From Patescibacteria group bacterium (GTDB lineage Bacteria; Patescibacteriota; Microgenomatia; UBA1406; GWC2-37-13): a stretch of DNA of 46,070 nt. The stretch lies in the NCBI GenBank assembly GCA_023381015.1, contig JAMCTE010000016.1, forward strand, positions 1-46,070, read 5' to 3'. Shown here one piece after another: positions 1-46,070 of the stretch. The position numbers and the translations under genes are program-made. How positions within the stretch are numbered: position 1 is the stretch's first letter; the number at the start of each line of letters is the position of its first letter. The notes beneath the pieces are model-generated. The model had not been told where the DNA came from, did not search any database, and was given only the letters and a program-made list of their open reading frames with translations.

Positions 1-2
1 TG

Positions 3-2714
3 GCAAAGGCGGTGTTTCCGACGGTTGCCGAACTTTTAATTTATAATTCAGCACTATCGTCGACCGATCGTGCCAATGTTGAAGCTTACTTAAATGCAAA
101 ATATAATATTAATGGAGGGCTAGGACAGTCTGCATATCTAAAAGATTCTTCTGGAAACGGGAATAACGGCACACCTGTTGGTACCACCTTAGTTCAAGGA
201 AAAATTGGTAATGCCAGAAATTTCAATGGAACAAGTGATTATATTGACGCTGGTTCGGGAAATTCTTTGAATATAGGAGGAAACTTAACTCTTGAAGGCT
301 GGTTTAGAACTACAGACAATAGTAATAATATTACCATGATAAGTAAAGGAACAGATAATAACTGGCTTTATTATTTAGGTAAGACTAATACCAATACAGT
401 AACTTGTAAAATCTATCAAAGTGGTTCGGGATCAGGCTACTTACAAGTCACTTCAACTAATACTGTCAATGATGGTAACTGGCACTATGCTGCTTGTACC
501 TTGGCAGGTACTACTTTGAATTTATATGTCGACGGGATTTTAGCTGCTACCAGCAATACGACTACCGGTAGTAGAAATACAACCACAACGGGAAATTTTG
601 AAATTGGAAAATTTAATTGGTCTAGTGGAAATGTTTATTGGAATGGTTCATTAGACGAAGTCAGAGTTAGTAATATTGCTCGTTCCGCAACCGACATCCG
701 CCAAGCCTACGAAGTCGGATTGAGGACTCATCAGATCACTATTGATTTCGGCGCTTCTTTGGACAATCTCAATACGATTTCCGGAAGCGGAGATACCTCG
801 TTTATCATCGACGCCACCCAAAAAGGTTTGGCCAAAAAAGGCAGCAACCTTTATCTTGGAGATAAAATTATCGTCCGTGAAACTTTCTCCGGTACGGAAT
901 ATATTGCCCAAGGAACCGTCAATAGTGTTAATACTGACACTGGTGCGGTGACGGTCGCCTCCTGGGATGCGGGGAGCACTTTTCCGGCCTCCGGGTTCGA
1001 CAGCGGCGCCGACGTTTTCAAATGGCAACGGGAATACTGGAACATCAAAAACGCTGCCACTCAGCCTAGTCTAGACATGAACGCGGTGACACTTTTATCG
1101 CTCCGCTTCACCGACGGCAACGAAGGCCGGACCGTCTGGCTTGACGACCTAAGAGATGCTACCGATTATATGAACAATCCTGCCGGAACCGCCATCACTT
1201 CGGCGACCGGCTACCGCTACATGCAATACCGGGCTGTTTTTAATTCGGTCGACCCAAATGTTGCCGCCAGTTTATCGAGCGTCACCGTCAACGACACTTT
1301 ACAGGCCCCGCCGGCAGCGCCCTCCTTGGACTCGCCGACAAACGCCGCCACTAGTCAATCGCCTGTCCTTCAACTGAAAACCACGGCCACCGACCCTAAC
1401 TCCGACTATGTCCGTTACAAAATCGCCGTTTGTACCGATTCGGCGATGACACAAAACTGCCAGACTTTCGACCAAACCGCCTCGCAAACCGGTTGGTCAG
1501 GCCAAAATGCCCAAACCGGCACTGCCTATGCCTCAGGAACGCAAGGGGTTTATACTGTCCAATACGCTTCTCTTCAGCCTTTGACCACTTATTATTGGGA
1601 TTCATATGTCATCGATCCGGGAGGATCAAATACCTGGAGCGCCACCCAAGGGTCGCCATATTCTTTCACGACCGCCCACATCCCAAATAAACCAACCCTT
1701 GATTATCCTGCCAATCAAGCTCAAAACATCTCTGTTTTGACGCCTCTGAAAACTACCGCCACAGATTCGTTAGGCGATTACTTAAGATATAAAATCCAAA
1801 TCTGTACCGATATTAACATGAGTGTCGGCTGTCAAACCTTCGACCAGACTTCCTCCCAGGCCGGCTGGTCAGGTCAAAATACGCAAAGTAATACTGCTTA
1901 TACCTCTGGAACTCAGGCCGTCTATACAATCCAATCGGCCCTCAGCACCGGCAGCACTTATTACTGGAAAAGTTATGCGATCGACCCGGGCGGCACCAAC
2001 GCCTGGAGCGCCACCCAGACGACACCCAACGTCTTTTATACGACGACGGCCGTTCCGCCTTTGGCGCCGACCGGCCTTTTGGTCAACGGCTTGACCAATC
2101 CGACCAACATCAGTTTGGCGGCAACGCCGTATTTCTCCGCCGTCCACAACGACGCCGCCAACCTTTCGGCCAACTACTATCAAATCCAAGTCAGTAATCA
2201 ACCCGACGTCAACGGCACGCTACTCTGGGATTCCGGCCAGGTAGGGATGGCAACGACCGTCAACGGCGCCCGATCACCCAACGTCACTTACGCCGGTACG
2301 ACTCTGACTGCCTACGGTCAAACCTATTACTGGCGGATCCGCTTCTGGAATACCGCCAGCAGCTCCAGCCCGGGAGCCTGGTCAGCCGTTAATAATTTCT
2401 CAATCATCAGCGTCGTCTCGCCGGCTTCCTGTTTGCTTGTCAAAAATAACAGCAATACCCAGATTACCGTCAACTGGACGACCCGCGCCAGCGCCAACAA
2501 CGATTATTTGGAAAAAAACACCGACGGAGCCGGATTCTCCGCTTATCAGACGCTCGCCGGAGCGACCAACACTTATGCCGATACGAGCGTCTCGTCGGGC
2601 CATACTTACCAATACCGGGTGAGGAGCAAAACCGGCTCTGACTATTCCGACTGGTGCACCACCGCCACCCTGTCTTTGGCAATTGGCAATATTAGATTCA
2701 ACGGTATAAAATAA
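3..2714 (+). CDS. LamG / fibronectin-III-like surface protein, 5' end cut by window edge
   Basis: The reading frame is open to the left edge, and the GTG at 12 lies inside it, so the true start is outside the window. Counting from that GTG, residues 1-33 look like the tail of a concanavalin-A-like domain (AEYLNAKY-like ending VEAYLNAKYN). Residues about 45-225 form a complete LamG-type domain (GNARNFNGTSDYIDAG, LEGWFRT, WHYAACTLAG, LYVDG, SLDEVRVSN). Residues 238-430 are an unassigned beta-rich region. Four fibronectin-III-like units follow (about 433-556, 558-680, 683-800, 803-893). The first two are close duplicates sharing TGWSGQN/AGWSGQN and WSATQ motifs. It is probably an extracellular adhesin or glycan-binding protein. 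The pseudopilin starts 5 bases after the stop, so the two are likely co-transcribed. Base composition changes sharply near position 690. Confidence 0.8.
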   Translation, partial: AKAVFPTVAELLIYNSALSSTDRANVEAYLNAKYNINGGLGQSAYLKDSSGNGNNGTPVGTTLVQGKIGNARNFNGTSDYIDAGSGNSLNIGGNLTLEGWFRTTDNSNNITMISKGTDNNWLYYLGKTNTNTVTCKIYQSGSGSGYLQVTSTNTVNDGNWHYAACTLAGTTLNLYVDGILAATSNTTTGSRNTTTTGNFEIGKFNWSSGNVYWNGSLDEVRVSNIARSATDIRQAYEVGLRTHQITIDFGASLDNLNTISGSGDTSFIIDATQKGLAKKGSNLYLGDKIIVRETFSGTEYIAQGTVNSVNTDTGAVTVASWDAGSTFPASGFDSGADVFKWQREYWNIKNAATQPSLDMNAVTLLSLRFTDGNEGRTVWLDDLRDATDYMNNPAGTAITSATGYRYMQYRAVFNSVDPNVAASLSSVTVNDTLQAPPAAPSLDSPTNAATSQSPVLQLKTTATDPNSDYVRYKIAVCTDSAMTQNCQTFDQTASQTGWSGQNAQTGTAYASGTQGVYTVQYASLQPLTTYYWDSYVIDPGGSNTWSATQGSPYSFTTAHIPNKPTLDYPANQAQNISVLTPLKTTATDSLGDYLRYKIQICTDINMSVGCQTFDQTSSQAGWSGQNTQSNTAYTSGTQAVYTIQSALSTGSTYYWKSYAIDPGGTNAWSATQTTPNVFYTTTAVPPLAPTGLLVNGLTNPTNISLAATPYFSAVHNDAANLSANYYQIQVSNQPDVNGTLLWDSGQVGMATTVNGARSPNVTYAGTTLTAYGQTYYWRIRFWNTASSSSPGAWSAVNNFSIISVVSPASCLLVKNNSNTQITVNWTTRASANNDYLEKNTDGAGFSAYQTLAGATNTYADTSVSSGHTYQYRVRSKTGSDYSDWCTTATLSLAIGNIRFNGIK

Positions 2715-2719
2715 TAACT

Positions 2720-3439
2720 ATGAAATTTAAGTCGGGATTTACCCTCATGGAGATCGTCATCATCCTCGGCATCATTGCCTTGATTATCGGAACCGGAATC
2801 GCCCTCCTTAACCCGCAAAGCCAGATCTACAAAGCCTGGGACGGCAAACGGAAAAACGACCTGGCTACCTTAAACAAGGTCCTCGAAGATTTTTACAACG
2901 ACAAAGGCTGTTATCCCCAACCGAGCCAGATCTGCTATGACGCCGGGTCAGGCAGCACCTGTCACATCTGCGGCAGCAAAGCCACTTCGCCGGACTTTAA
3001 ACCATACTTGAATGTTTTGCCATGCGATCCCCAGTCGCCATCCATGGACATCCTTTACGAAGTCAACAACAACAGCTGCCCTACCCAATACAATCTCTAT
3101 ACCAAACTCTCGAATACGGCTGACTTTTCCATAGCCGAGCTGGGCTGCCAAGGCGGCTGCGGTCCTTATGGAAACTGCAACTATAACTACGGCGCCCAGA
3201 GCCCAAATACCGGCATAGAGCACTGTACGATTACGCCGACCATGGCGCCTCCGACGCCGACCCCGTTGTACGTCGGCCTCTGTTCAACTTATAATCCTCT
3301 CTATTACATCAGCAATGGTATTTGTAACGTCTGTGGCAGTTATGACCAATGTAAGGTCATGGTGCCAAACTATGACTATTATGTCGATCCCGGAGGACAT
3401 GGAAGTCCAGGATGTACCCAGCTCTGTTACAAAAATTAA
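2720..3439 (+). CDS. Type IV pilin-like / type II secretion pseudopilin
   Basis: The N-terminus carries a class III prepilin signal: short basic leader MKFKSG, cleavage site G|FTLMEI with Glu at mature position 5, then about 20 hydrophobic residues (VIILGIIALIIGTGIALL). This signal is what prepilin peptidase recognises. After the helix comes a pseudopilin-like region (KRKNDLATLNKVLEDFYNDKGCYP). Next is an unusual Cys-rich C-terminal half with about 16 cysteines, including CHICG, CQGGCG and CNVCGSYDQC. It is 239 residues, longer than many pseudopilins. The preceding gene is a large surface protein, so this may be a pilus or pseudopilus subunit displayed with it. The disulfide-rich tail suggests an oxidised extracellular location (inference). 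Confidence 0.85.
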   Translation: MKFKSGFTLMEIVIILGIIALIIGTGIALLNPQSQIYKAWDGKRKNDLATLNKVLEDFYNDKGCYPQPSQICYDAGSGSTCHICGSKATSPDFKPYLNVLPCDPQSPSMDILYEVNNNSCPTQYNLYTKLSNTADFSIAELGCQGGCGPYGNCNYNYGAQSPNTGIEHCTITPTMAPPTPTPLYVGLCSTYNPLYYISNGICNVCGSYDQCKVMVPNYDYYVDPGGHGSPGCTQLCYKN

Positions 3440-3443
3440 CCCT

Positions 3444-3471
3444 TGTTAGCCTGGAAAAATTAATCTATAAT
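3444..3471 (+). promoter_or_regulatory. Predicted sigma70-type promoter with leaderless start
   Basis: TTGTTA at 3444-3449, a 16-base spacer and TATAAT at 3466-3471, only 7 bases before the ATG at 3479. The transcript would begin at or next to the start codon. Confidence 0.6.
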
Positions 3472-3478
3472 AAAATTT

Positions 3479-5401
3479 ATGGAAAGATTGTTTCAGAAAA
3501 TTAAATACATTCTTTTGGGAGTTCTATTTGTCGGTTTTCCCTTGTTTTTTTTGACGACCACTCAGGATTTTTTCATCACCAATAAATTCTATTTCTTAGG
3601 ATTTTTTGCCATTGTTTTGACTTTGGTTTGCGCCGCAGAAGCCATCGTCACCAAAAAAATCATCTGGGTCAACAAAGTGCTGGATCTGCCTATTTTGTTA
3701 TTTTTTGGGACGGTTCTCCTGTCAATGATAGTTTCCTCGACTAATAAAGTCGCTGCTTTTACCAATCCAAACGTCGGCGTTGGAGTTTTCCTTTTTTTGA
3801 CGATTGTTTATTTTTATCTGTCCAGAAACAAACCATTATCAAATAAAATCTATTCGCTGTCGGCGCTCATCCTTTCCATTCTGACGGTTTTTTTCTTCAT
3901 CCAACCGTTAAAATCAGTCGATCTGCCAAGCAGCCTTGAGTTTATCAAAAATCCGAGCTTTACCAGTTTAGGCAGCCAGCTCGATTTGGCGATTTTCTTG
4001 GGCTTTTTTCTCATCTTGCCGGCCGTTCGCATCCTGGAAAAAAAAGCCAACAGCAAAGATTTTGCCTTAGCCGGTATAAACCTGGTCGCTCTTCTTATCC
4101 CCATATTTCTCATTTTTAAATATAAATTGATGGTTTTACCGCCGTTATCTTTATCCTGGTATGCCGTCCTGGACACCATGAAAAACTTGGTCACGGCTTT
4201 ATTCGGAGCCGGCGTCAACAACTTCGGCATCGTCTTCACCAAAGTAAAAGACATCTATTACAACCAGTCTCCCCTTTGGCAGATAGCCAGCTTCAGCGTT
4301 GCCAGGATTGTACCTTTTCATATCTTAACCGAGATGGGCATCGTCGGTTTTGTCGCTTTTGTATTTTTACTCTTGCAATCCGGCGTCGCCGCCTTTAAAC
4401 AATCACTGACCAATAAGGTCGTCATTGCTTATCTTGTTTTGATTGTCTTGATTTTTCCTCCGACTCTGCCGCTACTGTTTTTAGCGTTTTTCATCATCGG
4501 TTTGATTTCGGCTTCCCAAGAAAGCAACGTCAAAAAAACCTTTACTTTTTCCGAACAGCCAATCTTTTTCGTTCTGATTCTTATCGCGGCATTGATTTTT
4601 ATCGGTTCGGCTTCTTATTTGCTGGGACGCGCTTACTTAGCCGAATATTACTTCAAAAAATCAATCGACGGCCTGACGCAAAATAACGCCAAATTGGTCT
4701 ACGACAACATGAGGACGGCCAGGATCCTCAACCCCTACGAAGAAAGATTTGTTCTTAATTTTTCCCAGACCAATCTTTTGATCGCCGACAGTTTGGCAAC
4801 CAAAAAAGACATCACCAATCAAGACAGGCAGACCATCGCCCAAGCCATCCAAACCGCCATTTCCGAAGCCAAGGAGTTGATCAAACTCAATCCCAACAAC
4901 GCCCAGTACTTTGAAAACCTGGCCAACGTCTATAAAAACATCATTCCCATTGCCTCAGGATCAGACGTCTGGGCGATTTCCGCATACCAAAGGGCAATCG
5001 TCCTTGACCCGGCCAATCCGACGTATCGTTTAAATGTCGGCGGCATCTACTACTTGCTTGGTCAATATGCCAATGCCGTTTCGTTTTTCGAACAGGCAGT
5101 CGCTTTGAAACCGGACTGGTCCAATGGTTATTACAATCTTGCTTGGAGTTATTTCCAAAACAAACAGTACGACCAGGCAGCCGCTACCATGCAGAATGTT
5201 TTGACATTGATCAACAAAGACACCGACAAAACCGACTGGGACAAAGCCAATGCCGACCTGGCAGTATTCAAAGAAAAACTCAACAGCAGCCAGCAACAGG
5301 AATCAAGCCCATCCGGCCGACTGAATTTGCCCAACAATCCTGTGCCGTCAATCAGTCCGAAGATTACCCTACCGCAAGAAGCTTCGCCCGAAGCTAAATA
5401 A
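3479..5401 (+). CDS. O-antigen ligase / Wzy-like polytopic protein with C-terminal TPRs
   Basis: The N-terminal two thirds (residues about 10-385) hold roughly 10-11 hydrophobic segments. A loop and following segment (GAGVNNFGIVFTKVKD, then WQIASFSVARIVPFHIL and TEMGIVGFVAFVFLL) resemble the Wzy_C region of O-antigen ligases and polymerases. Residues about 445-600 form tetratricopeptide repeats (AYQRAIVLDPANPTYRLNVG, YYLLGQYANAVSFFEQAV, GYYNLAWSYFQNKQYDQA). The tail is Pro/Ser-rich. By family, it would join or transfer lipid-linked glycans on the outer face of the membrane, but its substrate cannot be told from sequence. It starts right behind a strong -10 box. The next gene, a GT-C-like protein, starts 11 bases after it, which fits a surface-glycan pair. 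Confidence 0.7.
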   Translation: MERLFQKIKYILLGVLFVGFPLFFLTTTQDFFITNKFYFLGFFAIVLTLVCAAEAIVTKKIIWVNKVLDLPILLFFGTVLLSMIVSSTNKVAAFTNPNVGVGVFLFLTIVYFYLSRNKPLSNKIYSLSALILSILTVFFFIQPLKSVDLPSSLEFIKNPSFTSLGSQLDLAIFLGFFLILPAVRILEKKANSKDFALAGINLVALLIPIFLIFKYKLMVLPPLSLSWYAVLDTMKNLVTALFGAGVNNFGIVFTKVKDIYYNQSPLWQIASFSVARIVPFHILTEMGIVGFVAFVFLLLQSGVAAFKQSLTNKVVIAYLVLIVLIFPPTLPLLFLAFFIIGLISASQESNVKKTFTFSEQPIFFVLILIAALIFIGSASYLLGRAYLAEYYFKKSIDGLTQNNAKLVYDNMRTARILNPYEERFVLNFSQTNLLIADSLATKKDITNQDRQTIAQAIQTAISEAKELIKLNPNNAQYFENLANVYKNIIPIASGSDVWAISAYQRAIVLDPANPTYRLNVGGIYYLLGQYANAVSFFEQAVALKPDWSNGYYNLAWSYFQNKQYDQAAATMQNVLTLINKDTDKTDWDKANADLAVFKEKLNSSQQQESSPSGRLNLPNNPVPSISPKITLPQEASPEAK

Positions 5402-5412
5402 TCAATCCGCTT

Positions 5413-6867
5413 ATGGATAAAAAACCGGATTACTGGTCCAAATTTCTTACCTGGCTTGTATATTCTTTTATTTTTATTTTTTCAATCTATCCATACTCCG
5501 ATACCGACTGGGGCTGGCACTATCGATATGGAGAATATTTTATAAAAACCGGTTCGGTTTTAAGAAAAGACATTTTTTCCTGGACAATGAATGGATTCAG
5601 ATGGATTAATCCTTCTTGGTTTTATGATGTTTTTCTCTATGTATCTTTTAAATATGTTGGTTTCGCTGGCTTGATGGTTATCGGCGGACTGATTGCTTTG
5701 TTGGTTTACTACATTTCCATAAAACCTTTCCGGTTGCAGATTTGGCAAAAAATAATCCTGGGTTTATTTTCTTTTGATTTTGTCACTTTAATATTGAGAC
5801 AAAGCTTAAGATCACAGATTCTAATACTGCCTTTTTACCCAATTCTGGCAATCACTTTGATGAAATCTAAAGAAAAACCCAAGCTTTTATTTTTTTTGCC
5901 ATTGGTCTTTCTTTTGTGGGCCAATCTTCATGCCTCGTTTACACTGGGGTTGGCAATTATGTTCATTTTATTGTTAACAAAGATTATTTTCGGATTCAAA
6001 AATGAAAAGCCAAATCTGAAGATTTACCTTGCCGTCATGGTCTTGAGCTTTTTGGCAACTTTGGTAAATCCGTTTACTTTGGGTCTGTATTTTGAAGCCT
6101 TAAGACATACCAACAATCAAATATTATCGTCGTATGTTGTTGAATGGATGCCATTTTTTAATTATTTTAGGTTTGGTTATTTCCAAGGATATATTTTTAT
6201 TTCTTATATATTGATTATGGTCGTCGGGTTTATAAGGCGACGAAAAATTTCCGATATTCCATATGTTGTCACGATTTTCTTACTGGTATATTTAACATTT
6301 GAATCTTTCCGTTTCGTCGGCCCGTTGCTGGCATTTTCACTACCGGTCGTTGCCATGATGGCCCAAGAAATAAAAATTAACCTAAAAAAACCGGCTATCT
6401 TACAGTATCTCACATCAATATTTTTGGTTACTTTAATAATGTTTGGCATAAAAAACAGAATAATCGCTATTAACATGTTCAACTATCAATATGATGACTA
6501 TTGTTATTGGAGCACTCATTGCTCAGAAAAGTTAACTCGATATCTTCTAAAAAATCCTCCGGTAGGTAATGGCTTTAACTTCTTCGACTGGGGCGGATAT
6601 TTAATCGGCCGCGGAATAAAATCATTATATTTTGTTGACGGACGGATGGTAACCTGGAAAGCAGATAATTTTTATCCGTTTGTCGATTATTACAATATAT
6701 ATTATAAAAAAGACTACCGGCGTTTCGCACAATATAATTTTGATTGGGTGATTATTCCAAGCGATTCAAATATTGCCCATGATCTTTTAAAAAATAATTT
6801 TTTTCTTGGCAGTTGGAAAAGAGTTTATTATGATGAAAAAGCTAGTTATTTCGTAAGACAAAGATAG
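5413..6867 (+). CDS. GT-C-like integral membrane protein, possible lipid-linked sugar transferase
   Basis: This 484-residue protein has about 10-11 transmembrane segments. Just after the first segment comes an acidic loop, YSDTDWGWHYRYGEYF (residues about 26-41), followed by LRKDIFSWTMNG. A D-x-D in the first outer loop with this D-W-W-H-G spacing is typical of GT-C membrane glycosyltransferases and related uncharacterised families. A long soluble C-terminal part (from about residue 360) contains FFDWGGYLIGRGIKSLYFVDGR. The gene is visibly more AT-rich than its upstream neighbour. It probably works with the Wzy-like protein in surface polysaccharide or glycoprotein assembly. Other possibilities are a mannosyltransferase-like or purely structural membrane protein. 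Confidence 0.5.
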   Translation: MDKKPDYWSKFLTWLVYSFIFIFSIYPYSDTDWGWHYRYGEYFIKTGSVLRKDIFSWTMNGFRWINPSWFYDVFLYVSFKYVGFAGLMVIGGLIALLVYYISIKPFRLQIWQKIILGLFSFDFVTLILRQSLRSQILILPFYPILAITLMKSKEKPKLLFFLPLVFLLWANLHASFTLGLAIMFILLLTKIIFGFKNEKPNLKIYLAVMVLSFLATLVNPFTLGLYFEALRHTNNQILSSYVVEWMPFFNYFRFGYFQGYIFISYILIMVVGFIRRRKISDIPYVVTIFLLVYLTFESFRFVGPLLAFSLPVVAMMAQEIKINLKKPAILQYLTSIFLVTLIMFGIKNRIIAINMFNYQYDDYCYWSTHCSEKLTRYLLKNPPVGNGFNFFDWGGYLIGRGIKSLYFVDGRMVTWKADNFYPFVDYYNIYYKKDYRRFAQYNFDWVIIPSDSNIAHDLLKNNFFLGSWKRVYYDEKASYFVRQR

Positions 6868-6868
6868 C

Positions 6869-7921
6869 TTATTTAAGAAAATTCAATGGATTCAGTAACG
6901 TCTCACCCGCTCTAATTTCAAAGTGTAAGTGGGTTCCGGTCGAGCGGCCCGTCGAACCCATGACGCCGATCTGTTGACCTTGAGAAACAGCTTGACCGAT
7001 CGATACCAAAATCTGCGACATGTGGCCGTACAAAGTCCTGTAACCATTTCCGTGGTCAATCATAACCATGTTGCCATAACCGGTACTGTTCCAACCGGCA
7101 TAGATGACCGTTCCCGTATCGGCGGCGATGATCGCCGGCATCGAGGGATTGGCAATGTCGAGAGCCATATGGTACCAGACCGGGTACTGGGTGATGACGC
7201 CTGTCGTCGGCCAAATGAAATTGGAGTTTCCTTTGACGCCTGAAATGACCTGGGCAAACAATCTGGTCGGCGCCGGAGCGGTTTCGATCACGCCGTCAGG
7301 AACATAAAGAATCTGTCCCGGAGTCAAGGCAAAGGTATCCGGGTCGGCGAAGTCATTCCAGATATAGTTCACGATGTTTTGGGCGTCGACCCGATATTTT
7401 TTCGCGATCGAATAGACGGTTTCTCCCGGCTGGACGGTGTGGACGATGCCGGTAATCGGCGGTATCTTCAAACTCTGTCCGGGCTTGATCGTTTCCGATT
7501 TTAGATCGTTGGCCCACTTGATCGTATCGACCGAGATGTTGAATCTTTTGGCAATTCCTGCTAAAGTATCGCCTCCATGAACCGTATAGTTTTCGATTTC
7601 CGACCTGGACTTGACCGATACCACCGTCGACAAACTGCCTTGATACGGGTTATAGGAAATGATGGCGGCCTGATAGCTGCCTGACTGGCCGGTTTGACTG
7701 ACAAAAGGCGAATTTTGGGTAATGACCGGCCCGGCGATGAGCACTGCGGCAACGATCAGTAAAACCGAGCTGCTCAAAAATGAAGACGAATATTTTCCCC
7801 GTTTGACTATCAAAAAAGCCACGATGACGTCCTTGATGGCTTCGAAACTGGCGCCTAGGCTGGTGATTCTAGTGAGAAAATAATCTTTTAGGAAATCGAG
7901 AAACAACCGCAAATCTTCCAT
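6869..7921 (-). CDS. LysM-M23 family peptidoglycan endopeptidase
   Basis: A membrane anchor lies at about residues 43-65 (SSFLSSSVLLIVAAVLIAGPV). Two LysM domains follow: about 111-155 (NYTVHGGDTLAGIAKRFNIS ... IKPGQSLKIPP) and 159-208 (HTVQPGETVYSIAKKYRV ... LTPGQILYVP). The C-terminus is a peptidase M23/LytM domain with the zinc pattern HMALD (H-x3-D), GYGNMVMIDHGNGYRTLYGHM and HLHFE. The metal-binding and catalytic residues appear intact, so an active D,D-endopeptidase is expected. The LysM repeats bind peptidoglycan and place it in the cell envelope, facing outward. The stop lies 1 base past the end of the convergent gene. The start is set by TATAAT 7 bases upstream. Confidence 0.92.
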   Translation of the reverse strand: MEDLRLFLDFLKDYFLTRITSLGASFEAIKDVIVAFLIVKRGKYSSSFLSSSVLLIVAAVLIAGPVITQNSPFVSQTGQSGSYQAAIISYNPYQGSLSTVVSVKSRSEIENYTVHGGDTLAGIAKRFNISVDTIKWANDLKSETIKPGQSLKIPPITGIVHTVQPGETVYSIAKKYRVDAQNIVNYIWNDFADPDTFALTPGQILYVPDGVIETAPAPTRLFAQVISGVKGNSNFIWPTTGVITQYPVWYHMALDIANPSMPAIIAADTGTVIYAGWNSTGYGNMVMIDHGNGYRTLYGHMSQILVSIGQAVSQGQQIGVMGSTGRSTGTHLHFEIRAGETLLNPLNFLK

Positions 7922-7928
7922 AAAGGAG

Positions 7929-7934
7929 ATTATA
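7929..7934 (-). promoter_or_regulatory. -10 box for the M23 peptidase gene
   Basis: On the minus strand TATAAT lies 7 bases before the ATG at 7921, with a second overlapping TATAAT 5 bases further upstream (+ strand 7934-7939). No Shine-Dalgarno is present, so a leaderless mRNA is expected. Confidence 0.55.
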
Positions 7935-8045
7935 TTATACCAAACCTCAGTATCTTTCTATAAAATGAGAAGTTAAATTTTTTTAGAGTTTCTGTTCGAG
8001 CGCCCCTCAAGTAAAATAATACCCAACAATACTCTTTTTCTTACC

Positions 8046-8086
8046 ATTAAGTAAACTTACGCTTCTGAGGTAAGCGAGTTAACTCA
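8046..8086 (+). other. Imperfect hairpin downstream of glutamate dehydrogenase
   Basis: The 188-base gap 7922-8109 holds the M23 promoter and an imperfect inverted repeat (AAGTAAACTTACGCTT and AAGCGAGTTAACT with small bulges). It may protect or end the gdhA transcript, but there is no clear U-tract on the gdhA strand. Nothing else was recognised in the gap. Confidence 0.3.
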
Positions 8087-8109
8087 AAAATAAATTTAAC
8101 TTCGAATGG

Positions 8110-9345
8110 TTAGACCATTGCCGACGTGATTCTTTCGATGGCGACTTCAAATGCCGCTTGCTTTAAAGGCATCTTTTTTTCTTTCGACTTGTCCCAGATT
8201 GCCGTAAAAGCCCTGACAATCATTTCTTTCAGCTTGGCATTGACTTCCTCTTCGCTCCACCAATAACCGGCTTTTCCTTGGACCCATTCGAGATATGAAA
8301 CGGTGACGCCACCCGAATTGGCAAGTACGTCAGGAACTATGGTAACGCCTTTTTTGCTCAAAGCCAAATAAGCTTCCTCGGTCAATGGCCCGTTGGCCAT
8401 TTCCAAGATGATTCTCGCCTTGACTTTGGCGGCGTTTTTCTCGTTGACGACGTTTTCCAAGGCCGCCGGAACCAGGATGTCGACCGGAAGAGTCAATAGT
8501 TCTTCGTTGCTGACTTTTTTGCCTGAATATCCGGAAACGACGCCTTTTTTCCTTTTAAAAGCCATCACTGCCACCGGGTCGAGTCCATCTTTGTTGTAGA
8601 CGCCACCCCGCGAATCAGAGACTGCTACGACTTTGAATCCGGCCTCATGAGCTAGTTTGGCGAAAAAGTATCCGACGTTGCCAAACCCCTGGACAGCCAC
8701 CGTCAGAGTTTGACCTTCTTTAGCCAATTTTTCAAGCAATGCCTGGAGTACAAATAAGCCACCGCGGCCGGTCGCTTCGGTTCGGCCAAGACTGCCACCC
8801 ATCGAGACCGGTTTGCCGGTAAAAGTCGCCGGCGACTTAAAGCCTTTGATTTTTTGATACTCGTCGATCATCCAAGACATGATCTCAGGCGTCGTGTTGA
8901 CGTCAGGAGCCGGGACATCGACATCCTCGCCGATGACATGGGCAATCCGAGCGGCAAATGCCCTGGACAGCCTTTCTAGCTCTGTTTTTGACAGTTTTTT
9001 AGGGTCAACGACGATGCCACCTTTTCCTCCACCGTAAGGCAGTCCGGCGACGGCACACTTTATCGACATCAAGGTCGCCAAAGCTTGAACTTCCTCTCTG
9101 ATCGTTTCCGGATGAAAACGGATGCCTCCCTTATAAGGGCCAAGGGCGCTGTTGTGCTGAATCCTCCAGCCCTTAAAAACTTTTTTTTTGCCGTTGTCCA
9201 TTTTTACGGTCAGGGCAAATTCGTGAGCAAATTCAGGCTCGATCAACCTTTTGATCGTTTCTTCATCCAACTTCATTTTTTCGGCGGTTTTTCGAATCAG
9301 TGCTTGTGCCGATTCAAGCATTTTTTTCCCTGGAGCATTGTCCAT
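8110..9345 (-). CDS. gdhA: Glu/Leu/Phe/Val dehydrogenase, probably glutamate dehydrogenase
   Basis: It catalyses reversible oxidative deamination of glutamate to 2-oxoglutarate and ammonia with NAD(P). The N-terminal dimerisation/catalytic domain shows FKGWRIQHNSALGPYKGGIR (residues 58-76) and the signature LPYGGGKGGIVVDP with the catalytic Lys at 108. The Rossmann domain has VAVQGFGNVGYFFAKLA (about 213-229), and NSGGVTVSYLEWVQ lies near the C-terminus. The length of 411 matches the hexameric class. The acid after the second strand of the Rossmann fold (VVAVSDSRGG) is an Asp, which leans towards NAD, though this is uncertain. The gene is monocistronic by spacing. In context it could supply 2-oxoglutarate for, or consume glutamate from, the aspartate aminotransferase at 43856. 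Confidence 0.93.
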   Translation of the reverse strand: MDNAPGKKMLESAQALIRKTAEKMKLDEETIKRLIEPEFAHEFALTVKMDNGKKKVFKGWRIQHNSALGPYKGGIRFHPETIREEVQALATLMSIKCAVAGLPYGGGKGGIVVDPKKLSKTELERLSRAFAARIAHVIGEDVDVPAPDVNTTPEIMSWMIDEYQKIKGFKSPATFTGKPVSMGGSLGRTEATGRGGLFVLQALLEKLAKEGQTLTVAVQGFGNVGYFFAKLAHEAGFKVVAVSDSRGGVYNKDGLDPVAVMAFKRKKGVVSGYSGKKVSNEELLTLPVDILVPAALENVVNEKNAAKVKARIILEMANGPLTEEAYLALSKKGVTIVPDVLANSGGVTVSYLEWVQGKAGYWWSEEEVNAKLKEMIVRAFTAIWDKSKEKKMPLKQAAFEVAIERITSAMV

Positions 9346-9373
9346 ATTTTGAAAAATATAATTAATAATATTG

Positions 9374-9473
9374 AAGGCGAAGATGCTAAATTTTTTACGA
9401 CTTGAAATTTCGATTTAACTTAACGTGTTAAAGAAATTTCACTGAGTCAAAAAATTTCAGCATCGAGCCTTAA
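9374..9473. repeat. Interspersed palindromic repeat, family R1, copy 1
   Basis: An imperfect inverted repeat of about 100 bases fills the gap between gdhA and trxB. Outer arms are AAGGCGAAGATGCT and AGCATCGAGCCTT, then AAATTTTTT and AAAAAATTT, then CTTGAAATTTC and GAAATTTCACTGAG. Four related copies occur in the window. It ends 2 bases from the trxB stop and could double as a transcript-end hairpin. Confidence 0.75.
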
Positions 9474-9475
9474 GA

Positions 9476-10594
9476 CTAAACTGTTAAAAATTTTTCGACA
9501 TCCAATGCCGCCGCCACTCCCATTCCGACTGCCGTGGCTGCCTGACGGTATTCGTGGTCGACGCAGTCGCCGGCGGCAAAAACTCCCCCGACCGACGTTG
9601 CGCTTCTAAACTCGCGATTTGGAAATTTGACATTTGTCATTGGTAATTTATCGTTTTCAAAAGCTAACCTTTCGGCGGTGATGATATATTCTTTACGATC
9701 AAGCTGAATTTTATCTTTAAAAATTGCTGTATCTGGTTTGTGGCCGATGGCAACGAAGAGGCCATCAAGCGGGAACTGACCGACCATGAATTCGTCATTG
9801 ACATCCAAAACCTTCATTTTTAGCATCTCCGGGCTGATTTTTTCCAGTTCTTCTTTGGTTTTTTTCAGCAGTCCTTTATCCGAAGGCCTTATCTTTACCT
9901 TGACGCCTTCAACCTTCTGGCTTCCCAACACTTCATCGACTTCGGCATTAAAAATCTCGTGAATTTTTGGATGTTTCAATACCCTGTCCTGCATGATTTT
10001 TGACGCACGGAATTCCGGACGTCGGTGAATAATATATACTTTTTCGACGAATTTTGTCAATGTCAAAGCTTCTTCCATGGCAGTATCGCCGCCGCCAACG
10101 ACGCCTACGACCTTGTTTCTGAAAAAAAATCCGTCGCAAGTAGCGCAAGCCGAAACGCCCTTTCCACGCAGCCGCTGTTCTGAAGGAAGGTTAAGCCATA
10201 AGGCTTTAGCGCCGGTGGCGATAAGAACGGATCTCGATTGTAGGGGCGAGGTTATCTCGCCCTTTTTCGGGTCGGATGACCCGACCCCTACAGCCGGTAG
10301 AAATATTTCGAATGGTTTTTTGTCGAAATCAACGCTAATGACGTTTTCGTCGACAAACCTGACGCCGAACTTTTCGGCGTGTTTGCGCATCTTCAACACC
10401 AGATCTGGACCCATTATTGATTCAAATCCGGGATAGTTTTCGACCTCGGTCGTCAAAGTCAGTTGCCCGCCGGGTGGTGATCCTGCGACCACCAACGGTT
10501 TAAGTCCGGCTCTGGCATTATAGATAGCGGCTGCCAATCCGGCTGGTCCTCCACCGATGATTATTACATTCTCTGTCATATTCTTAATAATCAA
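9476..10594 (-). CDS. trxB: Thioredoxin reductase (NADPH), with in-frame repeat insertions
   Basis: It transfers electrons from NADPH through FAD to thioredoxin. The FAD site is GGGPAGLAAAIYNARAG (residues 14-30), the redox-active disulfide is CATC (150-153), the NADPH site is VGVVGGGDTAMEEALTL, and the C-terminal FAD motif is GVFAAGDC. The better start is the ATG at 10579 (MTENVIII), because the open frame begins at a TTG 15 bases earlier. At 367 residues it is longer than the usual 310-320. The extra length includes residues about 101-119, coded by a 54-base palindrome, and about 311-324, coded by an AT-rich repeat. It follows a CsoR-family repressor on the same strand with 63 bases between them, which suggests joint redox control. 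Confidence 0.93.
   Translation of the reverse strand: MIIKNMTENVIIIGGGPAGLAAAIYNARAGLKPLVVAGSPPGGQLTLTTEVENYPGFESIMGPDLVLKMRKHAEKFGVRFVDENVISVDFDKKPFEIFLPAVGVGSSDPKKGEITSPLQSRSVLIATGAKALWLNLPSEQRLRGKGVSACATCDGFFFRNKVVGVVGGGDTAMEEALTLTKFVEKVYIIHRRPEFRASKIMQDRVLKHPKIHEIFNAEVDEVLGSQKVEGVKVKIRPSDKGLLKKTKEELEKISPEMLKMKVLDVNDEFMVGQFPLDGLFVAIGHKPDTAIFKDKIQLDRKEYIITAERLAFENDKLPMTNVKFPNREFRSATSVGGVFAAGDCVDHEYRQAATAVGMGVAAALDVEKFLTV
9621..9660 (-). repeat. AT-rich low-complexity insert inside trxB
   Basis: The stretch encodes ENDKLPMTNVKFPN between the FAD-domain strands and GVFAAGDC, where TrxB proteins normally have only a short turn. The repeated AAATTTGACATTTGTCATT-type wording recurs in tgt (15941-16003). 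Confidence 0.5.
10239..10292. repeat. 54-bp palindromic element inserted in frame in trxB
   Basis: Terminal arms TGTAGGGG and CCCCTACA enclose two smaller hairpins: GGGCGAG/CTCGCCC and CGGGTC/GACCCG. The length is exactly 18 codons, so the trxB frame is kept. It falls on a surface loop just before the VLIATGA strand. Confidence 0.8.
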
Positions 10595-10660
10595 ATATAC
10601 AAATAGTCAAATAAACAAATTAATTTGTAATATTTGTAGATTTGTCTATTTGTTTATTTA
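10589..10660. repeat. AT-rich palindromic repeat, family R6, copy 1
   Basis: The csoR-trxB gap is filled by an inverted repeat built from ACAAAT and ATTTGT words. Its reverse complement closely matches the copy at 35736-35806 (shared AAATCTACAAATATTACAAA). It overlaps the csoR stop codon. Confidence 0.7.
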
Positions 10661-10888
10661 TAGATTGATCGCTCTCTCCACCATCTGTTCAACCTGCTTA
10701 GTCTTGTCCTGCGGGATAATGCGACAGATGTCGGAAATGACGATTTCCTTGGATAGGCCATCGATCGCCTTTTTAACCGCCGATATTTGTTGCAGAACCT
10801 CGGAACAATCTCTTTTCGCGTTGACCATCTTCTCGATTCCTTTCAGCTGGCCGACCAAGCGATTGATCCGTTGGCTAATGTCTTTCAT
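10658..10888 (-). CDS. CsoR/RcnR/FrmR-family repressor with atypical ligand residues
   Basis: This 76-residue all-helical protein matches the DUF156 family: RINRLVGQLKGIEKMV, the family Cys at 28 (DCSEVLQQISAVKKAI), and a second Cys at 55. Members of the family repress genes until they bind copper or nickel or react with formaldehyde or persulfide. In an ungapped alignment with CsoR, the usual His (Cys+25) is Asp53 here and the second Cys falls at +27 rather than +29. Classical Cu(I) coordination is therefore doubtful, and a thiol/persulfide (CstR-like) role is possible. It is followed by trxB, not by a metal pump. A TACT-N7-AGTA operator lies at its own promoter. Confidence 0.85.
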   Translation of the reverse strand: MKDISQRINRLVGQLKGIEKMVNAKRDCSEVLQQISAVKKAIDGLSKEIVISDICRIIPQDKTKQVEQMVERAINL

Positions 10889-10913
10889 ATACTATATAGG
10901 AGTATAGAGTATA
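10889..10913 (-). promoter_or_regulatory. Predicted CsoR-family operator overlapping the csoR -10 boxes
   Basis: On the + strand ATACT (10889-10893) and AGTAT (10901-10905) form an inverted repeat with 7 bases between the TACT and AGTA half-sites. This is the RcnR-type geometry TACT-N7-AGTA. It begins directly at the csoR ATG (10888). Two TATACT boxes on the minus strand (10906-10901, 10913-10908) overlap or adjoin it, which fits autorepression. Confidence 0.6.
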
Positions 10914-10924
10914 CGTGCCTGGAT

Positions 10925-11080
10925 TGTCAAGAGGAAATTAACCAATAAATCATTAACCAAGTATCCAAACAAATTAAAAAGACCAATAACCAATGATTAA
11001 ATACTTGGTGATTGGTTATTTGAAGATTGGAGACTGTTTGGTTATAGTAATCTTGGTTATTGGTTATTATTTTGCTACCT
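10925..11080. repeat. AT-rich repeat tract built of AACCAATAACCAAT words
   Basis: The gap 10914-11133 has no gene. It contains several direct and inverted copies of ACCAATAACCAAT / ATTGGTTATT, forming a nested imperfect inverted repeat (family R7). Related wording appears inside tgt near 16300-16330. Confidence 0.6.
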
Positions 11081-11133
11081 ATAGTAAATCAAAATAATAT
11101 ATCAAACCCTTCTTAAAGTAGGTCGCCTTAGCC

Positions 11134-12441
11134 TTAAACCCCTTTGCTCAAGGATTCCAAGAATTCTTTGTTGTTTTTCGTCTTTGACAGCTTATCAATC
11201 AAAGCCGTCAGCCTCTCTTCGCCGTTGAGCAAACCGAGCATTCTTCTTAAAGTGGCGACTTTGGCCAAGTCTCCCTTATCATAAAGAAGCTCTTCGTGAC
11301 GGGTGCCTGATTTTTCAACGTCTATGGCCGGATAGATTCGTTTATCGGCGAACGTCCGGTCAAGATGGATTTCCATGTTGCCGGTGCCTTTGAGCTCTTC
11401 ATAAATCAGATCGTCCATCCTCGATTCCGTACCGACCAGAGCCGTACCAATGATCGTTAGGCTGCCGCCTTCTTCGCAATTTCTCGCTGCTCCCAGAAAT
11501 TTCTTGGCCGGGTACAAGGCTGAGGGATCAAAACCTCCGGACAAGCTTCTGCCTGTGCCTGTGGTTGACAGATTCAAAGCCCGCGCCAATCTGGTCACCG
11601 AATCAAGAAGGATGATGACGTCCTGCCCCATTTCGACCAGCCGACGTGCCCGATCAAGGGCAAGATTAGCCACTTTGATTTGCTGACGGGGCGATTCGTC
11701 GAAATTGGAAGCCGCTACTTCGCCTTTGATGAACCTTTTGATTTCCGTCACTTCCTCAGGCCTCTCACCGATCAAAATCGCCATCAGGTAGGCTTTTGGA
11801 TAGTTGGTGCCGATTGCTTCGGCGATTTCCTTCAAAAATGTCGTTTTGCCGGCTTTTGGCTGGGAAACGATCAAAGCTCTTTGACCAAAACCGATCGGCG
11901 AGATCAGATCGATGATCCGTGTCGACAGCACCTCTTTTTTTGTCTCCAACTTGATCTGGCGGTTCGGGTGAAGAGACGTCAGCTGTTCAAAAGTCTTCCT
12001 TTTTGCGCTCTGCTCTTCGGTCAACTCGACGCCGTTGATTTTTTTGATCAAAAGCAATGAGTGAAATCTTTCTCCCTCTTTTGGTGGCCTAGCCAATCCT
12101 TCGACTTCATCTCCCCGCCGCAACCAAAATCGCCTGATTTGGCTGGTCGACACGTAGATGTCGGCGTCAGGAGATAAAACATAGTTCTTTCGCAAAAAAC
12201 CATAACCTCCAAAAGTAATGTCTAAAACTCCTTTAGCTTCATAACTGATCTTAAGGTCTTCCTTTAATCTTTCTTCCAAAGGTACTTCCCGATTCACTCT
12301 AACTTCCCTGACTGGAGGTTTTTCAATCTTTTCGATCGGCTTGCCCGCAGTCGATACGATCGGTTTTTCTTCAACTTTTTCTATCAATGAAGAAACGTCA
12401 AGCGGCTTGTCTTCTTTATCAGACGCAGTCTTTTTTACCAT
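11134..12441 (-). CDS. rho: Transcription termination factor Rho
   Basis: An RNA-dependent hexameric ATPase that ends transcription. After a charged, probably disordered N-terminus (residues 1-50), the cold-shock-like RNA-binding domain spans about 70-140 (GVLDITFGGYGFLRKNY, SPDADIYVSTSQIRRFWLR). The ATPase core has Walker A SQPKAGKTTFLKEIA, the DVIILLDSVTRLARALN Walker B region, the Q/R loops GRSLSGGFDPSALYPAKKFLGAARN and the C-terminal RRMLGLL. The length of 435 is normal, although the N-terminal helical subdomain is replaced by an acidic/basic tail. It is transcribed from a strong promoter about 250 bases upstream through a structured leader. Confidence 0.95.
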   Translation of the reverse strand: MVKKTASDKEDKPLDVSSLIEKVEEKPIVSTAGKPIEKIEKPPVREVRVNREVPLEERLKEDLKISYEAKGVLDITFGGYGFLRKNYVLSPDADIYVSTSQIRRFWLRRGDEVEGLARPPKEGERFHSLLLIKKINGVELTEEQSAKRKTFEQLTSLHPNRQIKLETKKEVLSTRIIDLISPIGFGQRALIVSQPKAGKTTFLKEIAEAIGTNYPKAYLMAILIGERPEEVTEIKRFIKGEVAASNFDESPRQQIKVANLALDRARRLVEMGQDVIILLDSVTRLARALNLSTTGTGRSLSGGFDPSALYPAKKFLGAARNCEEGGSLTIIGTALVGTESRMDDLIYEELKGTGNMEIHLDRTFADKRIYPAIDVEKSGTRHEELLYDKGDLAKVATLRRMLGLLNGEERLTALIDKLSKTKNNKEFLESLSKGV

Positions 12442-12522
12442 ATAAAAATAAATTGATAATTAAAGAAAAAATACTAGTTTTAAATTTTAAGCCTAATTTC
12501 CATGAAGCTAAAAGGTAATAAG

Positions 12523-12695
12523 AGGATCCTCCGCATTGAGGGTTTCTTGCTTTTTCCCTGGAAAGAAACGGGAAGACGTCTCTTGACCCGCCAAGGCGGG
12601 AGAAGAAAACCGTCTGATAGTTGTCCGTTAGGACCGTTACCCTTTTTTTTAAATTGCGTAGAGAAAAAGTCAATCTTTCCTCGTCGGGAGGATCT
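12523..12695 (-). ncRNA. Structured 5' leader or small RNA upstream of rho
   Basis: Transcription from the promoter at 12702-12730 would start near 12695 and run about 254 bases before the rho ATG. The first ~170 bases close on themselves: GATCCTCC near the 5' end pairs with GGAGGATC at 12523-12530. Inside are GGTCC-TAAC-GGAC, a long stem AGACG...CGTCT capped by CCCGCC-TT-GGCGGG, and TTCCC...GGGAA. No credible ORF fills it. It could be a Rho autoregulatory leader, or a separate small RNA (a 6S-like closed shape is possible). I do not recognise a known riboswitch. Confidence 0.5.
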
Positions 12696-12701
12696 AAGCC
12701 A

Positions 12702-12730
12702 AGTATAACCAGTCAAATCGCTTTTGTCAA
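12702..12730 (-). promoter_or_regulatory. Near-consensus promoter for the rho leader
   Basis: On the minus strand TTGACA (12730-12725), a 17-base spacer, then TATACT (12707-12702). It is the best promoter match in the window. Its -35 box overlaps the -35 box (TTGTCA, 12724-12729) of the divergent gene at 12760. Confidence 0.8.
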
Positions 12731-12753
12731 GCAACAAATTATTTTGTTATAAT
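12724..12753 (+). promoter_or_regulatory. Promoter of the small membrane protein gene, leaderless
   Basis: TTGTCA (12724-12729), an 18-base spacer, TATAAT (12748-12753), then 6 bases to the ATG at 12760. It sits back to back with the rho promoter, and the two -35 boxes overlap. Confidence 0.65.
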
Positions 12754-12759
12754 CGGCTT

Positions 12760-13032
12760 ATGAGGAAAACCCCTTATGTTTTTATTATCGTTTTGATTAT
12801 CGTTTTGTTTTTTATCGTCGGTTTCCGCCTCGGCCAATCGACCGAAAAAACCAACAAGGCGATCGACTACATCAACAATCTACCCACTCCGACCGTACCG
12901 GTCTCGCCAACGCCCATAACTTACCAAGAATACAAAAGCAAAAAATACGGCATCAGGTTCACTTTCCCGAGCAATTTGGAAATCAAAGAAGACGCGACAA
13001 AAGCATCCATTTTATTCTATTTTAAAAAATAA
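12760..13032 (+). CDS. Small single-pass membrane protein, possibly truncated
   Basis: The start at 12760 is chosen because it is 6 bases behind TATAAT; an open frame extends back to 12724 but would overlap the promoter. The 90-residue product has one N-terminal transmembrane segment (YVFIIVLIIVLFFIVGFRLG), a short Pro/Thr linker (LPTPTVPVSPTP), and the beginning of a domain (YQEYKSKKYGIRFTFPSNLEI). That opening resembles larger secreted domains starting with a ygisf-yP-w pattern. It stops after only about 35 residues of the domain, and the next, AT-rich gene begins 3 bases later. A truncation is therefore likely. Confidence 0.55.
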   Translation: MRKTPYVFIIVLIIVLFFIVGFRLGQSTEKTNKAIDYINNLPTPTVPVSPTPITYQEYKSKKYGIRFTFPSNLEIKEDATKASILFYFKK

Positions 13033-13035
13033 TTG

Positions 13036-13836
13036 ATGTTGCAATCAGTTGAAAAAATATCTGTTTTTCCGCCGATTTACCAAATCAGAAAATTCGTAAC
13101 AACCATCTGGGAACACCCTTTGGTTGACGAAACGACCAGAAAACACCGTCAGCTGGCTGTAAAAAAATTAACTTCTTATTTGCAGGAAAACGGCATTGAT
13201 CCCAAAACTTTTTTTACAATACCGGTGGGCAGCCTCGTTTGGAACACTGATAGTGATTCTGATTTTGATTATCTTTTAATCGTAGACAATGATGACAATC
13301 TGAACAAGATCGAAAAGATTGTTGGTGGAGAAGAAAATAAAACCCGATTAAAAAAAGCAAAAATAGAGATTATGAAAAATTATCCTGATACTGCAGAATC
13401 ATACATCGATGCGCCGTATATCTGTTTTAGTTTATTTTTCACTCCAGACGAATACATAGGGGGGAATGTCGAAATGGCCAGAAAAACTCGTCTAGAAGCA
13501 ATTAAAAGATTTACCGATATAGGCGGAACTGAGGAAACTTGGGATTTTCATATGAATCTTGATTTTGATAGTTTTTTTAGACACTGGGAGGAAACTACTG
13601 TTCGTGACAAAATACTTTTCAAGACAGAGAAAGAAAGCAGACATGAAAGAATCAGGTATAAACTTGAAGAAAGAGCTAATCAGACACACAATCCAAAAAG
13701 TTATAGAGAAGTTTTTTTAAGAAACCGTGAATATATAAAAATCCCCCACCTTAATGATTACCAAAATGCCATTATAAGCAGCAAAGGAATGCTCAATCTG
13801 TCACTTCGACATATAGCTAAAGGAATATCTATATAA
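13036..13836 (+). CDS. Nucleotidyltransferase-fold protein of unknown role
   Basis: The ATG at 13036 is preferred over the in-frame TTG just before it. The clearest signal is PVGSLVWNTDSDSDFDYLLIV (split: PVGSLVWNT, DSDSDFDYLLIV) at about residues 62-83. It matches the G-S ... D-x-D active-site strand of the DNA-polymerase-beta-like nucleotidyltransferase superfamily. The remaining residues are helical and charged, with no recognised partner domain. The gene is AT-rich compared with fmt downstream. Possible roles are tRNA or small-molecule nucleotidylation, or a stand-alone MNT-type toxin/antitoxin piece, but no HEPN partner is seen nearby. It is probably co-transcribed with the short gene before it (3-base gap). 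Confidence 0.5.
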   Translation: MLQSVEKISVFPPIYQIRKFVTTIWEHPLVDETTRKHRQLAVKKLTSYLQENGIDPKTFFTIPVGSLVWNTDSDSDFDYLLIVDNDDNLNKIEKIVGGEENKTRLKKAKIEIMKNYPDTAESYIDAPYICFSLFFTPDEYIGGNVEMARKTRLEAIKRFTDIGGTEETWDFHMNLDFDSFFRHWEETTVRDKILFKTEKESRHERIRYKLEERANQTHNPKSYREVFLRNREYIKIPHLNDYQNAIISSKGMLNLSLRHIAKGISI

Positions 13837-13853
13837 TAGAATACCAAGTAAGA

Positions 13854-13859
13854 TAAAAT
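13854..13859 (+). promoter_or_regulatory. -10 box before fmt
   Basis: TAAAAT lies 6 bases before the ATG at 13866, the same spacing seen at other genes here. This favours 13866 over the ATG at 13860 as the fmt start. Confidence 0.45.
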
Positions 13860-13865
13860 ATGGTT

Positions 13866-14870
13866 ATGAAAAAACTTAGTCTTGGTTATTTTGGTTCCAA
13901 TGACTTTTCCGCTGATTTTCTGGAAAAAATTCTCACCGACAAGGACCTGCTTCAACTGGTCAAAGTCGAATTCGTCGTCACCCAACCCGACCGCAAAGCC
14001 GGCAGGAAACAGACATTGACACCTACTCCTGTTAAGCATATCGCCAAGAAATTTGATCTGGAAATTTTAGAACTTAACGATTTAGAAAACGAAAATTTAA
14101 AAACAAAAGTCTCTCCCCTTGATCTTGCTTTGGTTTATTCTTACTCGTCAATTATCCCAACGTCACTTCTCAATCTGCCAAGATTAGGCTTCTGGGGCAT
14201 CCACCCTTCTTTGCTTCCCAAGTACCGCGGCACGTCACCGATGGCGACTGCCTTGATTAACGGCGACCATGAAACTGGAATTACCATTATAAAAATGGAC
14301 GACCAGCTGGACCACGGGCCAATAATTGATCAACAAAGTTTAACGATCCAAAATTCAGACAAACGTCCGGATTTAGAAAAGAAATTGACTAATTTTGCTT
14401 TTGAGATGTTCATTAAATTGCTAAAGAAAGGTGTTGAGCGTTTAGGGATCCCGACGGCGCGCAGCGATTTTTCCAGCCCGCCGCTGGTCGCGAGTACCGA
14501 CGGGAAAAAACGCGAAACACTTACTTCAGGAAATAAAAACTTAGAAGTCAAACCGTTACCAAAAGAACAAGATCACAAAAACGCTACCTACACCAAAAAA
14601 CTGACTAAACAAGACGGCTTTATCGAATTTGACCAGCTAAAAAAATCAATCCGCCACGAACAGCTGCCGGTCAGCGATTTGATTCTTTTTAATCTCTTCC
14701 GCGGCCTTTATCCCTGGCCGGGAATCTGGACCATTCTGCCTTCAGGTAAACGTTTGAAAATAATCGATATGGAATTAAAACAAGATAGGATAATTGTCAA
14801 AAAAGTCCAACTGGAAGGCAAAAAAGAAGTCGATTTCGTCACCTTTAACCAGGCTTACCGGATTTTTTAG
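13866..14870 (+). CDS. fmt: Methionyl-tRNA formyltransferase
   Basis: It formylates initiator Met-tRNA using 10-formyl-tetrahydrofolate. The N-terminal formyltransferase fold shows LGYFGSNDFSADFL, FVVTQPDRKAGRKQ, and the catalytic region LGFWGIHPSLLPKYRGTSPM with Asn/His chemistry. Note WGIHPS where most enzymes have NLHPS, so the catalytic Asn is replaced by Ile. ITIIKMDDQLDHGPII follows. The C-terminal domain includes FRGLYPWPGIWT. Between the domains, residues about 193-226 (PTARSDFSSPPLVAST...) have no match in ordinary Fmt and are coded by a palindromic repeat shared with tatD. The stop overlaps the convergent VIT1-like gene by 4 bases. A leaderless start is predicted. Confidence 0.88.
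   Translation: MKKLSLGYFGSNDFSADFLEKILTDKDLLQLVKVEFVVTQPDRKAGRKQTLTPTPVKHIAKKFDLEILELNDLENENLKTKVSPLDLALVYSYSSIIPTSLLNLPRLGFWGIHPSLLPKYRGTSPMATALINGDHETGITIIKMDDQLDHGPIIDQQSLTIQNSDKRPDLEKKLTNFAFEMFIKLLKKGVERLGIPTARSDFSSPPLVASTDGKKRETLTSGNKNLEVKPLPKEQDHKNATYTKKLTKQDGFIEFDQLKKSIRHEQLPVSDLILFNLFRGLYPWPGIWTILPSGKRLKIIDMELKQDRIIVKKVQLEGKKEVDFVTFNQAYRIF
14450..14520. repeat. Palindromic repeat, family R3, in frame inside fmt
   Basis: A 29-base core (GATTTTTCCAGCC, then GCCGCTGGTCGCGAG after one variable base) is shared with tatD at 35451-35479. Flanks are GC-rich and partly self-complementary. It codes an extra linker in Fmt. Confidence 0.7.
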
Positions 14871-15646
14871 ATCTTTAGCAACACGCCGACCAAATACGAC
14901 ACTAACGCGGAGGCCATACCGATGGTAGCCATTTCTATGCCTTGTTTGACAAGCTGGCGACCCAAGGTTTGTTTGGCTTTATAGTACCCGACGACAAATA
15001 ACGTCACCGCCGAGACGACAAAAGAAACGATGATCGCCGTTTTCACTGGTAAAAAGAAAAAGGCAAAAAGAGGTATAAAAGATCCGACAATCGCCGAAAC
15101 CCCGACGATAAAAGCTGCCGGCAAAGCCTGTTTTCGGTCGACCTCCTCTAGCTTTAGCTCCTGCTCCATCATCACCTTCAACCAAACTTTCTTGTCGGAA
15201 GTTATCTTGTCGACGATGTCGTCAAGAATTTTCCCCTTGAATCCATAGGTCTCATATAAAACCTTTATCTCCTCCCGCTCGCCTTGAGGGACGTGATCGA
15301 TTTCCCAACTCTCCCTTTCGAGCTCGGATTGATAGTAATCGGCTTCGGCCAACTTTGAAGTATAAGCAACCGCACCCATCGAAATTGATTCGGCGAAAGT
15401 CGCCGACAAGGCGGCGATGATGACAATTTTTGCCGATAAAGTTGCTACGGCAACGCCGAGCACGACGCCCAAAACATTGACCAAACCATCCTGCCCGCCC
15501 AAAATGATCTCGGGCAGATTGAATGACGACAGATGCATCTCCTGATGACGGAAAGAATTGCGTATTGCCGAGGCGGTATGACTTTTTACTATCGCCTTAA
15601 CGTCGCGCTTCAAAAAACCTTTTCTTGCCTGGTCGACTCGACTCAT
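14867..15646 (-). CDS. VIT1/CCC1-family membrane protein (iron/manganese transporter-like)
   Basis: The N-terminal soluble stretch is followed by LPEIILGGQDGLVNVLGVVLGVA, the family's first transmembrane helix with its typical GxxDGLvt-like signature. SISMGAVAYTSKLAEADYY is the second helix region. Then comes a cytosolic acidic domain (about residues 120-175), with ELERESWEI, EREEIKVLYETYGFKG and MMEQELKLEE, typical of metal binding in VIT proteins. Three further helices follow. Relatives move Fe2+ or Mn2+ out of the cytoplasm. The start at 15646 (MSRVDQ) is preferred over the upstream TTG at 15667. It converges on fmt with overlapping stops. Confidence 0.8.
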   Translation of the reverse strand: MSRVDQARKGFLKRDVKAIVKSHTASAIRNSFRHQEMHLSSFNLPEIILGGQDGLVNVLGVVLGVAVATLSAKIVIIAALSATFAESISMGAVAYTSKLAEADYYQSELERESWEIDHVPQGEREEIKVLYETYGFKGKILDDIVDKITSDKKVWLKVMMEQELKLEEVDRKQALPAAFIVGVSAIVGSFIPLFAFFFLPVKTAIIVSFVVSAVTLFVVGYYKAKQTLGRQLVKQGIEMATIGMASALVSYLVGVLLKI

Positions 15647-15721
15647 AATCGAATAAAATGAGATCAAAAAACTATAATAATTCCTTTAATATTTGAGCGA
15701 AATATAATTCGCTCAAATGTC

Positions 15722-16993
15722 TTATATTTGATCTTTTATTATCAACTCTCTAATTTTATCAAACAACTTTTCCATAAAATAAAGATTGTGATGTGTCGCT
15801 AAAGTATAACCCAAAATCTCGCGCTGTTTAAACAGATGGTGTAGATATGACTTGGTAAAATTAGTACAGACGTAGCAATTGCAATTAACGTCTAGCTTCT
15901 CAAAATTATTTTTATACTCTGTTCTTGTGATATCTATTTTTAAATCTTTATCATTTAAAATTTGAGATTTATTTGTCATTTGTAATTTATTATTTGACAT
16001 TTTGTATAAAGTTCCCATTCTTGCTAATCTTGTCGGTTCGACACAATCAAAAGTATCGACTCCATATTTGACCAAATCGATGATGTCGTCGATTTGCCCG
16101 ACGCCAAGCAGGTGGACCGGCCTATCCTTGGGCAGATAGTCGGCCATCCACTTCACCTGATCGCGCATCTCTTTTTTTGATTCACCCACCGAAACTCCGC
16201 CGATTGCTATTCCAGGCGTATTTTGGGCAACGACAAATTCGGCTGATTTTTTTCGCAGGTCTTCGAAAGTTGCCCCTTGAATTATCCCATATAAGAATTG
16301 GTCACTGGTTACTAGTTGTCCGTTATTAGTTGAGGGCGAAGACAGTAAATTTTTTACGCCTTGGGATTCCCCGCCGAGGCGGGGAGGGTTCCCACTAAGT
16401 AAAAAATTTCGCTGTCGAGCCCTAAACTGTACACAACGCTTTAACCATTCGTGTGTCCTGTTCATCGCATCTTCGGCATATTCATGGGTCGCCGGATAGT
16501 AAGTGCATTCGTCAAACGCCATATTGATGTCGGCGCCGATTTTTAACTGATATTCCATCGACTTCTCCGGCGTAAACTCGATCAGTTGGCCGTCGTGGAG
16601 CGAACGGAATCTTACCCCATCTCCTGATATTTTCACCAATAAGGGCTGCTCTTCGCCCCTCACGTCTGCTTTCCTTTGATTTCTTGCCAGAGAAAACACC
16701 TGAAATCCTCCGGAATCGCTCATGGCAAAAATATTCAAGCCGGAATATTTGTGTATACCGCCAACCTTAGCTATAATATCGGCTCCGGGATGTGTCACCA
16801 GATGATAAGTGTTAAAACAGGCCGCCTCGATACCGATCTCATTGACTTGTTTCGGAGTCAAGGTCTTGATCGTCCCTTTTGTCGCCGCGGCAATAAATCC
16901 GGGAGTCTTTAGCTTACCGTGAACGGTATTAATTTCCCCAATTCTTGCCTTGGATTTTTTTGAGAAATGAGACACACGAAAGAAATCCTTCAT
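15722..16993 (-). CDS. tgt: tRNA-guanine transglycosylase, with in-frame repeat insertions
   Basis: It exchanges guanine 34 for a queuine precursor (preQ1 in bacteria) in GUN-anticodon tRNAs. Visible are MSDSGGFQVFSLA (substrate pocket), YGIIQGATFEDLR, the nucleophile region VDTFDCVEPTRLARMGTLYK, and a zinc site CNCYVCTNFTKSYLHHL. The start at 16993 (MKDFFRVSHF) is preferred: it sits 8 bases behind TATCAT and matches family length better than the open start at 17023. About 40 residues between WLKRCVQFRARQ and FLYGIIQG are coded by an R1 repeat plus an R7-like tract. A second AT-rich insert gives NNKLQMTNKSQILND. With queA nearby it forms a queuosine pair. Confidence 0.93.
   Translation of the reverse strand: MKDFFRVSHFSKKSKARIGEINTVHGKLKTPGFIAAATKGTIKTLTPKQVNEIGIEAACFNTYHLVTHPGADIIAKVGGIHKYSGLNIFAMSDSGGFQVFSLARNQRKADVRGEEQPLLVKISGDGVRFRSLHDGQLIEFTPEKSMEYQLKIGADINMAFDECTYYPATHEYAEDAMNRTHEWLKRCVQFRARQRNFLLSGNPPRLGGESQGVKNLLSSPSTNNGQLVTSDQFLYGIIQGATFEDLRKKSAEFVVAQNTPGIAIGGVSVGESKKEMRDQVKWMADYLPKDRPVHLLGVGQIDDIIDLVKYGVDTFDCVEPTRLARMGTLYKMSNNKLQMTNKSQILNDKDLKIDITRTEYKNNFEKLDVNCNCYVCTNFTKSYLHHLFKQREILGYTLATHHNLYFMEKLFDKIRELIIKDQI
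15941..16003 (-). repeat. AT-rich low-complexity insert inside tgt
   Basis: It codes NNKLQMTNKSQILNDKDLK, an extension not expected between the RMGTLYK motif and the zinc-site region. It is built of ACAAATGACAAAT-like words also found in trxB. Confidence 0.5.
16300..16425. repeat. R1 palindrome (copy 2) with adjoining R7-like tract, in frame in tgt
   Basis: 16333-16425 carries arms GAGGGCGAAGACAG and CTGTCGAGCCC, then AAATTTTTTAC and GTAAAAAATTT, with an inner CCCCGCC/GGCGGGG palindrome. The piece 16300-16330 repeats ACTAATAACGGACAACTAG-type wording. Together they code an extra loop of about 42 residues, and the reading frame is preserved. Confidence 0.75.
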
Positions 16994-17035
16994 AAACAAA
17001 TATGATAGCACAAAGACCTTCAAACCAAAGTACGA

Positions 17036-17689
17036 TTAGTAAAAAGCTACGATTATATTTGACCCATCTTGTCTTTTGTTCGGTTTATAAACATCCCAAC
17101 CGGTGTGAGTTAATATGTAGACGGGCGTGTTTTGCTGATGTGTGTTTTGTTCTAAATCGACTGTCCTCATGATGGTGCTGCCCTTTTTATCCCCCAATTC
17201 GGCCAGCATAGTTATGTTGGTAATTACTTTTTGTTTGTATGAAAAATTGCCAATATCATCGACCAAAATTCTATTATACTGGTGTCTTTTTTCACCTGGA
17301 TCATAGTCTAAAGCTTCTACGTCGCTAGCTTTGACAAAAGTTATCTCAATTGTTTCATTTCTATACTTATTTTTTAAGGCTTTTACCATTTCTTCGTCTT
17401 CTGTAATAACGGCTACTTTAGCATTTTCACTAAAAAATTCTTTTAAACCTCCTTTTGGCTCGTTTGAAACAACTGGCTTAAATTCATCACCGTGATCAGA
17501 CATATTTCTTGGTAGATAACTATAAGACCATTCATTTTGGGAATTTTGCCAAGGATTTTTTTGATAAGGAGGTTTATGAACAAATGACCATTTACCATAT
17601 AATCCGTCGATATCTTCGGCAAAAATATTATGTAGCAACTGGTTTGCTCTATTAATTGCTTCTTTGGAAACTTTTTCTGCCCTTATCAT
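17036..17689 (-). CDS. Hypothetical protein between tgt and queA
   Basis: This 217-residue protein is not recognised. It is predicted soluble with no signal peptide or membrane segment. The middle (LKEFFSENAKVAVITEDEEMVKALKNKY) could be an alpha/beta unit, and the C-terminal half has VYILTHTGWDVYKPN. It lies in the same direction as tgt and queA, 42 bases after the former's upstream end and 49 bases from the latter, so it may be co-transcribed. It is AT-rich relative to queA. No catalytic motif can be named. Confidence 0.6.
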   Translation of the reverse strand: MIRAEKVSKEAINRANQLLHNIFAEDIDGLYGKWSFVHKPPYQKNPWQNSQNEWSYSYLPRNMSDHGDEFKPVVSNEPKGGLKEFFSENAKVAVITEDEEMVKALKNKYRNETIEITFVKASDVEALDYDPGEKRHQYNRILVDDIGNFSYKQKVITNITMLAELGDKKGSTIMRTVDLEQNTHQQNTPVYILTHTGWDVYKPNKRQDGSNIIVAFY

Positions 17690-17738
17690 ATAAAATAAAA
17701 TTTTACTAATTATATTAAATATATAGCTTTAATTCAAT

Positions 17739-18770
17739 CTAAAGTATCATCATCGCGTCTCCAAAAGAATAAAATCTGAAGTCATTATCGATAGCAGTTT
17801 TGTAAAGGTCAATCAAATGCCTCCTAGCTCCTCTATACTGCAAGAAAGCCTCAACCAGCATCATTAGAGATGATTTTGGCAGATGAAAATTAGTAATCAG
17901 ACAGTCGACCATCTTAAACTCATAAGGCGGATAAATAAAAAGGTCAGTGTTTCCGACTAAGTTACCGGTCTTAGCCAAGGACTCCAACGTCCTTGTCACC
18001 GTCGTGCCGACCGCTACGAGCTTTTTTCCTTCCGACTTCATTATATTAATATAATGAAGTGTTTGTTCATCAACCTCAAAATATTCTTCGTGTAGCCGCT
18101 TCGTAGATATATTTCTTTGGGTTAGTGGTGCAAAAGTTCCCAGTCCGACATGAAGAGTGATAAAATAACGATTGATGTCTTTTTTTTCTAATTTCTCAAA
18201 AACTCTCCTTGAGAAATGGAGAGAAGCCGTTGGTGCTGCCGAAGATCCTCGTTCTTTTGCAAAAATTGTTTGATATTTTTCCATGAGTTCATCCCTTTTT
18301 AGCGGCGTTTTCTTCAAATAAAGTGGTATCGGCATCGAACCGTATTTCTCCAGCAGTTGGAAGAGCTTTTCTTTTGAAAAATCATATCCTAGCTCAAAAA
18401 TGTGTTCTTCCTGGCTTTTTATCCTGAGCGAAGTCGAAGGATCAAAATATAATTTTTCACCAACGTTAACTTTTCTATCAACCATCGCCTTAACAGTCTG
18501 TGTATCGACAGATTCGCTGACCAAAAAAAGAACGATTACCTTGCCACCGGTTTGTTTTTTCATCTCTACCCTGGCTGGTATAACCTTGGTGTTGTTCAAA
18601 ACAAGAAAACTGTCTTTCGGCAAATATTTATCCAGATTGTAGAATTTGTCGAATACAATCCGATCGGCTGCCGTATCGTAAACAAATAATTTTGATGAAT
18701 CGCGTGGAGTCGCCGGTTTCAAAGCAATATTATTTTTTGGCAAAAAATAATCATAGCGATCTAAATCCAT
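17739..18770 (-). CDS. queA: S-adenosylmethionine:tRNA ribosyltransferase-isomerase
   Basis: It moves the ribosyl group of AdoMet onto preQ1-tRNA to make epoxyqueuosine, the step after Tgt. Family motifs are YDYFLPKNNIALKPATPRDSSKL at the N-terminus, DSFLVLNNTKVIPARV, the highly conserved GSSAAPTASLHFSRRVFEKL (about residues 178-197), LHVGLGTFAPL, HEEYFEVDEQT, and NFHLPKSSLMMLVEAF with FRFYSFGDAMMI at the end. The length of 343 is typical. Residues about 109-116 (DPSTSLRIKS) are coded by a short palindrome (ATCCTGAGCGAAGTCGAAGG) known from many bacterial genomes. A terminator-like hairpin separates it from the gene upstream. Confidence 0.95.
   Translation of the reverse strand: MDLDRYDYFLPKNNIALKPATPRDSSKLFVYDTAADRIVFDKFYNLDKYLPKDSFLVLNNTKVIPARVEMKKQTGGKVIVLFLVSESVDTQTVKAMVDRKVNVGEKLYFDPSTSLRIKSQEEHIFELGYDFSKEKLFQLLEKYGSMPIPLYLKKTPLKRDELMEKYQTIFAKERGSSAAPTASLHFSRRVFEKLEKKDINRYFITLHVGLGTFAPLTQRNISTKRLHEEYFEVDEQTLHYINIMKSEGKKLVAVGTTVTRTLESLAKTGNLVGNTDLFIYPPYEFKMVDCLITNFHLPKSSLMMLVEAFLQYRGARRHLIDLYKTAIDNDFRFYSFGDAMMIL
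18421..18443. repeat. Short palindromic repeat in frame in queA
   Basis: Arms ATCCT and AGGAT enclose GAGCGAAGTCGA. It codes DPSTSLRI in queA; read on the other strand it gives ILSEVEG, a spurious peptide often seen in genomes that carry this repeat. Confidence 0.6.
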
Positions 18771-18789
18771 AATTTTAAATATAAAACAA

Positions 18790-18824
18790 GAAGCGAGTTA
18801 AGAAAAGGTTTCCTAACCCGCTTC
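18790..18824 (-). terminator. Intrinsic terminator after the 161-aa membrane protein gene
   Basis: On the minus strand GAAGCGGGTTAGGAAA pairs with TTTTCTTAACTCGCTTC around a short loop, followed by TTGTTTTATATTT. It lies between the stop of the upstream gene (18847) and the queA start (18770). Confidence 0.6.
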
Positions 18825-18846
18825 GATGTTTAATATACTTTACGAC

Positions 18847-19332
18847 TCATTTATAGTAGCTTCTGACCTGGAACAGTAAATATAAGGACAATAACGTTCC
18901 AATCACTAAGCCACCTAGATTAAAATTGACGACGTTTTGGACGGCGCCCACTAACGTGCCCCAGTACATATATCTCCATCCCTGGGCTTTTCGGCCGAAC
19001 AGTCCTGTGATCGCCAAAGCTTCAAGGATTACCATCACTCCCAAAAATGCTACGCTCAGTAAGTAGCTTATGCCTGAAAACGGATGGCCGGACATGACGC
19101 CGCCGATCGTCCCCAAAGGAACGACAAAGGCACCAAGTCCCAAAAGAGCCAGAAAAGCCGGGACTCCGATGACAACGGCAATAATGGCTAAATAAGGAGC
19201 TAATTTTACAAGGACTTCTCGCCATTTTTCAGGCAGCTGTGGCGCTTTTTTCCCCAAATATAATTCTAAAGTAGACTCGAGACCAGACATGCTTGATTTA
19301 AAATCAGTACTTTTTGTGTCTGATTTTGCCAT
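18847..19332 (-). CDS. Small membrane protein of unknown function
   Basis: This 161-residue protein has an N-terminal soluble part (MAKSDTKSTDFKSSMSGLESTLELYLGKKAPQLPEKW, residues 1-37), then four hydrophobic helices: YLAIIAVVIGVPAFLALLGL, GISYLLSVAFLGVMVILEAL, GWRYMYWGTLVGAVQNVVNF and GLVIGTLLSLYLLFQVRSYY. No charged residues within the helices suggest transport. It resembles small membrane proteins commonly annotated as hypothetical in Patescibacteria (from memory, not checked). It is followed by a terminator, and it may share a transcript with the two surface proteins upstream (17-base gap). Confidence 0.65.
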   Translation of the reverse strand: MAKSDTKSTDFKSSMSGLESTLELYLGKKAPQLPEKWREVLVKLAPYLAIIAVVIGVPAFLALLGLGAFVVPLGTIGGVMSGHPFSGISYLLSVAFLGVMVILEALAITGLFGRKAQGWRYMYWGTLVGAVQNVVNFNLGGLVIGTLLSLYLLFQVRSYYK

Positions 19333-19349
19333 AAATGTTTATAAAAAAT

Positions 19350-20168
19350 TTATAATAACAAACCACCTAGCAGTATTATCCCAGGTACTATAAAAAAAGG
19401 CAAGGCTGGTTTTCCGGAAACAGGAGGTGCCGGTGTCGCTGTATTTTGGGGAACAGACGTTGGTGTTGCCGAAGGAGGAGGGGTACCTGTAACCGTTGGC
19501 GTCGGCGTCGCTGTCGGACCCGGCGTTCCAGTTGGCGTCGGCGTCGGCGTAGTCGTCGGCGCTTCGGTCGGAGTCAACTGTTCGGTTGGTGTCGGTTGTT
19601 CGGTCGGAGTGAGAATGACTCCTGTTGGCGTTGGGGTTGGTGTTTCCGTTGGTGTAGGACCACCTCCACCACCGCCACCGCCTGAATTGCACTGTTGAGG
19701 ATAATAAGTTTGACAAAGGCTGTTGTTGCTGGAACAAAAGTAAGTCCCATTATTAGCCCCACCGCTTGTTTTACAATCACACAAAGCTAAGCAGTTATTG
19801 CAGTGGTCAAATTGGCCGCTCTCGGTCGTTCCGGCGGGACAACTGCCTGTAGTACCTCCACCGCCGCCCGGATAACCGCACAAGTTACTCGATTCTCCAC
19901 ATGATTGGGAACCGGAAAACCATTTACAGGAAAAACTTTGGCCATCAGATTTTGGAGGCGAACAGGCAGCGTTACAATCTTTGGCTTTATCGTAAGACTT
20001 ACATCCCTGAGCTCCAGCCTGTTGTTGAGTCGTAATTAATGTCTTATTGTAGTAAACCACTCCTATCAAAGCAATCAAAACCACCAGAAATAAATTGCCA
20101 ATCACTAATAGGGAATTAGCTTTTCTTTTTTTTTGAGGAGATTTTAGCGGAGTAAAATTATCAATCAT
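19350..20168 (-). CDS. Cys-rich, Pro/Thr-rich cell-surface protein (paralogue A)
   Basis: Layout of the 272 residues: short basic N-terminus, transmembrane segment (SLLVIGNLFLVVLIALIGVVYY, about 20-41), a Cys-rich outer domain with about 18 cysteines (residues 56-160), a poly-Gly hinge, and a long Pro/Thr stalk of repeated PTPTE/TPTPTGT units (about 172-245). It ends with a hydrophobic segment (PALPFFIVPGIILLGGLLL) after PPVSGK. The end looks like a degenerate sortase-type signal without a basic tail. It shares N-terminal (TPLKSPQKK/TPVTIPNKN) and C-terminal features with the next gene, so the two are paralogues. The stalk is probably O-glycosylated (inference). Repeat length is likely variable. 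Confidence 0.7.
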   Translation of the reverse strand: MIDNFTPLKSPQKKRKANSLLVIGNLFLVVLIALIGVVYYNKTLITTQQQAGAQGCKSYDKAKDCNAACSPPKSDGQSFSCKWFSGSQSCGESSNLCGYPGGGGGTTGSCPAGTTESGQFDHCNNCLALCDCKTSGGANNGTYFCSSNNSLCQTYYPQQCNSGGGGGGGGPTPTETPTPTPTGVILTPTEQPTPTEQLTPTEAPTTTPTPTPTGTPGPTATPTPTVTGTPPPSATPTSVPQNTATPAPPVSGKPALPFFIVPGIILLGGLLL

Positions 20169-20235
20169 ATTAAATAATATTCATTTATAAGAATAACATA
20201 TTTATACGCTTTTTTATTTTTGTAAATAAAATTAA

Positions 20236-20970
20236 TTATAATAGAAGCCCTAATGAAATTACTGCCGTAGGAACAATAAAAGCCAACCAGGGCACTCTAC
20301 CCGTTACTGGCAGTGTCGGCGCCGTAGTTATGGTTGTTTTTGCCAAGATTATTTCCGTCGGCGTCGCTGAAGGCCCAGGAGTCCCCGTTGCCGTCGGACC
20401 AGGCGTGTTGGTCGGTTGACCAGGAGGGGTAGTTGGTGTTATTGTGGGAGTTAATGTCGGGGCAATTGTTCCGGTTGGTGTTGGCGTATTGGTGACGATT
20501 GTCGTCGGCGTCGGAGTTGGGGTACTGGCTGGTTGAGTTGGGGTTGGCGTACTCGCCGGAGCAGTTGGCGTCGGTATTGGCGTATCAGTTGGGCTAGTGA
20601 TATTAGAGGCAATCGTCTTTGTTTTACTTTTTGTCGCAGTACAATTGGCGCTTCCTAAAGATCCATTAGCACACGTTGTCCAATGCATATAATTGACTCC
20701 GCCGACCCCTCCATAAACGCACGTTTGGCTTCCGGCGGTTGCCCCTGCCTGACTACATGAAGAACCTGCTTTATGGGGAGCGATATAACCATTTTGGAAA
20801 GCTGGCTTGCTGGCTCTTGGTACCGAGGAAATCAAATTACTTTGCAAATAATATCCAACATAAGAAACAGTTATTAAAAGGAAAAAAATTCCCGTCAATA
20901 AAAATATGTTTTTAAGTTTAGTTTTATTATCATTTTTATTCGGGATTGTAACGGGAGTGAAATAATCCAT
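20236..20970 (-). CDS. Pro/Thr-rich cell-surface protein with LPVTG motif (paralogue B)
   Basis: It has the same plan as its neighbour. MDYFTPVTIPNKNDNKTKLK is followed by a transmembrane segment (IFLLTGIFFLLITVSYVGYYL), a small domain with four Cys (CSQAGATAGSQTC, CANGSLGSANC), a Pro/Thr stalk (about residues 128-205) and the end TLPVTGRVPWLAFIVPTAVI. The LPVTG just before a final hydrophobic stretch matches the sortase motif LPxTG, although the usual basic tail after the helix is missing (it ends SLGLLL). It could be wall-anchored, or anchored by both ends. No sortase gene is in the window. Confidence 0.7.
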   Translation of the reverse strand: MDYFTPVTIPNKNDNKTKLKNIFLLTGIFFLLITVSYVGYYLQSNLISSVPRASKPAFQNGYIAPHKAGSSCSQAGATAGSQTCVYGGVGGVNYMHWTTCANGSLGSANCTATKSKTKTIASNITSPTDTPIPTPTAPASTPTPTQPASTPTPTPTTIVTNTPTPTGTIAPTLTPTITPTTPPGQPTNTPGPTATGTPGPSATPTEIILAKTTITTAPTLPVTGRVPWLAFIVPTAVISLGLLL

Positions 20971-20992
20971 ACTTATATAAATAATATCAGAG

Positions 20993-21520
20993 TTATCTTA
21001 TAAGCTCAACGAATCGGAACTGGAGACCATCGGAAGATTTAACTTCTTGAATACTAGCATTTTTAAAATCAGAATAATCTGGAAAAAAAGCATCGGCATT
21101 TGGAATTTTAATATCGACTAAAGTCAAATACAGTTTGTCTGCATATTTTATCCCTTCCTGATAAATGCTTGCCCCTCCTATCAAAAAAATTTCTCCGCTG
21201 TCTATCTTTTTACCTTTTTCTATCGCTTCTCTAACAGATCCTGCGCTGATAAACTGACTGCTTTGAGTCTCGACGACGTTTGTTAATTTTGGCTTATACT
21301 CATTGTCCCTTGTTACGATGATATAGGTACGTTTTGGAAACGGACGTTGACTTTTCTGATAGTAAATCACCAAGGATTCGAAAGTTTTCCTGCCGACTAT
21401 GACGATTTTACCCGTTGTCAGGTGTTTAAAACGAAGCAAATCTTCCCTGATGTGCCAAGGAATCCTGTTTTTTACTCCAAGTTCTCTATTTTTCCCAATT
21501 GCAGCAATGATTGATATCAT
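20993..21520 (-). CDS. folA: Dihydrofolate reductase
   Basis: It reduces dihydrofolate to tetrahydrofolate with NADPH. MISIIAAIGKNRELGVKNRIPWHIREDLLRF (shown in part) has the start strand, the Met20-type loop and an acidic active-site residue in the WHIRED segment. TTGKIVIVGRKTFES is the NADPH-binding turn and EIFLIGGASIYQEGI the second signature. The length of 175 is normal. It lies directly after thyA, which regenerates dihydrofolate as it makes dTMP, so the pair forms a short cycle. A perfect 21-base palindrome occupies the 40-base gap. Confidence 0.95.
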   Translation of the reverse strand: MISIIAAIGKNRELGVKNRIPWHIREDLLRFKHLTTGKIVIVGRKTFESLVIYYQKSQRPFPKRTYIIVTRDNEYKPKLTNVVETQSSQFISAGSVREAIEKGKKIDSGEIFLIGGASIYQEGIKYADKLYLTLVDIKIPNADAFFPDYSDFKNASIQEVKSSDGLQFRFVELIR

Positions 21521-21531
21521 GATTATTTGCC

Positions 21532-21552
21532 GTACAACCTCGGAGGTTGTAC
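21532..21552. repeat. Perfect palindrome between thyA and folA
   Basis: Arms GTACAACCTC and GAGGTTGTAC flank a single central G. A third arm (AACCTCCG at 21567-21574, inside the thyA end) can pair with CGGAGGTT at 21541-21548, so two alternative hairpins are possible on the thyA-folA mRNA. Confidence 0.6.
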
Positions 21553-21560
21553 ACGGCTCG

Positions 21561-22535
21561 TCAGAAACCTCCGACTACCGTCACCTCGCCTTTAATGGGC
21601 GGATAAGGATTATAGTTTTCGACTGTGATGTCTTCAAATTTAAAATCGTCGATGTCTTTTATTTTTTTATTCAATTTCAACGTCGGAAACTGCCTTGGCG
21701 CCCTTGTCAGCTGTTCTTTGATCTGGTCAAAATGATTTGAATAGATGTGGACATCGCCGTAGGTATGGACAAAGTCTCCTGGCTCCAGATTAGTCACCTG
21801 GGCAACCATCACCAAAAGTAGAGAATAAGAAGCGATGTTGAAAGGAACGCCCAAAAAAATATCGGCTGACCTTTGGTAAAGCTGAAGATTTAATTTCTTA
21901 CCGATCACGTTGAAATGGAACATGGTGTGACAAGGAGGCAATACGACCGACTGCTCCCGGCTCGGCGCCATTTCGTAGATGTAGGCCGGATTCCAAGCGG
22001 AAACGATCAAATGTTTTCTAAAACGCTGTTTTGGATCTTTTAATTTTTTAATAACCCAACCTAGTTGGTCAATGGTGCGGGCTTTGCCCGCCGAAGCCTC
22101 GGCGGAGGCGGGCCAACGCCGCCATTGCACGCCATAAACTGGCCCTAATTCTCCATATTTTTTAGCAAACTTTCCATCAGTTCTAACCTTTTCTACGTAT
22201 TCATCTTGAGTTAATAAACTTTTCACTTTTAATTTTTCACTTTTAACTTTGTATTGCTTGTATCCCCATTCGTCCCAAATATGGACGTTATTGTCAACCA
22301 AGTATTTGATATTTGAGTCGCCTTTCAAAAACCAGATTAACTCATGGGTAATGCCGCGCATGAAGACTTTTTTCGTCGTCAAAAGCGGAAATCCCTGTGA
22401 CAAGTCAAACCTGATCTGTCTGCCAAAAACGGTCTTTATCTTAACTCCTGGATTGCCCCAAACTGGCTTATCCTCACCGTTTTTCATGATGTCCTTTAGT
22501 AAGTCAAGATACTGATATTCTGGATGATATTTCAT
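21561..22535 (-). CDS. thyA: Thymidylate synthase, with in-frame repeat insertions
   Basis: It methylates dUMP to dTMP with methylene-tetrahydrofolate. Key motifs are the catalytic Cys in [12 protein letters not shown], the dUMP site [20 protein letters not shown], and [17 protein letters not shown]. The start at 22535 ([16 protein letters not shown]) is chosen over the upstream TTG, which lies within a repeat. Two inserts depart from the family. [13 protein letters not shown] (about residues 95-107) comes from a direct repeat. [11 protein letters not shown] (about 141-152) comes from a GC-rich palindrome, exactly where ordinary ThyA reads WRRWP...IDQL. The rest aligns well, so the enzyme should be active. 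Confidence 0.94.
22077..22113. repeat. GC-rich palindrome inserted in frame in thyA
   Basis: GCCCGCC and GGCGGGC arms surround GAAGCCTCGGCGGA. It codes [11 protein letters not shown] between the WRRWP and IDQLGW motifs. Confidence 0.75.
22217..22250. repeat. Direct AT-rich repeat in frame in thyA
   Basis: Alternating CTTTTCACTTTTAA / AATTTTTCACTTTTAA words code [11 protein letters not shown], which has no counterpart in standard ThyA. Confidence 0.45.
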
Positions 22536-22539
22536 TGAC

Positions 22540-22636
22540 AAAGTGAGATATAAAATTTTTCTCGACTTGAAATTTCGTCCTTACTAAATGATTAAAGAAA
22601 TTTCACTGAGATAAAAAATTTATATATCGAACTTTA
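22540..22636. repeat. R1 palindromic repeat, copy 3
   Basis: It fills the thyA-folC gap. Inner arms AAATTTTTCTCGACTTGAAA and TTTCACTGAGATAAAAAATTT, outer arms AAAGT...ACTTT. It is homologous to the copy at 9374 but with a diverged outer part. Confidence 0.65.
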
Positions 22637-22651
22637 AACAGTGAATATTTT

Positions 22652-23929
22652 CTAACTTTTTTTCATTTTTAGCAAGCGGTAAATTTCTCCCAACAAATAT
22701 AAGGATCCGGTAATAACCACGATCCCTTTTGACTCATCAAAAACCGTCGTCAAGCCCTTTTTAGGATCGGTAATAGTTTTATAGTCTTTAAATCCTATTA
22801 CTTCCAATTGTTTACCTATAGTTTCTGGCTTTTCCGACAGTTGGATCAAATCTTGGTTATCGGTAAAAAAACTAGTGATCGTAATTTTAGACGCCAAAGG
22901 CACAAGGTAACGAAGCATGCTTTGATAATCTTTGCCTTTTTTAAAGGACAGCAGAAAATGAAATTTCTGCCCAGGAAACTGCTTTATCAATGCTTTTGAA
23001 AAGGCTTCCATCTTAGGTTGATTATGAGCTCCATCTAAGACAACTGTTTTTCCATTGATATCTTTTATGTCAAACCTTCCTATGAATTTAGCCTGCCGGA
23101 ATACTCTTTTTATCTTATCCCTATCCAAAAGAAAACCGTCTCTTTTTGACAACTCTTTGACGGCAGTAAAGGCTAGGGAAGCATTATCCCTTTGGTAATC
23201 CCCTATTAGATTGACGAAAAAATCAAACCTCTCCCCCGCAAAAATTAACTTTGAATTATTGTTTTTCGCCACCTGTTTTATAACTTTTATTGCTTCGTTT
23301 TCCTGGGTGGTTGAAACCGCCAAATTATTTTTTTGGATTATCATTGCTTTTTGGAATGCGATTTCTTCTAGAGTCCTACCCAGTATTTCCATGTGGTCAA
23401 AGCCTATCTTGCTGATGACGCAAGTTTTATCCTTTCTGTCGACGACGTTGGTAGCATCATATAAACCTCCCAAACCTGTTTCGATAACCGCGTAGTCAAC
23501 CTTTTCCTTTTCAAAAATGTAAAACGCCAACCCGACCAAAACTTCGAAATAACTAAGTTTTCCGAATTCTGAATCTTCGACTGTATTGATGGACGGAATC
23601 ACTTTATTTAAATAAAGTACGAATTTTTCTTTGGGGATAATCTTGTTATTGATCTGGAATCTTTCCCGCACATCGGTCAGATGCGGCGAGAGGTGCAAAC
23701 CGACTTGAAATCCATGAGCGGCCATGAGCGAGCTTATAAAATAGCACGTCGATCCCTTGCCGGCCGTTCCTGCGACATGGATCACTTTTAATTTATTCTG
23801 CGGTGAACCTAAGAGGGACAAAAAATAGCGCATCTTTTCCAGTCCCCTGGCACCCTGAAATATCTGGCGTGATCCTTGACGAACGTGAGAATTAAGGTAT
23901 TGTTCTGCTTGATGAAAATTATTTATCAT
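22652..23929 (-). CDS. folC: Dihydrofolate / folylpolyglutamate synthase
   Basis: An ATP-dependent ligase that adds glutamate to folates. The Mur-ligase-type P-loop is HVAGTAGKGSTCYFISSLMA (about residues 51-70). HLSPHLTDVRERFQIN and VIETGLGGLYDATNVV are strong FolC signatures, and KIGFDHMEILGRTLEEIAFQKAMII contains the magnesium-binding His. The C-terminal domain has VLDGAHNQPKMEAF. The length of 425 is normal. It lies between two R1 palindromes, in line with thyA and folA downstream and a Dcd-like gene upstream, so the cluster covers one-carbon and dTMP supply. Confidence 0.94.
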   Translation of the reverse strand: MINNFHQAEQYLNSHVRQGSRQIFQGARGLEKMRYFLSLLGSPQNKLKVIHVAGTAGKGSTCYFISSLMAAHGFQVGLHLSPHLTDVRERFQINNKIIPKEKFVLYLNKVIPSINTVEDSEFGKLSYFEVLVGLAFYIFEKEKVDYAVIETGLGGLYDATNVVDRKDKTCVISKIGFDHMEILGRTLEEIAFQKAMIIQKNNLAVSTTQENEAIKVIKQVAKNNNSKLIFAGERFDFFVNLIGDYQRDNASLAFTAVKELSKRDGFLLDRDKIKRVFRQAKFIGRFDIKDINGKTVVLDGAHNQPKMEAFSKALIKQFPGQKFHFLLSFKKGKDYQSMLRYLVPLASKITITSFFTDNQDLIQLSEKPETIGKQLEVIGFKDYKTITDPKKGLTTVFDESKGIVVITGSLYLLGEIYRLLKMKKS

Positions 23930-23940
23930 GAAGGCAAAAA

Positions 23941-24041
23941 AGCGAAGATGTCAAATTTTTTGCGACTTGGGAGGTGCGCAATCCCGCCTTGGCGGGATGA
24001 GCACGCCCACGGAGCTAAAAAATTTCGACATCAAGCTTTAA
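23941..24041. repeat. R1 palindromic repeat, copy 4
   Basis: Outer arms AGCGAAGATGTC and GACATCAAGCTTT, AAATTTTTTGC and GCTAAAAAATTT, inner GGAGGTGCGCAATCCCGCC against GGCGGGATGAGCACGCCC. It fills the folC-dcd gap. Confidence 0.75.
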
Positions 24042-24048
24042 AAATATA

Positions 24049-24591
24049 TTAAATTTGCTTTTCGCGCTTTTTAGTAGTCACCCTCCCCCCCTGCCATTGT
24101 CCTTTATACTGCGTTCCCCCGCCTTTAACTTCAAAAAATTGCGCGTGAGCAAACCGGCAACCCAACTCCATTACAATAGGAATATTTCCCGCATTATGTG
24201 CGGCAAATGTGACTTTACCATGATATCCTGGAGCGACGTTTCCAGTCCTGATGATTAACCCTGAACGAAAGGTTGTTGTCCTGGGTTTAAAGTTCACCGT
24301 CAAATTTAGAGGGATGTTGAAGGTTTCGATCGAAGACATGAGAACAAACTCTCCTGGCTTGATCCGATACGAAGTCAATCTTTTAGCATCATATTTTGCA
24401 ACCGTCTTGATGTTTGGAGTCTCGCGGTGTGTCACTCCAAGAAATGCTTTTCCGCCGTCAAGCTTATGAACCTCGCCCAGCCTGATATCAAACCCTGCTC
24501 CTTCCGGAGTCGTCAACTCGCGCTGATCGAGATTATCAACTAATTTTATAGTCTTGACTAGCTTTAAAAGCTCCTTTGGTCCCAGGATCAT
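24049..24591 (-). CDS. dCTP deaminase / dUTPase family protein, catalytic Glu missing
   Basis: The fold is recognisable from FDIRLGEVHKL, KPGEFVLMSSIETFNIPLNL, FKPRTTTFRSGLIIRTGNVAPGYHGKVTF (in two parts) and ELGCRFAHAQFFEV. In dCTP deaminase the strand after GxxG carries the general-base Glu (LE in GHITLEFYN of E. coli Dcd). Here the same place reads GKVTFAAHN, so Ala replaces Glu. The substrate-loop Arg appears kept (TTTFRSG). It may be a dUTPase-like or a regulatory relative rather than a true deaminase. The position beside thyA and folC still points to dUMP supply. The start has TAGAAT 8 bases upstream. Confidence 0.75.
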   Translation of the reverse strand: MILGPKELLKLVKTIKLVDNLDQRELTTPEGAGFDIRLGEVHKLDGGKAFLGVTHRETPNIKTVAKYDAKRLTSYRIKPGEFVLMSSIETFNIPLNLTVNFKPRTTTFRSGLIIRTGNVAPGYHGKVTFAAHNAGNIPIVMELGCRFAHAQFFEVKGGGTQYKGQWQGGRVTTKKREKQI

Positions 24592-24644
24592 ATTGGTAAA
24601 TTCTAAATTATTAAAAAATAATTTACAAGAAAATTAATACTTGA

Positions 24645-26576
24645 TTATGCTTTAATATACTGACCGAACTTGACTGGAACAACTTCGACTGTTAATTCGG
24701 TTTCATTACCTAGACCAAAGTAATGATCGGCCTTAAGTGAGATATTGTCTAAAAAGTTATAGATAGAAAATTTTATCATTGTAAATAGATTGACGTTTCT
24801 TTTATAAATCAGCCTCTTATTAATAGCGTGGACTAGCCAATGTTCTGCGCCGATGTCAAGATTTATCTGGTGATGTGCTGCTAAATTTTCTAATATTTTT
24901 TCGACATCTGGTTCTTCCATAAAGCCGAAATTGACTTTGATGGAAAAAATGCTTCCTCTCATGTCGTCTTCAAAAAATTTGATGATATTATATCTTTCTT
25001 CATGAAGATGAGGATTTTCATGGTCAATATGGATATTCAAGATCACAACGTCTTTAGGCAACTCTTTGTAGCGATCATAAAAAATCTGTAAGATAACTGG
25101 AATTCTGTCATTAACTCCCTTGATAAAACGGGTACTCAAAAATATGCTCGATCTGGCAATCGTATTGATTTCCGTCATTGTGGTCTTAAGTTTTATTAAA
25201 TTATAGACTGTCATGCCTTTTTTAACCATTGACTGCTGAATCTTTTCTTTTACCTGGGTGCCCCAGTTCCAAATGAGCATGATTACGAGGATGATGATGG
25301 CAATCGATAATGGTATATACCCTCCCTGAAAAATCTTTAAACTGTTAGCCGATAAGAACAATGCTTCCAATAATCCCAAAGACCCAAAGAGAACAATGGA
25401 TTTGATCTTGTTCCACTTCCAGTAAAGTCTTGATATAAAATACATGCCCACGGTTGTCATGAGCATTACACCAGAAACGGCTAGACCATATGCCCCTGCC
25501 AAACTGGCACTAGTTTTAAATACCAAGACCAGTATAACCGTACCAATATATAGTAGCCAATTAACAATTGATAAATAAATTTGACCATGATGGTCTTTAT
25601 TAGTATGACTTACTCTCATGAAAGGGAAAAGATCAAAAGCCATGGCTTGAGTCGTTAATGAATAGGCTCCGGAAATGAGTGCTTGAGACGCAATGATTGT
25701 TGCTGCTGTTGCCACGATCACCATCGGAATTAAAAATGGCCCTGGAACGAGGCTATAAAAAATGTTACCAAAAATTACTTTGTTTCCCGACAAAAGATAA
25801 GCCCCTTGACCTAAATAGTTTAACATCAAAGCCGGATAAACCAAAGCAAACCAAGAAAATCTGATAGGACGTTTGCCAAAATGACCCAAATCGGCATACA
25901 TCGCCTCACCCCCGGTGACGGCGAGCATGACACTTCCCAAAACCAAAAAATCGGTCAAAACGGTATGACTTTGTAGAAATGCCACGGCAAAATAAGGATT
26001 GGCAGCTACCAAAACGGCCGGATGTTTTACTATTTGTAAAGCCCCAAATCCGGCAATAGACATAAACCAGACAATGATCACCGGTCCAAACACGCTACCA
26101 ATCTTGCTTGTCCCACGGCTTTGGACAGCAAACAAACCAGTCAATATTAATATTGTGATCGGAATAATGTAAGGTTGAAAAGCTGCTGTTGCAACTCTAA
26201 GTCCTTCAACCGCAGATATGACACTGATTGCCGGAGTGATGATACCGTCCCCGTATAAAAGTCCTGCTGCAAAAATAAGTAAAGTGATGATGAGTATTCG
26301 GGCTGCAAATTTTTTTTTGGCTAAGAGTCCATACAGGGCGAAAACTCCGCCTTCACCATCGTTATCAGCCCGAAGAACGAAGATAATGTATTTAAAAGAA
26401 ATTATAATCGTCAGTGACCACAACACCAAACTGATACCGCCTAGTATGTTTAAGCTGCTTCTAACTAGATTAGCATGGCCAAAAAATATTTCATTAATCG
26501 TATATAAAGGAGAGGTCCCTATATCACCGTAAACGACTCCCAAAGCACCTAACGCCATTTGCCATAGATTTCCCAT
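24645..26576 (-). CDS. kup: KUP-family potassium uptake protein
   Basis: A K+/H+ symporter with about 12 transmembrane segments in residues 1-440. The N-terminus MGNLWQMALGALGVVYGDIGTSPLYTINE (in part) carries the family hallmark GVVYGDIGTSPLY, and LSLVLWSLTIIISFKYIIF, DNDGEGGVFALY, YGDGIITPAISVISAVEGL and GGEAMYADLGHFG are all Kup motifs. A soluble C-terminal domain of about 200 residues follows. The length of 643 is typical. It is the last gene before the carbonic-anhydrase-like cluster on the same strand, with a 52-base gap. Confidence 0.95.
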   Translation of the reverse strand: MGNLWQMALGALGVVYGDIGTSPLYTINEIFFGHANLVRSSLNILGGISLVLWSLTIIISFKYIIFVLRADNDGEGGVFALYGLLAKKKFAARILIITLLIFAAGLLYGDGIITPAISVISAVEGLRVATAAFQPYIIPITILILTGLFAVQSRGTSKIGSVFGPVIIVWFMSIAGFGALQIVKHPAVLVAANPYFAVAFLQSHTVLTDFLVLGSVMLAVTGGEAMYADLGHFGKRPIRFSWFALVYPALMLNYLGQGAYLLSGNKVIFGNIFYSLVPGPFLIPMVIVATAATIIASQALISGAYSLTTQAMAFDLFPFMRVSHTNKDHHGQIYLSIVNWLLYIGTVILVLVFKTSASLAGAYGLAVSGVMLMTTVGMYFISRLYWKWNKIKSIVLFGSLGLLEALFLSANSLKIFQGGYIPLSIAIIILVIMLIWNWGTQVKEKIQQSMVKKGMTVYNLIKLKTTMTEINTIARSSIFLSTRFIKGVNDRIPVILQIFYDRYKELPKDVVILNIHIDHENPHLHEERYNIIKFFEDDMRGSIFSIKVNFGFMEEPDVEKILENLAAHHQINLDIGAEHWLVHAINKRLIYKRNVNLFTMIKFSIYNFLDNISLKADHYFGLGNETELTVEVVPVKFGQYIKA

Positions 26577-26628
26577 ATTTTAAGCAGAAAAATATACCAA
26601 TAGATACAAAAACTGTCAAGAAGAAATA

Positions 26629-27414
26629 TTAAACATTTCCTTGTTCTTTGATCTGAAAGCTGCCATTATCGGCAAAAACTATGCCATAAATCGGAAGGCC
26701 TTTGGCTAATCTTTTTGCTGTTTCCATCAAGTGTTGTTCGCTGATATCGGATAAAGCCTCATATAGATATTCTTCGTCTTCTCCGTGACTGAATCCAATC
26801 GCCTTGCTTTTGATTAATTCTTTAGCCAAAATGCGGTGCTTTTCGTTGGTAAAAGTCTGTTGGTAGACAAAAGCTTCTGCGAATCTTTGACCCATTTCCG
26901 TATCTAAATTGCCTTGATTAAAAACGCCCCAGTTGCCATTCACCAACAAAACCGCCCCTTCTAAATGATCGCCCTCAAGCACAATTTCTTGTCCACCTTG
27001 TTTCTTGATCTTGGCGAGTTCTTTTTTCATGAAATCAACGTCTTTTTCCTCAAGGTGGAATGCTTTAGGGTCTAAATTTATCTGTTTGAAATGCCCGCAA
27101 CCGCCGGCGATAGCTTTTTCATCGGCGTGATGGTCGGTATGAAACCTGAACTCTTTGACTCCGCCGACTACTTTTATTAAAGCGCTTAGTGCTTTTTGCG
27201 GATCGACCGAAAATCCGTATGAGTTACCGGCTGCCAAAATCATCGCCAGCTCGCCTAGATCGCCACCCGGAAACGCCTGGGGTGCCAAATCATTGTCGTT
27301 TTTGTAACGTCCGTCAATACAGCGGCTGAAAAACTTTTCTTTCCGATTGACTTCGTATTGATTGTCCGTCACAAACTTTTGCACGTCGGTTAGAGAAAGG
27401 ATGCTTCTGTTCAT
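26629..27414 (-). CDS. Carbonic-anhydrase-like metalloprotein (CxDxR ... H-x9-C)
   Basis: The protein is soluble, 261 residues. The sequence shows C32-I-D34-G-R36, then AFPGGDLGELAMI, and later HTDHHADEKAIAGGCGH with His92, His95, His96 and Cys106. Beta-class carbonic anhydrases use Cys-x-Asp-x-Arg and a later His and Cys to hold zinc. The diatom cadmium enzyme CDCA has Cys-x-Asp-x-Arg and His-x9-Cys, the same spacing as His96-Cys106 here. I infer a related metal site; CO2 hydration is possible but unproven. It has its own -10 box (TATAAT at 27423-27428, 8 bases upstream) but also lies at the end of the run of genes from 29777. Confidence 0.5.
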   Translation of the reverse strand: MNRSILSLTDVQKFVTDNQYEVNRKEKFFSRCIDGRYKNDNDLAPQAFPGGDLGELAMILAAGNSYGFSVDPQKALSALIKVVGGVKEFRFHTDHHADEKAIAGGCGHFKQINLDPKAFHLEEKDVDFMKKELAKIKKQGGQEIVLEGDHLEGAVLLVNGNWGVFNQGNLDTEMGQRFAEAFVYQQTFTNEKHRILAKELIKSKAIGFSHGEDEEYLYEALSDISEQHLMETAKRLAKGLPIYGIVFADNGSFQIKEQGNV

Positions 27415-27422
27415 AGAAAACC

Positions 27423-27428
27423 ATTATA
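27423..27428 (-). promoter_or_regulatory. Internal -10 box for the 261-aa gene
   Basis: TATAAT on the minus strand, 8 bases before the ATG at 27414. It suggests separate, leaderless transcription of this gene within the cluster. Confidence 0.45.
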
Positions 27429-27452
27429 CAAAAAAAACGCTTTATTTTGAAC

Positions 27453-27920
27453 TCATCCTTCCAAATCTTTGCCGTGGCCCAGCTCTTCCATCTCCCCCAG
27501 TCTCCTTCCGGCAAAAAGCATCGACGCGTTTACTAAAGCGAGACCGGTCAAGGCAATCGCTTTGGTCGAGACCGGTAATAAAGAGTTTAGTGTTTCAAAA
27601 ATGGCAATCGGGTTGGCAGCCACTAACATCGATTCTATAATATCTGGCAGATTTGATGGTTCAGATTCGACCCAATGGCCTTCTTCGTCTTTGTTGGATA
27701 CTGGCGCATCATGATCAGGCTTAAGCCCCCTGAATAAATAATCAACAAACCCACTTGCTCCTGAAACAGCCATCTTCGTCAAAAGACCTTTCGTATTCAT
27801 CGGATCGGTTGGAATCGAACTCAATACAAAAGCAACTAGTCCTGATTTCCAAGCTACATTGATCATGTCGCCTCTCAGTTGTCTCATGTGCGCCCCAAAT
27901 CCTGTTTCGCGTCTGGTCAT
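27453..27920 (-). CDS. Hypothetical membrane-associated protein of the CA-like cluster
   Basis: This 155-residue protein is not recognised. The N-terminal half contains a moderately hydrophobic stretch (VAWKSGLVAFVLSSIPT) and an Ala/Gly-rich segment (MAVSGASGFVDYLF). An acidic, probably exposed loop follows (HDAPVSNKDEEGHWVESEP). The C-terminal half holds a likely helix pair (IIESMLVAANPIAIFETL, and KAIALTGLALVNASMLFAG). It starts 3 bases after the upstream gene's stop, so translation is probably coupled. It may be a membrane partner of the carbonic-anhydrase-like proteins; that is inference from position only. Confidence 0.6.
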   Translation of the reverse strand: MTRRETGFGAHMRQLRGDMINVAWKSGLVAFVLSSIPTDPMNTKGLLTKMAVSGASGFVDYLFRGLKPDHDAPVSNKDEEGHWVESEPSNLPDIIESMLVAANPIAIFETLNSLLPVSTKAIALTGLALVNASMLFAGRRLGEMEELGHGKDLEG

Positions 27921-27923
27921 ATT

Positions 27924-28859
27924 TTATTTTTTAATTTTTAACTCACGATCAAGAAACGGTTTTTTCAATAAGGGCGTGGCGTTTTTGATTAAGATATAAT
28001 AGAGCGGGTCCAGTTCTACCCTTCCTTTTTTTATTTCCTGCCTCAATGAAGTCGTATCGATCGGAAAACCAGCCCTGATAAGATCGACGACGGTTTTTTT
28101 TAATTGTTCTGGTTCAGGCAAACTTTCCCTAACTGCCGCAACATTTTCTTGACCTATTCTTTGCCTCATTTCTTCAAGCAAATTTGCCCAACTCTCCCAG
28201 ACAGCCTGGACGCCGTCGTATTTGGTTTTGACATGGATCTGCGTACTCCCATAACCGTCCCAAAACATGCTCTTCCTATTTTTTCCCTCCAATAGAAGTC
28301 GCAGTAAGTAGGTTTCCGTCAATGCATCTGGCTTTGAAAAATATGGGGTTTTTTCCGCTAGAGCTTGCAGTCTCCACAGTTTTATCGGATCGACGCTACC
28401 TTCGACATAACTAATGCCGTATACGGGAATCGTCTTTTCCGGACCCGGTGGGTGGGGCAACTGACCTGTCGAATAATCATAAGTTTCAACTTGATACGAA
28501 GAATCCGAAACTATTCCCGTATCGGATGAGAAAACTTTTAATCCGTAAAAAGACTGGTTAAGCTGGTTGGGATGCCGTACTCCGTCATCAAGATCCCAAT
28601 ATTCTATTAACGGTGAATCATCCGAATCATAGTATTCTCCGGGAGCAAAAACATGGAATCTTTGGTGTATGGCCTCGCTTTTCAAATCCATATCGACCTG
28701 TTTCGGTTGATTTTTGGCTTCATCGGCTCGGACCCAGTACAGAAAACCTGGTTTAGTAACGGTTCTGTCAGGAAACACCGCTAACCTTTTTTTGAACTCG
28801 CTTTTCGAGTTTATTTCCTCCAGATGTCTTTGTCCTAAGGCTTCAAGTTGATTAGTCAT
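27924..28859 (-). CDS. Hypothetical soluble protein of the CA-like cluster
   Basis: This 311-residue protein is not recognised. It has no membrane segment or signal peptide. Its first half is rich in aromatic and acidic residues (PGFLYWVRADEAKN, FHVFAPGEYYDSDDSPLIEY, WDLDDGVRHP). The second half is helical (LWRLQALAEKTPYF, ALTETYLLRLLLEGKN, VWESWANLLEEMRQRIG). It lies between the 24-residue membrane peptide and the 155-residue protein with minimal gaps, so it belongs to the same transcript. No enzymatic motif can be named. Confidence 0.6.
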   Translation of the reverse strand: MTNQLEALGQRHLEEINSKSEFKKRLAVFPDRTVTKPGFLYWVRADEAKNQPKQVDMDLKSEAIHQRFHVFAPGEYYDSDDSPLIEYWDLDDGVRHPNQLNQSFYGLKVFSSDTGIVSDSSYQVETYDYSTGQLPHPPGPEKTIPVYGISYVEGSVDPIKLWRLQALAEKTPYFSKPDALTETYLLRLLLEGKNRKSMFWDGYGSTQIHVKTKYDGVQAVWESWANLLEEMRQRIGQENVAAVRESLPEPEQLKKTVVDLIRAGFPIDTTSLRQEIKKGRVELDPLYYILIKNATPLLKKPFLDRELKIKK

Positions 28860-28878
28860 ATTTTTTATAAACTTGTAA

Positions 28879-28953
28879 TTAATTCCAAAATGTCCAAACT
28901 ATCAAAACCGTCAAACCCACAAAAAACAAAAAAACCCCAAAAGCGTCTACCAT
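28879..28953 (-). CDS. 24-residue single-helix membrane peptide
   Basis: The ORF MVDAFGVFLFFVGLTVLIVW-TFWN lies in the 96-base gap, with its ATG 2 bases after the TGA of the upstream gene and its stop 19 bases before the next gene. Nearly every residue after Asp3 is hydrophobic or aromatic, ending TFWN, so it is a single transmembrane helix. The tight spacing suggests coupled translation. It would be missed by usual length cut-offs. It may be a small membrane subunit or regulator of the neighbouring proteins. The T-rich run in the coding strand could also be explained as chance, so confidence is moderate. Confidence 0.5.
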   Translation of the reverse strand: MVDAFGVFLFFVGLTVLIVWTFWN

Positions 28954-28955
28954 AT

Positions 28956-29777
28956 TCAATGTCCTTTACTCATTTCAGAATGTTTAAGCACTGCTGACAA
29001 ACTGACTCTGCCACCAGATAACAAACCGATTAAGGGACTTAAAACGCCGTTCACATAAATGTACCCGGCGACTTCGTTTGGTAAAGCGTTAAGATCGGCT
29101 AATGTAAGCTTGTGGGCCTTGAACTTCAACAAGTAGGTCAATGGGCTGGTAAATCCCTCTGCCCCACAACCATCCCAATGATCCATCATCTCTATTTTTA
29201 TCCTTCGGCTTTTATATTCCGGATTTGACGCTATTTTTATAACTTCTCCCAGTAGATTAGCGTGGGAATAAATCTCAGTCAAAATATTTCCTCCTAAGAA
29301 ATACCCTGTGGCAAAATCACCCAAAATATTGTTAGGTAAAAATCCCTGTACGAGCATCGCCTTAGCTAATCCGACGAATTCCGATCCCATCGGGCCGAAT
29401 GAGCCGGCGACTGCTCCGCCGCTCTTATTGATTCTTCTTTTGTCAACACATGGTACTTGGAAAGTCAACGTCCCGTCAGCATCTTCTCTCATCGGTTGAT
29501 AATCTCCTCCTTCTGTTTTCCCTTGTAAATTCTTTAGTGTTGAACCGATCAAAACCGCGTTTTTTAAGATTCCCGTCGCCAATCCAGTTACAAAAGATCC
29601 GCCGTGTTTTGAAGCTTCTAAGACACTGCCAAAAGTTGCTTTTATGTAATCGGTTGATCCTAGATAATTAAGACCTAAAACCGCTGCTGTCGGCAAAGCA
29701 GCTGCTTTGCTAAAATTCCAAACATTTTCGCCAAAAGTCTTTAACCTATTAACTTCTATTTGTCTCGTCATAGTCAT
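28956..29777 (-). CDS. Membrane-anchored carbonic-anhydrase-like protein (CxDxR ... DH-x3-GC)
   Basis: This 273-residue protein has N-terminal hydrophobic segments (about 22-40, AALPTAAVLGLNYL; about 60-80, GSFVTGLATGILKNAVLIGS). A domain follows with C110-V-D112-K-R114, a Gly-rich stretch (SGGAVAGSFGPMGSEFVGLA) and MMDHWDGCGAEGF with His200 and Cys204. It thus shares the Cys-x-Asp-x-Arg ... Asp-His ... Gly-Cys-Gly order with the 261-residue protein. First gene of the cluster, divergent from the regulator at 29907. The start could be the ATG at 29777 or the one at 29771 (MTRQIEV). The operon promoter with TGTCA repeats lies just upstream. Confidence 0.5.
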   Translation of the reverse strand: MTMTRQIEVNRLKTFGENVWNFSKAAALPTAAVLGLNYLGSTDYIKATFGSVLEASKHGGSFVTGLATGILKNAVLIGSTLKNLQGKTEGGDYQPMREDADGTLTFQVPCVDKRRINKSGGAVAGSFGPMGSEFVGLAKAMLVQGFLPNNILGDFATGYFLGGNILTEIYSHANLLGEVIKIASNPEYKSRRIKIEMMDHWDGCGAEGFTSPLTYLLKFKAHKLTLADLNALPNEVAGYIYVNGVLSPLIGLLSGGRVSLSAVLKHSEMSKGH

Positions 29778-29797
29778 GATAACTATTAACGATCCGT

Positions 29798-29803
29798 ATT
29801 ATA
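29798..29803 (-). promoter_or_regulatory. -10 box of the CA-like operon
   Basis: TATAAT on the minus strand, 20 bases before the ATG at 29777. No good -35 is present; the nearest TGTCA repeat ends 22 bases upstream, as at activator-dependent Pho promoters. Confidence 0.5.
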
Positions 29804-29825
29804 GGTCTAACCGGAGTTTCCAGCT

Positions 29826-29852
29826 TGACACGAAAATGACAGGATCATGACA
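29826..29852 (-). promoter_or_regulatory. Triple TGTCA direct repeat, Pho-box-like operator
   Basis: On the + strand TGACA begins at 29826, 29837 and 29848, exactly 11 bp apart. On the minus strand this reads TGTCA-N6-TGTCA-N6-TGTCA. PhoB/OmpR-type winged helices bind head-to-tail 11-bp repeats, and PhoB prefers CTGTCAT; the middle unit here is CTGTCAT. It sits between the divergent operon and the regulator that has such a domain. Confidence 0.65.
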
Positions 29853-29858
29853 AAATAG

Positions 29859-29887
29859 TTGAGATAATTAATAAAAGATGGTATAAT
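29859..29887 (+). promoter_or_regulatory. Promoter of the winged-helix regulator gene
   Basis: TTGAGA (29859-29864), 17-base spacer, TATAAT (29882-29887). The 5' leader would be only about 13 bases. The TGACA repeats end 6 bases before the -35. Confidence 0.7.
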
Positions 29888-29906
29888 CCTGACAATAAAG
29901 TCACTT

Positions 29907-31106
29907 ATGAAAAAGACCGTCAATTCACTGACGCAGGAGACCTTGGAAAATGACGCCCATCGTTGGCTCAACATCATCCGCTATCATGAATCAGGAACGA
30001 TAATTCAGATCCAAAACGACGCGGTTTATCGCGTCCATCAGCTTCTGGGAGACAAGAAACTCCTCAAAAAAATCCTGGGAAAATATTATAGGAAGTATTT
30101 GCTAGGCTATATTTCTTTGAGTGAAGATAATTTAATAGACGCAATAAATAAAAAAATCCAAAAATGGAGCCAAGGCAAAGATCTGGAAGATTCCTTAAAA
30201 AAAATAGAATCTAAAGGACTCGATGTCGGTTTATTCGTCGACTACGCCACCAACATCATTACCAATAAATCGGAACAGAAACAGTTGTTTGAACTGGAAA
30301 CGATCCTGAGAAAGTTCAAAAACTTTTCCGTCATCATCTTTTCCGAAGTTGATATTACTGAGGCTGGCTTCAATCAATTAGTCAACCAATGCTCATCACT
30401 TTTCACTCACATTATTAAATATCCTCTTTATAGCGAAAAAGACTCGCTTCAATTCACCAGTTACAACGAAAGCCTCTGGAAATTCAAGTTTCCGGAAAAA
30501 ACCAAACAAGCCGTCGTTAAAAGCTGCGGCGGCTATCTGTGGCTGATCAGGCAGGCTTTGAGACTGTTGAGAGACGAAAAAGACCTGACTCTTGAACAAG
30601 TCTTTAGCCACGAACTGATGCTCAGGAAGTTGGATGTCGTCTGGAGCAAGCTGACCGAACCGGAAAAAGATGTTTTGAGGAAAATTAACAACAAATATCT
30701 TGACGAAGACAGCAAAAATTCCCAAACATACTCTTATCTGAAAACAATTAAAATGATCGTCAACGATTCCTTAGGAATCCCAATCTTGAAATACGTAATC
30801 GAAAAGGAGAAAAGAACCAACCAGTTGATCGTCAAGGACGGCGACGTATTCTTGGATAAAGAAAACGTCTCTTATCAGTTGACGAAAAGCGAGACAAGGA
30901 TAATCAAAGTCTTGATCGACAACAAAACCAAGCTCGTCACCAGAAACCAGATTGCCCAAAAAATCTGGGGCGTCAACTGGGAAGACCATTATTCCGACTG
31001 GGCGATCGATCGACTAATTCACCGTTTACGACTGAAACTCAAAAAAATCGGCTTCGACGAAAGTCTGATAAAAACCTACAAATCAAGGGGGATCATGCTT
31101 GGTTGA
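29907..31106 (+). CDS. Transcriptional regulator with C-terminal PhoB/OmpR-type winged helix
   Basis: Residues about 325-399 match a Trans_reg_C winged helix: LTKSETRIIKVLIDNKTKLV, TRNQIAQKIWG, then DWAIDRLIHRLRLKLKKIGF and IKTYKSRGIML. The N-terminal 300 residues are helical with no receiver domain. The segment LDVGLFVDYATNIITN and FKNFSVIIFSEVD resembles the core of a STAND/AAA-like fold, but I see no Walker A, so ATP binding is uncertain. It is divergent from the carbonic-anhydrase-like operon, and the shared intergenic region carries 11-bp TGTCA repeats. It therefore probably controls that operon and itself. Its 3' end overlaps the convergent 829-residue gene by 14 bases. Confidence 0.75.
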   Translation: MKKTVNSLTQETLENDAHRWLNIIRYHESGTIIQIQNDAVYRVHQLLGDKKLLKKILGKYYRKYLLGYISLSEDNLIDAINKKIQKWSQGKDLEDSLKKIESKGLDVGLFVDYATNIITNKSEQKQLFELETILRKFKNFSVIIFSEVDITEAGFNQLVNQCSSLFTHIIKYPLYSEKDSLQFTSYNESLWKFKFPEKTKQAVVKSCGGYLWLIRQALRLLRDEKDLTLEQVFSHELMLRKLDVVWSKLTEPEKDVLRKINNKYLDEDSKNSQTYSYLKTIKMIVNDSLGIPILKYVIEKEKRTNQLIVKDGDVFLDKENVSYQLTKSETRIIKVLIDNKTKLVTRNQIAQKIWGVNWEDHYSDWAIDRLIHRLRLKLKKIGFDESLIKTYKSRGIMLG

Positions 31107-33582
31107 CAACGGATGCTGCTGGGATTTCCGAAACCGACTGCTGGAAATTCAAGTCGGAATACTGACAGTGTCTGGTCTCGACGATGTAGGCTTCTTGCTT
31201 GTCCAGTAACTCGACGGCAAACCGCTCCTGACCGGTCAGGTCGGCCGCCGTAAAAACCCTGCCCATATCTTCGACATTACCTTCAATGATGAGAACATCT
31301 TCTTCATAACGGGAATTGGGAAGAAAAGTGTTCGCGGTGATGACGACTCCGTTTTTGACAGAAAACCTGTCTCCAAGAAAAGCTTTGACTTCACCCAATG
31401 GCATTTTTTTGTCTTTATTATAACCCTCGTTCAACCCTAAAACGATCCTAAACCGGGTCTCTTTGGTCGGTTTGTCCTCGACCGGCTCGCCTAATTTCAT
31501 TTCCTCGACAATATCTGAAGCTGCCATCCGATAATCTTCGACCGATCCGATGTTATATTTCAAGGTTCTGGGATATCTGGTCATGTGATAAACAAAACTG
31601 GCGCCTCTTTCATAGAACCGGTATCCAAATATCGGCCGACTCAATTTGGTGGATTCTCTTACCAAATGTTGTCTTAAATTCTGTCCATCAATGACATTGA
31701 CGTCCAGATTGGTTCCCCAAGATTTCTCCCGAGGCAGCTCCCTAAATATTGGCATCTTTAAAAGCTCCGAAATCAACTCCAAATCAGTCCTGCCTTCTTT
31801 AAAAAAACCAGGAATCCTGTCGTCTTTCCTGATCAATTCAATTACCCTGGAAAAATTCTGGTCAACCATCCTTTTTAAATTATCGCCTTCTATTTTACCG
31901 GCTTTGCCTTTTTTGATTCCTTCTTTTTTAGCCTGATTCAATATTTTGACAAAAGAAGGGTAACGATAACGGTTTCTAATTTTATCGGCAATACTTACAA
32001 TCGCTTTAAAAATCTCCGGATCTTGTCCTAATACTAAATGTTTTGCAAACCCTGTTTCTTCCAAAAAGCTTATAAACCTAGGAAAATCAGTCAACCATCC
32101 CAATAAAAGACCTGTCTGCATCTCTTCCAGATTTTCCTGTTTTACCGACTCTGGCTTGAATTTTGGAGAAAGATTTCTAAATATATATGAATAATCGCTG
32201 CCGATAAAATCAGTCCGATCAAAATTCTTATCGGCAATATTCAGGGAATTGAGCAAGCCGTCCCTCAACGAACGACCGACCAAAGTGGCAATAAGACTGT
32301 GGTCAAATTCTGTTTTTCCAGTCACCATATCTTCCAAAATATTTCCAAAAGGAATATCGGGCAGGGTCAAGGCTTCTGCAAAAGCCGAATCTAGCTTGGC
32401 AACAAATCCTGTCTCTTTCAGCTTTTTCCAGTCGCTCGGTTCAAGCCATGTTGGTGGAAATTTTTTAATACCGTTGACCAAAAACACCCCTGACGATCTG
32501 AGTTGGCTTAAAAGACTTGCGCCTGGCCCGGTTCGCGAATCCTCGTCAATAGTTGTTTCGTCGGCGGTCGAAGGCATGAATTCCATGGCTGCGACCCTAT
32601 AATTGAAAGTCTTGCCTGTTTTTTCATCAATTATGTCGGTATAGTAGACAATATCCCTATAAGGAATAGCTTCTTTCTGCTTTATGTTTCCTTCTGAATA
32701 AGCACAAATAAGCTGACCGGTCTTTAATTTAAACCCCGCCGGTAAACTAATATCATTATTAGTCAATTTACCGACGACGTATTTTTCTTTTTCATCACCT
32801 TCTAAATTGCCTATGGATTTTATGCCTCTACCTAAAGCTTTTCTTAATATCCCCCTTTGGAAAAACTCCTCAAAAACCTCCTGGTAAACATCAGTCGGAA
32901 ACACGGCAAAATCAAGATCCGGACCCTGATGGATTTTGATTAGTTGTTTTAATAATTTTTCATCCTGTAAATTGTCAATCGGTAAGGCGTCAATTAAATC
33001 TCGGCCAAATGTGCTTGTCTCCACGCCGTTTTGCCTATTCATCATGATCGACCCGACCGAACCTTTGGCCATAAGGAAACGAAGAAAAGTCAAATCCTCC
33101 CACCATCGTTGTAAAAATGATTGCCCTTCAAACGGCGTTCCACTCGTATCGGCTACCTTTTTTATCTGATCATAAACCTGCCGATAGATTGGGTCATCTC
33201 TTTTGACTCCATTACTATCTTTTGGAGCCACCCATTCGTCCAGCCAAATCAAAAGATTCTGGTGGACTTCGGTCAGCTTTTTTCTCAATGGAGAATCCTC
33301 TTTTAAGTTGCCTAACCCAATATTGACAAATGAAGGCAAATCCTGAGAGACGTGGTGCACTAAGGCGATTTTTTCGCTATCGACTCCGAACAATTGACTC
33401 ATATGCCTGGCGCTAAACCGCTCATCAACTTCTACCCCGCCCCATTCTTTTGGTCGCCTTAAAAGATTCAAGGGCGAATAGTTCCGCCTTATTTTAGATT
33501 TTTCTTGCCGGGGAGGTAAATATTCTGGTTCGCCTAAGTGATGCTGCTGTCTGTGAACCAACTCTCTTTTGTCGGTTGCCAT
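31093..33582 (-). CDS. Large hypothetical protein with possible nucleotidyltransferase-like segment
   Basis: This 829-residue soluble protein is not recognised as a whole. A segment at about residues 172-228 reads FLMAKGSVGSIMMNRQ ... QGPDLDFAVFPTDVYQEV. G-S followed by D-x-D in this order is the pattern of nucleotidyltransferase-fold enzymes, but the gap between the two parts is long, so this is weak. The middle third is helical. The C-terminal part (FRIVLGLNEGYNKDKKMPLG, VVITANTFLPNSRYEED, FAVELLDKQEAYIVETRHCQ) looks like a compact alpha/beta domain. It lies next to the regulator, so it may belong to the same system. TAAAAT lies 9 bases before the start, back to back with the promoter of the next gene. 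Confidence 0.55.
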   Translation of the reverse strand: MATDKRELVHRQQHHLGEPEYLPPRQEKSKIRRNYSPLNLLRRPKEWGGVEVDERFSARHMSQLFGVDSEKIALVHHVSQDLPSFVNIGLGNLKEDSPLRKKLTEVHQNLLIWLDEWVAPKDSNGVKRDDPIYRQVYDQIKKVADTSGTPFEGQSFLQRWWEDLTFLRFLMAKGSVGSIMMNRQNGVETSTFGRDLIDALPIDNLQDEKLLKQLIKIHQGPDLDFAVFPTDVYQEVFEEFFQRGILRKALGRGIKSIGNLEGDEKEKYVVGKLTNNDISLPAGFKLKTGQLICAYSEGNIKQKEAIPYRDIVYYTDIIDEKTGKTFNYRVAAMEFMPSTADETTIDEDSRTGPGASLLSQLRSSGVFLVNGIKKFPPTWLEPSDWKKLKETGFVAKLDSAFAEALTLPDIPFGNILEDMVTGKTEFDHSLIATLVGRSLRDGLLNSLNIADKNFDRTDFIGSDYSYIFRNLSPKFKPESVKQENLEEMQTGLLLGWLTDFPRFISFLEETGFAKHLVLGQDPEIFKAIVSIADKIRNRYRYPSFVKILNQAKKEGIKKGKAGKIEGDNLKRMVDQNFSRVIELIRKDDRIPGFFKEGRTDLELISELLKMPIFRELPREKSWGTNLDVNVIDGQNLRQHLVRESTKLSRPIFGYRFYERGASFVYHMTRYPRTLKYNIGSVEDYRMAASDIVEEMKLGEPVEDKPTKETRFRIVLGLNEGYNKDKKMPLGEVKAFLGDRFSVKNGVVITANTFLPNSRYEEDVLIIEGNVEDMGRVFTAADLTGQERFAVELLDKQEAYIVETRHCQYSDLNFQQSVSEIPAASVVNQA

Positions 33583-33608
33583 CTTACTTTCATTTTAGCT
33601 AAAAATGA

Positions 33609-33614
33609 TAAAAT
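33609..33614 (+). promoter_or_regulatory. -10 box of the glycosyltransferase gene, leaderless
   Basis: TAAAAT followed by 6 bases and the ATG at 33621. The divergent gene's TAAAAT (33597-33592, minus) is only 11 bases away, so the two promoters must overlap. Confidence 0.5.
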
Positions 33615-33620
33615 TAGCTC

Positions 33621-34640
33621 ATGAGTAAAGTCTATGTCTTTGACCCGACCGCATCTGATAAGCTGAGCTTTGTCCGTGGCGTCGGCCGATACCTGCAAAT
33701 CCTCAAAGAAAACTTCCCCGACTGGACGTTTACCGATAAACTCGTTAACCCGTTAACCCATAACTCTCAAACAATCTTGATCAATCCCTTTTTCAACTTT
33801 CTCCAAAAACCAGTGACGATGAGACGAGTTGCCAAAAAACAGATCGCCGTCATCCACGATCTCATTCCCCTTAAATATCCCCGTCACTTTCCGGCCGGGT
33901 TCAGGGGAAATCTCAACATTCTTTTCAATCGATTCGCCCTACAAAACTACGATTTGGTCGTCACCGATTCCGAAACCAGCAAAAAAAATATTATTGATAT
34001 TTTGGGGCTTCCTGAAAGTAAAATTAAAGTTATCTATCCCTGTTTGCCAAAATCCTTTTTGAAAATTGAAAAAGGAAAATTTAATAAAAATGGTAAATTG
34101 AAAATTGAAAATTTTTGTCTTTATGTTGGCGATGCTACCTGGAATAAAAACCTGATAAACCTTGTCAAAGCAATAAAAATCATCAATGTCACCTGTATTT
34201 TCGCCGGAAAGGTTTTTGAAAAACTGTCCGGTGATTTTTCAAATGCCTGGCAGAAAGATTTGAATCTATTCATTAGTGAAACCAAAGACGACAAGCGCTT
34301 TGTTTTTGCCGGATTTGTCTCTGATAATCAACTGATCAAACTTTATCAACAAGCTAGACTAAACGTCATGCCATCAAGGGATGAAGGATTCGGTTTTTCT
34401 TTCCTTGAGGCCGGCAATTTTGGCTGTCCTTCTGTTTCATCGGATACTCCTGTATTTAACGAAGTCTCCCAGGGAAATTCCCTGTTTTTTGACCCGGAAA
34501 ATCCCAATGACATCGCCGACAAAATCGGTGAAATATATTTCAATAAAGAACTAAGGAATTCTTTCGGTCAGAAAGCAAAAAAAAGAAGTGAATTTTTCTC
34601 TGAAAAAAAGTTTCAAAAAGATTTTTTAAATCTTATTTAA
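33621..34640 (+). CDS. Family 4-type glycosyltransferase (GT-B)
   Basis: It transfers a sugar from a nucleotide donor. The N-terminal domain has VAKKQIAVIHDLIPLKYP and NYDLVVTDSETSKKNIID. The C-terminal Rossmann-like domain has YVGDATWNKNLINLVKAI, FAGFVSDNQLIKLYQQARLN, and the donor-binding SRDEGFGFSFLEAGNFGCPS with the E-x7-E arrangement expected for the family (EGFGFSFLEA). The length of 339 is short but complete. Residues about 147-166 (IEKGKFNKNGKLKIENF) are an AT-rich insert of direct-repeat type. It is preceded by a leaderless promoter. The acceptor is unknown; a cell-surface glycan is likely. Confidence 0.85.
   Translation: MSKVYVFDPTASDKLSFVRGVGRYLQILKENFPDWTFTDKLVNPLTHNSQTILINPFFNFLQKPVTMRRVAKKQIAVIHDLIPLKYPRHFPAGFRGNLNILFNRFALQNYDLVVTDSETSKKNIIDILGLPESKIKVIYPCLPKSFLKIEKGKFNKNGKLKIENFCLYVGDATWNKNLINLVKAIKIINVTCIFAGKVFEKLSGDFSNAWQKDLNLFISETKDDKRFVFAGFVSDNQLIKLYQQARLNVMPSRDEGFGFSFLEAGNFGCPSVSSDTPVFNEVSQGNSLFFDPENPNDIADKIGEIYFNKELRNSFGQKAKKRSEFFSEKKFQKDFLNLI
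34061..34120 (+). repeat. AT-rich repeat insert in the glycosyltransferase gene
   Basis: Words like AAAATTGAAAA / GGAAAATTT recur and code KIEKGKFNKNGKLKIENF between two core strands of the GT-B fold. Confidence 0.4.
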
Positions 34641-34645
34641 CGAAA

Positions 34646-34720
34646 GTCATTCCGGCGGAGGCCGGAATCTAGTCAAAAATGTCCATTTTATGTCTGGACC
34701 CCGACCTTCGTCGGGGTGAC
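34646..34720. repeat. VIPAKAGIQ-type palindromic repeat, intergenic copy
   Basis: Two hairpins: GTCATTCCGGC/GCCGGAAT (34646-34669) and ACCCCGAC/GTCGGGGT (34693-34720). It occupies the convergent 3' ends of the glycosyltransferase and tatD genes, where it could also help end both transcripts. The rest of the 111-base gap shows nothing. Confidence 0.75.
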
Positions 34721-34751
34721 AAAGTATTTTTTTGAGAAGACATATTCGATC

Positions 34752-35735
34752 TTATATTTGGAAAAGCTTTCTTGCATTTTCCGTTGTTTTTTCTTTAATC
34801 TCTTTTACCGGAATTTCCTTTAACTTGGCAATAAACTCGCCAATAAAAGGGATATTTTTCGGCTCGTTGGGAAATTTTTGATAAGGCGACAGGAAGGGTG
34901 AATCCGTCTCCAAAACCAGCATGTCCATTGGTACTTTTTTGATGAATTCCTGCTTTTGTCCCCAATAAACAACGTCGCCGTCGACGCCGATAAACATACC
35001 ATGAGCTTTGGCAAACTCCAGAAGATCAATGTCTGGCTCGCAACAATGGAAAACCGCCCTAATGTTATCATTATTACTTTTGTCATCCCGACGAAAGTCG
35101 GGATCCAGTTTATTAATGTTCATTTTTATTTCTGGATTCCGGCCTTCGCCGGAATGACCAAATAAGGTTTTACTTAATATGTCTAATACTTCTTTTTTTG
35201 CCTCCCGATTGTGGATTACTAAAGCTTTGTTATGCTTTATCGCCAATTCTATCTGTTTCTCAAAAAACTCCTTTTGTAGCCCGACAAACTCCTCGTCGAC
35301 TTTATAATCCTTATGGCGGGTCTTCTCGTAATTATGACGGTCGATTCCAACTTCGCCGATAGCGACCACTTTTGGGTTTTTTAAAAATTCGGAAAGTGAA
35401 AACAATAATTCAACGGGTGTCGAGGAGAAGGGGTCCCCACGAAGCGTAGTGATTTTTCCAGCCTGCCGCTGGTCGCGAGCATCGGAGGGGAATGTCTCCG
35501 AGACAGGCCCCGCAACTTTAGAATAGATTTCAAAAACATGATGAGGATGAATACCTACAGCCGCATAGATTCCTTTGTTTTTTGAAGCGATTTCGACGGC
35601 TTTTTTAGACGTTTCAATATCCGTTCCCGGCACGACAATACTTTTCACTCCGGCTTCGTTTGCACTCTTGACGACCTCCTCAACTTTTCCGTCAAAAGAC
35701 TGGAAGTTCAAATGACAATGAGTATCGATGAGCAT
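34752..35735 (-). CDS. TatD-family metal-dependent hydrolase, with two in-frame repeat insertions
   Basis: TatD proteins are (beta/alpha)8 metallo-DNases/phosphoesterases. MLIDTHCHLNFQSFD holds the first metal site (H-x-H), VAIGEVGIDRHNY the bridging Glu, ALVIHNREAKKEVLDIL and AVFHCCEPD further His ligands, and VLETDSPFLSPYQ the final Asp. The start at 35735 is preferred because MLIDTHCH is the usual N-terminus. The protein is about 330 residues instead of about 260. Two stretches explain the excess: residues about 73-108 (AGPVSETFPSDARDQRQAGK...) and 190-218 (GHSGEGRNPE ... LDPDFRRDD), both coded by palindromic repeats. The barrel motifs are intact. Confidence 0.9.
   Translation of the reverse strand: MLIDTHCHLNFQSFDGKVEEVVKSANEAGVKSIVVPGTDIETSKKAVEIASKNKGIYAAVGIHPHHVFEIYSKVAGPVSETFPSDARDQRQAGKITTLRGDPFSSTPVELLFSLSEFLKNPKVVAIGEVGIDRHNYEKTRHKDYKVDEEFVGLQKEFFEKQIELAIKHNKALVIHNREAKKEVLDILSKTLFGHSGEGRNPEIKMNINKLDPDFRRDDKSNNDNIRAVFHCCEPDIDLLEFAKAHGMFIGVDGDVVYWGQKQEFIKKVPMDMLVLETDSPFLSPYQKFPNEPKNIPFIGEFIAKLKEIPVKEIKEKTTENARKLFQI
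35082..35158. repeat. VIPAKAGIQ-type palindromic repeat in frame in tatD
   Basis: Hairpins CATCCCGAC/GTCGGGAT and ATTCCGGC/GCCGGAAT. It codes GHSGEGRNPE ... LDPDFRRDD. The other strand reads VIPTKVGIQ ... WIPAFAGMT, the hallmark of a repeat found in many genomes. Confidence 0.85.
35420..35515. repeat. R3 palindromic repeat in frame in tatD
   Basis: It shares a 29-base core (GATTTTTCCAGCC, one variable base, GCCGCTGGTCGCGAG) with fmt at 14466-14494. Flanking GGGGTCCCC is itself palindromic. It codes an extra loop after the GIHPHH motif. Confidence 0.7.
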
Positions 35736-35806
35736 AAATAAACAAATCTGCAAATCTACAAATATTACAAATTTACTTGTTTATTTGCTTATTTGTAGTA
35801 TTTGAT
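35736..35806. repeat. AT-rich palindromic repeat, family R6, copy 2
   Basis: It lies between the divergent tatD and rpiB starts. AATAAACAAATCTGCAAAT on one side, TTTGTTTAT/TATTTGTAG on the other. One end abuts the tatD ATG, the other lies just before the rpiB -10 box. Confidence 0.7.
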
Positions 35807-35815
35807 TATTAAGTA

Positions 35816-35821
35816 TATAAT
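35816..35821 (+). promoter_or_regulatory. -10 box of rpiB, leaderless
   Basis: TATAAT followed by 6 bases and the ATG at 35828. A possible -35 TTGTAG at 35793-35798 gives a 17-base spacer. Confidence 0.55.
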
Positions 35822-35827
35822 TTTAGC

Positions 35828-36265
35828 ATGACGATATTTATCGGTGCCGACCACCGGGGTTTTGAATTGAAAAACGCCATCATCGAATATCTCCATGAAA
35901 AGAATATCCGTATCGAAGATTTGGGCCCTTACGAGCTGGCGCCGTTGGATGACGCAATCGATTATTCCCAAAAAGTCGCCCAAGCCGTTCTGCAGAATCC
36001 CGATAATCACCTCGGTATTGTCATCTGCGGTTCAGGTTGCGCCGTGTCTATGGCAGCCAACCGCTTCAAAGGTATTAGGGCCGGCGTGGCGATGAATCCC
36101 CACCAATCAGCCCACCTGAGAGAAAACGACCACGTCAACGTTCTGGCTTTGGCTTCGGATTACACGCCGATCGAAGACGCCCAAAAAATCGTCGATGCTT
36201 TCTTCAATGCCCAACCGAAGATGGACGAAAAATACCTCCGTCGGGTAAAAAAGCTCGACCAATAA
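35828..36265 (+). CDS. rpiB: Ribose-5-phosphate isomerase B (RpiB/LacAB family)
   Basis: It interconverts ribose 5-phosphate and ribulose 5-phosphate. IGADHRGFELK (His9 region), the anion/active-site loop VICGSGCAVSMAANRFKGIRAG with catalytic Cys67, and NVLALASDYT match the family. The length of 145 is normal. The loop reads CGSGCAVSMAANR where most enzymes have CGTGIGMSIAANK, a variation seen in divergent members. It probably serves the non-oxidative pentose phosphate route with the Rpe-like protein at 39657. It is transcribed from its own leaderless promoter. Confidence 0.92.
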   Translation: MTIFIGADHRGFELKNAIIEYLHEKNIRIEDLGPYELAPLDDAIDYSQKVAQAVLQNPDNHLGIVICGSGCAVSMAANRFKGIRAGVAMNPHQSAHLRENDHVNVLALASDYTPIEDAQKIVDAFFNAQPKMDEKYLRRVKKLDQ

Positions 36266-36368
36266 GTATTTCGTAAAAATTTTATTGCCTTTATGCTCCA
36301 TTAACATATTTTTGTTGGTTTTAATCTATAGACAGTTTTTTACATTTTATTTACAGTTTATTTTCAGT

Positions 36369-36650
36369 ATGCGCGGCAATTTTTTCTATAACCGTCTCGG
36401 ACAGTGTATCGTCAAAATCAGGGAGCGAAAACAGCTTTCCCAGGAACAAGTGGCCTTCCGCTGCGACGTTGACCGGACTTATATTTCCCGCATCGAAAAA
36501 GGCCACGCCAATCCGACTATCAAAATCCTCCAGAAATTGGCCAGTGCCCTTCAGGTGAAACTCCATACTCTGTTGAAAAACCTTTGTTTATTGCTTGTTA
36601 CTTTTTCTATATGGGGCCAGCTGATTGAAATCTTGGAGCAGATGACTTAA
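36369..36650 (+). CDS. XRE-family helix-turn-helix regulator
   Basis: The 93-residue form starting at 36369 (MRGNFFYNRLGQCI) is preferred. The open frame extends back to 36285, but that part codes an AT-rich, non-conserved stretch. Residues about 9-62 form a classic Cro/C1 HTH: IVKIRERKQLSQEQVAFRCD, then DRTYISRIEKGHANPTIKIL, then QKLASALQV. A hydrophobic tail (LLKNLCLLLVTFSIWGQLIEIL) may be a dimer interface or a membrane-associated helix. Its target is unknown. The rnhA promoter overlaps its stop codon. Confidence 0.8.
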   Translation: MRGNFFYNRLGQCIVKIRERKQLSQEQVAFRCDVDRTYISRIEKGHANPTIKILQKLASALQVKLHTLLKNLCLLLVTFSIWGQLIEILEQMT

Positions 36651-36653
36651 AAT
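36625..36653 (+). promoter_or_regulatory. Promoter of the RNase H gene, leaderless
   Basis: TTGAAA (36625-36630), 17-base spacer, TAAAAT (36648-36653, overlapping the XRE stop codon), then 6 bases to the ATG at 36660. Confidence 0.6.
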
Positions 36654-36659
36654 GGTTAA

Positions 36660-37070
36660 ATGGTTTTGAAAATCTACACCGACGGGGGTTCAAAAGGCAA
36701 TCCGGGACCCGCCTCGATAGGAATTGTTTTTTATTTAGGTAATCAGACAATTTTTAGACACAAAGAAAGCATCGGTATCGCCACCAACAACGATGCGGAA
36801 TACACTGCTTTGATAAGAGCTCTTGAAAATATTAAGTCTCAAATCAAAAATCTCAAAACCCCATCACCAATCTCAAAACTAGAGTTCTATAGCGATTCGC
36901 GACTGATGGTTAACCAAGTCAATGGTCTATTCAAGGTAAAAAACGGAAAGATCAAAGAATACGTTTTGAGGATAAGAACCCTAGAACAAGAGGTCAATCT
37001 GCCAATTTCCTACCAGAATATCCCACGCGAACAGAATGTCGAAGCTGACCGCCTCGTCAACGAAGTTTAA
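36660..37070 (+). CDS. Ribonuclease HI-like protein
   Basis: It cleaves RNA in RNA-DNA hybrids. The catalytic acids are all visible: Asp8 in YTDGGSKGNPG, Glu in NDAEYTALIRAL, Asp in FYSDSRLMVNQ, and Asp in REQNVEADRLVNE. The length of 136 is compact, as in the RNase HI group lacking the basic protrusion. Residues about 59-75 (KSQIKNLKTPSPISK) are coded by an AT-rich repeat tract and replace the usual short turn before the FYSDS strand. The 3' end overlaps the convergent dprA by 14 bases. Confidence 0.9.
   Translation: MVLKIYTDGGSKGNPGPASIGIVFYLGNQTIFRHKESIGIATNNDAEYTALIRALENIKSQIKNLKTPSPISKLEFYSDSRLMVNQVNGLFKVKNGKIKEYVLRIRTLEQEVNLPISYQNIPREQNVEADRLVNEV
36836..36885 (+). repeat. AT-rich repeat insert in the RNase H gene
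   Basis: TCTCAAATCAAAAATCTCAA-type direct repeats code KSQIKNLKTPSPISK, a non-conserved linker. Confidence 0.4.
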
Positions 37071-38214
37071 CCTGATACCTGCCACTAGAACTTTTTTCAA
37101 TCAAACCTTTTATTTCCAGCAAAGATAGCTCGTTTAAGATTTTTCCAATCGGTTGCTGTAAATGAACGACCAGATCGTCGATCAGTAATGATCTTTCGTT
37201 TAAAAGAAGAAAGATTCTTTTTTCTAACAAATTTAGTTTTGTCAAAATGTCTTCTTTTTTCCTCGGAACAATTCTTATATTAAACTCTTCGAAAATGTCT
37301 TCAACCGAAGTCGCTAATTTTGCTCCTTCCTTAAGAAGCAGATTGGGCGCCGCCGCCATATCCGAAGTAATAGGATTAGGTGGTGCAAAGACGTCTTTAC
37401 CTTGCTCGGCGGCGAAACGAGCGGTAATCAGAGAGCCTGAGTTTTTTCCTCCTTCAACGACCATTACTCCTTGGGAAAGAGCGGAAATGATCCGGTTGCG
37501 CACCACAAATAACCCCTTCAAAACAAACTGCCCCGGTGGAAATTCGGAGATAACCGCGCCCCCACCTTGCACAATATCGCGATAGAGTTTGTTATTGGCA
37601 TAAGGGTAAATGACGTCAACCCCACAGCCTAAAACAGCGATTGTCTTGCCGCCGGCTTCAAGACTCGCTTGGTGAGCAATAGCATCAATACCGTAGGCCA
37701 GACCAGAAACGATGACAAACCCCGCGCTTGCCAGCTCAGAAGCAAATTTCCTGGCCACCTGAATCCCATACGGCGTCGGACGACGAGTGCCAACGATGGC
37801 AAATTTTAATGAAGGCCTGGACGTTACTTTTTTTGCGACTTGAGGGGTGCGAAGCGGGACAAGTACACTCGTGGAGTCAGAAAGATTCAGCGCCGAACCC
37901 TTAATATATAGACATATTGGCGGATCAGGGATATTTTTCAGGTCTGTCGGGTATTCTTCGTCCTCCAAACATAAAATTTTTATTTCTTTTCTTTTAATCT
38001 CTTCCAGTTTCTTGACAGGGTCGAAATGCGACCTGAACTCGATAAACTTTTGTCCTGTTTTGACGCCGAGAACTTTGATCAAATCTTTTTCTTTTGCTTG
38101 ATAGGCGCATTTTACGCTGCCAAAATATCCAACCAGCGCTTTTAGTTTCATGGGGCCAATGCCAAGACAGTGAGAGAAAGCTAGATAATATAATCTATAA
38201 TTTTCTGTTTTCAA
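37057..38214 (-). CDS. dprA: DNA processing protein DprA (Smf), with an in-frame repeat insertion
   Basis: DprA loads RecA on incoming single-stranded DNA during transformation. The N-terminal helical part (LYYLAFSHCLGIGPMKLKAL) is followed by the Rossmann core: FAIVGTRRPTPYGIQVARKF, GFVIVSGLAYGIDAIAHQASL, TIAVLGCGVDVIYP, VRNRIISALSQGVMVVEGG, KNSGSLITARFAAEQGKDVFA. A C-terminal winged helix comes last (ERSLLIDDLVVHLQQPIGKI). Residues about 103-131 between LYIKGS and SLKFAIVGT are extra and coded by a degenerate R1-type palindrome. With the pseudopilin at 2720, it hints at DNA-uptake ability (inference). Confidence 0.93.
   Translation of the reverse strand: MKTENYRLYYLAFSHCLGIGPMKLKALVGYFGSVKCAYQAKEKDLIKVLGVKTGQKFIEFRSHFDPVKKLEEIKRKEIKILCLEDEEYPTDLKNIPDPPICLYIKGSALNLSDSTSVLVPLRTPQVAKKVTSRPSLKFAIVGTRRPTPYGIQVARKFASELASAGFVIVSGLAYGIDAIAHQASLEAGGKTIAVLGCGVDVIYPYANNKLYRDIVQGGGAVISEFPPGQFVLKGLFVVRNRIISALSQGVMVVEGGKNSGSLITARFAAEQGKDVFAPPNPITSDMAAAPNLLLKEGAKLATSVEDIFEEFNIRIVPRKKEDILTKLNLLEKRIFLLLNERSLLIDDLVVHLQQPIGKILNELSLLEIKGLIEKSSSGRYQVKLR
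37822..37905. repeat. Degenerate R1 palindrome in frame in dprA
   Basis: It keeps the R1 words TTTTTTTGCGACTTGAGGGG, GGAGTCAGAAAGATTC and CGCCGAACCCTTAA. It codes ALNLSDSTSVLVPLRTPQVA in DprA. Confidence 0.55.
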
Positions 38215-38310
38215 TTTTCAATAAATTTTCAATGAAACATTGACTAATTGTAAATTGCCAATTGAAAGTTGTCTGTAGACTATACGCTACAAGATTGCCA
38301 TTTCAGAGCC
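38215..38310. other. Intergenic AT-rich spacer between M20 peptidase and dprA
   Basis: Contains several TTTTCAAT / ATTGAAA words in direct and inverted order, similar in style to the AT-rich repeats elsewhere. No gene or clear promoter seen. Confidence 0.35.
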
Positions 38311-39639
38311 TTATTGAGTGAAGATTTTCTCCATAGCGTCAATGCCTTTCCAAAACATCTTTTCGTCGAAATTTTCGTTAGGCGAATGGATGTCACAGTC
38401 GGCCAAGGTAAAACCGGTAAGGATGAGGGGTTTTTTGAACAGTCTTGACAAAGTAGCGGCAGCACCGATTGACCCACCCGATCTGGGAAAAATTGTTTTC
38501 TTGCCAAAAACTTTTTCGAAAATCCTGTCCGTATTCCTTATATATTCATTATTAATGTTGGTATAAAAAGGGTCCAGCTTGCCTGACGTATTTAAAGAAA
38601 ACTTTACTCCTTTCGGAAGATTGGTCTTTACGAAATCTCCAACCAGTTTTTCGATGTCATCGGGATGTTGGTGCTCGATCAGCCTGAAGGAAAATTTAGC
38701 CTTTGCCGACGCCGGAATCACCGTTTTTACTCCTTCGCCCTGGTAACCTCCGGTGATACCGTTGATGTCGAAAGAAGGGTAGATTTTTGTCGACAGCCAA
38801 GGGTGCTTTTTGTCGACCGTCGTCGTCGCGAAGACTCCTGCTTCTTTTTTCAATTGATCGTCAGTCTGCTTTTTTTTGAGTAAATTCGCCATTTCGTCCG
38901 GCGACGGCTTTCTGATATGTTTGTAGAATCCAGGAATCATAATTTTTCCTGATTTTTTGTCTTTAACTTTAGACAATAATTCTGTCAAGACATTGATCGG
39001 ATTATGGACCCGATTACCGTATACCCCTGAATGGAGGTCTTTGCTCCCTGTCTTGACTTCAAGTTCAAAACCAACAAGACCCCGCAAACCAAAGAATATT
39101 TCCGGCTGATCGCTCGTTTCCATGCCAAAATCCATCACGTAGAAAACGTCAACGTCACCAATTAATCGGTCCTTTTTTATTAACTCCTCAAAGTTGGTGC
39201 TGCCAACTTCTTCCTCGCCTTCAAAGATAAAAACCAGGTTGTTTTTCAATCCATTGCCAGCGATCGATCTTTCTGCGGCGGCAATTGCTTGAATCAAGTG
39301 CCCTTTGTCGTCGGCGACACCGCGTCCGAACATTTTGCCGTTTTTCAAAACCAGGTCAAAGGGCAAGGTTTTCCACTGGTCGACTGGATCTTCCGGCTGG
39401 ACGTCATAATGGGCGTAAATTCCCAAAGTTTTTGCCTTCGGAAAATTCACCAATTTGCCGACAATCAATGGCGGACAGTTGCCTACTTGATAAAGATTAA
39501 CGTCAAAACCCAACTCGATCAATTTTTTTTTGATAAATTCTGCCGCTTGATTCGTCTGGTCCCGCCTTTCTAAATCAGTGGAAACCGACTGAATCTTTGT
39601 TAAACTGGAAAACATTTGCAAAACTGTTTTATTATCCAT
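38311..39639 (-). CDS. M20-family metallopeptidase (dipeptidase-like)
   Basis: A zinc-dependent exopeptidase. YAHYDVQPEDPVDQW carries the first His and nearby Asp, FGRGVADDKGHL the bridging Asp, FEGEEEVGSTNF the Glu pair, VMDFGMETSDQPEIFFGLRG another metal acid, DLHSGVYG the dimerisation-domain His, and CDIHSPNENF the final ligand. The length of 442 matches the CNDP/ArgE-DapE-like group that cleaves dipeptides. No signal peptide, so it is cytoplasmic. It likely salvages amino acids from peptides. It is divergent from the Rpe-like gene; their starts are 17 bases apart. Confidence 0.92.
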   Translation of the reverse strand: MDNKTVLQMFSSLTKIQSVSTDLERRDQTNQAAEFIKKKLIELGFDVNLYQVGNCPPLIVGKLVNFPKAKTLGIYAHYDVQPEDPVDQWKTLPFDLVLKNGKMFGRGVADDKGHLIQAIAAAERSIAGNGLKNNLVFIFEGEEEVGSTNFEELIKKDRLIGDVDVFYVMDFGMETSDQPEIFFGLRGLVGFELEVKTGSKDLHSGVYGNRVHNPINVLTELLSKVKDKKSGKIMIPGFYKHIRKPSPDEMANLLKKKQTDDQLKKEAGVFATTTVDKKHPWLSTKIYPSFDINGITGGYQGEGVKTVIPASAKAKFSFRLIEHQHPDDIEKLVGDFVKTNLPKGVKFSLNTSGKLDPFYTNINNEYIRNTDRIFEKVFGKKTIFPRSGGSIGAAATLSRLFKKPLILTGFTLADCDIHSPNENFDEKMFWKGIDAMEKIFTQ

Positions 39640-39644
39640 AATGA

Positions 39645-39650
39645 TAAAAT
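39645..39650 (+). promoter_or_regulatory. -10 box of the Rpe-like gene, leaderless
   Basis: TAAAAT followed by 6 bases and the ATG at 39657. Confidence 0.5.
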
Positions 39651-39656
39651 TATACT

Positions 39657-40325
39657 ATGGAAGTCTGCCCATCAATGCCGTTACCGACGATAGTGTCTTT
39701 GGTATCGACGATAAACCGCCTTTCCTTTTTCTATAAATATTTTCAAATCGACATCGGCGACGGTATATTTGTAAGCAACAGAACAGTCCAAATAAGTGAC
39801 ATTATAAAACACTGCCAGGAGTTTAAAAACCTAAGTTCTCTAACATTTGACTTCCACCTGATGGTCAAGGATTATGTCAGCGACATTGAAAAAATAAACC
39901 AGTTAGAAAGACTTGTAAAAATAAAAAATGTTTTTATTCATTTTGGGGCAGTTGACGATTTTTCTCATGAATTAGATAAACTTTCTTCTATTCCTATAGG
40001 ATTAACTCTTAACCCTGAAGATCGAGTGAGTGATTTAGCTGACAAAATGAACCTAGATAAAATCCCTTGTTTGCAAATTATGTCAGTTGTTCCTGGTGTA
40101 CAAGGAAATCCCTTTATTGAAAAAACGCTCATAAAAATTGAACAATTACGACATTTAGGCTATAGGAATAAAATTTATCTTGATGGTGCCGTAAATAATA
40201 AGACTATGCCCATTATTAATTCTCTTCGGTACAAGCCAGATGTAGTATGCCCGGGAAGTTTTTTGGTAAAAAGCCCTGACAATGATTTGAAAAACAGAGT
40301 TGATTATTTGTTAAAATTCAAGTAA
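39657..40325 (+). CDS. Ribulose-phosphate 3-epimerase-like protein, divergent
   Basis: The (beta/alpha)8 epimerase pattern is clear: FQIDIGDGIFVSNRT (residues 29-43; family HxDxMDGxFVPNxT), FDFHLMVKDY (family DxHLMxxxP), GLTLNPED, LQIMSVVPGVQGNPF and IYLDGAVNNKTM. Compared with standard Rpe, the first metal-binding His is Gln30, while Asp32, Asp35, His67 and the later Asp are kept. Catalytic activity may therefore be altered, or the substrate may be different. The gene is markedly AT-rich relative to eno, suggesting separate origin. Its stop overlaps the eno start (TAATG), so the two are translationally coupled. Confidence 0.75.
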   Translation: MEVCPSMPLPTIVSLVSTINRLSFFYKYFQIDIGDGIFVSNRTVQISDIIKHCQEFKNLSSLTFDFHLMVKDYVSDIEKINQLERLVKIKNVFIHFGAVDDFSHELDKLSSIPIGLTLNPEDRVSDLADKMNLDKIPCLQIMSVVPGVQGNPFIEKTLIKIEQLRHLGYRNKIYLDGAVNNKTMPIINSLRYKPDVVCPGSFLVKSPDNDLKNRVDYLLKFK

Positions 40326-41560
40326 TGAAAATAAAAGATATCAAAGCGATCGAGATTCTTGACTCTCGCGGCAACCCGACGGTCAGGACATTTTTGACTT
40401 TAGACGATGAAAGCGTGGGCGTTGCGTCGGTACCATCGGGAGCATCGACCGGAAGCCATGAAGCCGTAGAGTTGAGAGACCACGATCAAAAAAGGTACGG
40501 GGGCGCTGGCGTCTTGACCGCCGTCAATAACGTCAACCAACAGATAAAAACGGCCCTGATGAATCAGACTGCCGATCCAAAAACCGTTGACGAGACTATG
40601 ATAAAACTGGACGGTACGGATAACAAATCGGGTCTTGGCGCCAACGCGATTTTATCAGTTTCCCAAGCCTTAATCAGAGCCATTTCTGTTTCAAGAAAAA
40701 TCCCACTCTGGAAGTTTATCAACGAATATTATTTTTCCGAAAAACCTTTTTTTCCGAAAATCATGTTTAACGTTGTCAACGGCGGGAAACACGCCAACTG
40801 GAACTTCGACATCCAGGAATTCATAGTCATTCCCCAATACCAACTGCCTTCGGAATCTATCAAAGTCGGGTCGGAAATCCACCATAGCATTCAAAAGAGT
40901 CTTAAATCAAAAAAACTATCGGTCCTCGTCGGCGATGAGGGCGGATTATCACCAGCGCTTAGTAACAATGAAGAAGCTTTCCAACTGATTATAGAATCAG
41001 CCAGTCAAATCGGTTATGAAAATGCTAAACAGTACAAACTGGCAATCGATGGAGCCGCATCAGAATTTTTTAAAGCCGGAAAATATATCCTAAAAAAAGA
41101 CAATAAAGAAATATCTGGTGAAGAATTAATCAAATATTATTTGGAAATAGAAAAAAAATACCTGGTTTACTCGTTCGAAGACGTCTTCCAGGAAGACGAC
41201 TGGGATAACTGGACAAAGTTTAAAAGCCAGCTGAACCAAAATAATTTAGTGGTCGGAGACGATCTTTTTTGCACTAATACGAAAAGAATGATTTTGGGCT
41301 TTGAAAAAAAAGCCGCCAACGCAACAATCATCAAACCAAACCAGATCGGAACCATCTATGAAACCATCGAGGCTATCAAATTGGCAAAAAAATACGGTTG
41401 GGCAGTGGCCGTCTCCCACCGGAGCGGCGAAACCGAGGATCCTTTTATCGCCGACCTGGCCTACGCCAGCAGTGCCGACTTCCTGAAGACCGGAGCACCC
41501 TGCCGTTCTGACCGCCTTTCTAAATATAATCGATTAATAGAGATTGAGAATAAGCTATAA
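40325..41560 (+). CDS. eno: Enolase
   Basis: It converts 2-phosphoglycerate to phosphoenolpyruvate. AIEILDSRGNPTVRTFL, VPSGASTGSHEAVELRD, GTDNKSGLGANAILSVS, FNVVNGGKHANWNFDIQEF (catalytic His), LAIDGAASEFF, YSFEDVFQEDDWDNW and VVGDDLFCTN (three magnesium ligands), IIKPNQIGT (catalytic Lys) and SHRSGETEDPFIADLA are all present. At 411 residues it is slightly short. The ending FLKTGAPCRSDRLSKYNRL holds the substrate Lys. It overlaps the Rpe-like gene by one base. Confidence 0.96.
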   Translation: MKIKDIKAIEILDSRGNPTVRTFLTLDDESVGVASVPSGASTGSHEAVELRDHDQKRYGGAGVLTAVNNVNQQIKTALMNQTADPKTVDETMIKLDGTDNKSGLGANAILSVSQALIRAISVSRKIPLWKFINEYYFSEKPFFPKIMFNVVNGGKHANWNFDIQEFIVIPQYQLPSESIKVGSEIHHSIQKSLKSKKLSVLVGDEGGLSPALSNNEEAFQLIIESASQIGYENAKQYKLAIDGAASEFFKAGKYILKKDNKEISGEELIKYYLEIEKKYLVYSFEDVFQEDDWDNWTKFKSQLNQNNLVVGDDLFCTNTKRMILGFEKKAANATIIKPNQIGTIYETIEAIKLAKKYGWAVAVSHRSGETEDPFIADLAYASSADFLKTGAPCRSDRLSKYNRLIEIENKL

Positions 41561-41641
41561 ATAAACAAATCAATAATTAAATAAATTAAATCATTTGTAA
41601 TATTGATTTGTAGTATTTACAGATTTGAATATTTGTTTATT
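41561..41641. repeat. AT-rich palindromic repeat, family R6, copy 3
   Basis: It fills the eno-gpmA gap: ATAAATAAACAAAT near the left end and ATATTTGTTTATT at the right end, directly before the gpmA ATG, with ATTTGTAATATTGATTTGTA inside. Confidence 0.65.
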
Positions 41642-42307
41642 ATGAATTATTTAGTAATAATCCGTCACGGCCTGACCGAATGGTCCAATCGTTTTACTGG
41701 CTGGACCGACATCGATATCACTCCTGAAGGAGCTGAGATGACCAAAAAATACGCCGTGCGTCTTAAAGAAAACGGTTTCAAATTCGACATCGGCTACACT
41801 TCGGTTTTGAAAAGGGGAATCAGGACTTTGGAAATCGCTTTGAAAACGATCGGCCAAGAATATATTCCTATCGTCAAGGACTGGCACCTCAACGAAAGAA
41901 ACTACGGCGATCTTCAAGGACAAAATAAAGCCGAAGCCGTCAAAAAATACGGAGAGGAACAAGTGAAACTTTGGAGAAGGAGTTACGACATCGCTCCACC
42001 AAACGGGGAATCTTTAAAAGATACCTATAATCGTTCCGTCCCTTATTTTCAAAATACGGTTTTGGCCGCAATAAAAAACGGCAAACAGGTGATTCTTTCC
42101 GGCCACCACAACAGCTTACGCGCCATCATTAAATTTCTCGACAATATCTCTGATCAAGACATCGTCAATCTAACCGTTCCTTACTGCATACCGTTGGTAT
42201 ACGAATTCTCCCAAACTATGCAACCGTTAAAACATTATTATTTGGCCGGCGACGAGGAAGTCACTCAGGTAATAGAGTCAATTAAAAATCAAACAAAAAG
42301 AGTATAA
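41642..42307 (+). CDS. gpmA: 2,3-bisphosphoglycerate-dependent phosphoglycerate mutase
   Basis: It interconverts 3- and 2-phosphoglycerate through a phosphohistidine. The start at 41642 (MNYLVIIRHGLTEWSN) is chosen because the open frame's earlier start at 41603 codes repeat sequence. IIRHGLTEWSNRFTGWTDID contains the catalytic His, SVLKRGIRTLEIAL follows, then DWHLNERNYGDLQGQNKAEA with the acid residue, and VILSGHHNSLRAIIKFL with the second His. Small departures from the usual motifs are RHG-L (often RHGxS) and SGHHNS (often AHGNS). It lies between eno and pckA, forming a lower-glycolysis run. Confidence 0.93.
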   Translation: MNYLVIIRHGLTEWSNRFTGWTDIDITPEGAEMTKKYAVRLKENGFKFDIGYTSVLKRGIRTLEIALKTIGQEYIPIVKDWHLNERNYGDLQGQNKAEAVKKYGEEQVKLWRRSYDIAPPNGESLKDTYNRSVPYFQNTVLAAIKNGKQVILSGHHNSLRAIIKFLDNISDQDIVNLTVPYCIPLVYEFSQTMQPLKHYYLAGDEEVTQVIESIKNQTKRV

Positions 42308-42308
42308 T
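42303..42308 (+). promoter_or_regulatory. -10 box of pckA, leaderless
   Basis: TATAAT followed by 6 bases and the ATG at 42315. It overlaps the gpmA stop codon, so pckA can be transcribed apart from gpmA. Confidence 0.5.
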
Positions 42309-42314
42309 AACGCT

Positions 42315-43859
42315 ATGATTGACGGATCAATCCTAAGAAATCTTTCCGTTGGCGAGCTGGTCAAAAAAGCCGTAGCCAATCGGGAAGTCACCGTCTCGAA
42401 ATCGGGGGCCCTGGTCGTTTATACCGGGAAATACACCGGCCGCTCCCCTAACGACAAATTTATCGTCGACTCCCCCACCGTCCACGAAAAGATAAATTGG
42501 GGAAAAATAAATCTTCCTATATCGGCGAATAATTTCGAAAAACTCCATACCAAAATAGCTAAATTTTTTTCCCAACAAAAAGAAATTTATCTGGTCGATT
42601 GCTTGGTCGGCGCCCAAAAACAATATCAGTTAAAACTCAGAGTCTACTGCCAATATGCTTACCAGGCTTTGTTTGCCACCCACTTGTTTCGCCAACCGGA
42701 AAAGAAACATCTGACGAACTTTGAACCTGATCTAACTTTATACTGCGCTCCATCAGTCCAAGCCGACCCAAAAACCGACGGTACCAACAGCGAAACCTTC
42801 ATCGTCCTTGACCCTGCGGAGAAAAAAATCATCATCGGCGGCAGTAAATATGCCGGCGAAATAAAAAAGAGCGTCTTTACCTATATGAATTACTTGTTGC
42901 CTCAACGGCAGGTTTTCCCCATGCACTGCAGTGCTAATGTTGACGACCACGGCAACACCGCTTTGTTTTTTGGCCTTTCAGGAACTGGAAAAACTACCCT
43001 TTCGGCAGATCCGAAAAGAAGACTGATTGGAGACGACGAACACGGCTGGTCCAGTCTAGGGATCTTTAATTTTGAGGGCGGTTGCTACGCCAAATGCATC
43101 AGGATAAATAAACAGTCCGAACCGCAAATTTGGGCGGCCATTCACCGCAAAGGCTCGCTGACCGAAAACGTCGTTCTCAAATCAGACAACAGTTTTGACT
43201 TTGACTCGGACCAATTTACGGAAAATACCCGGGCCGTCTACCCGCTTACTTTTATTAATAATTCGCTGGCTAGCGGTGTCGGCCGCCATCCAAAATATGT
43301 CATCTTTTTGACCGCCGACGCCAGCGGAGTCTTGCCTCCGGTCGCCCACTTAACCCTTAACCAAGCCGCCTATCATTTCCTTTCCGGATACACTTCAAAA
43401 CTAGCCGGTACGGAAAGGGGCATCAAAGAACCAAAGCCCACTTTCTCGGCCTATTTTGGCGCTCCTTTCATGCCTCTAAAACCAATGGTCTATCTAAACC
43501 TGCTGAAAAAGTATTTAAAAAAGCACGAAACCAGGGTATTTTTGGTCAATACCGGCTGGACTGGCGGGCCTTATGGCATCGGATCCAGAATTTCCATCAA
43601 AGTAACTAGAAAAATCATCGAAGAAATCCTGTCTGGCCAGTTGAACGAAACAGCTTATCGTCACGACAAGATTTTCAACCTTTATGTGCCGGAAAATGTC
43701 GGGGGCGTTGACAAAAAAATTCTTGAGCCGTCGCTGCTTTGGAATAATAAAGACGATTACCTGAAAATGGCGACAAAATTGAGTAAATTATTTATAGACA
43801 ACATGAAACAATATCCGAGCGTCTATCAGTCAATTATTAATTCTGGACCAAACCTATGA
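42315..43859 (+). CDS. pckA: Phosphoenolpyruvate carboxykinase (ATP)
   Basis: It interconverts oxaloacetate plus ATP with PEP, CO2 and ADP. KYTGRSPNDKFIVD is the substrate loop, MHCSANVDDHGNTALFFG precedes the P-loop GLSGTGKTTLSAD, and LIGDDEHGWSSLGIFNFEGG holds the metal-binding acids. YPLTFINN, FLTADASGVLPPVAHL and NTGWTGGPYGIGSRI are further signatures. The length of 514 is typical of the ATP class. It overlaps the next gene by 4 bases (ATGA), so it forms an operon with the aminotransferase that makes or uses oxaloacetate. Confidence 0.96.
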   Translation: MIDGSILRNLSVGELVKKAVANREVTVSKSGALVVYTGKYTGRSPNDKFIVDSPTVHEKINWGKINLPISANNFEKLHTKIAKFFSQQKEIYLVDCLVGAQKQYQLKLRVYCQYAYQALFATHLFRQPEKKHLTNFEPDLTLYCAPSVQADPKTDGTNSETFIVLDPAEKKIIIGGSKYAGEIKKSVFTYMNYLLPQRQVFPMHCSANVDDHGNTALFFGLSGTGKTTLSADPKRRLIGDDEHGWSSLGIFNFEGGCYAKCIRINKQSEPQIWAAIHRKGSLTENVVLKSDNSFDFDSDQFTENTRAVYPLTFINNSLASGVGRHPKYVIFLTADASGVLPPVAHLTLNQAAYHFLSGYTSKLAGTERGIKEPKPTFSAYFGAPFMPLKPMVYLNLLKKYLKKHETRVFLVNTGWTGGPYGIGSRISIKVTRKIIEEILSGQLNETAYRHDKIFNLYVPENVGGVDKKILEPSLLWNNKDDYLKMATKLSKLFIDNMKQYPSVYQSIINSGPNL

Positions 43860-45025
43860 AGCTATCAAAAAGAGCTGAAAATATCAATCCCTCCCTTACT
43901 TTGTCGATTACCGCCAAAGCCAAAGAAATGAAGAAACAGGGCCTTGACGTTGTTTCTCTAGCCGCCGGCGAACCAGATTTTGACACAATGACTCATATCA
44001 AAGACGCGGCTAAACGGGCCATCGACGAAGGATTTACCAAATATACGTCTACCTCAGGCATTACTGATCTAAAATTAGCCATCTGCGCCAAATTCAGAAG
44101 AGACAACTGGTTAGACTATGAACCGAGTCAGATTCTCGTTTCGACAGGAGCTAAACAAGCTCTTTTCAACGTCATCATGGCATTGGTTGACGAAGGGGAC
44201 GAAGTAATCATCCCCGTCCCCTACTGGGTGTCTTACGACGAAATGGTAAAACTGGCTGGCGGTAAGTCGATTTTACTCAAAACGAATAACTTCAAAATCG
44301 ACCCTCAACAGCTAGAAAAAGTCATCACGGAAAAAACTAAGATGTTGATTCTAAATTCTCCCTCCAATCCGACCGGCGTCGTTTACGAAGAAAAAGAACT
44401 CAAGCAAATCGCCCACATTTGCGTCAAACACAACATTGCCGTTTTGTCAGACGAAATCTACGAAAAATTGATCTACGGAAAAAAACATCACAGCATTGCC
44501 GCTATGAACGACAAAATTAAGAAATTGACAATAGTTGTCAATGGAGTTTCCAAGACTTTCGCCATGACCGGGTGGAGAATCGGTTACGCCGCCGGGCCCG
44601 AAGACGTCATCAAAGCTGCCATCCGTATCCAAGACCATACGACTTCAAATGCTTCCTCTATCTCGCAAAAAGCCGCCTTAGCCGCCTTAAACGGACCCCA
44701 AGACCACATTGGCAAGATGGTTTGGGAATATAAAAGAAGACGCGACTTTATGGTAGAGCGACTAAACCGCATAGATGGCGTCTACGCCAGCCGGCCGGAC
44801 GGCGCTTTTTACGTATTTGCCAACGTTTCCGATTTCTATACCGGGAAAATAAAAGGGTCGCTGGATTTTTGCCAACAGCTTTTGGAGGATGCTTATGTCG
44901 CGGCTGTACCAGGGATTGCTTTCGGCGACGACCTTTTTATAAGATTGAGTTATGCGACAGGAATGGAACACATCAGGCGCGGTTTAGACAGGATGGAAAA
45001 ATTTTGCGAGAAGATAAAAAAATAA
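43856..45025 (+). CDS. Class I pyridoxal-phosphate aminotransferase, probably aspartate aminotransferase
   Basis: VVSLAAGEPDFDTMTHIKDA, YTSTSGITDLKLAIC, ILVSTGAKQALFNVIMAL, PVPYWVSYDEMVKLAGG, LILNSPSNPTGVVY, LSDEIYEKLIYG and NGVSKTFAMTGWRIGYAAG (the PLP-binding Lys) follow the I-gamma subgroup of aspartate/prephenate aminotransferases. The C-terminal Arg in FIRLSYATG binds the substrate carboxylate. The length of 389 is typical. Its position after pckA supports aspartate as substrate, making oxaloacetate for PEPCK with glutamate formed in parallel. Prephenate activity cannot be excluded. Confidence 0.9.
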   Translation: MKLSKRAENINPSLTLSITAKAKEMKKQGLDVVSLAAGEPDFDTMTHIKDAAKRAIDEGFTKYTSTSGITDLKLAICAKFRRDNWLDYEPSQILVSTGAKQALFNVIMALVDEGDEVIIPVPYWVSYDEMVKLAGGKSILLKTNNFKIDPQQLEKVITEKTKMLILNSPSNPTGVVYEEKELKQIAHICVKHNIAVLSDEIYEKLIYGKKHHSIAAMNDKIKKLTIVVNGVSKTFAMTGWRIGYAAGPEDVIKAAIRIQDHTTSNASSISQKAALAALNGPQDHIGKMVWEYKRRRDFMVERLNRIDGVYASRPDGAFYVFANVSDFYTGKIKGSLDFCQQLLEDAYVAAVPGIAFGDDLFIRLSYATGMEHIRRGLDRMEKFCEKIKK

Positions 45026-45032
45026 ATATGTT

Positions 45033-45791
45033 ATGGATGTCTTCAAATACCGTCTAAACAAACTGATTTTTTTTGTCAACTTTCTTTTTGAACGTACTCC
45101 CCGGGTTTCCTTTTTTGAAAAGCTGGTGTTGATTATCAAATTCTACTATATTTCCGATGCTGTCGATTGTCCGCACAGCAACATCGAAATGTTGCTTTTT
45201 GCCAGGACTGTTTTTCATATTTCTGAAAAATCGGGAGGAGTCATTGTTGAGGCCGGATCATACAAAGGAGGCTCTACGGCTAAATTAAGTTTGATCGCGA
45301 AAATTTCCGGAAGGAAATTAGTCGTATTCGACTCATTCCAGGGACTACCGGCAAATCGGGAAGTACAGACCTACACGGCAGACATCCGCGCCTTCCATCA
45401 CTACAAAAAAACAACCTATGTCTTCCCCAGAGGCAAATACAAAGGATCGCTCGTCGAAGTAAAAAGAAACGTCGGTCGATACGGAGTTCTTGAATTATGC
45501 TCTTTCAAAAAGGGCTGGTTCAAGGAAACCATGCCCAAGTTTCACGAAAAAATCACCGCCGCATTCCTCGACGTCGACCTGGCCTCGTCAACCAGAACCT
45601 GCCTCAAATACCTTTATCCCTTGCTTCAACCGGGAGGCTTTTTGATGTCGCACGACGGTCATCTGACTTTGGTAACTGAGGTTTTTCAAAATAAAGACTT
45701 TTGGGAGAAAACCGTTGGTTTTCCTAAACCGCCGATGTTTGGATTAAATAAAGGAAAAATTATCAGCATTATCAAACCACTGTACTATTAA
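45033..45791 (+). CDS. TylF/macrocin-O-methyltransferase-like SAM-dependent methyltransferase
   Basis: VIVEAGSYKGGSTAKLSLIA is the AdoMet-binding motif I, KLVVFDSFQGLPANRE the family signature (FDSFxGLP), and AAFLDVDLASSTRTCLKYL with LQPGGFLMSHDGH the metal/substrate region of the TylF group. The N-terminal 60 residues are an extra helical part. TylF relatives methylate sugar or small-molecule hydroxyls, and in Patescibacteria they often lie near surface-glycan genes; the actual substrate is unknown. It lies 7 bases after the aminotransferase and could share its transcript. Confidence 0.8.
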   Translation: MDVFKYRLNKLIFFVNFLFERTPRVSFFEKLVLIIKFYYISDAVDCPHSNIEMLLFARTVFHISEKSGGVIVEAGSYKGGSTAKLSLIAKISGRKLVVFDSFQGLPANREVQTYTADIRAFHHYKKTTYVFPRGKYKGSLVEVKRNVGRYGVLELCSFKKGWFKETMPKFHEKITAAFLDVDLASSTRTCLKYLYPLLQPGGFLMSHDGHLTLVTEVFQNKDFWEKTVGFPKPPMFGLNKGKIISIIKPLYY

Positions 45792-45822
45792 ATCAATACT
45801 AACTGAAGTCGTTAAAAAACAA

Positions 45823-46070
45823 TCAATCGCCTGCGAATTTAGATTCGCTTTTGGCAAATTGCAGATAGGCTCTTTCATAATTGACGCCTTTGAAGTTTGT
45901 TTCCGAAGCAAAATCAACACCGGCCACATTAGCTTCAATCGCATTCCTAACTTTTTTGGCAATTGAAACCATATTTATTAAGCCTTTATTTTTTTCCTTA
46001 GCCATAAATCTACTGAGGCTACCTACTGGAACTCTAGAATCAGTGATATAGACCTTAAGCTTGATATTAT
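45823..46070 (-). CDS. Hypothetical protein, 5' end cut by window edge
   Basis: The minus-strand frame is open to the right edge and ends at the TGA at 45825-45823. The visible C-terminal 81 residues include IKLKVYITDSRVPVGSLSRF, MAKEKNKGLINMVSIAKKVR, then NAIEANVAGVDFASETNFKG. An ATG at 46005 lies inside the frame, but the sequence before it is equally protein-like, so the gene most likely starts outside. No domain recognised. It is convergent with the methyltransferase; the 31-base gap shows nothing clear. Confidence 0.5.
   Translation of the reverse strand, partial: NIKLKVYITDSRVPVGSLSRFMAKEKNKGLINMVSIAKKVRNAIEANVAGVDFASETNFKGVNYERAYLQFAKSESKFAGD

Follow-up and report, generated by a model that had tools for sequence, protein, structure and literature searches.

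The window, a stretch of 46,070 nucleotides from contig JAMCTE010000016.1 of a Patescibacteria group bacterium, carries five closely spaced minus-strand ORFs, which follow each other in transcription order as 273, 24, 311, 155 and 261 aa. Their coordinates and the short gaps between them (2, 19, 3 and 38 bases), reported in a first-pass annotation of this DNA, were reproduced. These ORFs and the neighbouring genes referred to below are:

28956..29777, minus strand: 273-aa ORF, first in transcription order, with CxDxR and DHxxGCG
28879..28953, minus strand: 24-aa ORF (from ATG), with a single strongly hydrophobic stretch (Kyte-Doolittle maximum 2.46)
27924..28859, minus strand: 311-aa ORF, matching no Pfam or NCBIfam family
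27453..27920, minus strand: 155-aa ORF of unassigned function, adjacent to the 261-aa gene in congeners G025 and G017 as well
26629..27414, minus strand: 261-aa ORF, CDCA/zeta-like carbonic anhydrase candidate (Pfam CDCA match, profile homology, invariant residues)
24645..26576, minus strand: Kup-type potassium transporter (PF02705), between the 261-aa gene and dcd
24049..24591, minus strand: dCTP deaminase-like gene (dcd; PF22769), kept downstream of the 261-aa gene in related genomes
33621..34640, plus strand: glycosyltransferase (PF00534), bounding the other side of the slot in relatives

The CxDxR ... H ... CG pattern said to be common to the 273-aa and 261-aa proteins is present in both, and a scan of all window ORFs with the expression C.D.R.{20,120}H.{2,13}C retrieved these two only. 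Because the motif residues are conserved in the relatives of the 261-aa protein as well as in those of the 273-aa protein, their presence is not due to chance. The description of the 273-aa protein as membrane-anchored and of the 155-aa protein as membrane-associated proved weak, with 19-residue Kyte-Doolittle maxima of 1.48 and 1.47, respectively, and no segment of either reaching 1.6. The status of the 24-aa ORF as a translated gene is unsupported. PADLOC assigned none of the 273-, 311-, 155-, 399- and 829-aa proteins to a defence family.

Homology of the 261-aa protein to diatom CDCA

The Pfam CDCA model (PF18484, cadmium carbonic anhydrase repeat) matched residues 27-157 of the 261-aa protein with an E-value of 5.1e-5 and a score of 23.4 bits, which misses the membership threshold set by the curated cut-off of 29.2 bits. 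Only 5 of 27 relatives reached E 0.01 with this model. The beta class (PF00484) shares with the 261-aa protein the C-x-D-x-R motif and His and Cys ligands, predicted ones in the latter, but in the Pfam search its model did not match the 261-aa protein.

Profiles were derived from 27 full-length 261-aa homologues (A2), from the 261-aa family with its distant relatives (A5), from the 273-aa family (A4), and from Patescibacteria CDCA proteins together with 3BOB (A3). Comparison of A5 with A3 by hhalign gave 97.8%, with an E-value of 7.6e-13 over 200 columns. Clearer CDCA proteins were found by profile search elsewhere in the phylum, scoring up to 63 bits against Pfam CDCA, with the L078-type above the cut-off, and two Patescibacteria CDCA proteins matched 3BOB directly (phmmer E 0.0004 and 0.0018). 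Against solved structures, A2 gave no match up to E 10 and a direct profile search with A5 retrieved 3UK8 at E 0.5. The motifs CxDGR, GG/GA, HxD, GCG and GxHxE of CDCA are all kept in order in the 261-aa family, and the putative Cys/His/Cys ligands, along with the Asp and Arg next to the first Cys, are conserved at CDCA-equivalent places. These profiles and motifs show the 261-aa protein to be a homologue of the cadmium carbonic anhydrase of diatoms. A single-sequence AlphaFold2 model of the protein had a pLDDT of 33, too low for use.

A match to the 261-aa family was detected in 44 of the 72 genomes of the window's GTDB family, and an orthologue with an intact metal site in 27 of them. Alignment A2 of the 27 full-length sequences revealed eight invariant positions (C32, D34, R36, G50, D52, G54, H96 and C106) and six nearly invariant ones (H92, D94, G105, H108, H150 and E152). 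With distant relatives from other Patescibacteria families added, C32, D34, R36, G50, G54, H92, H96, C106 and H150 are still invariant, His150 being part of a G-x-H-x-E motif. One close relative, L047, has an Asp in place of His92 and keeps His96. Searches of viral contigs and phage records returned no relatives, and the sole match in a scan of genome contigs (L021) was discarded as a chance match within an unrelated sensor gene.

In the A5/A3 alignment, Cys32, His92 (of HTDxH) and Cys106 lie opposite the residues that we take to be Cys263, His315 and Cys325 of CDCA, a numbering that agrees with counting along the 3BOB sequence. Counted in this way, the first Cys of 3BOB precedes the His by 52 residues and the second Cys by 62, and Gly 316 and Gly 324 of CDCA (PMC4413181) fall at the expected places. 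The first-pass annotation had instead equated His96-x9-Cys106 with the CDCA pair on the basis of its spacing. That spacing does occur in the 261-aa protein, but it is His92, not His96, that aligns with the CDCA histidine, and the His96 pairing is not preferred here. Since relatives differ widely in their His-to-Cys distance (about 9 to 50 residues), the match in spacing is probably coincidental.

At its predicted metal site the 261-aa protein thus has two Cys and one His, like CDCA1 from Thalassiosira weissflogii (PDB 3BOB, 3UK8; PF18484), which contains three repeats whereas the bacterial protein has one site. The first Cys and the His are 60 residues apart in the 261-aa protein (Cys32-His92) versus 52 in CDCA, and 13 residues (His92-Cys106) versus 9 separate the His from the second Cys. 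The 261-aa family further differs from CDCA1 by an extra invariant second His (His96) and a longer C-terminal half, and the 261-aa protein itself by its bacterial origin and lack of a recognisable membrane stretch.

Gene neighbourhood and the other four ORFs

On all 24 contigs holding both genes, an intact 261-aa orthologue lies at most two genes from the dCTP deaminase gene and on the same strand, with direct adjacency in 12 of the 24. On its other side, a divergent glycosyltransferase gene directly adjoins the orthologue in 12 of 21 cases. The conserved order is glycosyltransferase, 261-aa gene, dCTP deaminase and thymidylate synthase, with dihydrofolate reductase also downstream. In the window, the 155-311-24-273 cassette, a regulator gene and an 829-aa gene stand between the 261-aa gene and the glycosyltransferase. 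Genome G025 has the regulator, 829-aa and 155-aa genes as in the window, and a 178-aa protein replaces the 273-24-311 part. The Kup-type potassium transporter gene adjoins dcd in genome G027 too.

The first-pass annotation had presented the five genes as an undescribed system, possibly a membrane-linked complex, with a carbonic-anhydrase-like protein at each end. As a unit the layout was not recovered. None of the 71 other family genomes encodes a relative of the 311-aa protein, and the 273-aa gene was found in 3 of 72, as a paralogue on contig C35 of the window's own genome (49% identity), in G027 and, distantly, in G002. Side-by-side conservation thus fails for the 273-, 24- and 311-aa genes and holds for the 155/261 pair, the 155-aa gene (44% identity) being kept in the same order beside the 261-aa gene in G025 and G017. 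Because the conserved neighbourhood holds while the genes within it differ from genome to genome, the five ORFs are a variable stretch beside one conserved gene, not a conserved five-gene system, and a membrane-linked complex is unsupported.

As to the two ends, the homology to CDCA bears out the claim for the 261-aa protein, and kinship of the 273-aa protein is unsupported. Its family profile, A4, built from four sequences only, gave hhalign values of 6.6% against CDCA, 10.6% against the 261-aa family and 0.8% against the putative beta-type carbonic anhydrase family Pro_CA_2 (PF20393), and chance matches only against solved structures. The CxDxR/HxxxCG pattern is the only likeness between the 273-aa and 261-aa proteins. 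A metal site in the 273-aa family is nonetheless plausible from the alignment, as C110, D112, R114, H200, C204 and G205 are invariant in all four proteins of this type.

A genuine membrane complex confined to this lineage, with a carbonic-anhydrase-like protein at each end, would account for the tight spacing on one strand, for the presence of the 155-aa gene next to the 261-aa one in three genomes, and for a second CxDxR- or CxD-type ...CG protein at the locus in G025 (178 aa), G002 (334 aa), G044 (286 aa) and G041 (516 aa). Given the restriction of the 273-aa gene to three genomes and of the 311-aa gene to one, we regard such a complex as improbable: apart from the 334-aa protein of G002, a distant relative, none of those second proteins is related to the 273-aa protein, and neither the 273-aa nor the 155-aa protein has a clear transmembrane stretch.

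Alternation with Pro_CA_2 and proposed function

Several genomes encode orthologues of only 174-190 aa from which the entire metal-site half is gone, and truncated or degenerate orthologues amount to 15 family genomes. Most loci with a shortened orthologue also encode a protein of about 120 aa that was identified as Pro_CA_2 (68.8 bits for a cut-off of 30). Pro_CA_2 resembles the 261-aa family in the gene slot that it occupies in sister genomes and has CxDxR and HxxC, but it is much shorter than the 261-aa protein and unrelated to it at the profile level (hhalign 0.7%).

Pro_CA_2 was found in 15 of the 72 family genomes: in none of the 27 with an intact 261-aa site, in 8 of the 15 with a truncated or degenerate orthologue and in 7 of the 30 others. 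Comparison of the intact-site genomes with the rest (0/27 versus 15/45) gave a Fisher p of 5e-4, a value that ignores kinship. The kinship-corrected independent-pairs test, which is underpowered, yielded 0 pairs in the same direction and 3.2 in the opposite one on average, with a median p of 0.25, so that the trend towards exclusion persisted but fell short of significance. When the two labels are mapped on a tree of the adjacent housekeeping genes, supported branches require five or more switches between them. In G023, G024 and G029, Pro_CA_2 sits between the glycosyltransferase gene and dcd, the place held by the 261-aa gene in G028 of the same genus. Neither enzyme is encoded in about 30 of the family genomes. 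In a survey limited to the canonical beta class, PF00484 was above its cut-off in 0 of the 72 family genomes versus 9 of 14 control genomes. The presence of an unrelated carbonic-anhydrase-like gene in the same slot of sister bacteria suggests that the cell relies on the 261-aa protein for CO2/bicarbonate interconversion.

The shortened orthologues could also mean that the 261-aa protein has degenerated into a remnant that lacks catalysis and is retained for its C-terminal domain. We consider this very improbable, as the catalytic-type residues are retained, with hardly an exception, in 27 copies including that of the window, and loss of the site coincides with Pro_CA_2 in the 8 of 15 genomes mentioned above. 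The C-terminal half must nevertheless have some other use, since at least 9 orthologues retain only that half, devoid of the metal site.

In our assessment, the 261-aa protein is likely to be a soluble member of the CDCA (zeta) superfamily, a carbonic anhydrase with a single site that serves as the family's housekeeping CO2/bicarbonate enzyme and is displaced by Pro_CA_2 in sister genomes; its metal binding, catalysis and role are what we infer from sequence comparison. By homology, Cys32, His92 and Cys106 would coordinate a single Zn (or Cd) ion, together with a water molecule, and Asp34 and Arg36 would orient these ligands as their counterparts do in CDCA and the beta enzymes. The metal hydroxide would then attack CO2 to form bicarbonate. 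Such an enzyme could interconvert CO2 and bicarbonate for a small cell that lives by fermentation, with Pro_CA_2 presumably taking its place in sister genomes, sometimes in the same gene slot. The other four genes would be local neighbours outside any conserved system.

Alternatively, the protein may combine the CDCA fold and metal site with another small substrate (CS2 and COS are substrates of beta-type relatives) or may function as a sensor of CO2/bicarbonate or of a metal. The distant sequence relation to CDCA, the additional invariant His96, the survival of the C-terminal half alone in at least 9 genomes and the conserved location next to dcd and thyA instead of genes for carbon metabolism are all compatible with this, and Pro_CA_2 is itself only annotated as putative. 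We judge this alternative unlikely, though a more serious contender than the two preceding ones, because a shared reaction is the simplest reading both of the same-slot alternation with a second carbonic-anhydrase-type family and of a family without a canonical beta enzyme.

Occurrence beyond the family

Outside the window's family, 6 of 16 CDCA-like loci, drawn from four families of the phylum, are near the ATP synthase operon, as are 7 of 20 sampled Pro_CA_2 loci, all of them a few genes away at most; several come directly after atpC. Measured roughly against our own estimate of a 2-5% chance per locus, this proximity is far above expectation, although related genomes are not independent draws. 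That two different genomic positions accept either family again suggests that the CDCA-like and Pro_CA_2 families share a reaction.

The zeta class is listed in diatoms only (reviews PMC7215798, table 1, and PMC8425729), and the part of the open literature that was covered contained no paper on CDCA homologues in Patescibacteria. The kind of enzyme is thus known, and what appear to be new are the bacterial branch, the exchange with Pro_CA_2 and the split of the two halves. A broader proposal, to which we give even odds, is that the zeta-type enzyme is old, bacterial and widespread in Patescibacteria rather than a diatom speciality, that it swaps with a beta-type mini enzyme at fixed slots beside dCTP deaminase and ATP synthase, and that its halves are separable, with loss of the catalytic one wherever the beta-type enzyme moved in. 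A bacterial branch with an intact site, spanning about 20 genera, would bear on the origin of the only known cadmium-using enzyme. The finding would also identify the likely CO2/bicarbonate enzyme of a Patescibacteria family for which the search for a canonical beta enzyme came back empty, and would open the role of that enzyme (pH, bicarbonate supply, ATP synthase link) to testing.

Within the family the two types never occur together, but the exclusion is not universal: in G390, a genome from outside it, both are present as neighbours.

C-terminal-half orthologues and the tandem pair

Some orthologues of the 261-aa protein, the window's candidate CDCA-like carbonic anhydrase, retain only the C-terminal half, and a gene for Pro_CA_2, a putative beta-type mini carbonic anhydrase, adjoins most of them. 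This kept half must have a role other than metal binding.

C-terminal-half orthologues (loci in other genomes)
L035 6468-7025
L062 6013-6570
L063 3475-4029
L065 5688-6212
L067 5236-5766
L068 5360-5929
L069 949-1473
L072 6254-6790
L076 1640-2176

The mutual exclusion of CDCA-like and Pro_CA_2 proteins is not general, since G390, a genome outside the window's family, carries tandem CDCA-like and Pro_CA_2-like genes (L094, 6061-7513).

Other CxDxR proteins and the ATP synthase neighbourhood

The genomic region of the 261-aa orthologues also encodes further proteins, some of them larger, in which CxDxR ... H ... CG patterns occur and which possibly represent additional carbonic-anhydrase-like families; a Pfam scan of five among them returned no family.

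Proteins with CxDxR ... H ... CG patterns
L047 4390-5940
L057 2394-4136
L062 7197-8669
L123 3306-4967
L036 14943-16001
L050 951-2228
L072 3-479

Distant CDCA-like proteins with weak Pfam matches (L100, 6410-7597; L101, 5505-6548) bear a twin-arginine-type signal and are possibly exported forms.

In several Patescibacteria families, carbonic-anhydrase-type genes of two unrelated families adjoin the F-type ATP synthase operon, often immediately 3' of atpC: CDCA-like at L078, L079, L081, L082, L097 and L127, and Pro_CA_2 at L130, L142, L144, L145, L147, L148 and L149.

Further genes of the window

19350-20970, minus strand, two successive proteins (272 and 244 aa)
29907-31106, plus strand, 399-aa protein ending in a winged-helix (Trans_reg_C) domain
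31093-33582, minus strand, 829-aa protein without known family

The 399-aa regulator and the 829-aa gene also occur together in the congener G025, and in other genomes the regulator recurs without this partner close to the slot of the 261-aa gene. The 272- and 244-aa proteins are surface-protein-like, combining extended Pro/Thr-rich segments and a hydrophobic C-terminal end; some relatives encode similar proteins at the same position.
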